Source: a bacterium
GTDB taxonomy: Bacteria; B130-G9
DNA: 51,017 nucleotides
Assembly (NCBI GenBank): GCA_035527515.1
Contig: DATLAJ010000063.1
Coordinates: 1 to 51,017 of the forward strand
Direction of reading: 5' to 3'
The position numbers and the translations under genes are program-made. How positions within the stretch are numbered: position 1 is the first letter of the stretch; every line of letters starts with the position of its first letter. Below are positions 1-51,017 of this stretch, in pieces. The notes below the pieces were generated by a model. That model had not been told where the DNA came from. It worked only from the letters and a program-made list of their open reading frames with translations, and searched no databases.

Positions 1-804
1 TTAAGCGCCGGCTGTCCGGTCACTTGTGCAGGATTCTGCGCCTTCGTCGGCTATTCTGAGGCCCCTCTTCGCATTTAATCCGGTCTCAGTGTACTTCGGC
101 ACGGCCACCTTCGCTCTGCAGTTAGCCCACAGCCCTCACGCTCTGAATTCAGGCGTTCATCGAATCCTTGACCGGTGATTCCATATACAGGTCATGTCAT
201 CTCTGTAATCGATGTTTCTTATTTCGCGGCCGTGGATCGCAAAGAACCCAAACTCGCACAGCCACACATCCGCGCCTCCCCTGGACACGCCACCCTTATT
301 CCCATATCTTGTGCATCTTGCACGCTCAATGGCGTATATATCACGGCAAGGCATCTACATACCTTGACATCCGCAAAATATAGTGGCAGCCTCGGTCTAG
401 GCACAAAGTGTGCCGTCCGAGGCTGACCCATATAACTTATCAGCAATCCGGCCACATCATCCCCCGACACGGCGACCCCGTCATGATCGGATGTCCATGT
501 CTCACCCGAACCCTATGCCCAATGCTCCATATGGGTTCTGCCTTCATGCGTATGAAATCGTCTAGGCACTCGCCGAACAAGCCCCACGCAACATCCTTCC
601 ACAAATCCGCTGATACTTCTGAAGACCGCAGATTCTTAGGCCAGACATGCAGATGTTAAGTATAGCTTCCTCATGGCCTTGTGGGTAGTTTGGTTGCTCT
701 CCCATAAATAAGCTCAAGATTCATAAAAACCCTTATAACCCTGAGGCGCGCGAGGATGACGGGTTATTGCGGCTCAGTAGCCGCCTTGCCGGGGCTTGAT
801 CTGC
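1..804. other. Gene-free left end of the element
   Basis: I see no convincing gene in this stretch. Several short overlapping open frames occur on both strands, but none has a recognisable domain. The best of them, on the - strand at 157-354, has only a weak AAGG upstream. The last 100 bases are AT-rich near 690-735 and contain GGGTTATTG repeats. The region may hold an origin or regulatory DNA of the element, or decayed coding sequence. Confidence 0.5.
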
Positions 805-844
805 CTATCTATCACGGGTTATTGGGCCATATGAAGGGTTATTG
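761..844. repeat. Three direct repeats of GGGTTATTG (possible iterons)
   Basis: The 9-mer GGGTTATTG occurs at 761-769, 816-824 and 836-844, all in the same orientation. A related inverted sequence (TTATAACCC) lies at 733-741. The last two copies fall inside the 3' end of the Prim-Pol gene. Repeats of this kind beside a replication gene can be iterons to which an initiator binds. The uneven spacing (55 and 20 bases) makes this only a suggestion. Confidence 0.35.
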
Positions 845-2028
845 GCCTTCCGGAGCCGAATTCCGTGTAACCGGTACTGATGCTTGACCCCTTTTCTCGG
901 ATAGGAGTATTCCGTTATGCTCACCGGCAGGACCGCCCTAATCGCCATTCCTGCCATCTTGCGACTCCATACTACCATTCCCGCGCGACTGCACCATGCT
1001 ATGAAATCGTCGATTGCGTCGGGCAGCAAGACCCAAATGTCAGGATCAATCTCAAGGCTTTCCGCCGCCCACATCATCACATTCTTCTCACACCGCGCCC
1101 TCTTAGTTTTCGGCCACGGCTTTGACATGACGGGCCTGAAGTGGCAGATCCGATCGATCTTGTCCCAAATCCAGTCTTCAGGACTTGACCCGTCTCCACT
1201 CTTGGACCAGGGAGGCACGTTGCGCAGGTTCCAGCCAAGTAGCGTGTCTTTGATTTCTTGCCGACTTCTCCCACGCCGCCAGTAAAACAGGACAAGGGCA
1301 AAGCAGGTCGCGTCCAGTCGGCCTTCCTCAACCCCCTTTTCGTAATCAAATTCGAGCGAGGAATCGGGACGCTTCTGCGACGTCGCCGGCGCCGCTACCG
1401 TTTCAGAGGCATGTTCGCCAAACGTCTGGTTTGTGCGACGCTGCGGCTTTATCTGTTCCGTTTCCGACAGCCAATTCTGAATCACCTCGATTTCCTGATC
1501 ATCGAGCCATGCTACGTCTATATCATCCGGGCTTCTATTTGGTGTCCAGTCCCGAGTGTATCCCTCAGCTTCTGAACCGACGGCGACTACATAGCATTTC
1601 TGGCCGGTCAAGACATCGATTCGGATATTGCCCGGCAACCCAATCTTGGCCTTTTTCTTGATTTGCTCTGTTCGTCGGTAGAAGTAGTGCCGTCCCCGAT
1701 GAGTGTCCACCGAGACCGTTTCAGGTAGTGCTCCTGAGGCGATTGCCCCCTCCATCCACTCAACGCTCTCCTTGCTGTCAGCGTCGAGGACGACTAGGCC
1801 ATCCAGTCTCCAGCCGACTCCGCAGCTGTTTTTGCAGAAAATGGATTCCGTAACACGCTCTAGAGTCTCGGGCCTCATCTTTTGCCACCCTTTGAATAGC
1901 GGTGGCCTCTTTGCATTCGCCGCCAGCGGCAGGCATGTGACCAGACCAATAAGCGCCTCCGGGATCCTTCTCGGCTCGTTCCCGGCCGCGCTTGACTGTG
2001 GCGAGATACTTGTGGTATTGTCGCTCAA
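805..2028 (-). CDS. Prim-Pol (bifunctional DNA primase/polymerase N-terminal) domain replication protein
   Basis: This 407-residue protein probably primes or copies DNA for replication of the integrated element. Residues about 25-185 fit the Prim-Pol fold of archaeo-eukaryotic-type primases. There is a VVLDAD acidic metal-binding motif near residue 100, then the VDTHRGRHYFY strand with its conserved His, then IDVLTGQKCYVVAVGS, which corresponds to the third conserved block. The C-terminal half is helical and may be a PriCT-like or accessory domain; I see no Walker A helicase motif. The start is a TTG with AGGG eight bases upstream. It lies downstream of the excisionase-like gene on the same strand. 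Such genes are common in plasmids, satellites and integrative elements. Confidence 0.75.
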   Translation of the reverse strand: MSDNTTSISPQSSAAGNEPRRIPEALIGLVTCLPLAANAKRPPLFKGWQKMRPETLERVTESIFCKNSCGVGWRLDGLVVLDADSKESVEWMEGAIASGALPETVSVDTHRGRHYFYRRTEQIKKKAKIGLPGNIRIDVLTGQKCYVVAVGSEAEGYTRDWTPNRSPDDIDVAWLDDQEIEVIQNWLSETEQIKPQRRTNQTFGEHASETVAAPATSQKRPDSSLEFDYEKGVEEGRLDATCFALVLFYWRRGRSRQEIKDTLLGWNLRNVPPWSKSGDGSSPEDWIWDKIDRICHFRPVMSKPWPKTKRARCEKNVMMWAAESLEIDPDIWVLLPDAIDDFIAWCSRAGMVVWSRKMAGMAIRAVLPVSITEYSYPRKGVKHQYRLHGIRLRKANNPSYGPITRDR

Positions 2029-2046
2029 GTGATAATCCCTATCTTA

Positions 2047-2082
2047 AAGGCCCCGGAGCCCGGCCAGGCTCCAAGGGGCCTT
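2047..2082 (-). promoter_or_regulatory. Strong hairpin between the excisionase-like and Prim-Pol genes
   Basis: A two-part stem is visible: AAGGCCCC at 2047-2054 pairs with GGGGCCTT at 2075-2082, and GGAGCC at 2055-2060 pairs with GGCTCC at 2067-2072, around a 6-base loop. It lies in the short gap between two - strand genes and is not followed by a clear U-tract, so it is either a weak terminator/attenuator or an RNA-processing or protection structure that lowers Prim-Pol expression. Confidence 0.45.
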
Positions 2083-2095
2083 CACTTTTGGTGCC

Positions 2096-2272
2096 TTATC
2101 GACCTAAGACGATCGGCTCGACTTTGGTTTCCTCCAGAAGCCCGTCCAGTTCACTTCTCCGGAACCTCAGACTTCCGCCGAGTCTGCTGAACGGTAGCTG
2201 TCTCATAGCAACGCGGGAATACAAGCCCTTAAGCGTTAATCCGAGATAATCGGCGGTTTCACGAGGAGTCAT
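2096..2272 (-). CDS. Small helix-turn-helix protein, excisionase-like (AlpA/MerR-type HTH_17)
   Basis: The protein has 58 residues and begins MTPRETADYLGLTLKGLYSR. A helix-turn-helix of the excisionase/MerR type covers about residues 1-30, and the following FSRLGGSLRFRRSELDGLL is the typical wing and C-terminal helix of this family, where a basic 'lrFrrsel' stretch contacts DNA. Known role: such proteins bind attachment-site arms and direct excision, or activate the integrase. An upstream ATG would add 20 residues that fit no domain, so I chose the inner start. It is divergent from the gene starting at 2298, with only about 25 bases between the two starts, so their control regions must overlap. 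Confidence 0.7.
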   Translation of the reverse strand: MTPRETADYLGLTLKGLYSRVAMRQLPFSRLGGSLRFRRSELDGLLEETKVEPIVLGR

Positions 2273-2297
2273 CGACCCTATTGAAGTCCTCCAGAGA

Positions 2298-3356
2298 ATG
2301 CGCGACGAACGCCAAGTTCCCCAATACCACATGGAATATCCCCCTCTCCTGACAACCTATCTCTGGCAAGCCATCAGAAGACACTTCAACAAGCTCTTTT
2401 CAAAACCAAAGAAGGCAATAGACCGCGACTACAGCCCTCCCGATCTTCTTCTCCATATGCTCCGGCTGCAGGACAATCCTGACCTCATGACTCCCGACGA
2501 TAGAAAGCGTCTCCTCAAGGGAATCCGGCAGAACCTACGCAAGAATCATAGTCAGTCAAAGAAGCCGTTGGTTCTGATCATGGCTGAACATGTCTTTTTC
2601 CGGGATCCAATTACAAAAGAACTGCTGCCCATCTGGCGCTCCCCATCCTATCGCTGGCGCCAGCACAAGTTACTTTTCGAGCAGCGTTTTATTCCGTTGA
2701 TTAAACAAACCTCACCATTTCCACCACCAGGCCCCCCAATTCCAGATATGGACTGGCATACTTCAATCGCCACCATCGCCGATATCAGACTAACGGAGGA
2801 GCGATCCCAGCAGTGGGAAGCGCTTAAGCAGGCAACAAAGGACATTCTAGGAATAACCGGACCTGATGTCCTAGTTCGGCCTCATGGTCGCTCCGAATTG
2901 GCCGCTGCATTGGCTGGATTCTTCCCAGAAACCCTCACCGCCGACACCGCATCCTTCTTCGTAGCGTCGATGCCACGCTCTCTCGACTATGATCCGAGAG
3001 AGTTCGCTGCGCGCTGCAGAGCATATATGTTGCATAATTCCGATATTCTATATGTCCCGACATATATAGCCGAAGATGACTTCGAACTTCCGGAAGTCAT
3101 TACATTGGCAGATATAGGTTCCAATGACCAATGCCTACAAGTCGACATAACCGATTGCATGCTCCATTTTCTGCGCTTCGATAGGCAACCGGACAACCAT
3201 CAACCAGTCGTGGGAAACTGCCTTCGCTGCAAGCGTTTGTTCTGGCTCTGTCACAACGACGATAAGTACTGCTCTAGAAAGTGTCGAAACGACGCGCATA
3301 ACTTGCGAAGGCGAAGTCGAATACGGAAGAAGGTGCAGCGCCATGCCAGCCGATAG
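2298..3356 (+). CDS. Unrecognised protein with C-terminal CGNR-like zinc finger
   Basis: A 352-residue protein of no family I can name. The N-terminal two thirds are hydrophilic and helical, rich in Arg/Lys and Pro. Near the C-terminus there is CLRCKRLFW followed by YCSRKCRNDAHNLRRR, which gives a C-x2-C...C-x3-C set of zinc ligands and a basic tail, similar to CGNR-type zinc fingers that bind nucleic acid. It overlaps the integrase start by 14 bases, so the two genes are probably co-translated. The true start could be the ATG at 2331 (residue 12), because neither start has a clear ribosome-binding site. Inference: an element-encoded DNA-binding accessory or regulatory protein. Confidence 0.6.
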   Translation: MRDERQVPQYHMEYPPLLTTYLWQAIRRHFNKLFSKPKKAIDRDYSPPDLLLHMLRLQDNPDLMTPDDRKRLLKGIRQNLRKNHSQSKKPLVLIMAEHVFFRDPITKELLPIWRSPSYRWRQHKLLFEQRFIPLIKQTSPFPPPGPPIPDMDWHTSIATIADIRLTEERSQQWEALKQATKDILGITGPDVLVRPHGRSELAAALAGFFPETLTADTASFFVASMPRSLDYDPREFAARCRAYMLHNSDILYVPTYIAEDDFELPEVITLADIGSNDQCLQVDITDCMLHFLRFDRQPDNHQPVVGNCLRCKRLFWLCHNDDKYCSRKCRNDAHNLRRRSRIRKKVQRHASR

Positions 3357-4422
3357 TGGTGACGAAAGGGGATTATACCGTCGTGCAAACAGCCCCTTCT
3401 GGTGGATCAGCTATTCCGGTCCCAATGGTCAGCTCATCCGGGAGAGCACCAAAGTGAGGTCAAAGAAACTTGCCAGAAGCATCCTGAGTGAGCGCCGAGC
3501 ATCCGTTGCCAAAGGTGAGTTCCTGGGCAAGCGAGAGATCACGAAAATGACCGTGCACCAGATGCTTCATAGGTATCTCAGCTGGGCCTCCACTGCGAAA
3601 GCACCGAAGACATACGAGCGCGACAAAGGTCTTACGAAGAGGCTGTGCGAGGAGTTCGGCAATTGGCGCGCAACCGACATAGCGGTAACGGATCTTGAGG
3701 CGTATCGACACAAGCGGATCGATTCCGGGGTCAAGCCAGCAAGCGTGAACCGCGAAGTTGGAATGCTTCGGCACGCCTATAATAAGATGATCGAATGGGG
3801 ATCGCTCAAGGCCAACCCAGCCGCGAAGATCAAGCCATTCAAGGAGCGAAGCCGTCTGCGCTTCCTGACTCAGGACGAGCAAAGACGGCTCTTGCAGGCG
3901 TGTAGCGAAAGCGAACAGCCATTGCTCTTGCCGCTCGTCTCGATTGCTCTCTTGACGGGCTTGAGGGCCGGAGAGCTGCGCAACTTGGAATGGCGCGACA
4001 TTGACCTTCGGCGCCGTATCCTGACCGTAAGAGCTGGCAAAGGCGACAAGGACAGAAGTGTCCCACTCAGCCACCAGGCCATCTAGGTCCTATCCTCCAT
4101 AGATCAAAAGGGTGACCGACTGTTCCCGATTGGCTCGGTCAAGAGGTCGTTTGCCACCGCGTTGCGACGCGCAGGTATAGCAGACTTCAAATTCCATGAT
4201 TTGAGAAAGACATTCGCGACCAGTTTAGCTTCTGAGGGTGTGGACTTGATCACAATCAAGAGGATTCTGGGGCACTCGCAATTCAGCGCAACGCTTATGT
4301 ATCTTTCTACGAGCGAGGAGAGGCTCCGAGCAGCTGTCGATTTGCTTCCAGAAATCCGGCCAAGAGACGAAGCTGTCGCAGAGGCCAAGAATATGAGGTC
4401 CGTCGCGGAAAGTGCACATTAA
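3343..4422 (+). pseudogene. Tyrosine integrase interrupted by one in-frame amber codon
   Basis: A phage/ICE-type tyrosine recombinase. Residues 10-65 form an arm-binding region, about 68-150 the core-binding SAM-like domain, and about 175-350 the catalytic domain. Catalytic residues are visible: Arg in LTGLRAGEL (about 208), Lys in AGKGDKDRSV, then His and Arg in HDLRKTFAT (about 285 and 288), His in LGHS and Tyr in TLMYLS. A TAG at 4084-4086 (codon 248) splits the frame between SHQAI and VLSSI. The reading frame and homology continue unchanged on both sides, so a single base change (CAG to TAG is the simplest) explains it. The ancestral length would be about 359 residues, normal for the family. 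Neighbouring element genes use TAG as a stop, so general recoding is unlikely. Confidence 0.85.
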
Positions 4423-4486
4423 GTGCACACACAATCGTCCTATCCCCCCCATATCCCTTATATAGCCGATATTCAAAGCCCCTCAT

Positions 4487-4533
4487 ACGGACTTCTAATC
4501 CGTAGGTCGTGCGTTCGAATCGCACCAGGCGCG
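4487..4533 (+). other. Attachment site (attR): 3' half of a tRNA-Arg(UCU) gene
   Basis: Visible parts are an anticodon stem ACGGA/TCCGT (4487-4491, 4499-4503) with loop CTTCTAA giving anticodon TCT, a variable loop AGGTC, a T arm GTGCG/CGCAC around TTCGAAT (4509-4525), the 3' acceptor strand CAGGCGC (4526-4532) and a G discriminator. The D arm and 5' acceptor strand (expected to start GCGCCTG) are absent upstream, where AT-rich element DNA runs instead. This is the duplicated 3' tRNA segment left by integration next to the integrase gene. The exact crossover point within it cannot be set from this end alone. Confidence 0.85.
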
Positions 4534-4712
4534 CTCTCTATGGGGCGATCCCGACGATTTCTACCCCTGGATCCCCTCAAGACCTATTCTTCCCATTTAA
4601 CCTTGTTCTTACACACCTGTTGTCGTCTCTGCGGCACAATAGCGGCACAAAAAGACGATTCCGCCCTCGCGCATACCTCAGCGCGTCCACTATCAGGCGC
4701 CTTGAGATTCCG

Positions 4713-5074
4713 GGAGTTTTCGTATTTTTTGATTAAGGAGTGTTGTGTTGTTGGCTGTGGGTTTTGGTTTTGGTCAAGAACAAAAGTGGAATTAGGATTG
4801 ACGTGATGCTGACGTTTCGGTTCCCCGAAGGGGGGCCACAATAGTAGCCGTAGGTGGGACCTACGGAATCCGTTCACGTCGGTATGCTCGCGAGCCCGAA
4901 TGGGTCGAACAGCCCGTCCACAGGGCTATGTTCAGTCCTTTCAGGGCTGTTTTCCTTTCCTCCTCTGACCCTGATCCGTAGGTTGCACCTACCGCTACTC
5001 ACGTTCATCCCCTTGCGGGGATGCCGGAAGAACGCCGTCAGTTGAGCAGGCCCGGGCACCATTACGAAAACTCC
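4713..5074 (+). repeat. 362-bp palindrome-rich element with terminal inverted repeats, copy 1
   Basis: The ends are GGAGTTTTCGTA (4713-4724) and its exact inverted copy TACGAAAACTCC (5063-5074). The interior carries several short hairpins, such as CCCCGAAGGGG, CCGTAGG...CCTACGG and ATCCCCTTGCGGGGAT. It holds no convincing gene. An almost identical copy in opposite orientation lies at 33106-33468, with about 20 differences by eye. No clear target-site duplication flanks it. It resembles a MITE or a large REP/BIME-like mobile sequence. Together with flanks it makes up the gene-free stretch 4534-5219; I see nothing else certain in 4534-4712 or 5075-5210. Confidence 0.85.
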
Positions 5075-5219
5075 TCTTCCCAAACGACTTGCAGCCGATA
5101 GCGAATTCTGGTTGAATGCTTGTTTGCTTTTGCAGTTTCAATGGGCGGACTTCGGTGGCTTCGGGCTCGCCCTGCTAAATGAAGAAGTTTAGGACCTCGC
5201 TATCTTAGGGAGCTTGATT

Positions 5220-8200
5220 ATGTATCTTGAAAAGCGTTTTGCTGTTCCAACTATCTTCATGGTGCTGGTTTTGGTGTTTTGGTCGAGCGCGTTTGGCGGC
5301 TCCATGATGTTCCGCGGCGGGCCTCAGAGGACGGGCGTCTCAGGGTTGCCAGGGCCCGGCTCGACCGACCTGAAGATCGCCTGGTCATATCAGGTCGGAA
5401 CGACTAGCGACTGGATATGCTCGACCCCAGCAATTGACGAGGCGGCGGACCTAATCGTGTTCGGGGCCAACGACAAGAAGATACACGCCTTGAACATGAA
5501 CGGCGAGCTGTTGTGGTCCTTCGAGACGGGCGGCCAGGTCTATTCTTCGCCGCTGCTTTTGGGCAGCAAGGTGTTCGTCGGGTCGTTGGACGGCAATCTG
5601 TATGCCTTGACTTATTCAGGAGAGTTTCTGTGGTCTTACGAGACGGGGGGGGCGGTCTATTCCTCGCCCTTGGGCTACTCGCCTGGCGGAGTGGATACTG
5701 TGGCATTCGGGTCGGACGACGGCAAGGTCTATGCCCTGGGCACGACCGGGGAGCTTGCTTGGTCTTATCAGACGGAGGGCTGGGTGAGTTCATCTCCAGC
5801 GGCCTCGGTTGCGGGAGACGTTTACGTGTGTTCCTACGATGGCAGGCTATATGCGTTTGACGTGAATGGCGGCTTCAAGTGGCGATTCGATGCAGGCTCT
5901 CAGATATTCACGACGCCTGCGGTAGGCCCTGACGGAGGGATACACTTCGGGACACTTGGTGGGACGATGTTCAAGGTCAATCCGGATGGAAGCGAGGCGT
6001 GGCGGTTTGAGGCTGACGGTGCTATTTTCGGCTCGTGCTCGGTTGACGGGGATGGGTATGTGCGGTTCGGGACGATTGGACATATTTTCTACCGGCTGAG
6101 CCCCTCCGGGGCGGCAGCCTCGAGCTACCTCAGCGGGGCTACGACGCCCACGTATTATCTGTCCTCTCCGCTCTTGGACGCCAATTCGAATACCTACGTG
6201 GGGACGCTTGGGCGGTGTGTTTACGGTCTGAACAGCACGTGTAGCTGGCTTGCGATGAGATACGAGATGGAGAGTTCTCAGCTTGGCAGCAACGGCAGCG
6301 GTGTTTACGCCTCACTTGTGCTTGACAGTGCGGGTCGGCTTTATGTGCCATGCATGAATGGGAAGTTCTACTGTCTCAAGGACAGGTATAGCCGCGCGGT
6401 GATAGATACCCCCGGCGGGAATGCGCTTTACAGCGAGCTTGTGCTTGCGCCTCAAGGCGGCACTCACAAGAATGTAGCCACGAAGCAGGATTCTTCTTTA
6501 TTGCCGGTTGTTCTTCAGCCGAAAAAAGGACCTGGCCCCGAGGGACCCGGGACGCTGCTTGACGAGGCGATGAAGATGGCAGGTTATAGCTACGCGGCCC
6601 TGGCGATTGACCCGGCGCCTGTTGCGAAGGACCCTTACAGGCTTGCTCTGGTTGATTACTTGCTCACTCAAGAGCCAGCTCAGGGGCCTTCGGTGCTGAG
6701 GCAGCTTTCGGACGAATTGGAGTTTGACTGCTCAACGCTTCAGGCGAAAATACTCAAGGCCTCGTCGATGGCCGACGTTATTGTGGAGCCGGTATCCTTC
6801 TCGCACAGGTTTGGGGATAAGCCCCTGGAAGAGGCGATCCGCGCAGTCTATCAACGCCATGGCGAGGCGCTCACGTCGGAGCAGGAGGCGAAGCTCGCAT
6901 TGATCGACGGAATGATCGGGCGGAGCATACAGGAGGCGCTGGGGTTGTTGTTTCTTGCGATGGACGAGGCGATGCGTCTTCGGGACGAGGCTTTTGAGGG
7001 GCTATCCGTTGGCGAGAGGCAGGATATTTTCTACAACACCATGGACCCCAACTTCATCAGCAATATGTCGCCGCTCTTCTCGATGTTTGCGGTCTATAAC
7101 AAGGTTGATCGGGCGAAGGTCGTGCAAGGTGCTGCGTTGGTAGCGAGCGTGATCGATTCGCTGTTGGGCGCAGGGCGGTCTGGGTCTGGCTGGGCGATTG
7201 CTGCTGGGGCAAAAGACCGGACTAAGGTGCCCTCGGTTAGCGGAGACGTTGTGTTCTCGTTCGAGACGCCGATAGGCGCCTTGATACTTGGTGGATATGG
7301 TGAGACCACGTATCGCACGGACTTTGAGCCGACGCCAGAGAGCCTCCCGACGCTTATCGTGGACTTGGGCGGAGATGACAACTACTACTCATATCTGCCG
7401 AATGACTTTCGCGATAGCATCTGCGCACAGGTTACAATAGACATTTCGGGCAATGACACTTATCGGACGGTGCATGACAATGCCCAGGGCTCCGGTAATC
7501 TCGGTGTAGGGTTTTGCCTGGACCTCTCGGGGAATGACTACTACAAGGCCGGGCACTACTCGCAGGGTGCGGGCTGGGGAGGCGTTGGCGTGCTCTGTGA
7601 TTGGAGCGGCGACGACCAGTATTACGGTGAGACTTGCTGTCAGGGAGCGGGCTTCATGGGAGTAGGTCTGTTGCTGGACCGCAGTGGGAGCGATTCGTAT
7701 TCTGCGGACGAACATGCACAGGCGTTTGGCTACATCTGCGGCGCGGGCATTCTGAATGACACCGCCGGTGACGATCTTTACTTCGCCGGAGGGGAATATG
7801 AGCATCAGTATGAGCCGCCGCGGACGACTTCGATGTCCCAGGGCTACGGGTTCGGCGTCAGGTTGAATTACGTCGGCGACCCGCACGCCTCGGGCGGAGT
7901 TGGGCTCTTGATCGACAGCGCAGGAGACGACACGTTCATAAGCGATTTCTTCGGCACGGCGGGGGCGTATTGGTTCGGCCTAGGGATGTTGATGAACAGG
8001 AGCGGGAATGATACTTACCTGTCGAGGCAGTACTCGATTGCATCCGGCATACACCTCGCTGTTGGCCTTCTTGTTGACGACGATGGGGACGATACGTATG
8101 TGTGTCGGTCGCTCTCTCAGGGCTGTGCGCACGACAATTCGGTCGGGATACTCGTAGATAACGCCGGAGACGATGTGTACCTGGCGCAAGATTTCAGCCA

Positions 8201-8453
8201 GGGCGCCTCGAGCCCGCGGAGTTTCTCTGCGCTGGTTGATAATGGGGGGAACGACATGTATTGGGCAATGAAGGGGCACTTGAACCAGGGCGAGGGCCGT
8301 TATGATGGTGCTCGCAAGACAAGTTTCAGCCTTTTGCTGGACGCTGGCGGTCGCGATTTTTATCAGTTGATGGGAGCTGATAATACGAGATGGACGCAGA
8401 CGATCTACGGAGTCGGGATTGATTCGGAGTTTGGGGACACGGGGCTGCACTAA
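5220..8453 (+). CDS. Secreted PQQ-like beta-propeller protein with Asp-Gly-Asp repeat tail
   Basis: About 1077 residues with an N-terminal signal peptide (hydrophobic run FMVLVLVFWSSAFGG). Residues about 35-385 are PQQ-type propeller blades, with repeated 'W...ETGG.v.sSP', 'vyvGs.DgnlYAl' patterns. A helical linker region of about 300 residues follows. Residues about 714-1045 hold 12 repeats built on D-x-S/G-G-N/D-D-x-Y, for example DISGNDTY, DLSGNDYY, DNAGDDVY, spaced roughly 25-40 residues and reminiscent of calcium-binding repeats. I chose the ATG at 5220 because AGGGAG lies 7 bases upstream; a TTG six bases earlier is also in frame. Probable role: an extracellular or surface scaffold. The precise function is unknown. 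Confidence 0.75.
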   Translation: MYLEKRFAVPTIFMVLVLVFWSSAFGGSMMFRGGPQRTGVSGLPGPGSTDLKIAWSYQVGTTSDWICSTPAIDEAADLIVFGANDKKIHALNMNGELLWSFETGGQVYSSPLLLGSKVFVGSLDGNLYALTYSGEFLWSYETGGAVYSSPLGYSPGGVDTVAFGSDDGKVYALGTTGELAWSYQTEGWVSSSPAASVAGDVYVCSYDGRLYAFDVNGGFKWRFDAGSQIFTTPAVGPDGGIHFGTLGGTMFKVNPDGSEAWRFEADGAIFGSCSVDGDGYVRFGTIGHIFYRLSPSGAAASSYLSGATTPTYYLSSPLLDANSNTYVGTLGRCVYGLNSTCSWLAMRYEMESSQLGSNGSGVYASLVLDSAGRLYVPCMNGKFYCLKDRYSRAVIDTPGGNALYSELVLAPQGGTHKNVATKQDSSLLPVVLQPKKGPGPEGPGTLLDEAMKMAGYSYAALAIDPAPVAKDPYRLALVDYLLTQEPAQGPSVLRQLSDELEFDCSTLQAKILKASSMADVIVEPVSFSHRFGDKPLEEAIRAVYQRHGEALTSEQEAKLALIDGMIGRSIQEALGLLFLAMDEAMRLRDEAFEGLSVGERQDIFYNTMDPNFISNMSPLFSMFAVYNKVDRAKVVQGAALVASVIDSLLGAGRSGSGWAIAAGAKDRTKVPSVSGDVVFSFETPIGALILGGYGETTYRTDFEPTPESLPTLIVDLGGDDNYYSYLPNDFRDSICAQVTIDISGNDTYRTVHDNAQGSGNLGVGFCLDLSGNDYYKAGHYSQGAGWGGVGVLCDWSGDDQYYGETCCQGAGFMGVGLLLDRSGSDSYSADEHAQAFGYICGAGILNDTAGDDLYFAGGEYEHQYEPPRTTSMSQGYGFGVRLNYVGDPHASGGVGLLIDSAGDDTFISDFFGTAGAYWFGLGMLMNRSGNDTYLSRQYSIASGIHLAVGLLVDDDGDDTYVCRSLSQGCAHDNSVGILVDNAGDDVYLAQDFSQGASSPRSFSALVDNGGNDMYWAMKGHLNQGEGRYDGARKTSFSLLLDAGGRDFYQLMGADNTRWTQTIYGVGIDSEFGDTGLH

Positions 8454-8475
8454 TGGCTGATGGAGAGCAGGAGTA

Positions 8476-9435
8476 ATGAAGGCACTGGTAACCGGGGGCG
8501 CGGGATTCATAGGGTCGCACCTTTGCGATGCGTTGCTTGCTCGAGGCGACCATGTTATTGCGATAGATAACCTTTCCACGGGCTCGATCGAGAATGTGAG
8601 CCACTTAGACGGCAATAAGCGGTTCAAGCTCGTTATCGACACGATCATGGACGCCGCGCTGCTGGTGGACCTTGTGAGCAAGGTCGATGTAGTGTTTCAT
8701 CTTGCAGCGTCGGTCGGCGTCAAGTATGTAATCGACAACCCGCTGAGATCGATTCAGATCAACATCAAGGGAACGGAGAACGTTTTGGCGGCAGCCAATC
8801 GGCGCAAATGCAAGGTGCTGCTGGCCTCGACTTCGGAGATATACGGCAAGAATCAGGAGAGCCCGCTCTGCGAGGGTGCGGACAGAGTCCTCGGTTCAAC
8901 AACGATCTCACGGTGGTCATATTCCGCCTCGAAGGCGGTTGACGAGTTCCTGGCACTTGCGTATCACCGGGAGAAGCAGCTTCCGGTCGTGATCGTGCGG
9001 CTCTTCAACACGTGCGGGCCCCGTCAGACTGGGCAATATGGGATGGTGATACCTCGTTTCATCAAGCAAGCGCTCTTGGGCCATGACGTTACCGTCTATG
9101 GGGATGGCTCCCAGACGCGATGCTTCTGCTACGTTGGCGACACAGTGTCCGGCCTGCTCAAGCTCTGCGACGAGCCTAGGGCAGTGGGGGATGTGTTCAA
9201 CCTTGGCAACGATAAGGAGATCAGCATACACGAGCTTGCGAAGCTGATTATCTCGCTGACCAAGAGCGAATCGAAGATAGAGTTTGTGCCTTATGAACAT
9301 GCTTACGAGAGGGGGTTTGAGGACATCGAGCGCGGCAAGCCGGCGCTTGTTAAGGTTCACGATTTGGTGGGCTACGAGCCGGAGGTTGACCTCGAGGAGG
9401 CGCTGAGGAGGACAATAGAGTTCTTCAGGGAATAG
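8476..9435 (+). CDS. NAD-dependent epimerase/dehydratase (nucleotide-sugar modifying, extended SDR)
   Basis: A 319-residue extended short-chain dehydrogenase. The N-terminal VTGGAGFIGSHL is the NAD-binding glycine-rich loop, IDNLSTG follows as the adenosine-ribose binding strand, STSEIYG carries the catalytic Ser/Thr region and YSASKAVDEF is the YxxxK catalytic pair. PRQTGQYGMVIPRFI and YGDGSQTRCFCYVGD are the sugar-nucleotide binding segments typical of GalE, UDP-glucuronate decarboxylase and related enzymes. The exact substrate cannot be assigned. It sits 22 bases after the secreted propeller protein and just before a WecA-type transferase, so a role in surface polysaccharide precursor supply is likely. 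Confidence 0.85.
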   Translation: MKALVTGGAGFIGSHLCDALLARGDHVIAIDNLSTGSIENVSHLDGNKRFKLVIDTIMDAALLVDLVSKVDVVFHLAASVGVKYVIDNPLRSIQINIKGTENVLAAANRRKCKVLLASTSEIYGKNQESPLCEGADRVLGSTTISRWSYSASKAVDEFLALAYHREKQLPVVIVRLFNTCGPRQTGQYGMVIPRFIKQALLGHDVTVYGDGSQTRCFCYVGDTVSGLLKLCDEPRAVGDVFNLGNDKEISIHELAKLIISLTKSESKIEFVPYEHAYERGFEDIERGKPALVKVHDLVGYEPEVDLEEALRRTIEFFRE

Positions 9436-9506
9436 CGTCTCACAAAGAAACTTCGCCCTCGTTTGGTCGGGAGCGCTTCCACAACTGCATTGATGGACAT
9501 TAGGCA

Positions 9507-10586
9507 ATGGACAGTATAGTCGGCCCAAAGGGGCTGATCCTTTTCCAGGCGGGCATCCTTGTATTGGGGATACTTCTCTCCCTGATTCTGACGCCGGTAT
9601 GCAGGTGGATGGCGTTGCGGTTTGGCGTGCTGGACCACCCTGGCACGAGAAAGGTTCACAAGGAGTCGAAGCCGCTCTTGGGTGGGCTTGCGATTCTTTT
9701 GTCCTTCGACATTGTTCTGTTTGTTCTGTGGCTATTTGGCTACGTTGAGCCGGGGCATTCGTTGCAGGTGTTGTCGATCGCGGCCGGCGGTCTTGTGATA
9801 ATGACCGTTGGGTTGATCGACGACATCAGGCCTATCAAGGCACGGGTGAAGCTGCTAATGCAGATTGCGGTCAGCGTGGTGGCTGCGGTGATTATCATTT
9901 GGGGGGACATCAGGCTGTCGATCTACGTTTTGGACGCGAACGACGTGCTGGCTTTTGTGGTAACGGTTGTCTGGGTAGTGGGCATAACCAACTCCTTCAA
10001 CCTGCTAGACAACATGGACGGGCTTTCGGCCGGCGTAAGCGTGATCGCCGCAATATCATTTGCGGTGATCGGAGTGATGCAGCGTGAGCTGACGGTGTCG
10101 ATTCTTTCGCTTGCTATTGGCGGGAGCTGTCTTGGGTTTCTTCGGTACAACCTGCATCCGTCGAGGATATTCATGGGCGACGCTGGGAGCATGTTTGTGG
10201 GGTTCACACTGGCGTCGGTAGCAGTGTTGGGCGTCTATACTAGGATTACCGATGTCCCGCGGCTCGCGGTGATGACGCCGGTTCTGGTGCTCGCTGTGCC
10301 GATCTTTGACACGGCATCGGTTGTTTGGATACGCTGGCGGGGCCATCGGCCGATATTCGTTGGGGATAAGAATCACTTCTCGCACCGCCTCGTCTCGTTC
10401 GGGATGAGCCAATCCAAGTCTGTGTTTTTCATCTATCTGGTCGCCGGCCTCATGGGCCTTATGGGTATCTTGGTTTCGACTTTGAAGATAGAGCAGGCGG
10501 TGTTTCTGTTCCTTTACGCCGCCGCAACGTTCGTCATAATCGGCATATTGCTTAGCGTGAGGCGCTCGGACACACGACAAACGTGA
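9507..10586 (+). CDS. MraY/WecA-family undecaprenyl-phosphate sugar-1-phosphate transferase
   Basis: A 359-residue integral membrane protein with about ten hydrophobic segments. It transfers a sugar-1-phosphate (often GlcNAc-1-P) from a UDP-sugar to undecaprenyl phosphate, starting synthesis of a surface glycan. Family motifs are present: VGLIDDIRPIKA with the acidic pair, NSFNLLDNMDGLSAG, FMGDAGSMFVGF, and HRPIFVGDKNHFSHRL, the cytoplasmic His-rich loop typical of WecA/TagO rather than MraY. Length fits the family. It lies downstream of the epimerase in the same direction. Confidence 0.88.
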   Translation: MDSIVGPKGLILFQAGILVLGILLSLILTPVCRWMALRFGVLDHPGTRKVHKESKPLLGGLAILLSFDIVLFVLWLFGYVEPGHSLQVLSIAAGGLVIMTVGLIDDIRPIKARVKLLMQIAVSVVAAVIIIWGDIRLSIYVLDANDVLAFVVTVVWVVGITNSFNLLDNMDGLSAGVSVIAAISFAVIGVMQRELTVSILSLAIGGSCLGFLRYNLHPSRIFMGDAGSMFVGFTLASVAVLGVYTRITDVPRLAVMTPVLVLAVPIFDTASVVWIRWRGHRPIFVGDKNHFSHRLVSFGMSQSKSVFFIYLVAGLMGLMGILVSTLKIEQAVFLFLYAAATFVIIGILLSVRRSDTRQT

Positions 10587-10690
10587 TTAAAGGGCTTTGA
10601 CTCTGGGCGATCAGAATGTCATCATTATCGGTGTTGTTTTATGGACGCTCAATTGGGAAACGGAGACTGTAATCGAGGAAGGAGTCCGCA

Positions 10691-11521
10691 TTGAAGTCAC
10701 TCAGTAAAGCCAAGGTGCTTAAACTCATCGTCACACGCCGCGGACTTGCTGGCCAGAACATGGCCCTGCTCGATCTATCCGGCGAGAACCTTTCACATCT
10801 CAATTTTGAGAAAGCGATATTCTCGGAGGCCACACTTACTGGTTCTAACCTGACAAGTTCTAACCTCAAAGGGGTAGATTTCACCGGCGCAGACCTTAAG
10901 AGCGTTGCTTTCCGGCTTGCCAACCTGAAGGAGGCGGTCTTGGCGGGCGCTAATGTGCTGGACGCTGATTTTTGGGGTGCGGACCTATCGGGAGCGGTGC
11001 TGACAGGCGTCCTGCGTATTCTTCAGGCCAAGTTCGATGGCGCTAACTTGAGCGAAGCTGACCTCTCTGGCCTTGACCTGAGGGGGGCAACGAACCTCAA
11101 CCAAGCGAGGTTGGATAGGGTCAATCTGTCCCAGGCGGTTTTGACAGGGGCAGTTCTCGAGAATGTTCCTATGACCGGGGCGAGCCTTCTCGGGGCAGAC
11201 CTAACGAAGGCCCGAATGATGCATGTCAAGCTGGGGTCGGCGGACCTTCAGGACGCGATCTTCAAGGATGCAGACCTTCAGAACGCTTACATGAACCGGA
11301 GCAACGCTAAGAACGCTGATTTCAGCGGGGCAGACCTGACGGGCGCTGACCTTCAGGATATGGACCTCACGGGTGCCAAGTTCGTGCGGGCAAACCTCAG
11401 CAGCGCCAACATGCGCAATACAAACCTCACCAACGCTGACATGCGAGGCGTCAATCTCGCCGGCACGGTTCTTTACGGGGCCAAGTGTGTCAACGTTCGA
11501 GGGGTAGTGATCAAGGAGTAA
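10691..11521 (+). CDS. Pentapeptide-repeat protein
   Basis: A 276-residue protein made almost wholly of pentapeptide repeats (A-D/N-L-x-x), for example FTGADLKSVA, ADLTGADLQD and ANLSSANMRNTNLTN, which fold into a right-handed quadrilateral beta-helix. There is no signal peptide, so it is probably cytoplasmic. Start is TTG with GAGGAAGGAG upstream. Known members include DNA-mimic gyrase protectors and many of unknown role; nothing here decides between them. It ends directly before an MshEN-domain gene (no more than 12 bases apart), suggesting co-expression. Confidence 0.85.
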   Translation: MKSLSKAKVLKLIVTRRGLAGQNMALLDLSGENLSHLNFEKAIFSEATLTGSNLTSSNLKGVDFTGADLKSVAFRLANLKEAVLAGANVLDADFWGADLSGAVLTGVLRILQAKFDGANLSEADLSGLDLRGATNLNQARLDRVNLSQAVLTGAVLENVPMTGASLLGADLTKARMMHVKLGSADLQDAIFKDADLQNAYMNRSNAKNADFSGADLTGADLQDMDLTGAKFVRANLSSANMRNTNLTNADMRGVNLAGTVLYGAKCVNVRGVVIKE

Positions 11522-11533
11522 TTGGGTCTTAGG

Positions 11534-12625
11534 ATGGTGAAGTGCGCGAATCCTGAGTGCAATCATCATCGCCCCACCGGTTTTCTGGAGTCTCTTTGGG
11601 CGAGCAGTGGCTTCGTTAGCGACGGCAGATGGTTTTGCTCAAATGCCTGCTATGAGAGGTTCGTAGAGCTCGGCAAGGAGGCCGAAGCGGAGGCCGAGGA
11701 AGAGGAGGCGCCGCTTGAGGACATGACCAACATGCGACTTGGGGATATCTTGGTCGCATACGGGATCGTTGGCAGCGAGGAGTTATCTTTGTGCCTCAAG
11801 GGGCAGGACCAATCGGACAAGCGGGTCGGCCAGCTGTTGGTCGAATCAGGACTTATTACGCGCGAGGCAGTCTTGGCGGCGCTGAGCAAGCAGAAGGGCA
11901 CGCCCTGGGTCGATGTTCTTATGCTCTCGTGCAAAAGTTCAGCGTTGGCGCTTCTCTCCGAGGAGGACGCCGAGCGTGGGCGGGCGCTGCCGTTCGATTT
12001 TACGGGTGAAGGTCAGGTTCTGCTGGCCACTCCGGACGCAGGGGACGCCGAGCGAGTAGCGGAGCTGGAGAAGAAGATCGGCCGTCCGGTGAAGGCTGTC
12101 TTTGCGCCCGAGGAGGACGTGGTGATAGCGGTCCGGCAAGCCTATTCGGGCGACCGGCTGCTCGACAAGGGGTCTAAGTTTTGGAAGCTTTCTCCGACGG
12201 ACAGGAGATTGGGCCAGATCATGCTTGTCGAGAAGATGATCACTGTCCCGCAGCTGGAGCAAGCGCTTGTGGAACAACAGAACGACCCATCGCGCATTGG
12301 ACAGATACTAGTGAGAATGGGGTTCATTACGGAGGAAGAGCTCGCAAGGGCGCTGGGGAAACAGTGGGGCTGCATGTGTGTTGACCTCTCGAGCTCGTCG
12401 ATACCGCCCAGAACGATAAACCTATTCTCCAAGGAGATTGCATACGAGTTTACGGTGTTGCCAGTCAAGTATTCAAACGGAGTGCTGGACGTTGCAACCG
12501 ATGATCCGACAGACCGCGCCAAATTAAGGAGGCTTGAGTCGCGAACCGAGCGGCGTGTGGAGCCGGTTGTCTGCGCAACGTCTCAACTGCTTTCGGCGCT
12601 TGAGAAATACTATGGTCCAAAATAG
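11534..12625 (+). CDS. MshEN-only protein with N-terminal zinc-finger-like segment
   Basis: About 363 residues. The first 40 contain CANPEC and CSNACYERF, which look like a small four-Cys metal site. An acidic Glu/Ala linker follows, then two MshEN (T2SSE N-terminal) domains. Each has the typical pattern, MRLGDILVAYGIV...KRVGQLLVESGLIT and RRLGQIMLVEKMI...SRIGQILVRMGFIT. Known: MshEN domains of GspE/PilB-type ATPases bind cyclic di-GMP through such RLGxxL and LGxxL motifs. No ATPase domain is present, so this is a stand-alone sensor or adaptor. The TTG at 11522 would be only three bases from AAGGAG, so I prefer the ATG at 11534. It follows the pentapeptide gene and precedes the MEMO gene. Confidence 0.75.
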   Translation: MVKCANPECNHHRPTGFLESLWASSGFVSDGRWFCSNACYERFVELGKEAEAEAEEEEAPLEDMTNMRLGDILVAYGIVGSEELSLCLKGQDQSDKRVGQLLVESGLITREAVLAALSKQKGTPWVDVLMLSCKSSALALLSEEDAERGRALPFDFTGEGQVLLATPDAGDAERVAELEKKIGRPVKAVFAPEEDVVIAVRQAYSGDRLLDKGSKFWKLSPTDRRLGQIMLVEKMITVPQLEQALVEQQNDPSRIGQILVRMGFITEEELARALGKQWGCMCVDLSSSSIPPRTINLFSKEIAYEFTVLPVKYSNGVLDVATDDPTDRAKLRRLESRTERRVEPVVCATSQLLSALEKYYGPK

Positions 12626-12637
12626 GTGGATTGAGCG

Positions 12638-13447
12638 ATGTCAATGATCAGAAGACCTGCCGTGGCTGGCCAGTTCTACGAGAGGACAGGCTCCGCCCTG
12701 CGAAAGCAAGTGGGGCTTTACGTTGAGGACGTCCCGCAAAAGGTTCGGGCGAAGGCAATCATGTGCCCCCACGCGGGCTACGTATGCTCGGGGCCGGTCG
12801 CTGGCAAGGTCTATTCCCGGATACCTAACTATGACACTTATGTTATTCTAGGCCCTAACCACAGTGGAGTTGGCGCCCCGGCAGCGGTCTTCGGCGAGGG
12901 CTCTTGGTCCATGCCAATGGGCGAGGTCCCGATCGACCAGGACCTCGCGAGCTCGATTATATCTCGCTCGAGCGTCGCACGCCTTGACGAGGCCGCTCAC
13001 CACTCTGAGCACTGCCTCGAGGTTCAGCTGCCATTCATTCAGTTCTTCAACAGCAGCTTCTCCATTGTCCCAATATGTCTCGGGCTTTATGATTTTAGAA
13101 GTGCCGATCTTTTGGGCAAGGAACTCGCAGACGTGATCAGAGCCTCGGGCAAGAGCGTCCTCATCGTCGCCAGCACAGACATGTCCCACTACATCCCCCA
13201 TGAAGTCGCGGTCAAGATGGACCATCTGGCGATCGACAGGGTCCTTGCGCTGGACGCCCAAGGTCTCTATGACGTAGTCATGTCCAATAATATCTCGATG
13301 TGCGGGGTGACCGCGACGGTTACAGCGCTCTCGGCCGCAAACGCGCTCGGCGCAAGTTCCGCCGCTTTAGTCTCATACCAGACGTCCGGCGAGACGTGCA
13401 GTAACAAGGCGCAGGTTGTTGGATACGCCGGCGTGATAATAACGTAG
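12638..13447 (+). CDS. MEMO1-family protein (AmmeMemoRadiSam system protein B)
   Basis: A 269-residue cytoplasmic protein with the MEMO signature: RRPAVAGQFYE at the N-terminus, PHAGYVCSGPVAG, VILGPNHSG, and later ASTDMSHYIP with the His and Asp that form a metal-binding cleft like that of LigB-type dioxygenases, ending near SCGVT-like MCGVTATVT. Biochemical function in bacteria is unsettled. The usual partners (AMMECR1 and a radical SAM protein) are not seen nearby. It starts 12 bases after the MshEN gene and leads into ruvX. Confidence 0.88.
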   Translation: MSMIRRPAVAGQFYERTGSALRKQVGLYVEDVPQKVRAKAIMCPHAGYVCSGPVAGKVYSRIPNYDTYVILGPNHSGVGAPAAVFGEGSWSMPMGEVPIDQDLASSIISRSSVARLDEAAHHSEHCLEVQLPFIQFFNSSFSIVPICLGLYDFRSADLLGKELADVIRASGKSVLIVASTDMSHYIPHEVAVKMDHLAIDRVLALDAQGLYDVVMSNNISMCGVTATVTALSAANALGASSAALVSYQTSGETCSNKAQVVGYAGVIIT

Positions 13448-13482
13448 CGACGCTTGTCGATTTCCCGGTGGGAGAAGATGAA

Positions 13483-13920
13483 TTGAGGGTGCTTGGACTT
13501 GACCTCGGCGAGCGCAGGATCGGTGTTGCTGTGAGCGATCCTTCATGTTCGATAGCACTTGCGCGCGAGACCCTGTTCGTGTCCAGTCAGAAGGAGGCTC
13601 TCAGTGAGATCGGGCGCCTATTTGAGGAGGGCGGGATCGACACGATCGTCATTGGACTTCCGTTGAATCTTGACGGGAGTGTCGGGCCGAGAGCAAAAAC
13701 AACGAAGGAGTTTGCTGATTTATTGAGGAATGAGCTTAACGTAACCGTCGAGTTCTGGGACGAGCGACTGACGACCAGAATCGCCAAGCGTGCCCTTCAC
13801 GATGCAGGGCGCACCGCGACGAGGCGGGACGGACGGCTGGACCAGATGAGCGCGGTTTTGATATTGCAGGGCTATTTGGACCGCCTGGCAACAACATCCA
13901 AGAGTCGTGAAGGGCCATAG
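13483..13920 (+). CDS. ruvX: Putative Holliday junction resolvase / pre-16S rRNA nuclease RuvX (YqgF)
   Basis: A 145-residue RNase H-fold protein. RVLGLDLGERRIGVAVSDP is the family's N-terminal hallmark with the first catalytic Asp. VIGLPLNLDGSVGPRA and EFWDERLTT supply the other conserved acidic positions, and LDQMSAVLILQGYL is the C-terminal Asp motif. In E. coli YqgF processes the 5' end of 16S rRNA. I chose the TTG at 13483 because GGAGAAG lies six bases upstream and the protein then starts MRVLGLDLG as in relatives; a GTG at 13468 would add five residues. It overlaps mltG by one base. Confidence 0.88.
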   Translation: MRVLGLDLGERRIGVAVSDPSCSIALARETLFVSSQKEALSEIGRLFEEGGIDTIVIGLPLNLDGSVGPRAKTTKEFADLLRNELNVTVEFWDERLTTRIAKRALHDAGRTATRRDGRLDQMSAVLILQGYLDRLATTSKSREGP

Positions 13921-14924
13921 TGGGGAGATTGTGGCGGGTTCTTTTCCTCCTTGTTTTGGCCGTGCTTCTTGTTGCCTCGGCGCCAGTGATTTACTTCAAG
14001 AATTACTTTGATAATCCAACTAACATGGCGAGTAAGCCGTTCCTAGTCAGAATCGAGCGAGGCATGTCAGTCAGGGATGTGGCTCGGGTCTTGACGTCGC
14101 AGGGAGTTATCAGAAGTGTGTTTGACTTCGCGCTTGTATGTCGGCTGATGGATGCGAGCATCCCGGCCGGTGAATATAGAATCCCTCCGCGGCTCAAGCC
14201 CAGGGAACTCATCCGAGCGTTTTGCCCTAGGAATATAGCCCTCCGTCGTGTGACGATTCCTGAGGGCTCAACACTGAAGGACATCGCGGCGATAGTCGAG
14301 AGTAGTTTGGGAATCTTGGAGTCGGACTTCCTTATGATTTGCAATGATGAGTCTTTCGCTGCACACTTAGGCATCAGGGCTAATGGTCTCGAAGGTTACC
14401 TGTATCCTGAAACCTACTATTTTGAGCCCGGAACAAGTGCGCAAAAGGTTGCCGAGCGCATGGTCAAGGAGTTTGAAAGCGTGATTGGGCAGAGTTATCA
14501 GAGTCGCATTGCCGAGCTAGGCTCGACGCTGCACGAGATTGTTACGATCGCCTCGTTAGTAGAAAAGGAGACGGCGTTGGAGCGGGAGAGGCCGTTGATC
14601 GCGGCCGTGCTCTACAATAGGTTGAGGCGAAACATGCCGCTGCAAATAGATGCGTCAGTGATTCATGGTCTTAGGGACTTTGACGGAAACCTGACGCGTG
14701 ATGACCTTAAGGCAGATACGCCATACAACACATACATAAGAAAGGGCTTGCCGCCGGGCCCGATATGTTCGCCCTCGAAGGCGTCCTTGCTGGCGGCGTT
14801 GTATCCGGGCGACGTAGGCTATCTTTATTTCGTTTCAATGAACAATGGTCAGCATAAGTTCTCAGCAACCATAGAGGAACACAATAGGGCAGTTTGGCGT
14901 TATCAGAAGGGGCGGCGGCGATGA
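13920..14924 (+). CDS. mltG: Endolytic murein transglycosylase MltG
   Basis: A 334-residue inner-membrane protein with one N-terminal membrane segment (LLVLAVLLVASAPVIYF), then a LysM-like region and the YceG catalytic domain. EIVTIASLVEKETALERERP carries the catalytic Glu in the family motif, followed by VLYNRLRRNMPLQIDASVIHGL and YNTYIRKGLPPGPICSPSKASL, both typical. Known role: cuts nascent glycan strands and sets their length. Start is GTG overlapping the ruvX stop. The ruvX-mltG pairing is common in bacteria. The next gene overlaps by four bases (ATGA). Confidence 0.9.
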   Translation: MGRLWRVLFLLVLAVLLVASAPVIYFKNYFDNPTNMASKPFLVRIERGMSVRDVARVLTSQGVIRSVFDFALVCRLMDASIPAGEYRIPPRLKPRELIRAFCPRNIALRRVTIPEGSTLKDIAAIVESSLGILESDFLMICNDESFAAHLGIRANGLEGYLYPETYYFEPGTSAQKVAERMVKEFESVIGQSYQSRIAELGSTLHEIVTIASLVEKETALERERPLIAAVLYNRLRRNMPLQIDASVIHGLRDFDGNLTRDDLKADTPYNTYIRKGLPPGPICSPSKASLLAALYPGDVGYLYFVSMNNGQHKFSATIEEHNRAVWRYQKGRRR

Positions 14925-15706
14925 GTTACCTCGAGGTGTCGCACGGCATGAAGAGCGATCTGGGTCGCGTGAGACGAGTTAATGAGGATAGCTACTTCGC
15001 GGACGACAAGATAGGTCTTTTTGTCGTTGCGGACGGGATGGGTGGCCACGCCGGTGGTGGGGTAGCCAGTAAGATCGCCGTCGATGCTCTTGTGGATTAC
15101 CTGGGTCATTATCTTCAGGACCCCGAAATCACGCCGCCTTATGGCCTTGCGATGGACCTCTCGGGGTCTGAGGACGTCTTGCGCGCGGCCATGATGATTG
15201 GCAATGCTAGGGTGTTTGAGCAGAGTAGGCAGGACAGATCGCTTGAGGGGATGGGCACAACCATGTCGGTCGCCTGGATTCGCGATCGGGAGCTTAACAT
15301 TGCTCACGTTGGCGACAGCCGGGTTTATCTTGTTCGTGATGGTTCGTTGAGGCTCTTGACACGGGACCACTCCTGGGTTTATGAGCAGTATCAGGAGGGC
15401 GTTTTGAGCCTCGAGGAGGCCAGACACCATCCAATGAAACATCTCGTCACCCGCTCTCTTGGCACGAAGAGCACAGTTCAGGCCGATGTCTCTCGAGTCC
15501 CTTTGCAGCACACCGATCTGATACTGCTTTGCACCGACGGGCTCACGAGCGTTCTGGACGACGATGCGATTCTCTCGACGGTCCTCGACCAGACGCTGCC
15601 GAGTCTCAACGACACATGCGACGTTCTGGTCGAGATGGCCAATCAGGCTGGCGGCTATGACAACACAACCATCGTGCTCGTCCGTGTGGAGGATACTGAT
15701 GTCTAG
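14921..15706 (+). CDS. PP2C-family serine/threonine protein phosphatase
   Basis: A 261-residue metal-dependent phosphatase. GRVRRVNEDSYFADD and VVADGMGGHAGGGVAS are the first metal-binding motifs (Asp, Asp-Gly), MGTTMSVAWI and IAHVGDSRVYLVRDG follow, then ILLCTDGLTSVLDDD and YDNTTIVLVRV with the remaining metal Asp residues. This matches the PrpC/Stp group that reverses Hanks-type kinase phosphorylation. No kinase gene is seen in the window. Start at ATG 14921 overlaps the mltG stop (ATGA), and its 3' end overlaps the next gene, so it belongs to a translationally coupled envelope operon. Confidence 0.9.
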   Translation: MSYLEVSHGMKSDLGRVRRVNEDSYFADDKIGLFVVADGMGGHAGGGVASKIAVDALVDYLGHYLQDPEITPPYGLAMDLSGSEDVLRAAMMIGNARVFEQSRQDRSLEGMGTTMSVAWIRDRELNIAHVGDSRVYLVRDGSLRLLTRDHSWVYEQYQEGVLSLEEARHHPMKHLVTRSLGTKSTVQADVSRVPLQHTDLILLCTDGLTSVLDDDAILSTVLDQTLPSLNDTCDVLVEMANQAGGYDNTTIVLVRVEDTDV

Positions 15707-17375
15707 TGCACTTGACCGGTGGTCGGGCACGGCCCATCTCAAGGCGACTTTACAGAGGGCGAAGTTGCGCCGCAGTTCACTCGTGCTTTTGGTCTGCGGC
15801 GCCGTTTTTGGTTCTCTGATTGGTTGCGCCAATAGAACAGACCTTGCCCGGGTGAGCTCGCCCGCGGTGATAGCCAGTGCTGAACCTCAGAACACTGCCT
15901 CGCAGCCCCCGAGGCAGCCCGAGGAGGTCTTCGCCATCACGCAGGAGTACTTCCAGAACACTTACCAGAAAACGGAGGGCTTCCTGCGTTGTGCTCGCAA
16001 TCTATACGACACTGGCCTTGTTCGAGAGGCCATGCCGTATCTTGATACCGCGCTATTGACGATTCTCGATTCGCAGATCGAGCTCGTGGAGTTCCCGAAG
16101 ATGGCCGAGCTCTACCAGCAGATATACGACCTCAACGCCAAGATACTGAAGTCCAACCCCCATGCCCTGGACATCTACCTCGACAACAGGTGGAGCCACT
16201 TCAATACTAAGAACTACACGGTGCCGATCGTCTTGAACAACTCGGTCAGGCACTTCATCGAGGAATACCAGACCGCAAGCCGGGCGTTTATCGAGAGAAC
16301 ATTGAGGCGCTCAGGGCGCTACATGCCCATGATCAAACAAGAGCTGCACAAGGCCGGGCTCCCGGAGGACTTGGCATACCTTGTCATAGTCGAGAGCGGA
16401 TTCAGCCCTTATGCAACCTCGTATGCTAGGGCCAGGGGGCTCTGGCAGTTCATGCCGAGCACTGGCCGCCGCTATGGCCTCAAGATGAACTACTGGGTTG
16501 ACGAGCGGTGTGATCCCGAGAAGTCGACAAGGGCCGCCATTGGTTACCTGAAGGACCTTTATGACGAGTTCGCGTCGTGGAAGCTCGTGCTTGCCTCATA
16601 CAACGGCGGCGAGGGTGCGGTCCGACAGGCTATCGAGCAGTGTGGCACGAGCGATTTTTGGGATGTTATGTCATCCGCCAGGATTCACCCCCAGACAAGG
16701 GAATACGTCCCTCGTTTCATGGCGGCCACGATCATTGCCAAGTATCCCGAGAAGTTTGGCTTCTACGTTGATTACGAGGACCCTGTTGAGTATGACGAGA
16801 TTACGATTCAAGGCTGGCTCGGCCTGAAAAAGGCAGCCGAGTGCGCCGGAACCACCTACAAGACCTTAAGGGCTCTGAACCCGGAACTGCGCCGGTGGTG
16901 CACGCCTCCAATATACTCAAGGTACAATCTAAAGATTCCCAAAGGCAGGAAGGACAAGTTCCTTGCGGCCTACAGAAAACTCCCCACGCAGGCGCACTCG
17001 AGGATACTTACGCACCGCATACGATCCGGCGAAACGCTCTCCAGCATCGCGAGGCGCTACGGCTCGAGCGTCAGGGCGATCAAGCAGGCCAACGGGATGC
17101 GGACATCGCGCATCCGGGCTGGCCGGAAGCTCTTGGTCCCTGTGCTTTCCAAGCGATCGAGCAAGCCGAGTAAACCAAGTGCAGCGAGGCTCAAATGGTC
17201 CGAAACTATCACCCACCGTGTGAAGTCGGGCAATACGCTCTTTGCGATCGCGCAGAAATATGGCTCTAGCGTCAGGGCGATCAAGCAGGCCAATGGCCTC
17301 AAGAGCAACAAGATCAGGCCAGGTCAGAAGCTCATCGTTCCGATACTCAAAAAAAACAAGTCAAAGAAGAAGTGA
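15699..17375 (+). CDS. MltD-like membrane-bound lytic transglycosylase with two LysM domains
   Basis: A 558-residue probable lipoprotein. The hydrophobic segment SLVLLVCGAVFGSLIGC ends in a lipobox LIGC with Cys near residue 43. The SLT domain at about 200-330 contains LAYLVIVESGFSPYATS with the catalytic Glu, and RGLWQFMPSTGRRYGL, the usual substrate-binding motif. Two LysM domains close the protein: THRIRSGETLSSIARRYGSS and THRVKSGNTLFAIAQKYGSS, each ending near KLLVP or KLIVP. It cleaves peptidoglycan glycan strands. Start at 15699 has GGAGG six bases upstream and overlaps the phosphatase gene by eight bases. Last gene of the ruvX-mltG-PP2C operon. Confidence 0.9.
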   Translation: MSSALDRWSGTAHLKATLQRAKLRRSSLVLLVCGAVFGSLIGCANRTDLARVSSPAVIASAEPQNTASQPPRQPEEVFAITQEYFQNTYQKTEGFLRCARNLYDTGLVREAMPYLDTALLTILDSQIELVEFPKMAELYQQIYDLNAKILKSNPHALDIYLDNRWSHFNTKNYTVPIVLNNSVRHFIEEYQTASRAFIERTLRRSGRYMPMIKQELHKAGLPEDLAYLVIVESGFSPYATSYARARGLWQFMPSTGRRYGLKMNYWVDERCDPEKSTRAAIGYLKDLYDEFASWKLVLASYNGGEGAVRQAIEQCGTSDFWDVMSSARIHPQTREYVPRFMAATIIAKYPEKFGFYVDYEDPVEYDEITIQGWLGLKKAAECAGTTYKTLRALNPELRRWCTPPIYSRYNLKIPKGRKDKFLAAYRKLPTQAHSRILTHRIRSGETLSSIARRYGSSVRAIKQANGMRTSRIRAGRKLLVPVLSKRSSKPSKPSAARLKWSETITHRVKSGNTLFAIAQKYGSSVRAIKQANGLKSNKIRPGQKLIVPILKKNKSKKK

Positions 17376-17484
17376 CGCTGGCGCATGATGGTGGCTCCTT
17401 CTGGGATTCAGTCCCTATGGCCTCGTCCGGTGTTTTGCTCAGATTCTGACGTTTCACAGTGATAACGAGAGTGAAGGAGGCTTG

Positions 17485-19431
17485 ATGTCTGAGACCGCGG
17501 CCGAGCAGAAGCAGCAGATTCTCGATGAGATGAACAGTCGGTTTAGGAGCAGCGAGCGGGCTGAGACCGGCGTTGAGCAGGTGCTGTCTCTCTGGGAGGA
17601 GAGGGATGGTTCTGGGGAAGACCTCAAGGAGTTCTGCGTCAAGTATTTCATAGACGATTTGGAGGAGCTTGCCTCATTTCGGGACAAGTTGGAGCTGGTG
17701 TTTGAGCAGCTCCAGGGACACCTGCTGGAGGTCTATACCACGTTTAGCAGGTGGAAGGACCTCGAGATAGTCCAGTTTTCGGCCCAAGATGAGCTTCTGG
17801 CGAGATTCAACCCATTCAAGCATTTGACCGACGATCTGTTCGACCTAAAGCTCCCGTTCGTCATTCTGCTCAACTTCAAGCGTGAGACATTTCAATCAAT
17901 GGTGGAGCACCACGCCGAGTGGTCGAGAGAGAAGTGGGTCGAGATGAGGCAGGCGGCCTACGAGAGCAGGGTGCCGGCGGAGGTCTCTCACAAAGTTTTT
18001 CTCGCGATGCAAGACGCGGACACCTATATCAACGACTACAACATCTTCATGAACTGCCTCCTCGATGAGAACGGCAAGCGGCTCTACGACGAGGAGAAGA
18101 GGCTCATCTCCCACTGGGGCCTTCGGGATGAGCTCAAGGCGCTCTACGCCGACCCGTCCGGCCAGGCCAAGCAGGAGCTCATTCTGAAAGTTATGAGGCA
18201 CATTGTTCAGGGAACCATCCCCCAGCAAGTCATCAACAGCAGTGATATCCGTTGGAACCCCTACACAAACGAGTGCTTCGATGCTGGTGGCAAGGGGATC
18301 GACTCCACACCGGAGGGCGACCGAAGATACGCAAAGTGGCTTGCGGCCTTCAAGACGCAGCGTGCCCAAGACGCATACTACACCGTCAATAGGACGTTGA
18401 TAGACCGCCGTTTCAACATTCACAGGCAGATGCCCGAGGCTAAGGTCGAGGCGGTGTTTGTGCAATTGCTCTCCTCGCCAGTTCTGAGTGAAGTCGCGCG
18501 CGAGATGCGGAAGCGGCTGGGCCGCGAGCTCAGGCCCTACGACATCTGGTATCAGGGGTTCAATCCGATGGAAAGCCAGGCGGAACTCGACGACCTCGTG
18601 AAGCAGCAGTTTCCGGACATCGATGCTTTCAACGCCAAGCTCCCGCAGATTCTGAATAGGCTCGGATTCTCAGACCCCAAGGCCAGGTATCTTGCCGACC
18701 ACATCCTTGCGGAGCCTTCGCGCAGCGCAGGCCACGCTCGCGGCGCGGGGATGAGAGGCGAGAAGGCGCTTCTGAGGATTCGCACCGAAAAGGGCAAGAT
18801 GAGTTACCGGTCGTTCAACATTGCGATGCACGAGCTGGGGCACACCGTTGAGCAGACGTTCAGCATGAACATGATCGATCATCCTACCCTCGAGGGCGTT
18901 CCCAACGCGGCCTTTACCGAGGCAATAGCCTTCCTGTTTCAGGGCAAGGACCGGGAGATTCTCGGTCTGCCACCGGCCGAAAAGAGCTCCGAGCTCCCAA
19001 TCCACACCTTTCTGTCAACTTGCGAGATAGCCTCGATGTCTCTCGTTGATATGCAGGCTTGGCGCTACTTGTATGGACATCCGGAAGCGACCGCAGATGA
19101 CCTGAAGCGAAACGTCATAGCCATCGCAGAGAATCTGTGGTCAAAATACTGGGAACCGCATCTGGGCAAGTCCGACTACTCGCTCTTGGGCATCTATTCG
19201 CACATGGTCTCATACAGCCTTTACCTACCGGACTACCCCATCGGGCACATCATCAGCTACCAGGTCCAGAACTACTTCAAGCACCACGACCTGCCCTCGA
19301 ACCTCGAGCGGATGTGCGCCTTGGGCAACATCTATCCTGATCTTTGGATGCAAAAGGCGGTCGGCAAGCCCATCAGTCCTGATGAGCTCCTAGCCGACGC
19401 GGCCGCGGCGGTCGCCTCACTCAAACAATAA
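17485..19431 (+). CDS. Putative zinc metallopeptidase (HELGH, gluzincin-type)
   Basis: A 648-residue protein without a signal peptide. AMHELGHTVEQTFSMNMIDH contains the HExxH zinc motif, and FTEAIAFLF about 25-30 residues later provides a likely third ligand Glu, as in M3-like oligopeptidases. The long helical N-terminal region (acidic, many Glu/Leu) also fits an M3-type architecture, but overall similarity to named families is not clear by eye. AAGGAGG four bases before the ATG at 17485 sets the start. It is convergent with pheS. Confidence 0.7.
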   Translation: MSETAAEQKQQILDEMNSRFRSSERAETGVEQVLSLWEERDGSGEDLKEFCVKYFIDDLEELASFRDKLELVFEQLQGHLLEVYTTFSRWKDLEIVQFSAQDELLARFNPFKHLTDDLFDLKLPFVILLNFKRETFQSMVEHHAEWSREKWVEMRQAAYESRVPAEVSHKVFLAMQDADTYINDYNIFMNCLLDENGKRLYDEEKRLISHWGLRDELKALYADPSGQAKQELILKVMRHIVQGTIPQQVINSSDIRWNPYTNECFDAGGKGIDSTPEGDRRYAKWLAAFKTQRAQDAYYTVNRTLIDRRFNIHRQMPEAKVEAVFVQLLSSPVLSEVAREMRKRLGRELRPYDIWYQGFNPMESQAELDDLVKQQFPDIDAFNAKLPQILNRLGFSDPKARYLADHILAEPSRSAGHARGAGMRGEKALLRIRTEKGKMSYRSFNIAMHELGHTVEQTFSMNMIDHPTLEGVPNAAFTEAIAFLFQGKDREILGLPPAEKSSELPIHTFLSTCEIASMSLVDMQAWRYLYGHPEATADDLKRNVIAIAENLWSKYWEPHLGKSDYSLLGIYSHMVSYSLYLPDYPIGHIISYQVQNYFKHHDLPSNLERMCALGNIYPDLWMQKAVGKPISPDELLADAAAAVASLKQ

Positions 19432-19468
19432 ACGTCAAGGGCAGCGCGCCGAGAACTGGGCACAGAGG

Positions 19469-20485
19469 CTAGAACTGCTTCAGGAAGCGGAGGTCGTTCT
19501 CGAAGAAGAGCCTGATGTCATCGATGTTATACTTGAGCATCGCGATGCGCTCAACTCCTATCCCGAACGCGAATCCCGTGAACTCCTCCGTATCATAGTG
19601 GACCAGCTCCAGCACGTGCGGATGGACCATCCCACAGCCAAGGATCTCAAGCCACCCAATCCCTTTGCATGCCCGGCAGCCCTTCCCGCCACAAACGCCG
19701 CAGCTGATGTCCATCTCGGCGCTTGGCTCTGTGAACGGGAAGTAGTGTGGCCTGAACCTCGTGCGCCGACCCTCGCCAAACATCTGTCTCACGAACTCCG
19801 CCAAAATGCCCTTCAGATGGCCAAATGTTACCCCGCGGTCCACCATGAGACCCTCCACCTGAGAGAACATCGGTAAGTGTGTCATGTCCGCAGCGTCACG
19901 CCTGTAAGTTACCCCAGGCGAGACCATCTGGACCGGCGGGTCTATTGTCTCCATCACCCTTACCTGAACCGGAGACGTCTGCGTCCGAAGCAGGACATCT
20001 CCGGATATGTAGAAAGTGTCCTGAAGATCGCGCGCTGGATGGTCCTTCGGGGTGTTGAGCGCCTCAAAGTTGTAGTATTCCAGCTCAACCTCTGGGCCGA
20101 GCTCAACCTCGAACCCCATTTCCATGAATATGTCCAGTATCTCATCCATCACCCGTGTGCATGGATGCAAAAAGCCTTTTGGGAACGGATATGAGGGAAG
20201 TGTGTAGTCGAAGAATGTGGCAGAGGACTTCGCGCCAGCGGAGGACTCGATGCGCAACTTTGCCTCCTCAAAGAACGAGGCAACCGTTATCTTGGCATCG
20301 TTAACGGCCTTGCCCGCGGCCGGCCGGAGTTCGCTGTCCAGTGCGCCAATTCTCTTTAGGAATGAGGCGAAAATGCCTCTTTTGCCGAGATACTTGATCC
20401 TGAGCTGTTCAAGCTCCTCGTAGCCAACTGCCGAGGCGAACTCCTCTCGCGATTCCTGCTCGATCCTTTTAATCTCTTCAATCAT
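19469..20485 (-). CDS. pheS: Phenylalanyl-tRNA synthetase alpha subunit
   Basis: A 338-residue class II synthetase subunit. The N-terminal coiled coil (residues 1-80) includes LRIKYLGKRGIFASFLK, typical of PheS tRNA-binding arms. The catalytic core has HPARDLQDTFYI (motif 1/2 region), LLRTQTSPVQVRVM, and FRPHYFPFTEPSAEMDI as motif 2, then GWLEILGCGMVHP and GFAFGIGVERIAMLKY as motif 3. A CGVCGGKGCRACKG Cys-rich insertion is present, as in some bacterial PheS. It charges tRNA-Phe together with PheT. The partner pheT does not follow: the next gene downstream is convergent on the other strand, so the subunits are encoded apart. Confidence 0.95.
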   Translation of the reverse strand: MIEEIKRIEQESREEFASAVGYEELEQLRIKYLGKRGIFASFLKRIGALDSELRPAAGKAVNDAKITVASFFEEAKLRIESSAGAKSSATFFDYTLPSYPFPKGFLHPCTRVMDEILDIFMEMGFEVELGPEVELEYYNFEALNTPKDHPARDLQDTFYISGDVLLRTQTSPVQVRVMETIDPPVQMVSPGVTYRRDAADMTHLPMFSQVEGLMVDRGVTFGHLKGILAEFVRQMFGEGRRTRFRPHYFPFTEPSAEMDISCGVCGGKGCRACKGIGWLEILGCGMVHPHVLELVHYDTEEFTGFAFGIGVERIAMLKYNIDDIRLFFENDLRFLKQF

Positions 20486-20599
20486 TATATCGCTCGCTCC
20501 ACCAACGCCGCACAGACACGCTCGACTAAAACGCGACCATCAGCCCCGGTTTTGTGCCGCCGTCCTGCTCGCGCGGAGCACTGTGAACACAAGGCTAGC

Positions 20600-21859
20600 C
20601 TATGGGACATAGATCTCCTTGTGAACGAACTTCCGCTTCTTCTCGCGCTCCTTTTTGGCCCTCAAAAAGGTAACTCTCTTCCTGACCTGCTCCTGGAGCT
20701 CCTCATAACGCGAACCGGCAAGAACCAGAAAACGAGAGTAGCCGAATATGGCCTCGTCGGTCTTGCCATCATCATCATTCATTAAGCCAAGACCGTAATA
20801 ACCCAACGGGGCCCTGTTCTCGACGATCAAGAGCCGCGAGTATGTGCGCTTGGCCAGTTCCCGCTTGCCGAGCCTCTTGTAAGCCACCGCCATATTGTTG
20901 TAGGCGCTGAGGTTGCCATCGTTCAGGGCGATCGCCGTCTGATACGCATTAACCGCCTCTTCATATTGCCCTTGCCCGGCTAGAGCCTGACCGAGGTACT
21001 CATAGAGTGCGCTCTTGATCTCCTTCGAGCCTTTGTCGAGGGTAGCACCCCTGCGCAGGAAGCGCTCCGCCATGACGGGCTTGCCCTGGCTGAGCAGAAA
21101 CGACCCGAGACCCATCAAGGCCAGCACGTTGTCCGGTTCGCTCTCAATAGCCTTCTCAAAATGCTGACGCGCAAGTTGGACATTGCCCTTGTCGGCAAAA
21201 CTCTGCGCCTTCTTGAGATGAGAGAGGGAGAGCGCCCGACGTTCTCTCTCAAGGTCGAGTGCGGTCTTGACACGACCCGCTGAACGGATGTCGATCTTGC
21301 CCTTCTTGGTCGATTTCGGAGACTCACGTTTCAGAACTGGTTGCTTGCCCTGCGACATCGTGATGAACAGAGACTTGGCAGGAGGTTTCTTGCTAGCCGG
21401 AGCCCGGTCAGGTTTCTGGGCTTCAGTTGGGGCCTTGGCATTACCTGGGTGAGTCGCACTACTGATCTCGCTCTCTGGCCTTTGGCCTTTATCTGGCGCA
21501 ACGCTAGGCTTGCTCGGCGCTGCAACTTCCTGGGCTTGCTCGCCAGCTGCTATGGGGCTCAATGGCGACTGTGGCCGCGTCTCGGCACTTGTGGGCAAGC
21601 TGCTCTGAATAGGTATCCGAGCACTAAGCTCCTGTCTGGCCTCCGCGCTCGAGCGCTCGCCACTTGGGTATAGAAGCAGCGATATCGCCGCAACCAGCGC
21701 CGCAAGCCCGAGACAGAGCGCACCAATCGACAGAAGAAGCTGCCACATCTGCCTCGTGGGTCTGCCTCGCTCAGACAGCTTTCCCGATTGCCCGGGCGAT
21801 TCGCCACGCGGCTTATTCTCGCTCTCCGCCCGTTTCAAAGCGTCGTGAATTATGCTCAA
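20600..21859 (-). CDS. TPR-repeat membrane protein with GspB-like N-terminus
   Basis: A 419-residue protein. It begins MSIIHDALKRAESEN, a short helix typical of GspB/ExeB-like proteins encoded next to GspA ATPases, followed by a single membrane segment (LLLSIGALCLGLAALVAAISLLL, about residues 40-63). A Pro/Ala/Lys-rich linker of about 130 residues leads to several tetratricopeptide repeats (about 205-390), such as LGQALAGQGQYEEAVNAYQTA. The C-terminus is strongly basic. It overlaps the upstream ATPase gene by four bases (ATGA), so the two proteins are probably made together and act together at the membrane, perhaps in secretin or pilus assembly. Confidence 0.75.
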   Translation of the reverse strand: MSIIHDALKRAESENKPRGESPGQSGKLSERGRPTRQMWQLLLSIGALCLGLAALVAAISLLLYPSGERSSAEARQELSARIPIQSSLPTSAETRPQSPLSPIAAGEQAQEVAAPSKPSVAPDKGQRPESEISSATHPGNAKAPTEAQKPDRAPASKKPPAKSLFITMSQGKQPVLKRESPKSTKKGKIDIRSAGRVKTALDLERERRALSLSHLKKAQSFADKGNVQLARQHFEKAIESEPDNVLALMGLGSFLLSQGKPVMAERFLRRGATLDKGSKEIKSALYEYLGQALAGQGQYEEAVNAYQTAIALNDGNLSAYNNMAVAYKRLGKRELAKRTYSRLLIVENRAPLGYYGLGLMNDDDGKTDEAIFGYSRFLVLAGSRYEELQEQVRKRVTFLRAKKEREKKRKFVHKEIYVP

Positions 21860-23601
21860 CCACCAACTCCAACATTACCCGGCGGCCAGGTGCTCAGCCT
21901 CGGCGCCTGGCTTCCAAACGTATCCCTCACAAGTGCAATCCTAGTCCGCCAGCCTGCTATCCCGTCAGGGATAAGCCCACTCAACAGCTGGAACCTCTTG
22001 ACGGCCTCGGCACACTCTGCGTCGTATCTATCGCTCCTGGAATCACCCAAAAGTCCCAGATTGAAAAGCCTAGCCCGAAAACCCATCACATCAGGCCCTC
22101 TCTTGCCGAGCCGCAACGTATATCTCAGCCCAGCAATGTCCGGCAGCACGTATATTGCTCTTTGCGTCCAGCGCTTGTCAAGATCCGTTTCCACAAGCCT
22201 CAAAAGCCCAGAAGTTGGATCGGCCACCTGGAACGTCCCATCGTTGAAGCCGCACAAGGCACAATACGTGGCCGGGCCCTGTGCCTGTTTCCTCAACATT
22301 ATCAAGCACGGAACGTCCAGGAGCTTGACACGCGAGAGCGTCGTCCGGCGAGACTCAATCCGGTAGCCCGCATGGTCTATCAGTTTCCAGACCTCAGCGG
22401 CCGAGGATATTGAGGACGCGTCGCCGTTCGCAAGCACCCCGTTGAGGTTCTCGTGCCACAATCTGAGGAGTGTTATGACCGCCCCAAAGGGAGCAAGTTC
22501 TCCCGATTCGACCCGATAGGCGCCGTCTCGGTCAAAGCCGCTCATCCCTCTCGAGGGACGCCCTGGCTCAACTCTTGACGTAGGCTCTGAAACTCGGTGC
22601 GCGCTGGAGCCGGACTTCGCAGCAGAACTCAGGCCCCGATTATCCACAACAGCAGCATTCGGTATCGGGCTGCCCCCAGGCCTGGGCGCAAACCACCGTG
22701 CCGAGACGTACCATGTGGAGAGAATTGCCAGCACCACAGCCACTATCGCCCACTTGCGCGAGGACAAGCGCCGCACTGCGCCCGAGAAACCCGAGCGATG
22801 TTGCCCAAGCTCCGCCAATGCGCTTCTGACATGAACCTTCTGACCTTGAAGCTCGCCCATACCAAACGCGCAGAGCAGCGCCTTGTCGCAGACGAGGTTG
22901 ATCTTGCGAGGGATGCCGCCAGAGTAACGAAAGACCGCCCTCAGCGCACCTTTGGTGAAAACAGATTGATGACATCCGGCAACCCGCAACCGGTGAGCAA
23001 CATACTGACAGGTCCGCTCGAAATCGAGCGGACCCAAGTGATAGCGAACCGCAATGCGCTGCGCAAGCGGCGTCATTGAGGGACGTGAGAGGACACTGGC
23101 GAGCTCTGGTTGCCCGAGAAGGACTATCTGGATCAGCTTGTCCTTGGCGGTCTCAAGGTTCGACAGCAGCCGAATCTGCTCCAAGGCGTCCTCGGAAAGC
23201 TTTTGCGCCTCATCGACGATCACAGCGACATTTCCGCCGCGTTCGAACTGCGCAAGCAAGAACTTGTTCAGAATCTTTGTCAGCCGTTTACGGCTGTTGT
23301 CCTCGTATTCCAGCCCAAGGTCCTCGTTGATTGCCTGCAAAAGCTCCAGCGGCGAAAGCATCGGGTTGAGGATCAGCGCGGTCTCGGTCTTTGTGCCGTC
23401 GAGCCTAGAGAGAAGCGCCCGACAGACCGTGGTTTTCCCCGACCCAACCTCGCCGGTGATCACAACGAAGCCCTTGCGCTGCTGAATGCCAAACTCGAGG
23501 TGTTCCACTGCCTCGAGATGGTTTCTACTCATGAAGAAGAACCTTGGGTCCGGCGTCAGATTGAATGGAATCTCATCAAGGTGAAAAAAGTTCAGATACA
23601 T
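21856..23601 (-). CDS. ExeA/GspA-family AAA ATPase with C-terminal peptidoglycan-binding domain
   Basis: A 581-residue protein. MYLNFFHLDEIPFNLTPDPRF is the family N-terminus. The AAA domain has Walker A GEVGSGKTTVCRALL (about residue 51) and Walker B VAVIVDEAQKL, and a conserved FRYSGGIPRKINLVCDKAL helix. One membrane segment follows (about 288-305), then a periplasmic C39-peptidase-like fold (about 395-500) and a peptidoglycan-binding helix bundle (YDAECAEAVKRFQLLSGLIPDGIAG). Known: GspA uses ATP and peptidoglycan binding to help insert a secretin through the cell wall. Here no secretin gene is next to it. Confidence 0.85.
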   Translation of the reverse strand: MYLNFFHLDEIPFNLTPDPRFFFMSRNHLEAVEHLEFGIQQRKGFVVITGEVGSGKTTVCRALLSRLDGTKTETALILNPMLSPLELLQAINEDLGLEYEDNSRKRLTKILNKFLLAQFERGGNVAVIVDEAQKLSEDALEQIRLLSNLETAKDKLIQIVLLGQPELASVLSRPSMTPLAQRIAVRYHLGPLDFERTCQYVAHRLRVAGCHQSVFTKGALRAVFRYSGGIPRKINLVCDKALLCAFGMGELQGQKVHVRSALAELGQHRSGFSGAVRRLSSRKWAIVAVVLAILSTWYVSARWFAPRPGGSPIPNAAVVDNRGLSSAAKSGSSAHRVSEPTSRVEPGRPSRGMSGFDRDGAYRVESGELAPFGAVITLLRLWHENLNGVLANGDASSISSAAEVWKLIDHAGYRIESRRTTLSRVKLLDVPCLIMLRKQAQGPATYCALCGFNDGTFQVADPTSGLLRLVETDLDKRWTQRAIYVLPDIAGLRYTLRLGKRGPDVMGFRARLFNLGLLGDSRSDRYDAECAEAVKRFQLLSGLIPDGIAGWRTRIALVRDTFGSQAPRLSTWPPGNVGVGG

Positions 23602-23774
23602 GGCCTGAAAACCCCTGCCCCAAGGTGAATGAAGAGCCTACGTTTCTCCAGGCGGGCCGCCAAACTCTCGGAGGTGCACCGGAGATTCTCCAATCTATTA
23701 CCGCCTCGCAATCCTCGCGCGAGCAATGTAGCGAGTCGCTGTCTTCTGCTACAGCGCTTCTATTAGTTGCGAGA

Positions 23775-23872
23775 TGGCGGAAGCGTGTGGGAATCGAACC
23801 CACCAGAGACGGTTTCTGCCGCCCCTTGCTGGATTTGAAGTCCAGAAGACCCACCAGGACCTATCCGCCTCC
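23775..23872 (-). tRNA. selC: tRNA-Sec (UCA)
   Basis: Read on the - strand it begins GGAGGCGGATAGGTCC and ends GCTTCCGCCA with an encoded CCA. The anticodon stem-loop CTGGACTTCAAATCCAG gives anticodon TCA (23836-23838). There is a long extra arm (GGGGCGGCAGAAACCGTCTC) and a T arm GTGGG/CCCAC around TTCGATT. The total of 98 bases, the extended acceptor stem and the long variable arm are hallmarks of selenocysteine tRNA; SerV-type tRNAs with UCA are otherwise not expected. It shows that the organism decodes some UGA codons as selenocysteine. No selA, selB or selenoprotein gene is visible in the window. Confidence 0.93.
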
Positions 23873-24234
23873 GCTCAGTCCGTAAAACAAAAAATAGACC
23901 AGCACGTTCACTACATTGGTAGCTTTGCCAATCTCGGGCTGCGTGTCAAGAGCTGCAAGGCGCTTGACGGAAGTTGGCCGCTAACATATAGTTTGCCGCA
24001 ATGATTCTTACAGAATATAGGACACCTGCAAAAAAGGCTGGTTAGGGTGCGTTCGTTGATAGAGGTAGTTGAGCTCTGCAAGAAGGATTGGGAGATAGTA
24101 GGTGGTCTCAGAGCTGTTTGGAGCAGGCATGGATGGTTTTTCCAGTTGTGAGAAATAAGACAACAGTCGAGTGCAGATTCTAGAAAAATGAACTCGAGTA
24201 GTTTGCGACAGTTTTTGGAGGGAGGTGAGAGCAC

Positions 24235-24411
24235 GTGAATTTTGACCTACAATTCAGCACGGTCGAAGAGGGTCTCCTCAACACCGTCGTCATGCTTTTT
24301 GTGATGATGCTGTGGTCGTCAGTTACGATTGCCTTGGGTCTGACTATCTACGGGATCATTCGGGACGTCTGGAAGGGCAAGAAAAAGGAACAGGACGAGA
24401 AGATCGTCTGA
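24235..24411 (+). CDS. Small membrane protein (58 residues), unknown function
   Basis: A GTG start with GGAGGGAGGTGAG shortly upstream, an unusually strong ribosome-binding site, opens a 58-codon frame that starts MNFDLQFSTVEEGLL. A single membrane segment (TVVMLFVMMLWSSVTIALGLTIYGII) is followed by a charged tail rich in Lys/Glu/Asp. The layout resembles small auxiliary subunits of membrane complexes such as OadG-like proteins, but I cannot assign it. It lies alone between selC and gatA; the flanking DNA 23873-24230 and 24412-24655 shows nothing else I can name. Confidence 0.6.
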   Translation: MNFDLQFSTVEEGLLNTVVMLFVMMLWSSVTIALGLTIYGIIRDVWKGKKKEQDEKIV

Positions 24412-24659
24412 CGAGGTGCATCTACTTGGTCGATTCTCCGCGACGCGCTAGCCGGAGTCCTGGACTGCGTCCGTTTTGAGGCTACCTTTGTCCTCATAGG
24501 CCCGACGCTGTAATTGTCTGTGTGCTTGTTCAGCGCCGGGCATGCCTGCTTTGTGTTGGTTGATGATCGCATGCGGTTTGTGATGTTGAAAGCTATTGCT
24601 TATGTGGCCTCGGAGTGGACCAAAACTCTTTACAGTAGGCAAAACAGAGGTAGAGTGTG

Positions 24660-26111
24660 ATGGACATCTGGCGGCTTTCGCTCTCGGAGCTTGGCGGGAA
24701 GGTCCTGGCCGGCGAGATTTCGGCAGAGGCGGCCGCGAGGTCGTTTCTGACCAGGGCGCACGAGCGACAGGCAGAGACCAATGCGTTCATAACGTTAGAT
24801 GACGAGGGGGCATTGGCGCGTGCCAAAGCTCTTGATTCTATTGGTGGCGAGGCACGGTCCTCGATGCGGCTCTTCGGCGTCCCAATAGCCATCAAGGACA
24901 ACATCTGCGTAGCTGGGAAGGCCACTACTTGCGGCTCCAGAATCCTACAACACTTTGTCTCCCCATACAACGCCACGGTTGCGGAGAAACTTATCTCCGC
25001 TGGAGCGGTAATCCTGGGCAAGACCAACCTCGATGAGTTCGCCATGGGCTCATCCACTGAGACCTCCTTCTTTGGCATCACAAGGAATCCACACGACCTC
25101 GATCGCTCCCCCGGCGGGTCAAGCGGCGGCTCAACTGCCGCTGTCGCTGCCGGATGCGCTCCTTGTGCGCTTGGGACGGATACTGGCGGCTCGATCAGGC
25201 AGCCGGCGTGCTTCTGCGGCGTCGTAGGTCTCAAGCCAACCTACGGCCGTGTCTCCCGCTACGGGCTCGTGGCGTTCGCCCCGTCGTTCGATCAGATTGG
25301 CCCGATCACGAGAAACGTCCAGGATGCCGCTTTGTTGCTGGAAGTCATCGCCGGGTACGATCCAAGGGACTCAACGTCCGTCAATCTCTCTGTGCCGGAG
25401 TTCAGCAAATTGCTCGACGGAGACTTATCGGGTCTGAAGGTCGGCGTCATCAAAGAGCACGTGGAGGGGGGACTCACGCCTCTGGTGGCCAGGGCAGTTC
25501 AGGATGCCATGCTCTCCCTCGAGCGACTCGGTGTGGAGATAGTTCCAGTCTCGCTGCCGCACCTTAACTACGCAGTCGCGGTCTATTACATTCTGAGCAC
25601 GGCGGAGACCAGCTCCAATCTGTTGCGCTACGACGGCGTGCGATATGGACACAGGGCCTCGTCCTATTCAGACCTCGTTGATATGTATCGCAAGACCAGA
25701 GAAGATGGATTTGGGCAGGAGGTCAAGCGGAGGATAATTTTGGGCACATTTGTTCTGAGTACCGGGTATTATGAGGCTTATTACCTCAAGGCTCAAAAGG
25801 TGAGGACATTGATAATCCAAGACTTGCGGACGGCTTTCGAGAAGGTGGATGTGCTGATGGGACCAACAAGCCCCCAGGAGGCGTTCAAGATAGGCGAGAA
25901 GCTCGACGACCCGCTGACGATGTATCTATCCGACGTTTTCACTATTCCGGCGAATCTCGCGGGCCTTCCAGCAATCTCAATCCCTTACAACAGCGAGGAA
26001 AACGCCCTCCCAGTGGGTGTGCAGCTGATTGCGAGGGCATTTGACGAGGCAGGCATGTTGCGGGTGGCCGGCGCCTTGGAAGGCGAGAACTCCCAAACTG
26101 GTAAGGAGTGA
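24660..26111 (+). CDS. gatA: Asp/Glu-tRNA amidotransferase subunit A
   Basis: A 483-residue amidase-signature protein. It releases ammonia from glutamine for conversion of Glu-tRNA(Gln) or Asp-tRNA(Asn) to the amidated form. The catalytic Ser-cisSer-Lys triad is visible: Lys in AIKDNICVAG, and both Ser in RSPGGSSGGSTAAVAAG, then LGTDTGGSIRQPA and GLKPTYGRVSRYGLVAFAPS. Length is normal. I prefer ATG 24660 to the GTG three bases earlier. gatB and gatC are not adjacent, so the complex is encoded at split loci. The lon gene follows with overlap or near overlap. Confidence 0.93.
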   Translation: MDIWRLSLSELGGKVLAGEISAEAAARSFLTRAHERQAETNAFITLDDEGALARAKALDSIGGEARSSMRLFGVPIAIKDNICVAGKATTCGSRILQHFVSPYNATVAEKLISAGAVILGKTNLDEFAMGSSTETSFFGITRNPHDLDRSPGGSSGGSTAAVAAGCAPCALGTDTGGSIRQPACFCGVVGLKPTYGRVSRYGLVAFAPSFDQIGPITRNVQDAALLLEVIAGYDPRDSTSVNLSVPEFSKLLDGDLSGLKVGVIKEHVEGGLTPLVARAVQDAMLSLERLGVEIVPVSLPHLNYAVAVYYILSTAETSSNLLRYDGVRYGHRASSYSDLVDMYRKTREDGFGQEVKRRIILGTFVLSTGYYEAYYLKAQKVRTLIIQDLRTAFEKVDVLMGPTSPQEAFKIGEKLDDPLTMYLSDVFTIPANLAGLPAISIPYNSEENALPVGVQLIARAFDEAGMLRVAGALEGENSQTGKE

Positions 26112-26116
26112 GCGCC

Positions 26117-28495
26117 TTGCCGGGTCGTCAGAGTAGATCGCGAAAGCCCAATAAGTCGCAACAGCGTCAGGACAAGGCCATGCTTCTGCCGGTCTTGCCG
26201 CTGAGAGATGCAGTCCTGTTTCCGAACACCGTTATGCCGCTTCTGGTTGGGCGCAAGCGGAGCATCAGCCTGGTCTCGGCTGTCAGAGAAGAGAAGGACA
26301 TGATCGCACTGGTTACTCAGAAGGACCCGGCAACGAACGAACCCACCGAGAGGGACCTCTACAGAGTTGGAACCGCATGCATCATTGCCAAGAAGCTCGA
26401 GATGCCCGACAAGAGCGCCAAGCTGATTGTTCAGGGCCTAAACCGCGTCAAAATAAAATCAATCACAAGCGTGAGACCATATTTCAAGGCGGAGGCGGTG
26501 GAAGTGCACGATCCGCACATCGAGTCCGTCAAGGTGGAGGCGCTCACGGAGAACATCCTTGCTCAGTTTCAGAAACTGGTCGATGCGTCGCGCTATCTCT
26601 CAGAGGAGATGTATGTAGCCGGGATGAATATCAAAGATCTGGGCCAGTTATGTGATTTCGTGGCGTTTCACATGAAGATCAGCACGAGCGAGGCGCAGAA
26701 CCTTCTCGAGACGTTCGACGTGGAGAAACGGGCCTCCAAGGTGATTGGGTATCTCAATCGGGACCTTCAAGTTCTGGAGCTTAGTTCCAAGATACAGTCG
26801 CAGGCGAAGAGCGAGATAGAGAAATCGCAACGGGAGTATTTTCTTCGCCAGCAGTTAAAGGCCATCCAGGGCGAGCTCGGCGAGACTGACGAGAAGTCGC
26901 GCGAGGTCGAGGACCTTTATTCGCAGATTGCCGAGGCAGGCATGCCACCTGACGCTAAGGAGGCCGCCGAAAAGGAGCTCGAGAGGCTGAGCATGGTCCC
27001 TCCCGCTGCGGCGGAATACAGTGTGATTCGGACGTATCTGGATTGGCTCATTGGGCTGCCGTGGAGTAAAAGCACTAGAGACAGCCTCGACCTTAGGCGA
27101 GCGCAGAAGATACTGGACGAGGACCATTACGACCTCGTGCAGGTCAAAGAGCGTGTGCTCGAGTTCTTAGCCGTTAGGAGCCTCAAAAAGGACCTCAAGA
27201 GCCCTATTCTCTGTTTCGTTGGTCCGCCGGGCGTTGGGAAAACCTCGCTTGGCAAATCCATAGCGCGCTCGATGGACCGCAAGTTCGCCAGGGCCTCGCT
27301 CGGGGGAATGCGGGACGAGGCCGAGATACGAGGGCATCGCCGGACCTACGTGGGGGCGCTGCCCGGACGTATAATACAAGAGATCAAGCGCGTCGGCGCC
27401 AACAACCCAGTCTTCATTCTGGATGAGGTCGATAAGATCGGTGCTGATTTCCGCGGGGACCCCGCCTCCGCTCTGCTTGAGGTCCTCGACCCCGAGCAGA
27501 ACAACACGTTTGCGGACCACTACATCGAGGTCCCGTTCGACCTCTCCAAAATCATGTTCATCACCACGGCGAACATTCTCGACCCAATCCCGCCGGCGCT
27601 TCGCGACCGGATGGAGATAATTGAGCTTCCGGGGTATTTGGACGAGGAGAAGCTTAGAATTGCGAGACAGTTTCTGCTCCCGAAGCAGCTTGATGGACAC
27701 GGGCTGAAGCCCTCGATGCTGAGGTTCAAGACCGACGCCATTGAGCACATAATCTCCCGCTACACACGCGAGGCAGGTTTGAGGGAGCTCGAAAGGACGA
27801 TCGGCAAGATATGCCGCAAGGTTGCAAAGGTCGTGGCCGGGGGCGATAAGAGGATTCGCGTGGTTACGGTAAAGTCGCTGCGTGAATACATCGGCGCAGT
27901 GAAGTTCTTCCCAGAGACGAAGGAAAGGAAGGCGGAGATTGGTGTTGTCACCGGGGTGGTCTGGACCCGTGTCGGTGGAGAGATAATCTTCATCGAGGCG
28001 ACCAAGATGCGTGGCGCCAAGGACCTTCAGCTGACGGGACAGCTTGGGAGCGTTTTGCAGGAATCGGCGAAGGCGGCGATGAGTTACGTTCGTTCAAGGG
28101 CGGATAAGCTTGGCATTGGCAAGACCGATTTCGGTAAGCTTGACGTGCACATCCACATCCCCTCCGGTGCGATCCCTAAGGATGGGCCGAGTGCAGGCAT
28201 AACCCTCGCGACGGCGCTTGTCTCGCTCTTCACGGGGAGAAAGGTGCGCTGCGACGTGGCGCTGACGGGGGAGCTGACGCTGCGGGGGAAGGTCCTGCCA
28301 GTTGGTGGAATCAAGGAGAAGATTCTCGCAGCTAAGCGGGCGGACATCTACGAAATAATCTTGCCCAAGAACAACAGGGGGGACATCGAGGACCTCGAGC
28401 AGCATCTCGTAAAGGGGATGACGTTCCAATACGTTGACCAGATCGAACAGGTCTTCCCGATAGCGCTCGTCAACGGCCCAGCAAAAGCGACCTAA
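26117..28495 (+). CDS. lon: ATP-dependent Lon protease
   Basis: About 792 residues. The LON substrate-binding domain covers about 25-215 (LPVLPLRDAVLFPNTVMPL). A coiled region includes REYFLRQQLKAIQGELGE. The AAA+ module has Walker A GPPGVGKTSLGKS (about 370) and Walker B VFILDEVDKIG. The C-terminal protease domain has the catalytic Ser in PKDGPSAGIT (about 690) and Lys in GGIKEKILAAKRA. It degrades misfolded and regulatory proteins in the cytoplasm. The start is TTG at 26117 with AAGGAG eight bases before it; a GTG at 26108 would overlap the gatA stop but sits on its own ribosome-binding site. Confidence 0.96.
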   Translation: MPGRQSRSRKPNKSQQRQDKAMLLPVLPLRDAVLFPNTVMPLLVGRKRSISLVSAVREEKDMIALVTQKDPATNEPTERDLYRVGTACIIAKKLEMPDKSAKLIVQGLNRVKIKSITSVRPYFKAEAVEVHDPHIESVKVEALTENILAQFQKLVDASRYLSEEMYVAGMNIKDLGQLCDFVAFHMKISTSEAQNLLETFDVEKRASKVIGYLNRDLQVLELSSKIQSQAKSEIEKSQREYFLRQQLKAIQGELGETDEKSREVEDLYSQIAEAGMPPDAKEAAEKELERLSMVPPAAAEYSVIRTYLDWLIGLPWSKSTRDSLDLRRAQKILDEDHYDLVQVKERVLEFLAVRSLKKDLKSPILCFVGPPGVGKTSLGKSIARSMDRKFARASLGGMRDEAEIRGHRRTYVGALPGRIIQEIKRVGANNPVFILDEVDKIGADFRGDPASALLEVLDPEQNNTFADHYIEVPFDLSKIMFITTANILDPIPPALRDRMEIIELPGYLDEEKLRIARQFLLPKQLDGHGLKPSMLRFKTDAIEHIISRYTREAGLRELERTIGKICRKVAKVVAGGDKRIRVVTVKSLREYIGAVKFFPETKERKAEIGVVTGVVWTRVGGEIIFIEATKMRGAKDLQLTGQLGSVLQESAKAAMSYVRSRADKLGIGKTDFGKLDVHIHIPSGAIPKDGPSAGITLATALVSLFTGRKVRCDVALTGELTLRGKVLPVGGIKEKILAAKRADIYEIILPKNNRGDIEDLEQHLVKGMTFQYVDQIEQVFPIALVNGPAKAT

Positions 28496-28592
28496 ACAAA
28501 GGGAGCAGTCTGCCCAGGCGGATAGGCTTCTTCAAGGCGACTGGCCCAAACGGGTCTGACCCGCCGAATTATGGGTAACGTCATTACTGAAG

Positions 28593-28931
28593 CTAGCGAA
28601 TCTCCCAGCGAAACTTCTCCCTCTCGTGGAGATAGACCTCCTCCTCTTTCACAACGGCGCCGTCCGACTCGCGCCTCGCCGCGGCGGTGTATTCTCCCTC
28701 ATCGAGGTCATCAACCTCGTCTCCCTGCCCCGGGCCCAGGCTGAACTGGAAAATAGAGTTTAGATAGACGTGAAGTCCCTCCTCGGTGTTGTTGACGGCG
28801 TAGAACTTCGCCCCGACATAGAAAGTGGTCTCCCTGTCGCACCCCATTAACCACAGGATGAGCAACAGAAACGCGGCCATCAAGAGAACGCGTAGGACGC
28901 GGGATTGATTCGTCAAAACCAGCCTCGGCAT
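28593..28931 (-). CDS. Small predicted lipoprotein, unknown function
   Basis: 112 residues. The N-terminal hydrophobic segment VLLMAAFLLLILWLMGC ends with a lipobox-like LMGC, so the mature protein would be lipid-anchored at Cys 31. The mature part is beta-rich and acidic (for example GPGQGDEVDDLDEGEYTAAAR) and could be a small Ig-like or carboxypeptidase-regulatory-like sandwich. I recognise no family. It lies alone between lon and another lipoprotein gene. Confidence 0.6.
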   Translation of the reverse strand: MPRLVLTNQSRVLRVLLMAAFLLLILWLMGCDRETTFYVGAKFYAVNNTEEGLHVYLNSIFQFSLGPGQGDEVDDLDEGEYTAAARRESDGAVVKEEEVYLHEREKFRWEIR

Positions 28932-29086
28932 ATATGATAAGTGTGATCATCGGCCTCAATGTAAGCCACGTCAACAATACAGTAGCCGAGCGTGAAAGCA
29001 AACTTCATGCACGAAGCCAGCTGTGTCTGTGTCGGTATGTCTGAACCGAGAACCTGGTCCTCGGGGAAAGGCCCCAGCGCCGCCTC

Positions 29087-29131
29087 AACAAAAAACGAAA
29101 CTGCCGCTCCGGCACTTGCACGGAGCGGCAG
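29087..29131 (-). terminator. Rho-independent terminator after the 29176-29820 gene
   Basis: On the - strand an 11-bp perfect stem CTGCCGCTCCG/CGGAGCGGCAG (29101-29111 and 29121-29131) with a 9-base loop is followed by a T-rich tract (TTTCGTTTTTTG). It lies just past the stop codon of the - strand lipoprotein gene. Confidence 0.85.
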
Positions 29132-29175
29132 CTAGTCTCATCCAAAGCTAAAACTGTGTGCAGACGCGCTAACGT

Positions 29176-29820
29176 TTATTCTGTAATAGTTATCTTGACC
29201 CAATAAGGCTCTGAATCGTTCCCACTGATGTCCTCTGCCCAGAAGTAAAATTTCCACGGGCGAGCAGGATTGGACTTGGTATTGGGGTCCAGCCTGCTGT
29301 CTCTTCGTATTGTGGAAACGCCGTCTCCAGCCGTCTCGTCCGGCCCATTGGCCATACCGGGCCCGCTGTCCGAGAACTCACCGGTAAAGCCTATCCCGTA
29401 AAAGACCTCGCCGGGCAGATAACTATCGCGAGCAAGACTATTATTGATGGGCCCGATTGTGTGGTTCCAATCGGGGAACTTACCCATGTATTGCTCAACC
29501 CTACGTTGATAGCTCTCGTTCCCAAAGTCCGGGTCCTGAAAGCCGCCAGAGACTTTCAAGATGCTACCGCTTCCGGCTGGGTCATCCGTTGTCGCATCAG
29601 GATGATGCACACTCACCTCAAACACAAGGGGTTCAATGACGCTCTTCGACAACACATAGGGCTTACGAAGTATCGTCTCGCCTTGTTTGACCGTTACATC
29701 GAGAATCTTCGGTCGATAATCGTCGATGTCGCTAGCCCTGTCTTTCTGGTTACAGGACAGGATCGTCAAAGATGCTGCCAAAATGAACAATACGAATAAA
29801 CTTAAAGCGATGCTCTTCAT
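29176..29820 (-). CDS. Predicted lipoprotein, unknown function
   Basis: 214 residues with a signal peptide and lipobox (LSLFVLFILAASLTILSC, Cys 23). The mature protein is hydrophilic and beta-rich. It ends with WKFYFWAEDISGNDSEPYWVKITITE, a pattern seen at the end of Ig-like/fibronectin-like domains of surface proteins. No catalytic motif is visible. A strong terminator follows it, so it is probably a single-gene unit or the end of one. Confidence 0.6.
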   Translation of the reverse strand: MKSIALSLFVLFILAASLTILSCNQKDRASDIDDYRPKILDVTVKQGETILRKPYVLSKSVIEPLVFEVSVHHPDATTDDPAGSGSILKVSGGFQDPDFGNESYQRRVEQYMGKFPDWNHTIGPINNSLARDSYLPGEVFYGIGFTGEFSDSGPGMANGPDETAGDGVSTIRRDSRLDPNTKSNPARPWKFYFWAEDISGNDSEPYWVKITITE

Positions 29821-29920
29821 TTCCCTAAAAGGCTCCTTTCAATTGACGTAGTAGCCACGCCTTGTACCAATAAAGTATCCACAACCAAGAACCCGAATGT
29901 TAGTGTCCCTCGCACTCAAG

Positions 29921-30889
29921 TCAAGACTTTTTCTTGTTCGTCCTCTCAATGAAACAGCCCATCGCCCTGAATTTCTTGAACCGACCGTCGAGCAGCTCAT
30001 CAAGATCGAGGCTACAGAGCTCATCAAGGCTAGACTGAATCCTATCCCCAAGAATCGAGGCGGCAAGCGCAAAGTCTCTATGTGCCCCTCCAAGCGGCTC
30101 CTTGACGATCTCGTCTATTATCCTAAGTCTTTTCAATTCGAGTGATGTTATCTTCAGCGCCTCAGCCGCCTCGGGGCCGCGCTTACCGTCGCGGAATAGT
30201 ATCGCAGCACAACCCTCTGGCGGAATCACCGAGTATATCGCGTTCTCCTGCATCAAGATTCTGTCCCCAACACCGATCCCAAGAGCTCCTCCACTGCCTC
30301 CTTCACCCGTAACCACCACCAGTATCGGTGTTCTGAGAATCGACATCTCATATAAGTTGCGAGCGATCGCCTCAGCCTGTCCCCGCTCCTCAGCCCCTAT
30401 GCCAGGATACGCGGCCGGCGTGTCAACGAAGCAGACCACAGGTTTTTTGAATTTCTCCGCGAGCTTCATCGCTCGCAGGGCCTTCCGATAGCCTTCCGGA
30501 TTGGGCATGCCGAAGTTACGGAATATCCTCTCACTCACATCTCTACCCTTCTGCTGCCCAACAACCACAACATTTCTCCCTCTGAAAACCGCCAAACCCG
30601 CTACTACTGCTGGATCGTCCCGGAAATACCTATCCCCGTGCAGCTCGACGAACTTGCTCGTCGTCTGCGAGATGTAGTCAAGCGTGTAAGGCCGGTCCTT
30701 GTGCCGCGCAAGCCGCGTCCGCTGCCAGGCAGAGAGGTTCGAGAACGTCTCGGTGTATAGCCTGTTGAGCCTCTTGTGGTAGGCCTGTATGCGGTCCTTG
30801 TACTCCGGGTCCCCCGCCTGCTTGAGCTCCGCTATCGCCTCCTCAAGCTCGACAATCGGACGCTCGAAATCGAGGACCTCTCTTGGCAT
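29921..30889 (-). CDS. accA: Acetyl-CoA carboxylase carboxyltransferase subunit alpha
   Basis: A 322-residue crotonase-fold subunit that, with AccD, moves CO2 from biotin to acetyl-CoA in fatty-acid synthesis. LDFERPIVELEEAIAELK is the family N-terminus. Diagnostic segments include YFRDDPAVVAGLAVFRGR, GMPNPEGYRKALRAMKLAEKF, VCFVDTPAAYPGIGAEERGQ and VTGEGGSGGALGIGVGDRIL, the oxyanion-hole region. Length matches E. coli AccA. It is separated by about 7.5 kb from accC-accB, and accD is not in the window. Confidence 0.95.
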   Translation of the reverse strand: MPREVLDFERPIVELEEAIAELKQAGDPEYKDRIQAYHKRLNRLYTETFSNLSAWQRTRLARHKDRPYTLDYISQTTSKFVELHGDRYFRDDPAVVAGLAVFRGRNVVVVGQQKGRDVSERIFRNFGMPNPEGYRKALRAMKLAEKFKKPVVCFVDTPAAYPGIGAEERGQAEAIARNLYEMSILRTPILVVVTGEGGSGGALGIGVGDRILMQENAIYSVIPPEGCAAILFRDGKRGPEAAEALKITSLELKRLRIIDEIVKEPLGGAHRDFALAASILGDRIQSSLDELCSLDLDELLDGRFKKFRAMGCFIERTNKKKS

Positions 30890-31091
30890 GAACCTCTACC
30901 AGCAAATATTACTCGACTGAACTGCGCCCATCATCTTTAAGTTGAGCTCAGTCAGATAGGAATTTAACGCTAAGGCTCCTCACCTCTCGGAAGACCACCC
31001 TTGCCTTCACAAGTAGAGCGAGCAGATAACGAAAGAACCTATTGAGGCGCAGCCACAACACAACCAGAAGCTGCAACCAAAAGGCAACAGA

Positions 31092-33002
31092 CTAATAATT
31101 GATATTTACAATGGTCCAATCAAACGAATACCACAGGTCCTGACTGTAAACCGTCTCGTCCGGCACCTGCAAAACCGATGCGAACAAAAGGCCTGTCCGC
31201 GCCCATCCCGCGACGCCGGGACAATGATAGGCGACTATCCGCCTGGGCCCGGGCGTGTTCCGTGTGAGATACATGCTCGGGCGAAGAGGCGCCGGCCCCA
31301 GCGTGGGAAGTCCTTCGCTCAGGTAGAATATCTCACCCTGATAGAGCGCGGCGACATAAAGGTCGGCTTGCAGGTCTTTGGGTCCTAGGTTCCGGACGTT
31401 AGCGAGAATCGTGAACGAATCGTCCGTGATCATCCGGGGCGCATAATTGGTCGATGTTACCGTAACTTCCGGCCCGAATGGGCTATTGACCAGGAAGTCT
31501 TCGTAGTAGGTAACTGGATAGGTTGCATCGGCCGCGTAGTCAACGCCCGGCGCTATGTTGGCGTCAATGGTGAGCCTGAAGGTGATCGGAGATGCGTCAT
31601 ATTCGACTGCCCTGAACTCGAAATCCCTATCAGGGGTTACTTCGCCGCAAGAGGGAATGAGCTTGAGGTCATCGACATCTTTGTATGAGAACGAGTCGCC
31701 GAGTGGCAGATAGTCAAAATGCTGATCATCCGAGAGACTGAGAGTGCCGTCCAAAAGTCCATAGTTGCTCATAAAAGTAACTCGGGCCTCGATGATCTCA
31801 CCGCACTCAATCATCTTGTTATGAGTGTGTGGGACGGTGGCCGAAACGCCCTGATTGTCGTCGTCTATGGCGAAGCTCACAACGGTCAGGTCAAGCGGTG
31901 TGCAGATGCCGATCGTGACCGTCTGCTCCCACGAGTAGCCAAACGTGTCGGCAACAATGACGAGAAACTCCCCATCCACAATCGGCCCTTCCGCCGAATC
32001 GCACCCAAAATAGACAGGAGCGGCCGTGAATGTGAACGGGACATAAACGGTCTCCATTGCAGACAGGTTGTTAATATGACTCACCGCACCTACATCAACG
32101 CGGGAAACGTTCGCCCTCGGAATAATGCGAACCGTCAAATCAAGCGCCTGGACATTTCTGTCCGTATTGACCAGCTTGAACTGGCAGTTCACCCTCTCCC
32201 CACTGTCGATCAAACCGTTCTGATTTGGCGTGTCGTCTCTGAGGAAATATGGTCCAATAGGAGCAACCTCGACCGGACCCGCCACCTGCGCCTCGATCTC
32301 GATCTGGCCGTCCTGGTTTGGTGGGGGCGCCACCGTTCCTGCGTTGGACAGAAACGAGATCGCAAAACCGGAATAAAATCCCGGGTCGAGCGCACTGCGG
32401 TCAAGAGAGACCCCCACAGTTCCAGACTGCCATGGGTCCAGCCAAAACCCGGACGTGGACAGAGCAATGACCTCTGTGCTAGGCCACAAGGAGACCTTCA
32501 AGGGCTTGCTCGATACGTTCTTCACAGTTAGCTCTTTGTAGAAAATGAAAGTCTGAAAGTCGAACGACGCGGGGGTGATCAGAACCTCAACGTCAGGATC
32601 GGGAGTCGGGTCGATCGGCGTTAGGGCCACAACGTTGGAGAAATCACTCTCCTGGGCTGTTAGGTCAAACTGCGAGGGTTGAGTCTTTACTCTGTAGTAT
32701 AGGGTCCGCATCTCCTCGTTTATAGATGTATCCCGAAAGGCATAACGCGAAGCTGCCGGAATACGATACCATTGCCCGAACGGTTCCACGTCAAAATCAG
32801 GCGAGAAATCTCTTTCGATGAAATACTGATAGGCGCCGGGAACAGTATCCCAGGTAAGCTCGGTCTCCATCCCTTCGGGCATAACGCGACCGTGCAGGAC
32901 TGGGGCGGCCAATTGCCGCCGAACTTCATCGGCATATATGACGCCCGTCGATAACAGTATGAGCAAAACGGCCACAGCGCAACAAATCGCACCTCGAGGC
33001 AT
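31092..33002 (-). CDS. Large secreted protein with Ig-like domains, unknown function
   Basis: About 636 residues. The ATG at 33002 has GGGAGGAG five bases upstream and gives a good signal peptide (RGAICCAVAVLLILLSTGVIYADE). The mature part has an N-terminal fibronectin-like region (LTWDTVPGAYQYFIERDFS), then beta-sandwich regions resembling the NEW3/CARDB type (VNCQFKLVNTDRNVQALDLTV). The C-terminal about 100 residues contain DLYVAALYQGEIFYL, similar in pattern to the C-terminal region of the propeller protein at 36289-37767. Presumably an extracellular or periplasmic structural or adhesion protein. Genes are absent from 30890-31091, where nothing else is apparent. Confidence 0.6.
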   Translation of the reverse strand: MPRGAICCAVAVLLILLSTGVIYADEVRRQLAAPVLHGRVMPEGMETELTWDTVPGAYQYFIERDFSPDFDVEPFGQWYRIPAASRYAFRDTSINEEMRTLYYRVKTQPSQFDLTAQESDFSNVVALTPIDPTPDPDVEVLITPASFDFQTFIFYKELTVKNVSSKPLKVSLWPSTEVIALSTSGFWLDPWQSGTVGVSLDRSALDPGFYSGFAISFLSNAGTVAPPPNQDGQIEIEAQVAGPVEVAPIGPYFLRDDTPNQNGLIDSGERVNCQFKLVNTDRNVQALDLTVRIIPRANVSRVDVGAVSHINNLSAMETVYVPFTFTAAPVYFGCDSAEGPIVDGEFLVIVADTFGYSWEQTVTIGICTPLDLTVVSFAIDDDNQGVSATVPHTHNKMIECGEIIEARVTFMSNYGLLDGTLSLSDDQHFDYLPLGDSFSYKDVDDLKLIPSCGEVTPDRDFEFRAVEYDASPITFRLTIDANIAPGVDYAADATYPVTYYEDFLVNSPFGPEVTVTSTNYAPRMITDDSFTILANVRNLGPKDLQADLYVAALYQGEIFYLSEGLPTLGPAPLRPSMYLTRNTPGPRRIVAYHCPGVAGWARTGLLFASVLQVPDETVYSQDLWYSFDWTIVNINY

Positions 33003-33105
33003 CTGACTCCTCCCTAACGTAATAGCGAGAATATAACCCATCACAGAAACGAAATTGACCTAAACTATAATGACCCTCCCCTTGCCTGTCAACCGCAGTG
33101 TTTGA

Positions 33106-33468
33106 GGAGTTTTCGTAATCGTGCCCGGGCCTGCTCAACTGACGGCGTTCTTCCCGCATCCCCGCAAGGGGATGAACGTGAGTAGCAGTAGGTGCAACCT
33201 ACGGATCAGGGTTAGAGGAGGAAAGGAAAACAGCCCTGAAAGGGCTGAACATAGCCCTCTGGACGGGCTGTTCGACCCCCTTTTAAGATCGCGAGGATAC
33301 CGACGTGAACGGATTCCGTAGGTTCCACCTACGGCTACTATTGTGGCCCCCCTTCGGGGAACCGAAACACAGCATCACGTCAATCCTAATTCCACTTTTG
33401 TTCTTGACCAAAACCAAAACCCACAGCCAACAACACAACACTCCTTAATCAAAAAATACGAAAACTCC
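33106..33468 (-). repeat. 362-bp palindrome-rich element with terminal inverted repeats, copy 2
   Basis: Same element as at 4713-5074 but in opposite orientation. Ends GGAGTTTTCGTA (33106-33117) and TACGAAAACTCC (33457-33468). Length is 363. Most differences cluster in a short interior patch near 33280-33295, where TTTTAAGATC replaces the other copy's sequence. It fills most of the gap 33003-33578 between the large secreted protein and rpsT. No target duplication is evident. Confidence 0.85.
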
Positions 33469-33578
33469 TGTTGTAGAGACAGCGCTTGTCGTGCCCTGAA
33501 AGCCCAACCTGTCATGTGGGACCACCGCTTGCCCCGCGCCCTTTAGGCCGTAGGCCGCGGCGGGCGCCACGGGGCTGG

Positions 33579-34184
33579 TTACTCGTCAGGCCTCACAGGC
33601 TGCTCGTCTGCCAGTTCTTCAGATTCACTGGCATTCGGCTCCGTTGCTGTCTCGGGGGCCGTTTCCTGTTCTTCGGGAATCTCTCCGGAGCCCTCCTGGG
33701 AATCCGGTGGAATGTTGGGCTCCGCCGCGGCCTCTGAGTCGCGCGTGCTCGGGTCCTCCATCGGCGTCGGCGATTCCGCGGGTTCTGGTTTCTCCACCAC
33801 AGGCTCAGAGACAACTCCCACAGGCCCAGAGACAGGGGCCTCTGGGACAGATTCCGCCTCAAACAGTGACGCTACCGTGGCTTTAGGTTGCTCGCCAGCA
33901 AGCCCGTCTGCGCCAATCGCCTTGTTGACGGCCTTAGTGAGACGGGAGATCTTCCTCGCGGCAGTATTCCTATGTATCGTTCCCTTGCTTGAGGTCTTAG
34001 CTATCACCGAGGCCGCGCTTCTGTATAGCTCCACTACCTTCTCGTTGTCCGTGCCTGGGCTCTCACCAATAGCGGCATTCAGCTTCTTCACGGTGGACTT
34101 CATCTTGGTCTTGCGGATACGGTTACGTGCTCTCTGCTCCTTGCTCTGCCTTAGCCGCTTAATCGCAGACTTCTGCTTTGGCAC
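33579..34184 (-). CDS. rpsT: Ribosomal protein S20 with a long acidic C-terminal extension
   Basis: 201 residues, against about 88 for usual S20. Residues 1-90 are typical: MPKQKSAIKRLRQSKEQRAR, then STVKKLNAAI and SSKGTIHRNTAARKISRLTKAVNKA. They bind 16S rRNA in the small subunit. Residues about 92-201 form a low-complexity tail rich in Glu, Pro, Ala and Ser (PEPAESPTPMEDPSTR, EEQETAPETATEPNASESEE), probably disordered and strongly negative. The reading frame runs without interruption and codon use looks similar, so this is a genuine fusion or extension and not a sequencing slip that I can detect. It is downstream of tRNA-Thr. Confidence 0.9.
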   Translation of the reverse strand: MPKQKSAIKRLRQSKEQRARNRIRKTKMKSTVKKLNAAIGESPGTDNEKVVELYRSAASVIAKTSSKGTIHRNTAARKISRLTKAVNKAIGADGLAGEQPKATVASLFEAESVPEAPVSGPVGVVSEPVVEKPEPAESPTPMEDPSTRDSEAAAEPNIPPDSQEGSGEIPEEQETAPETATEPNASESEELADEQPVRPDE

Positions 34185-34239
34185 CTATCTTCTCCTGTTT
34201 AATGTCAGCATTTGCCAGCATGCTCAGGTTAAGAGCTCA

Positions 34240-34311
34240 AGCCGGCGATAGGATTTGAACCTACGACCTGCTGATTACGAATCAGCTGCTCTACCTCTGA
34301 GCTACGCCGGC
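34240..34311 (-). tRNA. tRNA-Thr (CGU)
   Basis: On the - strand: acceptor GCCGGCG/CGCCGGC, D arm GCTCAGAGGTAGAGC, anticodon stem GCTGA/TCAGC around TTCGTAA (anticodon CGT), variable loop AGGTC-type, and T arm GTAGG/CCTAT-type around TTCAAAT. No CCA is encoded. Complete cloverleaf of 72 bases between rpsT and a small membrane protein gene. Confidence 0.93.
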
Positions 34312-34328
34312 AACCATCTCTTGTCTCG

Positions 34329-34538
34329 TCAGAATCCCGGCACGTGATCTCTGCACCACATTGACGCACTATCAAACCAGCTTCCAGGGATGATTATGAC
34401 GCAAAGCAGCATTATCACAATGAACACGAGAACCGCAAGGTTGAGTTTGCGCTCGAGGTCAGGGTCAATCTGCTCTGAAACCTGCGCGGCCGCTTTTTTT
34501 GTTAAGTGACCCTCTCTATTGCTCGCGGTCTTGTCCAT
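34329..34538 (-). CDS. Small single-span membrane protein, unknown function
   Basis: 69 residues when started at the ATG at 34538 (MDKTASNREGHLTKK). A hydrophilic N-terminal part including a Glu/Asp-rich helix (VSEQIDPDLERKLN) is followed by one membrane segment (LAVLVFIVIMLLCVIIIPG) and a short C-terminal tail with FDSASMWCRDHVPGF. I recognise no family. A longer frame reaches back into the foldase gene but fits no domain. It starts 22 bases after the foldase stop, so it is probably co-transcribed with it. Confidence 0.55.
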   Translation of the reverse strand: MDKTASNREGHLTKKAAAQVSEQIDPDLERKLNLAVLVFIVIMLLCVIIIPGSWFDSASMWCRDHVPGF

Positions 34539-34560
34539 CGGTCTTTGTGCTGGACTTGGC

Positions 34561-36012
34561 TTATTTCGGCTTGAAAATGTCGCGAATATCCCTGGATGAG
34601 GGCCCTGACTGTTCTGGTTCTGATTCTGATTCTGTTCCTGTAACCTTGTCCTCAAAGACCTGGCAGCCATATTTGCTCTTCAGAGCATTCATTGCCTCGT
34701 TCTGTGATTGCTCGCGCACCTGCCGGCGTAACTTGTTCATAATCAGCGTTCTAACACGCTCAAGGGGCTTCATTGTTGATGGCTCTTTCTTCTCAACATA
34801 GAAGAGACTCCACCCCTTCTTGGTCTTGACCGGCTCGCTGATCCCGTTCTCGTTGAGAGCGAAGATGACCTTCTCAATTGCCGGATCGCGTCCGATGCCT
34901 GGGATGTATCTCCCTTGGGTTATGTAGCCCAAATAACCACCATTCCTGGCGTTCGTCTTGTCGATCGAGTTCTTCTTGGCATATTCCGAGAACTTATCAA
35001 CCGTAAGGCCTTTCAACAGCCCTTGCCTTGCCTGCTTGGCACCTTTCTCATTCTCAAGAACCAGAATCCTGGCCTTCAAGCGCTCCTTGCTGATGAACTC
35101 GTCCTTGTGCTCGTCATAGTATTTCTTGATCTCCTCGTCGTTCACCAGAAGGTCGTCCGCGATGCGCCTTCTAACCTCCTCAAGCGGGCGATATGCCGCC
35201 GGCTGGAGGCTTTCGACCTTAACGATCACGTAGCTCCCTTTCTTGGCCCTGATTACGTCGCTCATCTGGCCCTCGGACAGCGCGAAGACCGCATCATTGA
35301 CGCCCGGGTCCTTACCGAGGCCACGAATGTAACCGCCATCTGTAACCCAACCCAGCAGACCGCCGTTGCCGGCAGTCGACTCGTCCTTCGACCGCTCCCT
35401 GGCAAGCTGCTCGAACTTCTTGGGGTCCTTCTTGAGCTCCTCAAGCGTCTTCTGACCCGCCTTCTCGTCCGAGAAAACGATCATCCGCACACGAGCCCTT
35501 GCCATGGTCTTATACTTGTCCTTATTGGCCTCGTAATACTGCGTAACCTTCTCATCCTCAACGCCAGCCCTGTCCTTCAGGTGCGTGCGATAATACTCGT
35601 TTTGAAGGATTTTCTTGCGAGCATCCACGATTTTACGCATTATATCGGGGTCCTTGTCCAGCTCCGCATCAACAGCAGCCTTGGCCAACAGCTCGTTCTC
35701 AACCATCTTGTTGAGCAACTCGATCTTGCCACTCTTGGTCTTGAACTTCGTCTGCATATAAACAGGAATATCTGCAATCTCCTGCTCAAGGTCCGCGTTG
35801 GTTATCGTAACGTCACCGATCCTCGCCAACGCATCGCTCTCATCGACCGTCTTGGCCGCACCAGGCTGAACCGGAGCTTCTTGCTGTGCCCTTTGTTCCG
35901 GGGTGCCAACTTGCGGGCTCTCGGACTCACCACATCCCAAAAGCGCTGCAAGCATTACGACCGCCATCAAAAACACCAGAGTACTCCACATCTCTCTCTG
36001 CAACCTAACCAT
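34561..36012 (-). CDS. PpiC/SurA-type peptidyl-prolyl isomerase lipoprotein
   Basis: 483 residues. The start at 36012 has GGAGG upstream and gives a lipoprotein signal (STLVFLMAVVMLAALLGC, Cys near residue 22), so it is membrane-anchored outside the cytoplasm. After a SurA-like N-terminal helical region (about 50-160) come two parvulin rotamase domains. Each is marked by a G-G-x-L/Y-G-x-x-x-x-G stretch: AGNGGLLGWVTDGGYI and ARNGGYLGYITQGRYIPG. A charged C-terminal tail rich in Glu/Ser follows. Known role: folding of secreted and outer-membrane proteins. The upstream stretch 36013-36288 has no gene and only AT-rich sequence. Confidence 0.88.
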   Translation of the reverse strand: MVRLQREMWSTLVFLMAVVMLAALLGCGESESPQVGTPEQRAQQEAPVQPGAAKTVDESDALARIGDVTITNADLEQEIADIPVYMQTKFKTKSGKIELLNKMVENELLAKAAVDAELDKDPDIMRKIVDARKKILQNEYYRTHLKDRAGVEDEKVTQYYEANKDKYKTMARARVRMIVFSDEKAGQKTLEELKKDPKKFEQLARERSKDESTAGNGGLLGWVTDGGYIRGLGKDPGVNDAVFALSEGQMSDVIRAKKGSYVIVKVESLQPAAYRPLEEVRRRIADDLLVNDEEIKKYYDEHKDEFISKERLKARILVLENEKGAKQARQGLLKGLTVDKFSEYAKKNSIDKTNARNGGYLGYITQGRYIPGIGRDPAIEKVIFALNENGISEPVKTKKGWSLFYVEKKEPSTMKPLERVRTLIMNKLRRQVREQSQNEAMNALKSKYGCQVFEDKVTGTESESEPEQSGPSSRDIRDIFKPK

Positions 36013-36288
36013 TCTGTCCTCCGTTAAAGGTAAGCTCCTAACCCCGACTCCATCGTTCCAGTCAAACCGCCAGGGAGAACCCCAAAAGACAACTGACATC
36101 AGCATACAACATACAAAACATACGATTTAGCTGTCAAGTTTAGAATCTTGAACCATCACGGCCGATGCTAGGTTCCCCTTATTTGTGCAACGCGATAATT
36201 GCGCTCGTGAATAAGCGAGGCGCCTCAGCAACTACTTGCTCCTGACCCCGAAGCCCGCGCAACCCACCAGTCCAACCCCAAGCGACCT

Positions 36289-37767
36289 TTAGCCCTCAAA
36301 CTCCCAATCAGCGAAGTTTATCTCGCCGATCAGCTCGTATGTGCCTGTCCTCGCAAGAGCGATGAACCAACGGCCCTTAGACAGCGAAAAACCACGATAG
36401 AACGTGAAGTCCAACAGCGACAGCGAGCGCCTCGTTGACCGAGGCTTTATGGAGACGTCTGTCTCAAAGACGCATGGAATCTGTGAGAACGTGGGGTAAT
36501 AGAGCAGCTGCCCCTCCGCCCAGAGAGCGAGATAAACGTCCACGTCAAGCGTCGATGGCATCGGGTTGATGATGTAATAGAACGCACTCATTGTGTCATC
36601 GACAGAGTAAGTCGCCCTGTTGAGATGGAGCCCAATCCTGGGCGTGTAATCGGTCGAGCCACCGCCCAGCGCGTAGAGGTTGCCATCGATGTCCCCGAAG
36701 TAGAGCGTCCCGTTCTCGCTGATGGCGGGGGAGGAGATGATCTTGCTGCCGGTCTCAAACGTCCATCTCAGGTTCCCGGCCGAGTCGAGGCTGTAGAGCC
36801 GGCCGTCTAAAGCGCCGAAATAGCAATTGCCGTCCAGGTCTAGAGCGCAGGAAGAATGGACCTCGGACCCAACGTTGAAAGACCACTTGGTCCTGCCCTC
36901 AGGCCGAATGCAGTAGAGGTACTTATCGTAAGAGCCGAAGTATATCGAGCCATCAGCATAGACCGCGGGCGATGACGTGATGTCATCTAGCACTTCATAT
37001 TGCCAGAATACCTCGCCGTTACTGGGCTGAAGGCAGGTCATCGTGTTGTCCCGGCATGGCACGTAAACCATCTCGCCAGGGCCTATCGCGGGCGAGCCGC
37101 TTATCCAATCATAGCCGTGATAAGACCACTTCAGCTCGCCGAACGGCGCAAAAGCATACAACCGGCGATCGTCCGCCCCAACGTAGATACTCCCGTCATC
37201 CGCAATGGCGGGCGCCGAGGCGATCCAGTCGTAGGCATCGTAACTCCAGTTCAGCGTCCCGTCGCTTCTAAACGCGTAAAAGCTCTCGGAGCGAGACCCA
37301 AAGTATATCGACCCGTCCGTCCCGATCGTCGGCGGACCGTCGTTGTAGTCGCCGGTGTCGAACTTGGCTACAAGCTCGCCGTCCAACGTCAGCCAATAAA
37401 AATTGTGATCGTAGGAGCCAAAAAAGACGCCCAGGTCCTCGGCGACGGCGGCCGTCGAGGAGATGTCGTCAAGAGCGCTGAACCTAAACGCCTCGCTTCC
37501 ATCGGGGTTGAGGCAGTAGAAGTTGTCAGAGCCGACGTAGATTCTTCCCTCGGCATCGATGACCGGAGAGCACCAGAATTTGCCGCCGGTCTGGAAGACC
37601 CACTCAAGGTCGGGAACACCCGGCCCCAGCGCCATCGCCATACCGCTGTGTTTGATGTCGTGCATGAAACACGGCCATTGCTCCTGCGCCCAGATACTTG
37701 AGCTGCACAAGATGCCCACAACGACCAAGGTCGCAAGGAAAGTCATTCGCTCCGCAGACCGCATCAC
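36289..37767 (-). CDS. Secreted PQQ-like beta-propeller protein
   Basis: 492 residues with a signal peptide (FLATLVVVGILCSSSIWA). Residues about 35-370 are propeller blades with recurring 'W.f.....i.sSPAi..dGtiYfGs.D..lY.l' units, for example SSPAVYADGSIYFGSYDKYLY. The C-terminal about 110 residues form a separate beta module (VDVYLALWAEGQLLYYPTF) that resembles the C-terminus of the protein at 31092-33002. It overlaps thiE by four bases, an unusual pairing of a secreted protein with a vitamin enzyme. Its relative with Asp-Gly-Asp repeats is at 5220. Confidence 0.8.
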   Translation of the reverse strand: MMRSAERMTFLATLVVVGILCSSSIWAQEQWPCFMHDIKHSGMAMALGPGVPDLEWVFQTGGKFWCSPVIDAEGRIYVGSDNFYCLNPDGSEAFRFSALDDISSTAAVAEDLGVFFGSYDHNFYWLTLDGELVAKFDTGDYNDGPPTIGTDGSIYFGSRSESFYAFRSDGTLNWSYDAYDWIASAPAIADDGSIYVGADDRRLYAFAPFGELKWSYHGYDWISGSPAIGPGEMVYVPCRDNTMTCLQPSNGEVFWQYEVLDDITSSPAVYADGSIYFGSYDKYLYCIRPEGRTKWSFNVGSEVHSSCALDLDGNCYFGALDGRLYSLDSAGNLRWTFETGSKIISSPAISENGTLYFGDIDGNLYALGGGSTDYTPRIGLHLNRATYSVDDTMSAFYYIINPMPSTLDVDVYLALWAEGQLLYYPTFSQIPCVFETDVSIKPRSTRRSLSLLDFTFYRGFSLSKGRWFIALARTGTYELIGEINFADWEFEG

Positions 37768-38426
37768 GCTAGGCCCTCTCCACGGTCTATGGCGGCCAAG
37801 AAATCCCTCGTTGCGCGGGCTGGGTCCGGGGCATTCAATATGGCGCTGGACACGGCTACCCCATGCGCCCCGGCCGACATCACGTCTCCCACGCGCTCCA
37901 GGGTTATCCCGCCTATCGCGAAAACAGGGACATCTATGCTGCCCGCGACGACGGCGAGTGTCTCAAGCCCGACCTCGACCGCGTCCAACTTGGTGTTGGT
38001 CTGGAACACGGCGCCACAACCCACATAGTCCACGCCCGCAGATTGCGACGCGATCGCCTCGTCCTTCGAGCCAACCGACTGGCCAATCATAGTGTTCTCA
38101 GCTCCGCAGCTGGCAAAAAGCCTCTGAACATCGGCCACCGCTGCATCGCCCTGGCCTACATGAACTCCGTGCGCACCGGCGAGAAGAGCAAGGTCAGGCC
38201 GGTCGTTCGCAAAAACCCAAGCGCCGCGCAGCCTCGCCCGCTTAACTGCCATTTGCAGCAACCAGAGGCGGTCCCTGTCCGGCATTTGCTTCTCACGAAC
38301 TTGGATGAACTTGCAGTCCGCGCCGAGGACTTCTTCTGCCAGCGCTAGCGAGTGTTTGGCGCTCATTCCACCTGTTTCAAGTATCACACAGAGCCTTATA
38401 GCGTTGAAATCATAACTTCGCTGCAA
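37764..38426 (-). CDS. thiE: Thiamine-phosphate synthase
   Basis: 220 residues, TIM-barrel. It joins HMP-PP and HET-P to make thiamine phosphate. Family features: FIQVREKQMPDR (phosphate-binding Arg/Lys), WVFANDRPDLALLAGAHGVHVGQGD with the metal-binding Asp residues, MIGQSVGS, DYVGCGAVFQTNTK, and FAIGGITLERVGDVMSAGAHGVAV as the C-terminal phosphate loop. The N-terminus is about 15 residues longer than in many relatives. Start is TTG with AAGG upstream. It sits 11 bases after accC and is not with other thiamine genes. Confidence 0.92.
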   Translation of the reverse strand: MQRSYDFNAIRLCVILETGGMSAKHSLALAEEVLGADCKFIQVREKQMPDRDRLWLLQMAVKRARLRGAWVFANDRPDLALLAGAHGVHVGQGDAAVADVQRLFASCGAENTMIGQSVGSKDEAIASQSAGVDYVGCGAVFQTNTKLDAVEVGLETLAVVAGSIDVPVFAIGGITLERVGDVMSAGAHGVAVSSAILNAPDPARATRDFLAAIDRGEGLA

Positions 38427-38437
38427 TTCGTCCAGCC

Positions 38438-39832
38438 TTAAGCGCTGCGCATTGACCTGACGCGCTTGTCCTCACGCTCCCCCTCGGCCGATGCCTGGCC
38501 AAGTAAGCGTTGCACAAACCCGGTCGAGAAGCGGCCCCTCTGAAAATCAGGGTCCCTCATAACTTCCATCTGAAACGGTATTGTGGTCTCTATGCCCTCT
38601 ATCACAAACTCCTCGAGGCAGCGCTGCATCCTGGCGATGGCCTCCCTACGCGTCGGAGCGTGGACAATCACTTTCGCGATTAGCGAATCGTAGTAAGGGA
38701 GAACAACATAGTCCTTATAGATGGCGGTGTCTATCCGGACGCCGATCCCGCCCGGAACGTTGCAGGCTGTGATCTTCCCTGGCGATGGAGCGAACGTCTC
38801 CGGATGCTCTGCATTGACGCGGCATTCGAGGGCGTGGCCGTTGAACTTGACGTCCGATTGACTGAGGCTGAGCTTCTCGCCAGCAGCGATCCTTATCATT
38901 TCCTTGACAATATCTACGCCGGTTACGAACTCGGTGACCGGGTGCTCCACCTGAATCCTAGTGTTCATCTCAAGGAAATAGAACTGCCCCTGGGGGTCCA
39001 TCAAAAACTCCATCGTCCCAGCGGACGTGTAGCCCAGCTTGCTCGCTGCATCGATCGCAAGAGCTCCCAAAGAATGCCGACGCCTTGCCGTTATTACAGG
39101 GGAGGGTGATTCCTCGATTAGCTTCTGGTGACGCCGCTGGATGGAACACTCGCGTTCGCCTAGATGAATAACGTTGCCGTGTTCATCGGCGAGAAGCTGG
39201 AACTCTATGTGCCGGGGCTCGCCGACGTACTTCTCGATATAGGCTCCTGGGTTGCCAAACGCTGCCGCGGCCTCGCTCTGCACGGCCTGGAATGCCCTCG
39301 GCATCTCCTCCTCGTGTCGAACTATTCTCATCCCCTTGCCGCCGCCGCCTCCAGAAGCCTTGATCAGGACAGGGAAGCCAACCTCACAAGCCGCTTCGAG
39401 CGCCTCCTTGGCGGTCTCTACCTCGCCGTCCGAACCCGGCAGAGTCGGCACCCCGAAGCTCTTCATTGTGGCCCTGGCGCTTGCCTTGTGGCCCATCAGT
39501 CTTATCAATCTTGGCGACGGGCCTATGAACTTGATCCTATGGTCCTCACATATCCTGGCGAAGCCAGGGTCCTCCGCCAAATAACCATACCCAGGATGAA
39601 TCGCATCCGCACCCGTCACGAGCGCCGCACTTATGATATTACCTATGTTTAGGTAACTTCTGTCGCTCCTCGCGGGGCCGATGCAGACGCTCTCGTCAGC
39701 GAAGCGAACGTGCAGAGAATCCTCGTCAACCTCCGAATAGACAGCGACCGACTTGATCCCCATCTCACGGCACGCGCGTATGATTCTGAGGGCTATCTCC
39801 CCTCGGTTAGCAATCAATACTTTCTCGAACAT
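38438..39832 (-). CDS. accC: Acetyl-CoA carboxylase biotin carboxylase subunit
   Basis: 464 residues of the ATP-grasp family. It carboxylates the biotin on AccB using ATP and bicarbonate. [20 protein letters not shown] and [17 protein letters not shown] are the N-terminal signatures. The ATP loop [14 protein letters not shown], the [17 protein letters not shown] strand, [16 protein letters not shown] with the active-site residues, and [18 protein letters not shown] all match. A short extra C-terminal tail is rich in Arg/Glu. It is in one operon with accB, efp and an M24 peptidase. Confidence 0.96.
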
Positions 39833-39851
39833 CAGAGGAGCTTATCCCCTT

Positions 39852-40319
39852 CTATCGGGCGGGTTCGATCCACATCAAGGGCTGGCTATACTCAACGGGC
39901 TGCCCATCTTCTATCAGAATCCTGACCACTTTGCCCTCAAGATCGGACTCGATCTCGTTCATCACCTTCATCGCCTCAATGATGCACAGAGTCTTGCCCT
40001 TGGTAACATAGTCTCCCGGATTCACAAACGGCTCTGCCCCGGGAGCAGGAGCACGATAGAATGTCCCGACAATCGGCGACTTGACCACCACGGCCTCTGT
40101 GGCAGCGATGTCGCTGTCATTCTCGACCAGCTCACTCGCCGCGGCCCCAGCAAGAGCCGCCTGATCTGACTGAGCCATCGCGCTGCCCGCAACAGAAGGC
40201 GCTGCACCGTTACGTCTCAGCTTGAGACGCATGTCGCTGCCCTCGAACTCTAGCTCCGACACGTTCGACGAGACCATCAGCTGCATCAGCTGCTTGATTA
40301 GTTCAACGTCTACGCCCAC
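39852..40319 (-). CDS. accB: Acetyl-CoA carboxylase biotin carboxyl carrier protein
   Basis: 155 residues from the GTG at 40319, the usual AccB length; an upstream start would overlap efp. The N-terminal helix [21 protein letters not shown] is typical, then a Pro/Ala/Gln-rich linker, then the biotinyl domain with [16 protein letters not shown] and the biotin attachment motif [12 protein letters not shown] (Lys in AMKVM). The start codon choice is by length and spacing and is not certain. Confidence 0.93.
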
Positions 40320-40332
40320 TCCGCGACCAACC

Positions 40333-40899
40333 TTATCTTTCCTGCACGCGCTCGCAATAGCTCTTGGTTCTGGTGTCAACCCTCAACACCTCACCCTCTT
40401 CAACAAACAGAGGCACCTGAATCGCTGCCCCAGTTGACAAAACCGCCAACTTGGTGGCGCCTGAAACCGTGTCTCCCCTCATCCCCGGCTCTGTCTCTGC
40501 AACCTTGAGATTCACGAATATGGGAAGCTCCACTCCTGCCGGCAGATCGTTGTAGAACATCATCTTGACCTCAATGTTGTCCGGCATAAAGCCCCCGGCC
40601 TCGCCAACCACCTCCTCGGGAACCTCCACCTGCTCGTATGTCTCCGTATCCATGAAATAGTAAGCGTTATGCTCCTTATACAAGAACTGCATCTTCCGCT
40701 CGAACACCTCCGCCTCATTGAGCTTCTCACCTGCTCGAAATGTCCTGTCCAACACCGCCCCCGTGAACAGATGCTTCAGCTTCGTCCGAACGAATGCATG
40801 CCCCTTTCCCGGCTTTATGTGTTGGAACTCCACCACCGAGTAAGGACTCTCATCAATCTCTATCTTAGTCCCAGGTCTCAGATTATTCGATGAGATCAA
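40333..40899 (-). CDS. efp: Translation elongation factor P
   Basis: 188 residues with the three beta-domains of EF-P. The first holds the tip loop KPGKGHAFV, where the Lys (about residue 32) is the position normally modified. Later motifs [14 protein letters not shown], and near the end [21 protein letters not shown], match the OB domains. EF-P relieves ribosome stalling at polyproline. Its place between an M24 peptidase and accB is the common bacterial order. Confidence 0.96.
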
Positions 40900-40981
40900 T
40901 CCCGACCTCCTGAAATGTTATCTACCTCACCATATAATATGGTGCGTCTGCTCCGCACTAATGTCAAAACGTTCCGCAACG

Positions 40982-42097
40982 TCAATCATACTTCAGAACG
41001 AAAAGCTCCTGAGAAAGCCCAGCCGAAATCCGAACCGCCCCATCATCTGTAACAACGAAGTCATCCTCGAGGCGCAGCCCGCCCTTGCCCGGGAAATACA
41101 TCCCAGGCTCTATCGTGGTCAGCATGTTCGCCTGAAGCTTGGTCTCTGATATAGGCCCAAGCTGCGGCGCCTCGTGCACTAGAAGTCCGATACCGTGGCC
41201 CAGTCCGTGCCCAAACTTGTCCCCGTAGCCAGCCTCTTTGATCACGTCACGAGCGACGGCATCGACATGTTTGCCTATGGCCCCCGGCACAGCTGCTTTC
41301 GCAGCTGCGTGTTGCGCTTTCTTCAAAATGGAAAACAGGTCTTGCTGCTCTATTGTTCGCTCCCCGACCACGCAGGTCCGAGTGAGATCAGAACAGTAAC
41401 CCCCATATACTGCGCCGAAATCTACGATGACAAGGTCTCCGTGCCTGAACTGGTTGTCCGACGGCTTACCATGAATCAGCGATGAACGAGACCCAGCACA
41501 GAGGATCGTCTCGAAAGAGGCCTTCTCCGCCCCAAGCTTGCGCATCTCGTGTTCAAGGTCCGCCGCAAGCTCGCGCTCTGTCCGGCCCCGGACATTCACC
41601 TGAATAAGTCTCAAGAAGGCCTCAGTCGCTATCTCGCATGCCTTTCTGGTAAGGTCTATCTCCTCCTTAGACTTCACAATCCGAAGGTCCTTAACGACCA
41701 CGTTAACGGGCTTCAACTCCACGCCCAACAGCGTGTTGGCGAGATTCTGATGCGAGGAGTAGAGCATGTGGTCAGGGTCGAACCCTAGCGTCTTGACACC
41801 CATGTTCTTGATCGTCTCGCACAGAAAGTCGCTATACGTAACGCCAACTGGGAGCCTCTTTAGCGCAAAGCCCGCAACTTCCTGTTCCACCTGCTCGAAA
41901 TAGCGGCCGTCCGTGATGATGAAAGCCTCAGTCTTGCCAACCAAGACGATGCCGGTCGAGCCAGAGAATCCTGACAAATACCTCACATTGGGATTGCCAA
42001 CGGCGTCATTGTGTGCCGCAAAAATGGCGTCCAACCCCTGCCGGGCGAGCTCTGCTCGCACCCTCTTGAGCCGAGCGAGCGTTACCTTCTTACTCAT
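40982..42097 (-). CDS. M24-family metallopeptidase (Xaa-Pro aminopeptidase-like)
   Basis: 371 residues from the ATG at 42097, which has AAGGAGG seven bases upstream. The N-terminal creatinase-like domain is followed by the pita-bread catalytic domain. Metal ligands are visible: VDFGAVYGGYCSDLTRT (two Asp), FGHGLGHGIGLLVHE (His), TTIEPGMYFPG (Glu), and RLEDDFVV (Glu). It removes N-terminal residues preceding proline or similar. Upstream of efp in the same operon, as is common in bacteria. Confidence 0.9.
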   Translation of the reverse strand: MSKKVTLARLKRVRAELARQGLDAIFAAHNDAVGNPNVRYLSGFSGSTGIVLVGKTEAFIITDGRYFEQVEQEVAGFALKRLPVGVTYSDFLCETIKNMGVKTLGFDPDHMLYSSHQNLANTLLGVELKPVNVVVKDLRIVKSKEEIDLTRKACEIATEAFLRLIQVNVRGRTERELAADLEHEMRKLGAEKASFETILCAGSRSSLIHGKPSDNQFRHGDLVIVDFGAVYGGYCSDLTRTCVVGERTIEQQDLFSILKKAQHAAAKAAVPGAIGKHVDAVARDVIKEAGYGDKFGHGLGHGIGLLVHEAPQLGPISETKLQANMLTTIEPGMYFPGKGGLRLEDDFVVTDDGAVRISAGLSQELFVLKYD

Positions 42098-42284
42098 AAA
42101 AACCTCCTTAGAAAAACTCAGATGTTCGCCAATTTGAACCACACATACTACGATTGGCGCCTCTTGACATCAAGGCGCAATTCAATCATAGAAGGCAGCC
42201 GCGGGCTCGTATGGCAGATCGAGTACCTCCATCCTAGCGGGCGTGCTGATCGTGATCATAGATGCTTTCTTTTTTGCTCAGACC

Positions 42285-42319
42285 AAAAAAGGAAGCGCCT
42301 CAAATGATTGAGGCGCTTC
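42285..42319 (-). terminator. Rho-independent terminator after the 42393-44327 gene
   Basis: On the - strand GAAGCGCCTCA and its partner TGAGGCGCTTC (42292-42302 and 42309-42319) form an 11-bp stem with a 6-base loop, followed by CTTTTTT. It closes the secreted-protein transcript before the M24 operon. The rest of 42098-42392 shows nothing further. Confidence 0.88.
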
Positions 42320-42392
42320 GTGGAGGGCTTCTATGAAGACCGGTAGAACCCGTTATTGGGCTCTCAGGTCAGTTAAAAATAAGCGCTGCTGC

Positions 42393-44327
42393 TCAGTCTT
42401 GTTCTCCCAAGTAATAGACCCTCATCGCATCTGCATAGGCCTGGGTGCCTGAATAGCGCCAAGCGGTGCCGATCAGGACCTCGTTTTCGGTGGCGGCGCC
42501 GACGTCGGCGCCATCGAGTATCTGGATCTCCACGCTGCCACGCCTATACAGCGGGTTGCCGGCGATAGCGTTCGTCAACAACGCGCTGAGGTCAAGGACA
42601 ACTGTCTGATGCGGTGGCAGGACAACGCCGTCCGCGGGGTCGATTATGGTGATCGCGTAGGGTGCGTCTGTGGCCTGGTAGTCTGTGCCCGGCCACTCGT
42701 AGGCGCTTAGCCCCACCGTTGCCGAATAGCAGCAAGACGGGTTGAAGACCGCTATCTTGGTGCTGTAGTTGTCGGCCTGGGCTACGGTGTAGTAGTTGTT
42801 CACCAAAACAGAGCGCGACGCCTGCTCGGTCAGATCAGGCCACCTGTCGTTGTATTCTGCGACGCTCGGGGCATTGCCCATCAGGTTTACCGAGCTTGCG
42901 TGAATCCCGGTTGTAATGCCCTTCATGTGGGCCATGTATCCATAGAGATCTGGGTTTGAGACCTCGATGGAGCCAACCAAGTTGATCAGGATACCGGGAT
43001 CGCCCGTATCCCTGTCCGGCACGTCCCGGAGGTTCAGGACATATACCCCATGAGGTGGGATATCGATGCACATCGACGCATTGGCGATGACAAGGCCTGA
43101 CTTGGGGCCATTCACGTAGCTGGTAACGGAGCCAGCCGACTCGTTGAAGTCGAACGAATAGTCGGATTCATAGAAGCGAAGCGCCGTTCTCTGAGCCATA
43201 TCATAAGGGTTCTTGAGGATGAGCCAGCTGGTCTCATCCAGCTCAGTGAGATCGAAATAAACGCCCCACAACCTATCGCCCCAGCAGATATTGCCCGTCC
43301 CCTTGTAGTTCAGGATGATGTCGCCCATATACATGGCATCGGTCGCATCCCAGCCGTTCTCCTGACAGTCGCCGGTGTCCTCGACGTCAACCGGCCACCA
43401 AAGCTCCTCGCTGCCAGCGCCGCTCTCCTCGGCTGTCCCATCGCCATTCTCGTCATCGAGAAGGCAGACCGCCATCCCCAGCGTCGAGCCAAGCGGCGTA
43501 GTGCAGCCTAGATACTCTATCGGGATGCGCATCTGAAAATGCCAACGCCCGGTCTTCCGTGCGTCTCCACTCGTGGCCATGTTCGGGGCAAATCCAGCTG
43601 CGTAGTCGATGCCGGACGAGACCATGAAATTGTCCGGCCACGGGGCAATCGAGTCGCTCTTGTCCCAGTTGCCCGTGCACCATCCACTCCTATCGGCCGC
43701 AACGCTGCCCGTGTAAGTGATGTCGAACGCAACCATGAACGCGCTGTCTTGGATAAAATGCGCCTGACCGGGGTCCGTGTAATGGTCAGGATCGAAGTAG
43801 AACGCGATGTTACTCGCAGCACCTGAAGCCAGCGCTGCCTTATCGATCTCGAGAGCAACGTAAAGATAGGTGGCGTCATTCATCGCCCAAATGGTGGCGA
43901 TGTAGTGATCGTTGGCCTCGTAACCCACAAACGCGATCTCCTGTCCCGCCGACCGGCCTTGGTCGCTGTCGAGCCAAGATGTGCCTTCTAGGCTGAACGG
44001 CCAATCGATCGTCGCCGCATTGGGGTCATACATGGGGTCCGTCTGAGGCAGAGTGCTATCGCCCTCCTCAGGAATCGATCCTTCATACCCGGCGTTGTGG
44101 CTGCGCGCATCGTAGGTTGAACCCCAGATACACTGGACAGGGAACATCCCGCCATGCTTAACCTCGACGTCATCCCTCAGCAAAGCCTTAGGCTGATAGG
44201 TCGTAGCCTTCTGCAAAGCAGAATGAGTGCCCAGACTCACCGGCTCGAAAACGCTCCCAGCCAGACCAATATCGACCGCTGCGACAAATGCAATACAGGC
44301 AACCAGCACAACAGTTGCTCTTCTCAT
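42393..44327 (-). CDS. Large secreted protein, possibly with a DOMON/CBM9-like domain
   Basis: 644 residues with a signal peptide (TVVLVACIAFVAAVDIGLAG). Residues about 105-310 have a beta-sandwich pattern with ATIWAMNDATYLYVALEID and SNIAFYFDPDHYTDPGQ, reminiscent of CBM9/DOMON-type sugar-binding folds. Later parts contain NPYDMAQRTALRFYESDYS and a long beta-rich C-terminal region. No catalytic motif is evident. Function unknown; possibly a surface carbohydrate-binding or structural protein. It has its own terminator and the upstream gap 44328-44592 holds no gene. Confidence 0.55.
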   Translation of the reverse strand: MRRATVVLVACIAFVAAVDIGLAGSVFEPVSLGTHSALQKATTYQPKALLRDDVEVKHGGMFPVQCIWGSTYDARSHNAGYEGSIPEEGDSTLPQTDPMYDPNAATIDWPFSLEGTSWLDSDQGRSAGQEIAFVGYEANDHYIATIWAMNDATYLYVALEIDKAALASGAASNIAFYFDPDHYTDPGQAHFIQDSAFMVAFDITYTGSVAADRSGWCTGNWDKSDSIAPWPDNFMVSSGIDYAAGFAPNMATSGDARKTGRWHFQMRIPIEYLGCTTPLGSTLGMAVCLLDDENGDGTAEESGAGSEELWWPVDVEDTGDCQENGWDATDAMYMGDIILNYKGTGNICWGDRLWGVYFDLTELDETSWLILKNPYDMAQRTALRFYESDYSFDFNESAGSVTSYVNGPKSGLVIANASMCIDIPPHGVYVLNLRDVPDRDTGDPGILINLVGSIEVSNPDLYGYMAHMKGITTGIHASSVNLMGNAPSVAEYNDRWPDLTEQASRSVLVNNYYTVAQADNYSTKIAVFNPSCCYSATVGLSAYEWPGTDYQATDAPYAITIIDPADGVVLPPHQTVVLDLSALLTNAIAGNPLYRRGSVEIQILDGADVGAATENEVLIGTAWRYSGTQAYADAMRVYYLGEQD

Positions 44328-44592
44328 TAAGAGCCCTCCTCAAAGTTTCAAAATGACATTCCACCACTGCTTAGCCAGCAAAAACCAAGCAACAGAGCAA
44401 GATATCTCAGACTGTCTCCGTTAGCCTAGCGTAAGAATAAGCTACCAAAACAAGGGCTGTCAATAGCTTTTCCAAGCGCCTCGACACACTTTCTTAGATG
44501 AACCCCAAACCCCAAAGCTATCAAATTACGCACTTATGATATCCAACAGTATCAATAAAGCAAGGGCGAAATCAAGCGCGCTGCCCAAAGCA

Positions 44593-45084
44593 CTACTCGC
44601 CCCGCAAGGCCCCGGCAACCGCCTTCAAAAGATCAAGCGCTGACACTATCCCCACCAACTTCCCATCCCTGGCCACGGGAATGCGATGAATCCCCTTCTC
44701 AGCAAGCAACGAGGCCAACTCCACAACGCCCATATCCTCGCTGGCGATGACGACGTGCTTGGTCATTATGTCCTCAACCCAACGAGGCGCATGCCCATAT
44801 CGCACCTGTGGCTCACCGCCTACCTCGGGCGACGCGCTAAAGAGATCGAAGATGTCCTCGTAGTCTTTGTTGCCGGTTTGCGTGCGGATCTGCGATAACA
44901 TGAGGTCTGTCTGTGAAACGATCCCGACGATTCGCCCATCATCGTTCACAACAGGCGCTCCCGTTATGTTGTGCTCGGCCAGTATCCGGCCCAGCGCCTT
45001 CAGGGACGTTGATGGCGACACGGTTACTACGTCCGGCGTCATAACGTCCTTGGCTTTCAGGCCACCGTTCTGTGACTCACTCAA
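44593..45084 (-). CDS. CBS-domain pair protein
   Basis: 163 residues from a TTG at 45084 placed after GGAGCG. It is two CBS domains end to end: KDVMTPDVVTVSPSTSLKALGRI with ITGAPVVNDDGRIVGIVSQTDLM, and VEDIMTKHVVIASEDMGVVEL with IHRIPVARDGKLVGIVSALDLL. Such pairs bind adenine nucleotides and often control partner enzymes or transporters. It overlaps the preceding hydrolase gene by about eight bases, so the two are co-translated. Confidence 0.85.
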   Translation of the reverse strand: MSESQNGGLKAKDVMTPDVVTVSPSTSLKALGRILAEHNITGAPVVNDDGRIVGIVSQTDLMLSQIRTQTGNKDYEDIFDLFSASPEVGGEPQVRYGHAPRWVEDIMTKHVVIASEDMGVVELASLLAEKGIHRIPVARDGKLVGIVSALDLLKAVAGALRGE

Positions 45085-45601
45085 CTTTCGCTCCCAGCAC
45101 GTCTGCAAAATGCCTCAGCGCCCATTCGTGTGAATCCTTATCGAACGATGCCACACAGTTCTTAGGCACGATCACCTCGAACCCTCTGACTCTGAGCCCG
45201 GCCACGGTGTAAAGCACACAGATATCCGTGCATACGCCGACTACGTAAACCCTCTGCGGACCAATACTATCGAGAATGCCCGAAAGCTCAGTCTTGAAAA
45301 ACGCATCCAGCGTCCGCTTTCTGACGATGCGTCCAGCAAATCCCTCGAGCTCCGATATTACCCGCGACTGCTCCGTGCCCTCAACGCAGTGCGGAGGGAA
45401 CATCCTAAACTCTGGATCGTCTTTGGCGTGACTGTCGCAGACGAAGACCCTCGCCGCATCGGGTTTTGAGGTGATGAGCGATATGATATTAGGAATAATA
45501 GCTCTCGCCTCATCTCCACAGTAGAGCGGGAATCCGGGCTTCAGGAACCCGTTTAACATGTCAACGACGACAATCGCATCCTTTGCCGTGCCCAAAACCA
45601 C
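45077..45601 (-). CDS. Isochorismatase-family hydrolase (nicotinamidase-like)
   Basis: 174 residues. The catalytic set of the family is visible: Asp in AIVVVDMLNGFL, Lys in RKRTLDAFFKT, and the Cys nucleophile in VVGVCTDICVLYT. HCVEGTEQSR and FVCDSHAKDDPEF supply likely metal-binding residues of nicotinamidases. The probable reaction is hydrolysis of nicotinamide to nicotinic acid in NAD salvage, but the exact substrate is uncertain. It is divergent from the NtrC-family regulator. Confidence 0.85.
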   Translation of the reverse strand: MVLGTAKDAIVVVDMLNGFLKPGFPLYCGDEARAIIPNIISLITSKPDAARVFVCDSHAKDDPEFRMFPPHCVEGTEQSRVISELEGFAGRIVRKRTLDAFFKTELSGILDSIGPQRVYVVGVCTDICVLYTVAGLRVRGFEVIVPKNCVASFDKDSHEWALRHFADVLGAKVE

Positions 45602-45851
45602 ACTCTCCAGCAGCTATCTCGCTGATAATATAAGGATAACTAGGGCAAACATACGCCGAAGACAGACCGAAAGTCAAAATGGCGGCAGTTCCCAATTGAT
45701 TGCCTCCTGCCCCGGCTCACTGACGGCTTTGTCAGAACGTTTGCGATAAAGCTATCTCCCACTAGATACGAATAGAGAGTTGTCGGAAGGGCCTCCTAAG
45801 GAGGCGATTAGGGAAAATCTGAAATGAGTGCGAATACGAGGGTCTCAAGTC

Positions 45852-47228
45852 ATGGCCTCTCGCGGAAATGTTCTAGTCGTTGATGACGACGAGTCGATTC
45901 GCTCCGTTCTCTGTGAGGTCCTCGGAGAGGATGGCTTCAGCGCAACGAGCGCCTCGGGTGCGGAGGAGGCTCTGCGCAAGGTTGGCAATGGGAAAGACTT
46001 CGACGTCGTCATAACGGACGTCAAGATGAGCGGCATGGACGGGATGGAGCTCCAGCGCCGCGTCAAGGAGCGAAGCGACTACGTTGAGGTCGTGATAATC
46101 ACGGCCTTCGGGGACATCCCAATGAGCGTTCAGGCGATGAAGCAGGGAGCCTTTGAGTTCCTGACAAAGCCGTTTGGCACGATTGACCATGTCGTCCTTG
46201 TGACGAGGCGAGCAGCAGAGAAGGCGCAGATGGCCAAGAAGCTCCAGAGGCTGACGGACACGTTCGAGCCGCGCGACCGTCTGAGCGGCCTCATCGGGGC
46301 GAGCGAGCCAATGCAGGCCGTATATCGCCGCGTTGTCCAGCTCGCCAAGACCGACTCGACAGTGCTCCTCTTGGGGGAGACCGGCACGGGCAAGGAGATG
46401 ACCGTGCGTGCGATTCACAATCTCAGCGCAAGAAAAGATGCGCCGTTCGTTGCTGTCAACTGCGGTAGTCTGCCAGAATCACTGCTCGAGAGCGAGCTCT
46501 TCGGGCACACAAAAGGCTCCTTCACCGGAGCGTCGTCCAGCAAGTTGGGGCTGTTCGCATCGGCATCAGGCGGCTCGATCCTTCTGGATGAGATCGAGGC
46601 CGCCAAACAGGGCACTCAGATCGCCCTCCTACGGGTGCTTGACTCCATGAAGATACGGCCCATTGGCAGCAACAAGTCTCAGAAGGTCGATGTCCGTGTG
46701 TTTGCGGCGAGCAACGATGACCTCGAGGCGCGAGTTGAGGATGGTTCGTTTAGAAAGGACCTATACTACCGCCTGGTCTCAGCGATCATCACGCTGCCGG
46801 CTTTGCGGGAGCGTCGTTCGGACGTGCCGATTTTGGCCGAATACTTTCTGCGGCTCTACTGTAAGACCTATGGGCAGGCTACGAAACGGCTTTCGCCCAG
46901 AGCCAGCGAGCTGATCATGAGATACGAGTGGCCTGGCAACGTGCGGGAGCTCAAGCACGCGATAGAGCACGGGATCATCTTCTCAAGCGGTCCTGTTGTG
47001 GGACCGAAGGACCTGCCGAAGGCGATTACGTTCTGCCCCAACCACGCCTCGTTTGTTCCCTTGGCCGAGCTGGAGAAGCGGCATGTCGAGAAAGCGCTTC
47101 AGCTGAGCGCTTTCAACAAGGCGAAAGCGGCGAAGCTCTTGGGCCTAAGCAGACAGGCCTTATACCGCAAGATCGAGCGCTATGGTCTTGAGCTCGAGAG
47201 GGCAGTGACCGGAAGCGGACAGTTCTGA
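45852..47228 (+). CDS. NtrC-family sigma-54-dependent response regulator
   Basis: 458 residues. Receiver domain about 5-120 with VVDDDES acidic pair, phosphoacceptor Asp 56 in ITDVKMSGMDG, and Lys in FLTKPFG. The AAA+ domain follows: Walker A GETGTGKEMTVRAI (about 175), the sigma-54-contact loop as GSFTGA in place of the usual GAFTGA, Walker B GSILLDEI, and RNVREL-type PGNVRELKHAIEHG. A C-terminal Fis-type HTH (NKAKAAKLLGLSRQALYRKI) binds DNA. Known: such proteins activate sigma-54 promoters; PilR is one example. No histidine kinase is next to it. Start chosen as the ATG at 45852; a GTG 24 bases upstream is possible. Confidence 0.92.
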   Translation: MASRGNVLVVDDDESIRSVLCEVLGEDGFSATSASGAEEALRKVGNGKDFDVVITDVKMSGMDGMELQRRVKERSDYVEVVIITAFGDIPMSVQAMKQGAFEFLTKPFGTIDHVVLVTRRAAEKAQMAKKLQRLTDTFEPRDRLSGLIGASEPMQAVYRRVVQLAKTDSTVLLLGETGTGKEMTVRAIHNLSARKDAPFVAVNCGSLPESLLESELFGHTKGSFTGASSSKLGLFASASGGSILLDEIEAAKQGTQIALLRVLDSMKIRPIGSNKSQKVDVRVFAASNDDLEARVEDGSFRKDLYYRLVSAIITLPALRERRSDVPILAEYFLRLYCKTYGQATKRLSPRASELIMRYEWPGNVRELKHAIEHGIIFSSGPVVGPKDLPKAITFCPNHASFVPLAELEKRHVEKALQLSAFNKAKAAKLLGLSRQALYRKIERYGLELERAVTGSGQF

Positions 47229-47315
47229 AACAGGATGTCTCCCTCCCCTTGGAGGCTGTCCAATAAGTGCATCTGCATACGAGAATCCCTGTGTTTAAGG
47301 ATGCCTGGCCCTGGA

Positions 47316-47389
47316 TGTAGGGGCGGTTCACGAACCGCCCTGCTCTATTGGCACAAGATATTGTGGGCGATTCGTGAATCGCCCCTACA
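47316..47389. repeat. Paired-hairpin intergenic repeat (74 bp) with TGTAGGGGCG ends
   Basis: Outer ends TGTAGGGGCG and CGCCCCTACA are inverted copies. Inside are two small palindromes, GGGCGGTTCACGAACCGCCC and GGGCGATTCGTGAATCGCCC, separated by about 24 bases. This looks like a REP/BIME-type dispersed element. It lies in the 298-base gap after the regulator gene; nothing else is seen there except the promoter listed separately. Confidence 0.8.
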
Positions 47390-47458
47390 AGAAACGCGTG
47401 TGTTCTCTTTTTATTCGATCGCCTGTCAGAGAAGGTGTTCGGAGAATGCCGGGCAGAT

Positions 47459-47474
47459 TGGCACAATCTCTGCA
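47459..47474 (+). promoter_or_regulatory. Sigma-54-type (-24/-12) promoter upstream of the receiver-like gene
   Basis: TTGGCACAATCTCTGCA has GG and GC elements separated by the canonical 10 bases and matches TGGCAC-N5-TTGCA in all but one position. It lies about 55 bases before the TTG start of the receiver-like gene and just downstream of the gene for a sigma-54 activator, which makes it likely that the regulator acts here. Confidence 0.72.
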
Positions 47475-47526
47475 TAGACTATTATGGATGTAAGCAACAG
47501 CGGAAGATGCATCACAGGAGAAAGGG

Positions 47527-47943
47527 TTGCGAGAATTGCAGTATTCGGATGAGAAGAGGGGCCGAGATGAGTTCCCAACGGGGAGGCTCGCGGTCATAGT
47601 GGCCTCAGAGGACAGGGCTCAATGCGGCAAGATCAAAGGCATCCTGAAGGACCAGCAGTTCAGGGTGATGGATGCGCCCTTGCCGAACAGGCCCATGCCG
47701 GTAGAAAACCTGCTTACGCCCTCGGCAATCGTAGTCCAGGTTGAGCCTGACCCGGCCGAGGTCTCAGCTGAGATCGCCTCATTGCGGTCGCGAGACCCTG
47801 AGGTGCCGATCCTGTTTGCGGTTGACGCGAATACGGAACAGCTGGAGATCAGTGTTAGAAAGATGGGAGTTCAATATTACATGCTCCTGCCGGAGGAGGT
47901 GGACAGCTTGGCGGTGATCGTCAACTGTCTCGTCAGAGCGTAG
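47527..47943 (+). CDS. Degenerate receiver-like (pseudo-REC) protein
   Basis: 138 residues starting at a TTG with AGGAG six bases upstream. The first 22 residues are hydrophilic. Then a fold with the shape of a receiver domain can be traced: LAVIVASEDRAQCGKIKGIL (beta1-alpha1), SAIVVQVEPDPAE (beta3), VPILFAVDANTEQ (beta4) and VQYYMLLPEEVDSLAVIV (beta5-alpha5). The position of the phosphoacceptor Asp after beta3 reads VQVEP and the usual acidic pair after beta1 is SED, so phosphorylation is doubtful. It probably acts by protein contact. It sits between a sigma-54 activator and the pilin gene with its own sigma-54-type promoter. Confidence 0.6.
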   Translation: MRELQYSDEKRGRDEFPTGRLAVIVASEDRAQCGKIKGILKDQQFRVMDAPLPNRPMPVENLLTPSAIVVQVEPDPAEVSAEIASLRSRDPEVPILFAVDANTEQLEISVRKMGVQYYMLLPEEVDSLAVIVNCLVRA

Positions 47944-48593
47944 GTTCTCCCGGAGGCCGAAACTCGCCATTGGCTGCGACTTTCCTGGTCACAGGATGCG
48001 GGAGTTCCCCCAAGACTTTGCCTCGGTAGATTGTGTTATTGTCTGTGAAGCGGTGATTTGGACGTTCAAAAAAGTGGAGTTGGCCAGCTCGGCTGATATG
48101 GCCCTGAAAGGGCCTGACGTGAGTAGCCCGTGTGCAACGCGGGGTTACGGTTGCATTCAAATCCATCTTCGCGACCCCAACGAGGTCGAACAAAGACCTG
48201 TGCGTGAACGTCGCGGAATCTCCGTGCCCACCCACCACCCTTCTTGAGGATCGTGCTGCTTTGGTCCCCACGCTGCGCCTTTCGGCTTGCATGGGGCTAT
48301 TCACGTTCAGCCCTTTCAGGGCTGACGATGTTTTCCCCCACCTTCGAGGCCCAACGGGGTGAGTGTCCGGAAACGGACTTTGCCTGAAATCACACATAAG
48401 CAACAGCTTGGAGCAAGGCCCGGCCAGTTGGTTATGGCTCCTGCGCTGCAATTGGTCCGGATACGGACGATTCAGTTGGCTGGCGGTCTTGCGGCTTTAC
48501 TGCTCCGCTAAAGCTACGCAGCACAAGTACTACTCTGCGAACAAGGCTTCCTGTGGGGACGCAGAGCAGCAACGGCCAACAAGATCGCTAAAG
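47944..48593. other. Gene-free stretch with palindromic repeats
   Basis: I see no gene that I can support here. Two hairpins stand out: GGCCCTGAAAGGGCC (48100-48114) and CAGCCCTTTCAGGGCTG (48308-48324). A 20-mer spanning the second, GTTCAGCCCTTTCAGGGCTG, also occurs (inverted) within the 362-bp element at 33106-33468, and CGTGAGTAGC at 48118-48127 recurs there too. The stretch 48100-48370 may therefore be a decayed relative of that repeat family. Confidence 0.55.
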
Positions 48594-48609
48594 TGGCATG
48601 GAACATGCT
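48594..48609 (+). promoter_or_regulatory. Sigma-54-type (-24/-12) promoter upstream of the pilin leader
   Basis: TGGCATGGAACATGCT keeps GG and GC elements 10 bases apart, matching TGGCAY-N5-wTGCw. Transcription would start near 48620 and give a leader of about 190 bases before the pilin gene. PilR-type activation of pilin genes from sigma-54 promoters is well known in other bacteria, and an NtrC-family gene lies 1.4 kb upstream. Confidence 0.65.
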
Positions 48610-48619
48610 CCGATAAGTG

Positions 48620-48810
48620 GAGAGTGAAAATGAAAGCAAGTGAGAAGGTAGCTAAGCGGAGGTATTCAACCTCGCTCATTCTGAGTAATGCGAAAGGAGG
48701 TGCTAACGGAAAGCCTGGAGGGATTTAGCCATACATCGTTTTTGATGTGTGGAGGTAACATCCGCCCGTAATTCGGGCGACCCCACAGTATTACTAATAG
48801 GAGAAAAAAA
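48620..48810 (+). promoter_or_regulatory. Structured pilin mRNA leader
   Basis: From the predicted start to the pilin GTG the RNA can form several stems: GCGGAGGT/ACCTCGC near 48655, a long imperfect hairpin with GGATTTA...CCATACATC pairing with GATGTGTGG...TAACATCC (about 48720-48767), and CGCCCG/CGGGCG (about 48764-48780). The ribosome-binding site is GGAG before AAAAAAA. The layout suggests translational or processing control. It does not match clearly any known riboswitch by eye, although such leaders are sometimes cyclic di-GMP sensors in other bacteria. Confidence 0.4.
48630..48728 (+). CDS. Possible 32-residue leader peptide before the pilin
   Basis: ATG with GGAGAG eight bases upstream opens a short basic frame (MKASEKVAKRRYSTSLILSN), ending in GGANGKPGGI and a TAG. 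It is just downstream of the predicted sigma-54 promoter and 80 bases before the pilin. It could be a true small peptide or simply a chance frame through a structured leader RNA; only expression or conservation data can decide. Confidence 0.3.
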   Translation: MKASEKVAKRRYSTSLILSNAKGGANGKPGGI

Positions 48811-49224
48811 GTGGGACAACAACAACTATTGCTGATTGTGTTGAGTATTATCATCGTCGGGATCGCGGTGGTAATCGGTCTGGGCCTGTTCAGTGAGGGC
48901 GCCGACCAGGCCAACGTCGACCAGGTGGTTCAGGATGTCGTGTCCATGGGCGCACGGGCTCAGCAGTATTACATGAAGCCGGCTGCGCTCGGTGGCGGTG
49001 GTCAGTCGTTTGTGGGCATTGCAGTAGATGACATCGGCTCTGCCACAAATAGGAACGGCGACAGCTACGTTGTTTCTGGCGCGTCTGCAACTCAGGTAAC
49101 AGTTACAGGCACGTGTGTTACGGCCAAGATGGACGATGACGCCACGGCGGTCAACGTTGTCGGGACAGTAACTCCGGTCAATGTTACGACAGTGATCAAC
49201 AAGACGTCAGGCGGCGGAGAGTAA
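48811..49224 (+). CDS. Atypical type IV pilin-like protein (MGQQQLLL family)
   Basis: 137 residues from a GTG seven bases after GGAG. The N-terminus MGQQQLLLIVLSIIIVGIAV has a minimal leader (Met-Gly) followed by a 20-residue hydrophobic helix, like the assembly helix of type IV pilins. The usual Phe +1 and Glu +5 are missing: the residues after Gly are Gln-Gln-Gln-Leu-Leu. The remainder is a short beta-rich head with ARAQQYYMKPAALGGGGQSF, a motif common in pseudopilin-like subunits, and no cysteine pair beyond single Cys. It is followed by a strong terminator, then pilC and pilB-type genes, which supports a pilus or pseudopilus role. Confidence 0.7.
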   Translation: MGQQQLLLIVLSIIIVGIAVVIGLGLFSEGADQANVDQVVQDVVSMGARAQQYYMKPAALGGGGQSFVGIAVDDIGSATNRNGDSYVVSGASATQVTVTGTCVTAKMDDDATAVNVVGTVTPVNVTTVINKTSGGGE

Positions 49225-49238
49225 TCAAGTATGTTGTG

Positions 49239-49272
49239 GGCAGGCCCAACTCGTTTTGGGCCTGCCTTTTTT
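49239..49272 (+). terminator. Rho-independent terminator after the pilin gene
   Basis: GGCAGGCCCAA and TTGGGCCTGCC (49239-49249 and 49256-49266) form a perfect 11-bp stem with a six-base loop, followed by TTTTTT. It separates abundant pilin mRNA from the downstream assembly genes, letting only some transcripts read on. Confidence 0.93.
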
Positions 49273-49296
49273 ATCTAACGCAAGGGGCGAGAGCAG

Positions 49297-50646
49297 ATGG
49301 CGGAGTTTAGATACCACGGGATGAGTGCGGCCGGTCGGCCCGTTCAGGGGATGCTTGCAGCCAGCAACAAGAGGGCGGCACATCTCAAGCTTGCGGAGTT
49401 GATGCGGGCCAAGCGGTTCAGTCTCAGTTCTTTAGAGAAGAAGCGGACTTACGTTTACAGGGTCCAGAAGGGGACAGAGAAAACCGTCACAGCTGAAAGG
49501 AAGGCATATTCCCCCGAGGAGCTCGCGCGCGCCCTTCGCGCAATTGGTTACAGAGTCATATCGGTGCGGAGGAAGGTGCTTGACTTCAACATGCGTCCTC
49601 CGACCAGGGACGTGGTGATGTTCATCAGGCTCGGCGCGGACCTTTTGCGAGAGAAGCTGCCCTATGACGAGGTTCTACAGCTGTTGGGGGGTGATATCCA
49701 GAACAAGCCCCTGAGGGACGCAATTAAGGAGATCAGCAGCGACCTGAAGGACGGCAAAGAGGGGAAGGAAGTATTCGCCAAACAGGAGGGGGCGCTTGGG
49801 CGTTTTGCGGCGCACATGCTTGGCGTCGCCTCGACAAGCGGGAACATGGTGGAGATATACGAGAGCACTGCGAAGTTTTTGGAGCGGAACCAGACGTTCA
49901 AGAAGAACCTTAGAAGCGCACTCATCATGCCAATGGTGACGGTGTTTTTACTGCTGTGTGCAACGCTGTTCTATGTTGGGTACATATTCCCTAAGACGGC
50001 GGAGATGTTCCTGAAGTTCAAGATGGAACTACCTCCAATGACCAAGTTCACGCTCGCCATGAGTCATTTTTTGCAGGACCAGGCGTTCGTCATCCTTGCC
50101 GCGGTTATTGTTCCGATAGTAATTGGGTTGAGGTTCGCTTTCAGCAAGAAAGGTCGGCTTTTTGTTGATAAGTATATTATTCGGCTGCCGATCATAGGCA
50201 CTGTCCTACATAAGACCAGCATAGAGATATTCTGCCGGGTGTTCACGGCGCTCTACTCAGGTTCGGGCGAGAACATCGACGTGCTCAGGACTGCGGCTGA
50301 GGCGTGCCGCAATCGCTACATGGAGCGTCAGATCAAGGAGATCACACTTCCGATGATGATCAAGGAGGGCAAGGGTCTAGTCGAGTCGCTGGAGAAGACA
50401 GGTGTGTTCACCGACAACGCGCTCAATAGACTGCGAGGCGGTGCGGAGACAGGGACGCTTCGTAAGACAGCGCTGCAAGTAGCGAACTACTACGAGAAGG
50501 AGACGACCTACAAGATGAAGGCGATCATCGATTGGGCGCAGGTCTTCGTCGCGTTTTTCGTCCTGATAGTAATGACCGCGATAACGGTTGTCTCTTCGGA
50601 GACGGCGATCATAAAGCCTAAGAGACCGGGGGTTACAACGCAATAA
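49297..50646 (+). CDS. pilC: PilC/GspF-family inner-membrane platform protein
   Basis: 449 residues. An N-terminal region of about 100 residues (AEFRYHGMSAAGRPVQGML, the usual start) is followed by two GspF repeats. Each has a cytoplasmic helical bundle ending in membrane segments: MVTVFLLLCATLFYVGYIF (about 210-228), AFVILAAVIVPIVIGLRFAF and the C-terminal VFVAFFVLIVMTAITVVSS. GVFTDNALNRLRGGAETGTL is the typical second-repeat motif. It links the assembly ATPase to the pilus base. Its stop overlaps the next start by one base. Confidence 0.92.
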   Translation: MAEFRYHGMSAAGRPVQGMLAASNKRAAHLKLAELMRAKRFSLSSLEKKRTYVYRVQKGTEKTVTAERKAYSPEELARALRAIGYRVISVRRKVLDFNMRPPTRDVVMFIRLGADLLREKLPYDEVLQLLGGDIQNKPLRDAIKEISSDLKDGKEGKEVFAKQEGALGRFAAHMLGVASTSGNMVEIYESTAKFLERNQTFKKNLRSALIMPMVTVFLLLCATLFYVGYIFPKTAEMFLKFKMELPPMTKFTLAMSHFLQDQAFVILAAVIVPIVIGLRFAFSKKGRLFVDKYIIRLPIIGTVLHKTSIEIFCRVFTALYSGSGENIDVLRTAAEACRNRYMERQIKEITLPMMIKEGKGLVESLEKTGVFTDNALNRLRGGAETGTLRKTALQVANYYEKETTYKMKAIIDWAQVFVAFFVLIVMTAITVVSSETAIIKPKRPGVTTQ

Positions 50647-51017
50647 TGTTACCTGCGCCACCCCAGGGGAGATTTGGAAGCGCTCTGGTCGATAACGGCG
50701 TCATCGACGAGGAGATACTGGACAAGGCGCTTCAGATACAGAGCTCGGAGGTCGAGGCCACCCGCCGCAAGCTTGGCGAGATACTTGTTCAGGACCTCGG
50801 GGTGGATCGGCACAGGGTCTATAAGGAGATCGCCAACATCTACGCATTCCGAACGATAGAGCTTACGGAGGGGGACCTGGAGGAGGACGGGATAAGGTTC
50901 ATCAGCGACCTGATGGATAGCATCAGCGGCGAGATGCGTGGCTACCTGATCAGCAAGAAGGTTCTGCCCTACAAGCTCCACCCGGTCAAGCATGGCGTTC
51001 TGATAGTGGTGTGCGCT
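50646..51017 (+). CDS. PilB/GspE-type assembly ATPase, N-terminal part (cut by window end)
   Basis: Starts at an ATG that shares one base with the pilC stop and stays open to the end of the window (124 codons). The sequence MLPAPPQGRFGSALVDNGVI, DEEILDKALQIQ, RRKLGEILVQDLG and VYKEIANIYAFRTIELTEGD is a T2SSE_N/MshEN-type domain, as at the start of PilB/GspE ATPases. The ATPase core would follow to the right. Known MshEN domains can bind cyclic di-GMP. Gene order pilC then pilB is reversed from the usual pilB-pilC. Confidence 0.75.
   Translation, partial: MLPAPPQGRFGSALVDNGVIDEEILDKALQIQSSEVEATRRKLGEILVQDLGVDRHRVYKEIANIYAFRTIELTEGDLEEDGIRFISDLMDSISGEMRGYLISKKVLPYKLHPVKHGVLIVVCA

Follow-up and report, generated by a model that had tools for sequence, protein, structure and literature searches.

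A pilin locus in a Coatesbacteria-type genome

The window (the whole 51,017-nucleotide stretch of DNA analysed here, contig DATLAJ010000063.1) ends in a cluster of type IV-like pilus genes. The source genome, a draft of 3.47 Mb over 183 contigs, is that of a Coatesbacteria-type bacterium, a member of a little-known phylum. The cluster begins with genes for an NtrC-type regulator and a small receiver-like protein. An intergenic region of ~650 bp plus a leader separates these from genes for the pilin and, beyond a terminator, PilC/GspF-like and PilB/GspE-like proteins:

45828-47228, plus strand: NtrC-type response regulator (receiver, sigma-54 AAA+ domain with GSFTGA, Fis HTH)
47527-47943, plus strand: small receiver-like protein with weak response regulator similarity; syntenic ORFs in relative loci L011 and L012
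48811-49224, plus strand: non-classical type IV pilin (GTG start, MGQQQLLLIVLS..., 137 aa, VGQQQLLL start)
49238-49267, plus strand: intrinsic terminator between pilin and pilC (12 pairs and a T run)
49297-50646, plus strand: PilC/GspF-like platform protein (T2SSF 8e-30)
50646-51017, plus strand: N-terminus of a PilB/GspE-type ATPase with a weak MshE-type c-di-GMP motif; the contig end cuts off the rest

The terminator and the pilC/pilB-type genes that a preliminary description of this DNA placed after the pilin are thus present. The regulator matches the Pfam models Sigma54_activat (4e-62), Response_reg (1e-26) and HTH_8 (3e-13). GspF/PilC equivalog models score below their own cut-offs on the platform protein, and the full-length ATPase of a relative matches T2SSE at 9e-100. 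Our evidence throughout is comparative and draws on a family of four genomes in three genera (G000-G003, the source genome and three others), all drafts and two of them 83-86% complete.

L011 and L012 (JAFGIT010000271.1, labelled Candidatus Coatesbacteria) have the same gene order, including the NtrC-type regulator gene 5' of the pilin. In both, pilB is followed by genes for three more short proteins whose N-termini are hydrophobic (MSSGQMI..., MALADI... and MG[KR]...; positions 8769-10396 in L011 and 8570-10333 in L012). These proteins, which have no Pfam match (L012 copies) and no classical prepilin leader (L011 and L012), are probably minor pilins. Elsewhere in the window, a selenocysteine tRNA gene lies on the minus strand at 23775-23872.

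The pilin was originally described as atypical for its lack of Phe+1 and Glu+5, and this is borne out. Its N-terminus, MG-QQQLLLIVL, has no classical prepilin leader and, if cleaved after Gly2, carries Gln at +1 and Leu at +5. Structure prediction yields a lollipop-shaped model (mean pLDDT 86) with a helix at residues 2-55 and four strands. The best fold match in the PDB is full-length PAK pilin (1oqw; probability 0.90, TM 0.60) at a weak E-value of 0.35, with no match below E 0.001. In a profile search against PDB sequences the top match is 'Geopilin domain 1 protein', which is weak as well (0.019). The protein is thus predicted to adopt a type IV pilin fold, and it resembles type IV pilins such as PilA and PAK pilin in its long N-terminal helix, four-stranded sheet and adjacent PilC/PilB genes while differing from them at its N-terminus.

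We identified at least 480 confirmed sequence stretches that encode homologues of this pilin, plentiful in KSB1, Calditrichota, Ignavibacteria and Balneolales genomes. The invariance of MGQQQLLL in the homologue alignment is partly a product of the search, as its rows were largely picked by that motif. A PilC homologue is encoded at 96 of 120 homologue loci, several of the remainder being short contigs; together with the predicted fold, this supports the assignment as a non-classical pilin. Searches for a type A24 peptidase were positive in G000 and G002 and negative in G001, G003, G057 and G119. The family has no Pfam or NCBIfam model, and we found nothing directly on MGQQQLLL proteins or Coatesbacteria pili in the literature. 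Phe+1 and Glu+5 are usually held essential for pilins; MGQQQLLL proteins would constitute a large pilin family without them.

A sigma-54 site enclosed by sigma-28-type elements

We identified the following elements in the intergenic region:

48365-48378, no strand assigned: distal dyad GTCCGGAAACGGAC, a putative binding site for an activator; copies in four of four genomes at about -208 to -222 from CTAAA
48455-48468, no strand assigned: proximal dyad GTCCGGATACGGAC, a putative binding site for an activator; copies in four of four genomes at about -118 to -132
48588-48593, plus strand: sigma-28-type -35 element CTAAAG (CTAAA invariant in four of four genomes)
48594-48609, plus strand: sigma-54 -24/-12 element TGGCATGGAACATGCT, conserved in four of four genomes
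48609-48617, plus strand: sigma-28-type -10 element TCCGATAAG, invariant in four of four genomes

The -24/-12 element had been proposed before and is real: besides its conservation, it fits the genome-wide sigma-54 consensus of the family genomes. Within the window alone, the loose motif does not exceed chance (3 matches with at most one mismatch, 3.7 expected). Genome-wide pattern searches for TGGCAYGN5TGCW gave 17 matches in the source genome, where the reversed control gave 4, and 28 in one relative, where the control gave 1. RpoN is encoded in all four genomes, the G000 copy stopping at a contig end.

The dyads, of the form GTCCG-N4-CGGAC, lie ~90 bp apart at similar positions in all four genomes, the distal one imperfect in G002 and G003 and the proximal one in G002. 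Paired dyads and an adjacent NtrC-type gene are the standard enhancer layout. The regulator encoded at 45828-47228 is the probable activator of the pilin promoter and would bind at the dyads. Promoter conservation, dyads and adjacent activator gene together support the sigma-54 control first suggested for the pilin. The arrangement resembles PilR/RpoN-controlled pilA promoters, which share the -24/-12 element, upstream dyads, NtrC-type regulator and pilin target. It departs from them in the pilin's lack of Phe+1 and Glu+5 and in the enclosure of the sigma-54 site by a sigma-28-type promoter. Two inverted repeats 5' of the promoter, TCAGCCCTTTCAGGGCTGA (48307-48325) and GGCCCTGAAAGGGCC (48100-48114), are absent from the repeats listed for relatives.

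The enclosing promoter, CTAAA-N17-CCGATAAG, is as well conserved as the site within it; like the dyads and the flagellin-leader parallel described below, it is an addition to the preliminary description. The composite CTAAA.TGGCAYG.....TGCTCCGATAAG occurs ~222-227 bases 5' of the pilin in all four genomes. Invariant positions number 23 of 30 in the promoter, compared with 4 of 20 and 3 of 20 in its flanks, and, one flank base aside, variation is confined to free or C/T positions within the sigma-54 site.

Several observations implicate sigma-28 as well as sigma-54 at this promoter. First, CTAAAG is shared with the four first-flagellin promoters, which read CTAAAGTT...TCCGATAA in G002 and G003 and have a near variant with the -10 element TTCGATAA in G000 and G001. 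The pilin promoter thus carries the CTAAAG and (T)CCGATAA elements of FliA (sigma-28) flagellin promoters in the same genomes; unlike them, it has a spacer one base longer that houses the sigma-54 site. Second, the only CTAAAN15-17CCGATAAG match in the entire source genome is the one at the pilin, and the pattern occurs at the pilin in all four genomes. Third, sigma-28-type flanks were absent from all 28 other sigma-54 sites that were read in context. Finally, both sigma factors are encoded: besides RpoN, FliA scores above its cut-off in G000 and G002 (in G001 and G003, both incomplete assemblies, it scores below). We therefore infer nested sigma-28 and sigma-54 promoters, both of which may be used, with starts predicted from promoter geometry at 48620 (sigma-54) and about 48623 (sigma-28). 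The literature yielded nothing directly on nested sigma-28/sigma-54 promoters.

Alternatively, only sigma-54 may act here, with the leader working as described below and the CTAAA and TCCGATAAG flanks being left over from an ancestral sigma-28 promoter, or else another protein's site. We regard this as rather unlikely. The site's fit to the genome consensus, its dyads and its adjacent activator would all be accounted for, and the KSB1-type homologues L015, L016 and L018 have plain sigma-54 sites without sigma-28 flanks. However, the flanks contain thirteen positions that do not vary across the four genomes, compared with an invariance of 15-20% in neighbouring sequence, and these positions match the flagellin promoters. 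The sites of the three KSB1-type pilin genes are near-perfect (TGGCACGG-N3-4-TTGC) and lie 58-77 nt before the start; these genes have no distal Shine-Dalgarno (SD) sequence of the kind described next.

The pilin leader and its distal Shine-Dalgarno sequence

The predicted transcript begins with a leader that contains the following features:

48620-48810, plus strand: transcribed leader of ~190 nt, as predicted from promoter geometry
48659-48673, plus strand: hairpin 1, GAGGU-AUUCA-ACCUC; two compensatory pair changes in G003 (GAAGC/GCUUC)
48692-48702, plus strand: distal extended SD GAAAGGAGGTG, 119 nt before the start codon
48733-48748, plus strand: hairpin 2, ACAUC-loop-GAUGU, weakly supported (70% of cells paired)
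48763-48779, plus strand: hairpin 3, CGCCCG-UAAUU-CGGGCG, paired at 100% across the four genomes, with two compensatory pair changes
48798-48803, plus strand: proximal SD TAGGAG, assigned from its sequence

The leader's strongest signal, missed in the preliminary description, is the distal SD. Assuming the standard 16S tail, as in all our pairing and complementarity calculations, it pairs with the anti-SD at -19.5 kcal/mol, compared with -7.3 kcal/mol for the proximal SD. Its core, GGAGGTG, is the best conserved leader element; in the four genomes it lies 115-123 nt ahead of the start codon, and in the source genus GAAA precedes it. The distal SD lies ~75 nt inside the predicted transcript, and its core is partly paired by prediction (unpaired probability 0.23-0.41).

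Comparison establishes that the leader and promoter elements are conserved and that the distal SD is non-random, complementary to 16S rRNA and usually without a start codon. Distal SDs of at least 9 nt occur in 15 of 37 pilin leaders of the KSB1 phylum, 65-170 nt before the start, and in 0 of 91 other ORFs at the same loci. The profile of 28 leaders, GAAAGGAGGTGAT, is complementary to the standard 16S tail, somewhat sharpened by choosing the best GGAGG in each leader. Pairing energies are -12 to -23 kcal/mol for distal and -6 to -14 kcal/mol for proximal SDs, the distal being stronger in every case. A start codon lies 3-12 nt behind the distal SD in 2 of 24 leaders, compared with 6.2 expected (p 0.02). 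The distal SD thus shows two properties of a STAB-SD: complementarity to the 16S 3' end and, usually, no start codon behind it. KSB1 loci with a distal SD have no recognisable sigma-28 or sigma-54 site, and the leader element is therefore not tied to this promoter type.

Distal SDs are not confined to filament genes, on which we found nothing direct in the literature in this respect. The motif RRGGAGGTGMYR is near background genome-wide in G000 (18 matches, 15 in the control) and also occurs before some signal-peptide proteins. Distal extended SDs precede signal-peptide proteins by ~70-110 nt at L225, L229, L239 and L241, the first two of which encode DUF3344-like orthologues. A wider use for exported proteins is suggested.

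GGAGG is also a potential CsrA target. Under CsrA-FliW control, CsrA would bind the GGA-rich leader and block pilin translation, the distal GGAGG being one of its sites. The components exist in Coatesbacteria, where csrA adjoins a fliW-like ORF (L221, L218), and flagellin leaders (L165, L167, L168, L169) carry a conserved hairpin, GGGCA(A/C)GGATGCCC, with GGA in its loop, shortly before the start. This hairpin matches the CANGGANG-type CsrA site of the CsrA-FliW-regulated Campylobacter flaA flagellin leader (PMC4894983). CsrA-FliW control of flagellin is thus likely in these genomes. The pilin leader, in contrast, has no such hairpin, and shuffling shows no significant excess of GGA in pilin leaders (shuffle fraction 0.06-0.15). 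No CsrA was detected in G047, G087, G105 or G110, whose pilin leaders keep a distal SD of 9-12 nt, and the AAA...TGAT flanks of the element fit 16S rRNA and not CsrA. We therefore reject CsrA as an explanation of the distal SD and consider its control of the pilin improbable.

The hairpins raise the separate question of a structured regulatory RNA. Hairpins 1 and 3 are paired in every sequence with letters at these positions, with two compensatory pairs each; hairpin 1 aligns mostly to a gap in G002. Across the three hairpins five pairs are changed on both sides, matched by 3 of 500 shuffles, in a comparison of four sequences that is too small to carry more. An upstream ORF of 32 aa (48631-48729) was discarded, as its reading frame is lost in relatives.

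The preliminary description had suggested a pilus under both transcriptional and RNA-level control, the latter through a leader of about 190 bases with several stems. The transcriptional part stands. So do the leader and, by covariation across the family, two of its stems, while the third is weak and overall folding is only modestly better than in shuffled sequences (z = -1.9). RNA-level control through stems is upheld only in part, given that the leader matches no Rfam family and that its strongest signal is the linear distal SD.

The covarying hairpins could belong to a ligand-binding riboswitch, of the c-di-GMP class or new, and other pilin genes are known to have c-di-GMP riboswitches upstream. 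However, apart from the SD and GTAG little leader sequence is conserved, and there is no Rfam match; we give a riboswitch very little weight. The c-di-GMP-I riboswitch (RF01051), suspected by eye, gave no covariance model match in the leader, and a genome search for it gave none, although the controls of that search gave no signal either. Hits to freshwater-2 and snoZ40 fell far below gathering scores. Least credible of all is a leader peptide, a short ORF started by the distal SD whose translation controls the pilin: the SD is strong and a few leaders have nearby start-like codons, but 22 of 24 have no ATG, GTG or TTG 3-12 nt behind it, giving fewer such codons than expected, and the four Coatesbacteria leaders share no conserved ORF.

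A possible link between pilus and flagellum

The distal SD invites comparison with the STAB-SD of cry3A in Bacillus thuringiensis, an extended, non-initiating SD in the 5' UTR of an abundant protein that is complementary to the 16S 3' end (PMC4113751). Both lie >100 nt from the start codon and do not direct initiation. The cry3A element is near the 5' end of its transcript, whereas the distal SD here is well inside and belongs to the leaders of pilin and flagellin genes from uncultured phyla, where stabilisation would be its presumed effect. In all four family genomes, the first-flagellin leader carries GGAGGTGA, a distal SD of the same kind. Since that gene also has the same class of sigma-28 promoter, the two filaments may be wired together, and the partly common promoter and leader layout suggests joint control of pili and flagella.

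We lean slightly towards the following model. The locus would be the transcription unit for the major pilin within a type IV-like pilus operon of Coatesbacteria. Polymerase carrying either sigma-54 or sigma-28 could read it, and a parked 30S subunit would protect or prime the mRNA. The NtrC-type regulator, acting from the two dyads as probable enhancers, would activate the sigma-54 element in the spacer of the FliA-type promoter, and transcription by either holoenzyme would begin no more than a few bases from 48620-48624. The resulting leader would carry the conserved hairpins and a strong extended SD from which translation does not begin. A docked 30S subunit at this SD may shield the mRNA from 5'-3' decay, as in STAB-SD systems, or may serve as a ribosome reserve for the weaker ribosome-binding site at 48798. 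The terminator at 49238 would hold pilC/pilB expression below that of the pilin.

If correct, this model has one short promoter serve two unrelated classes of sigma factor as an OR gate. It would directly link pilus and flagellum production in a phylum for which we found no pilus work in the literature searched. It would also extend an element like the Bacillus STAB-SD to pilin mRNAs of Coatesbacteria and KSB1-type bacteria, and to flagellin mRNAs of Coatesbacteria. A stronger claim combines a truly dual promoter, with nearly the same start for both polymerases and a coupling of pilus to flagellum, with a conserved non-initiating ribosome-docking site in filament mRNAs of at least two phyla; we rate this as possible, leaning slightly against it.

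We also identified two neighbouring flagellin genes in three of the family genomes (G000:C155, G001:C288 and G002:C67); a sigma-28-type promoter precedes the first gene and a sigma-54-type promoter the second. Campylobacter flaA and flaB show the same order of promoter types.
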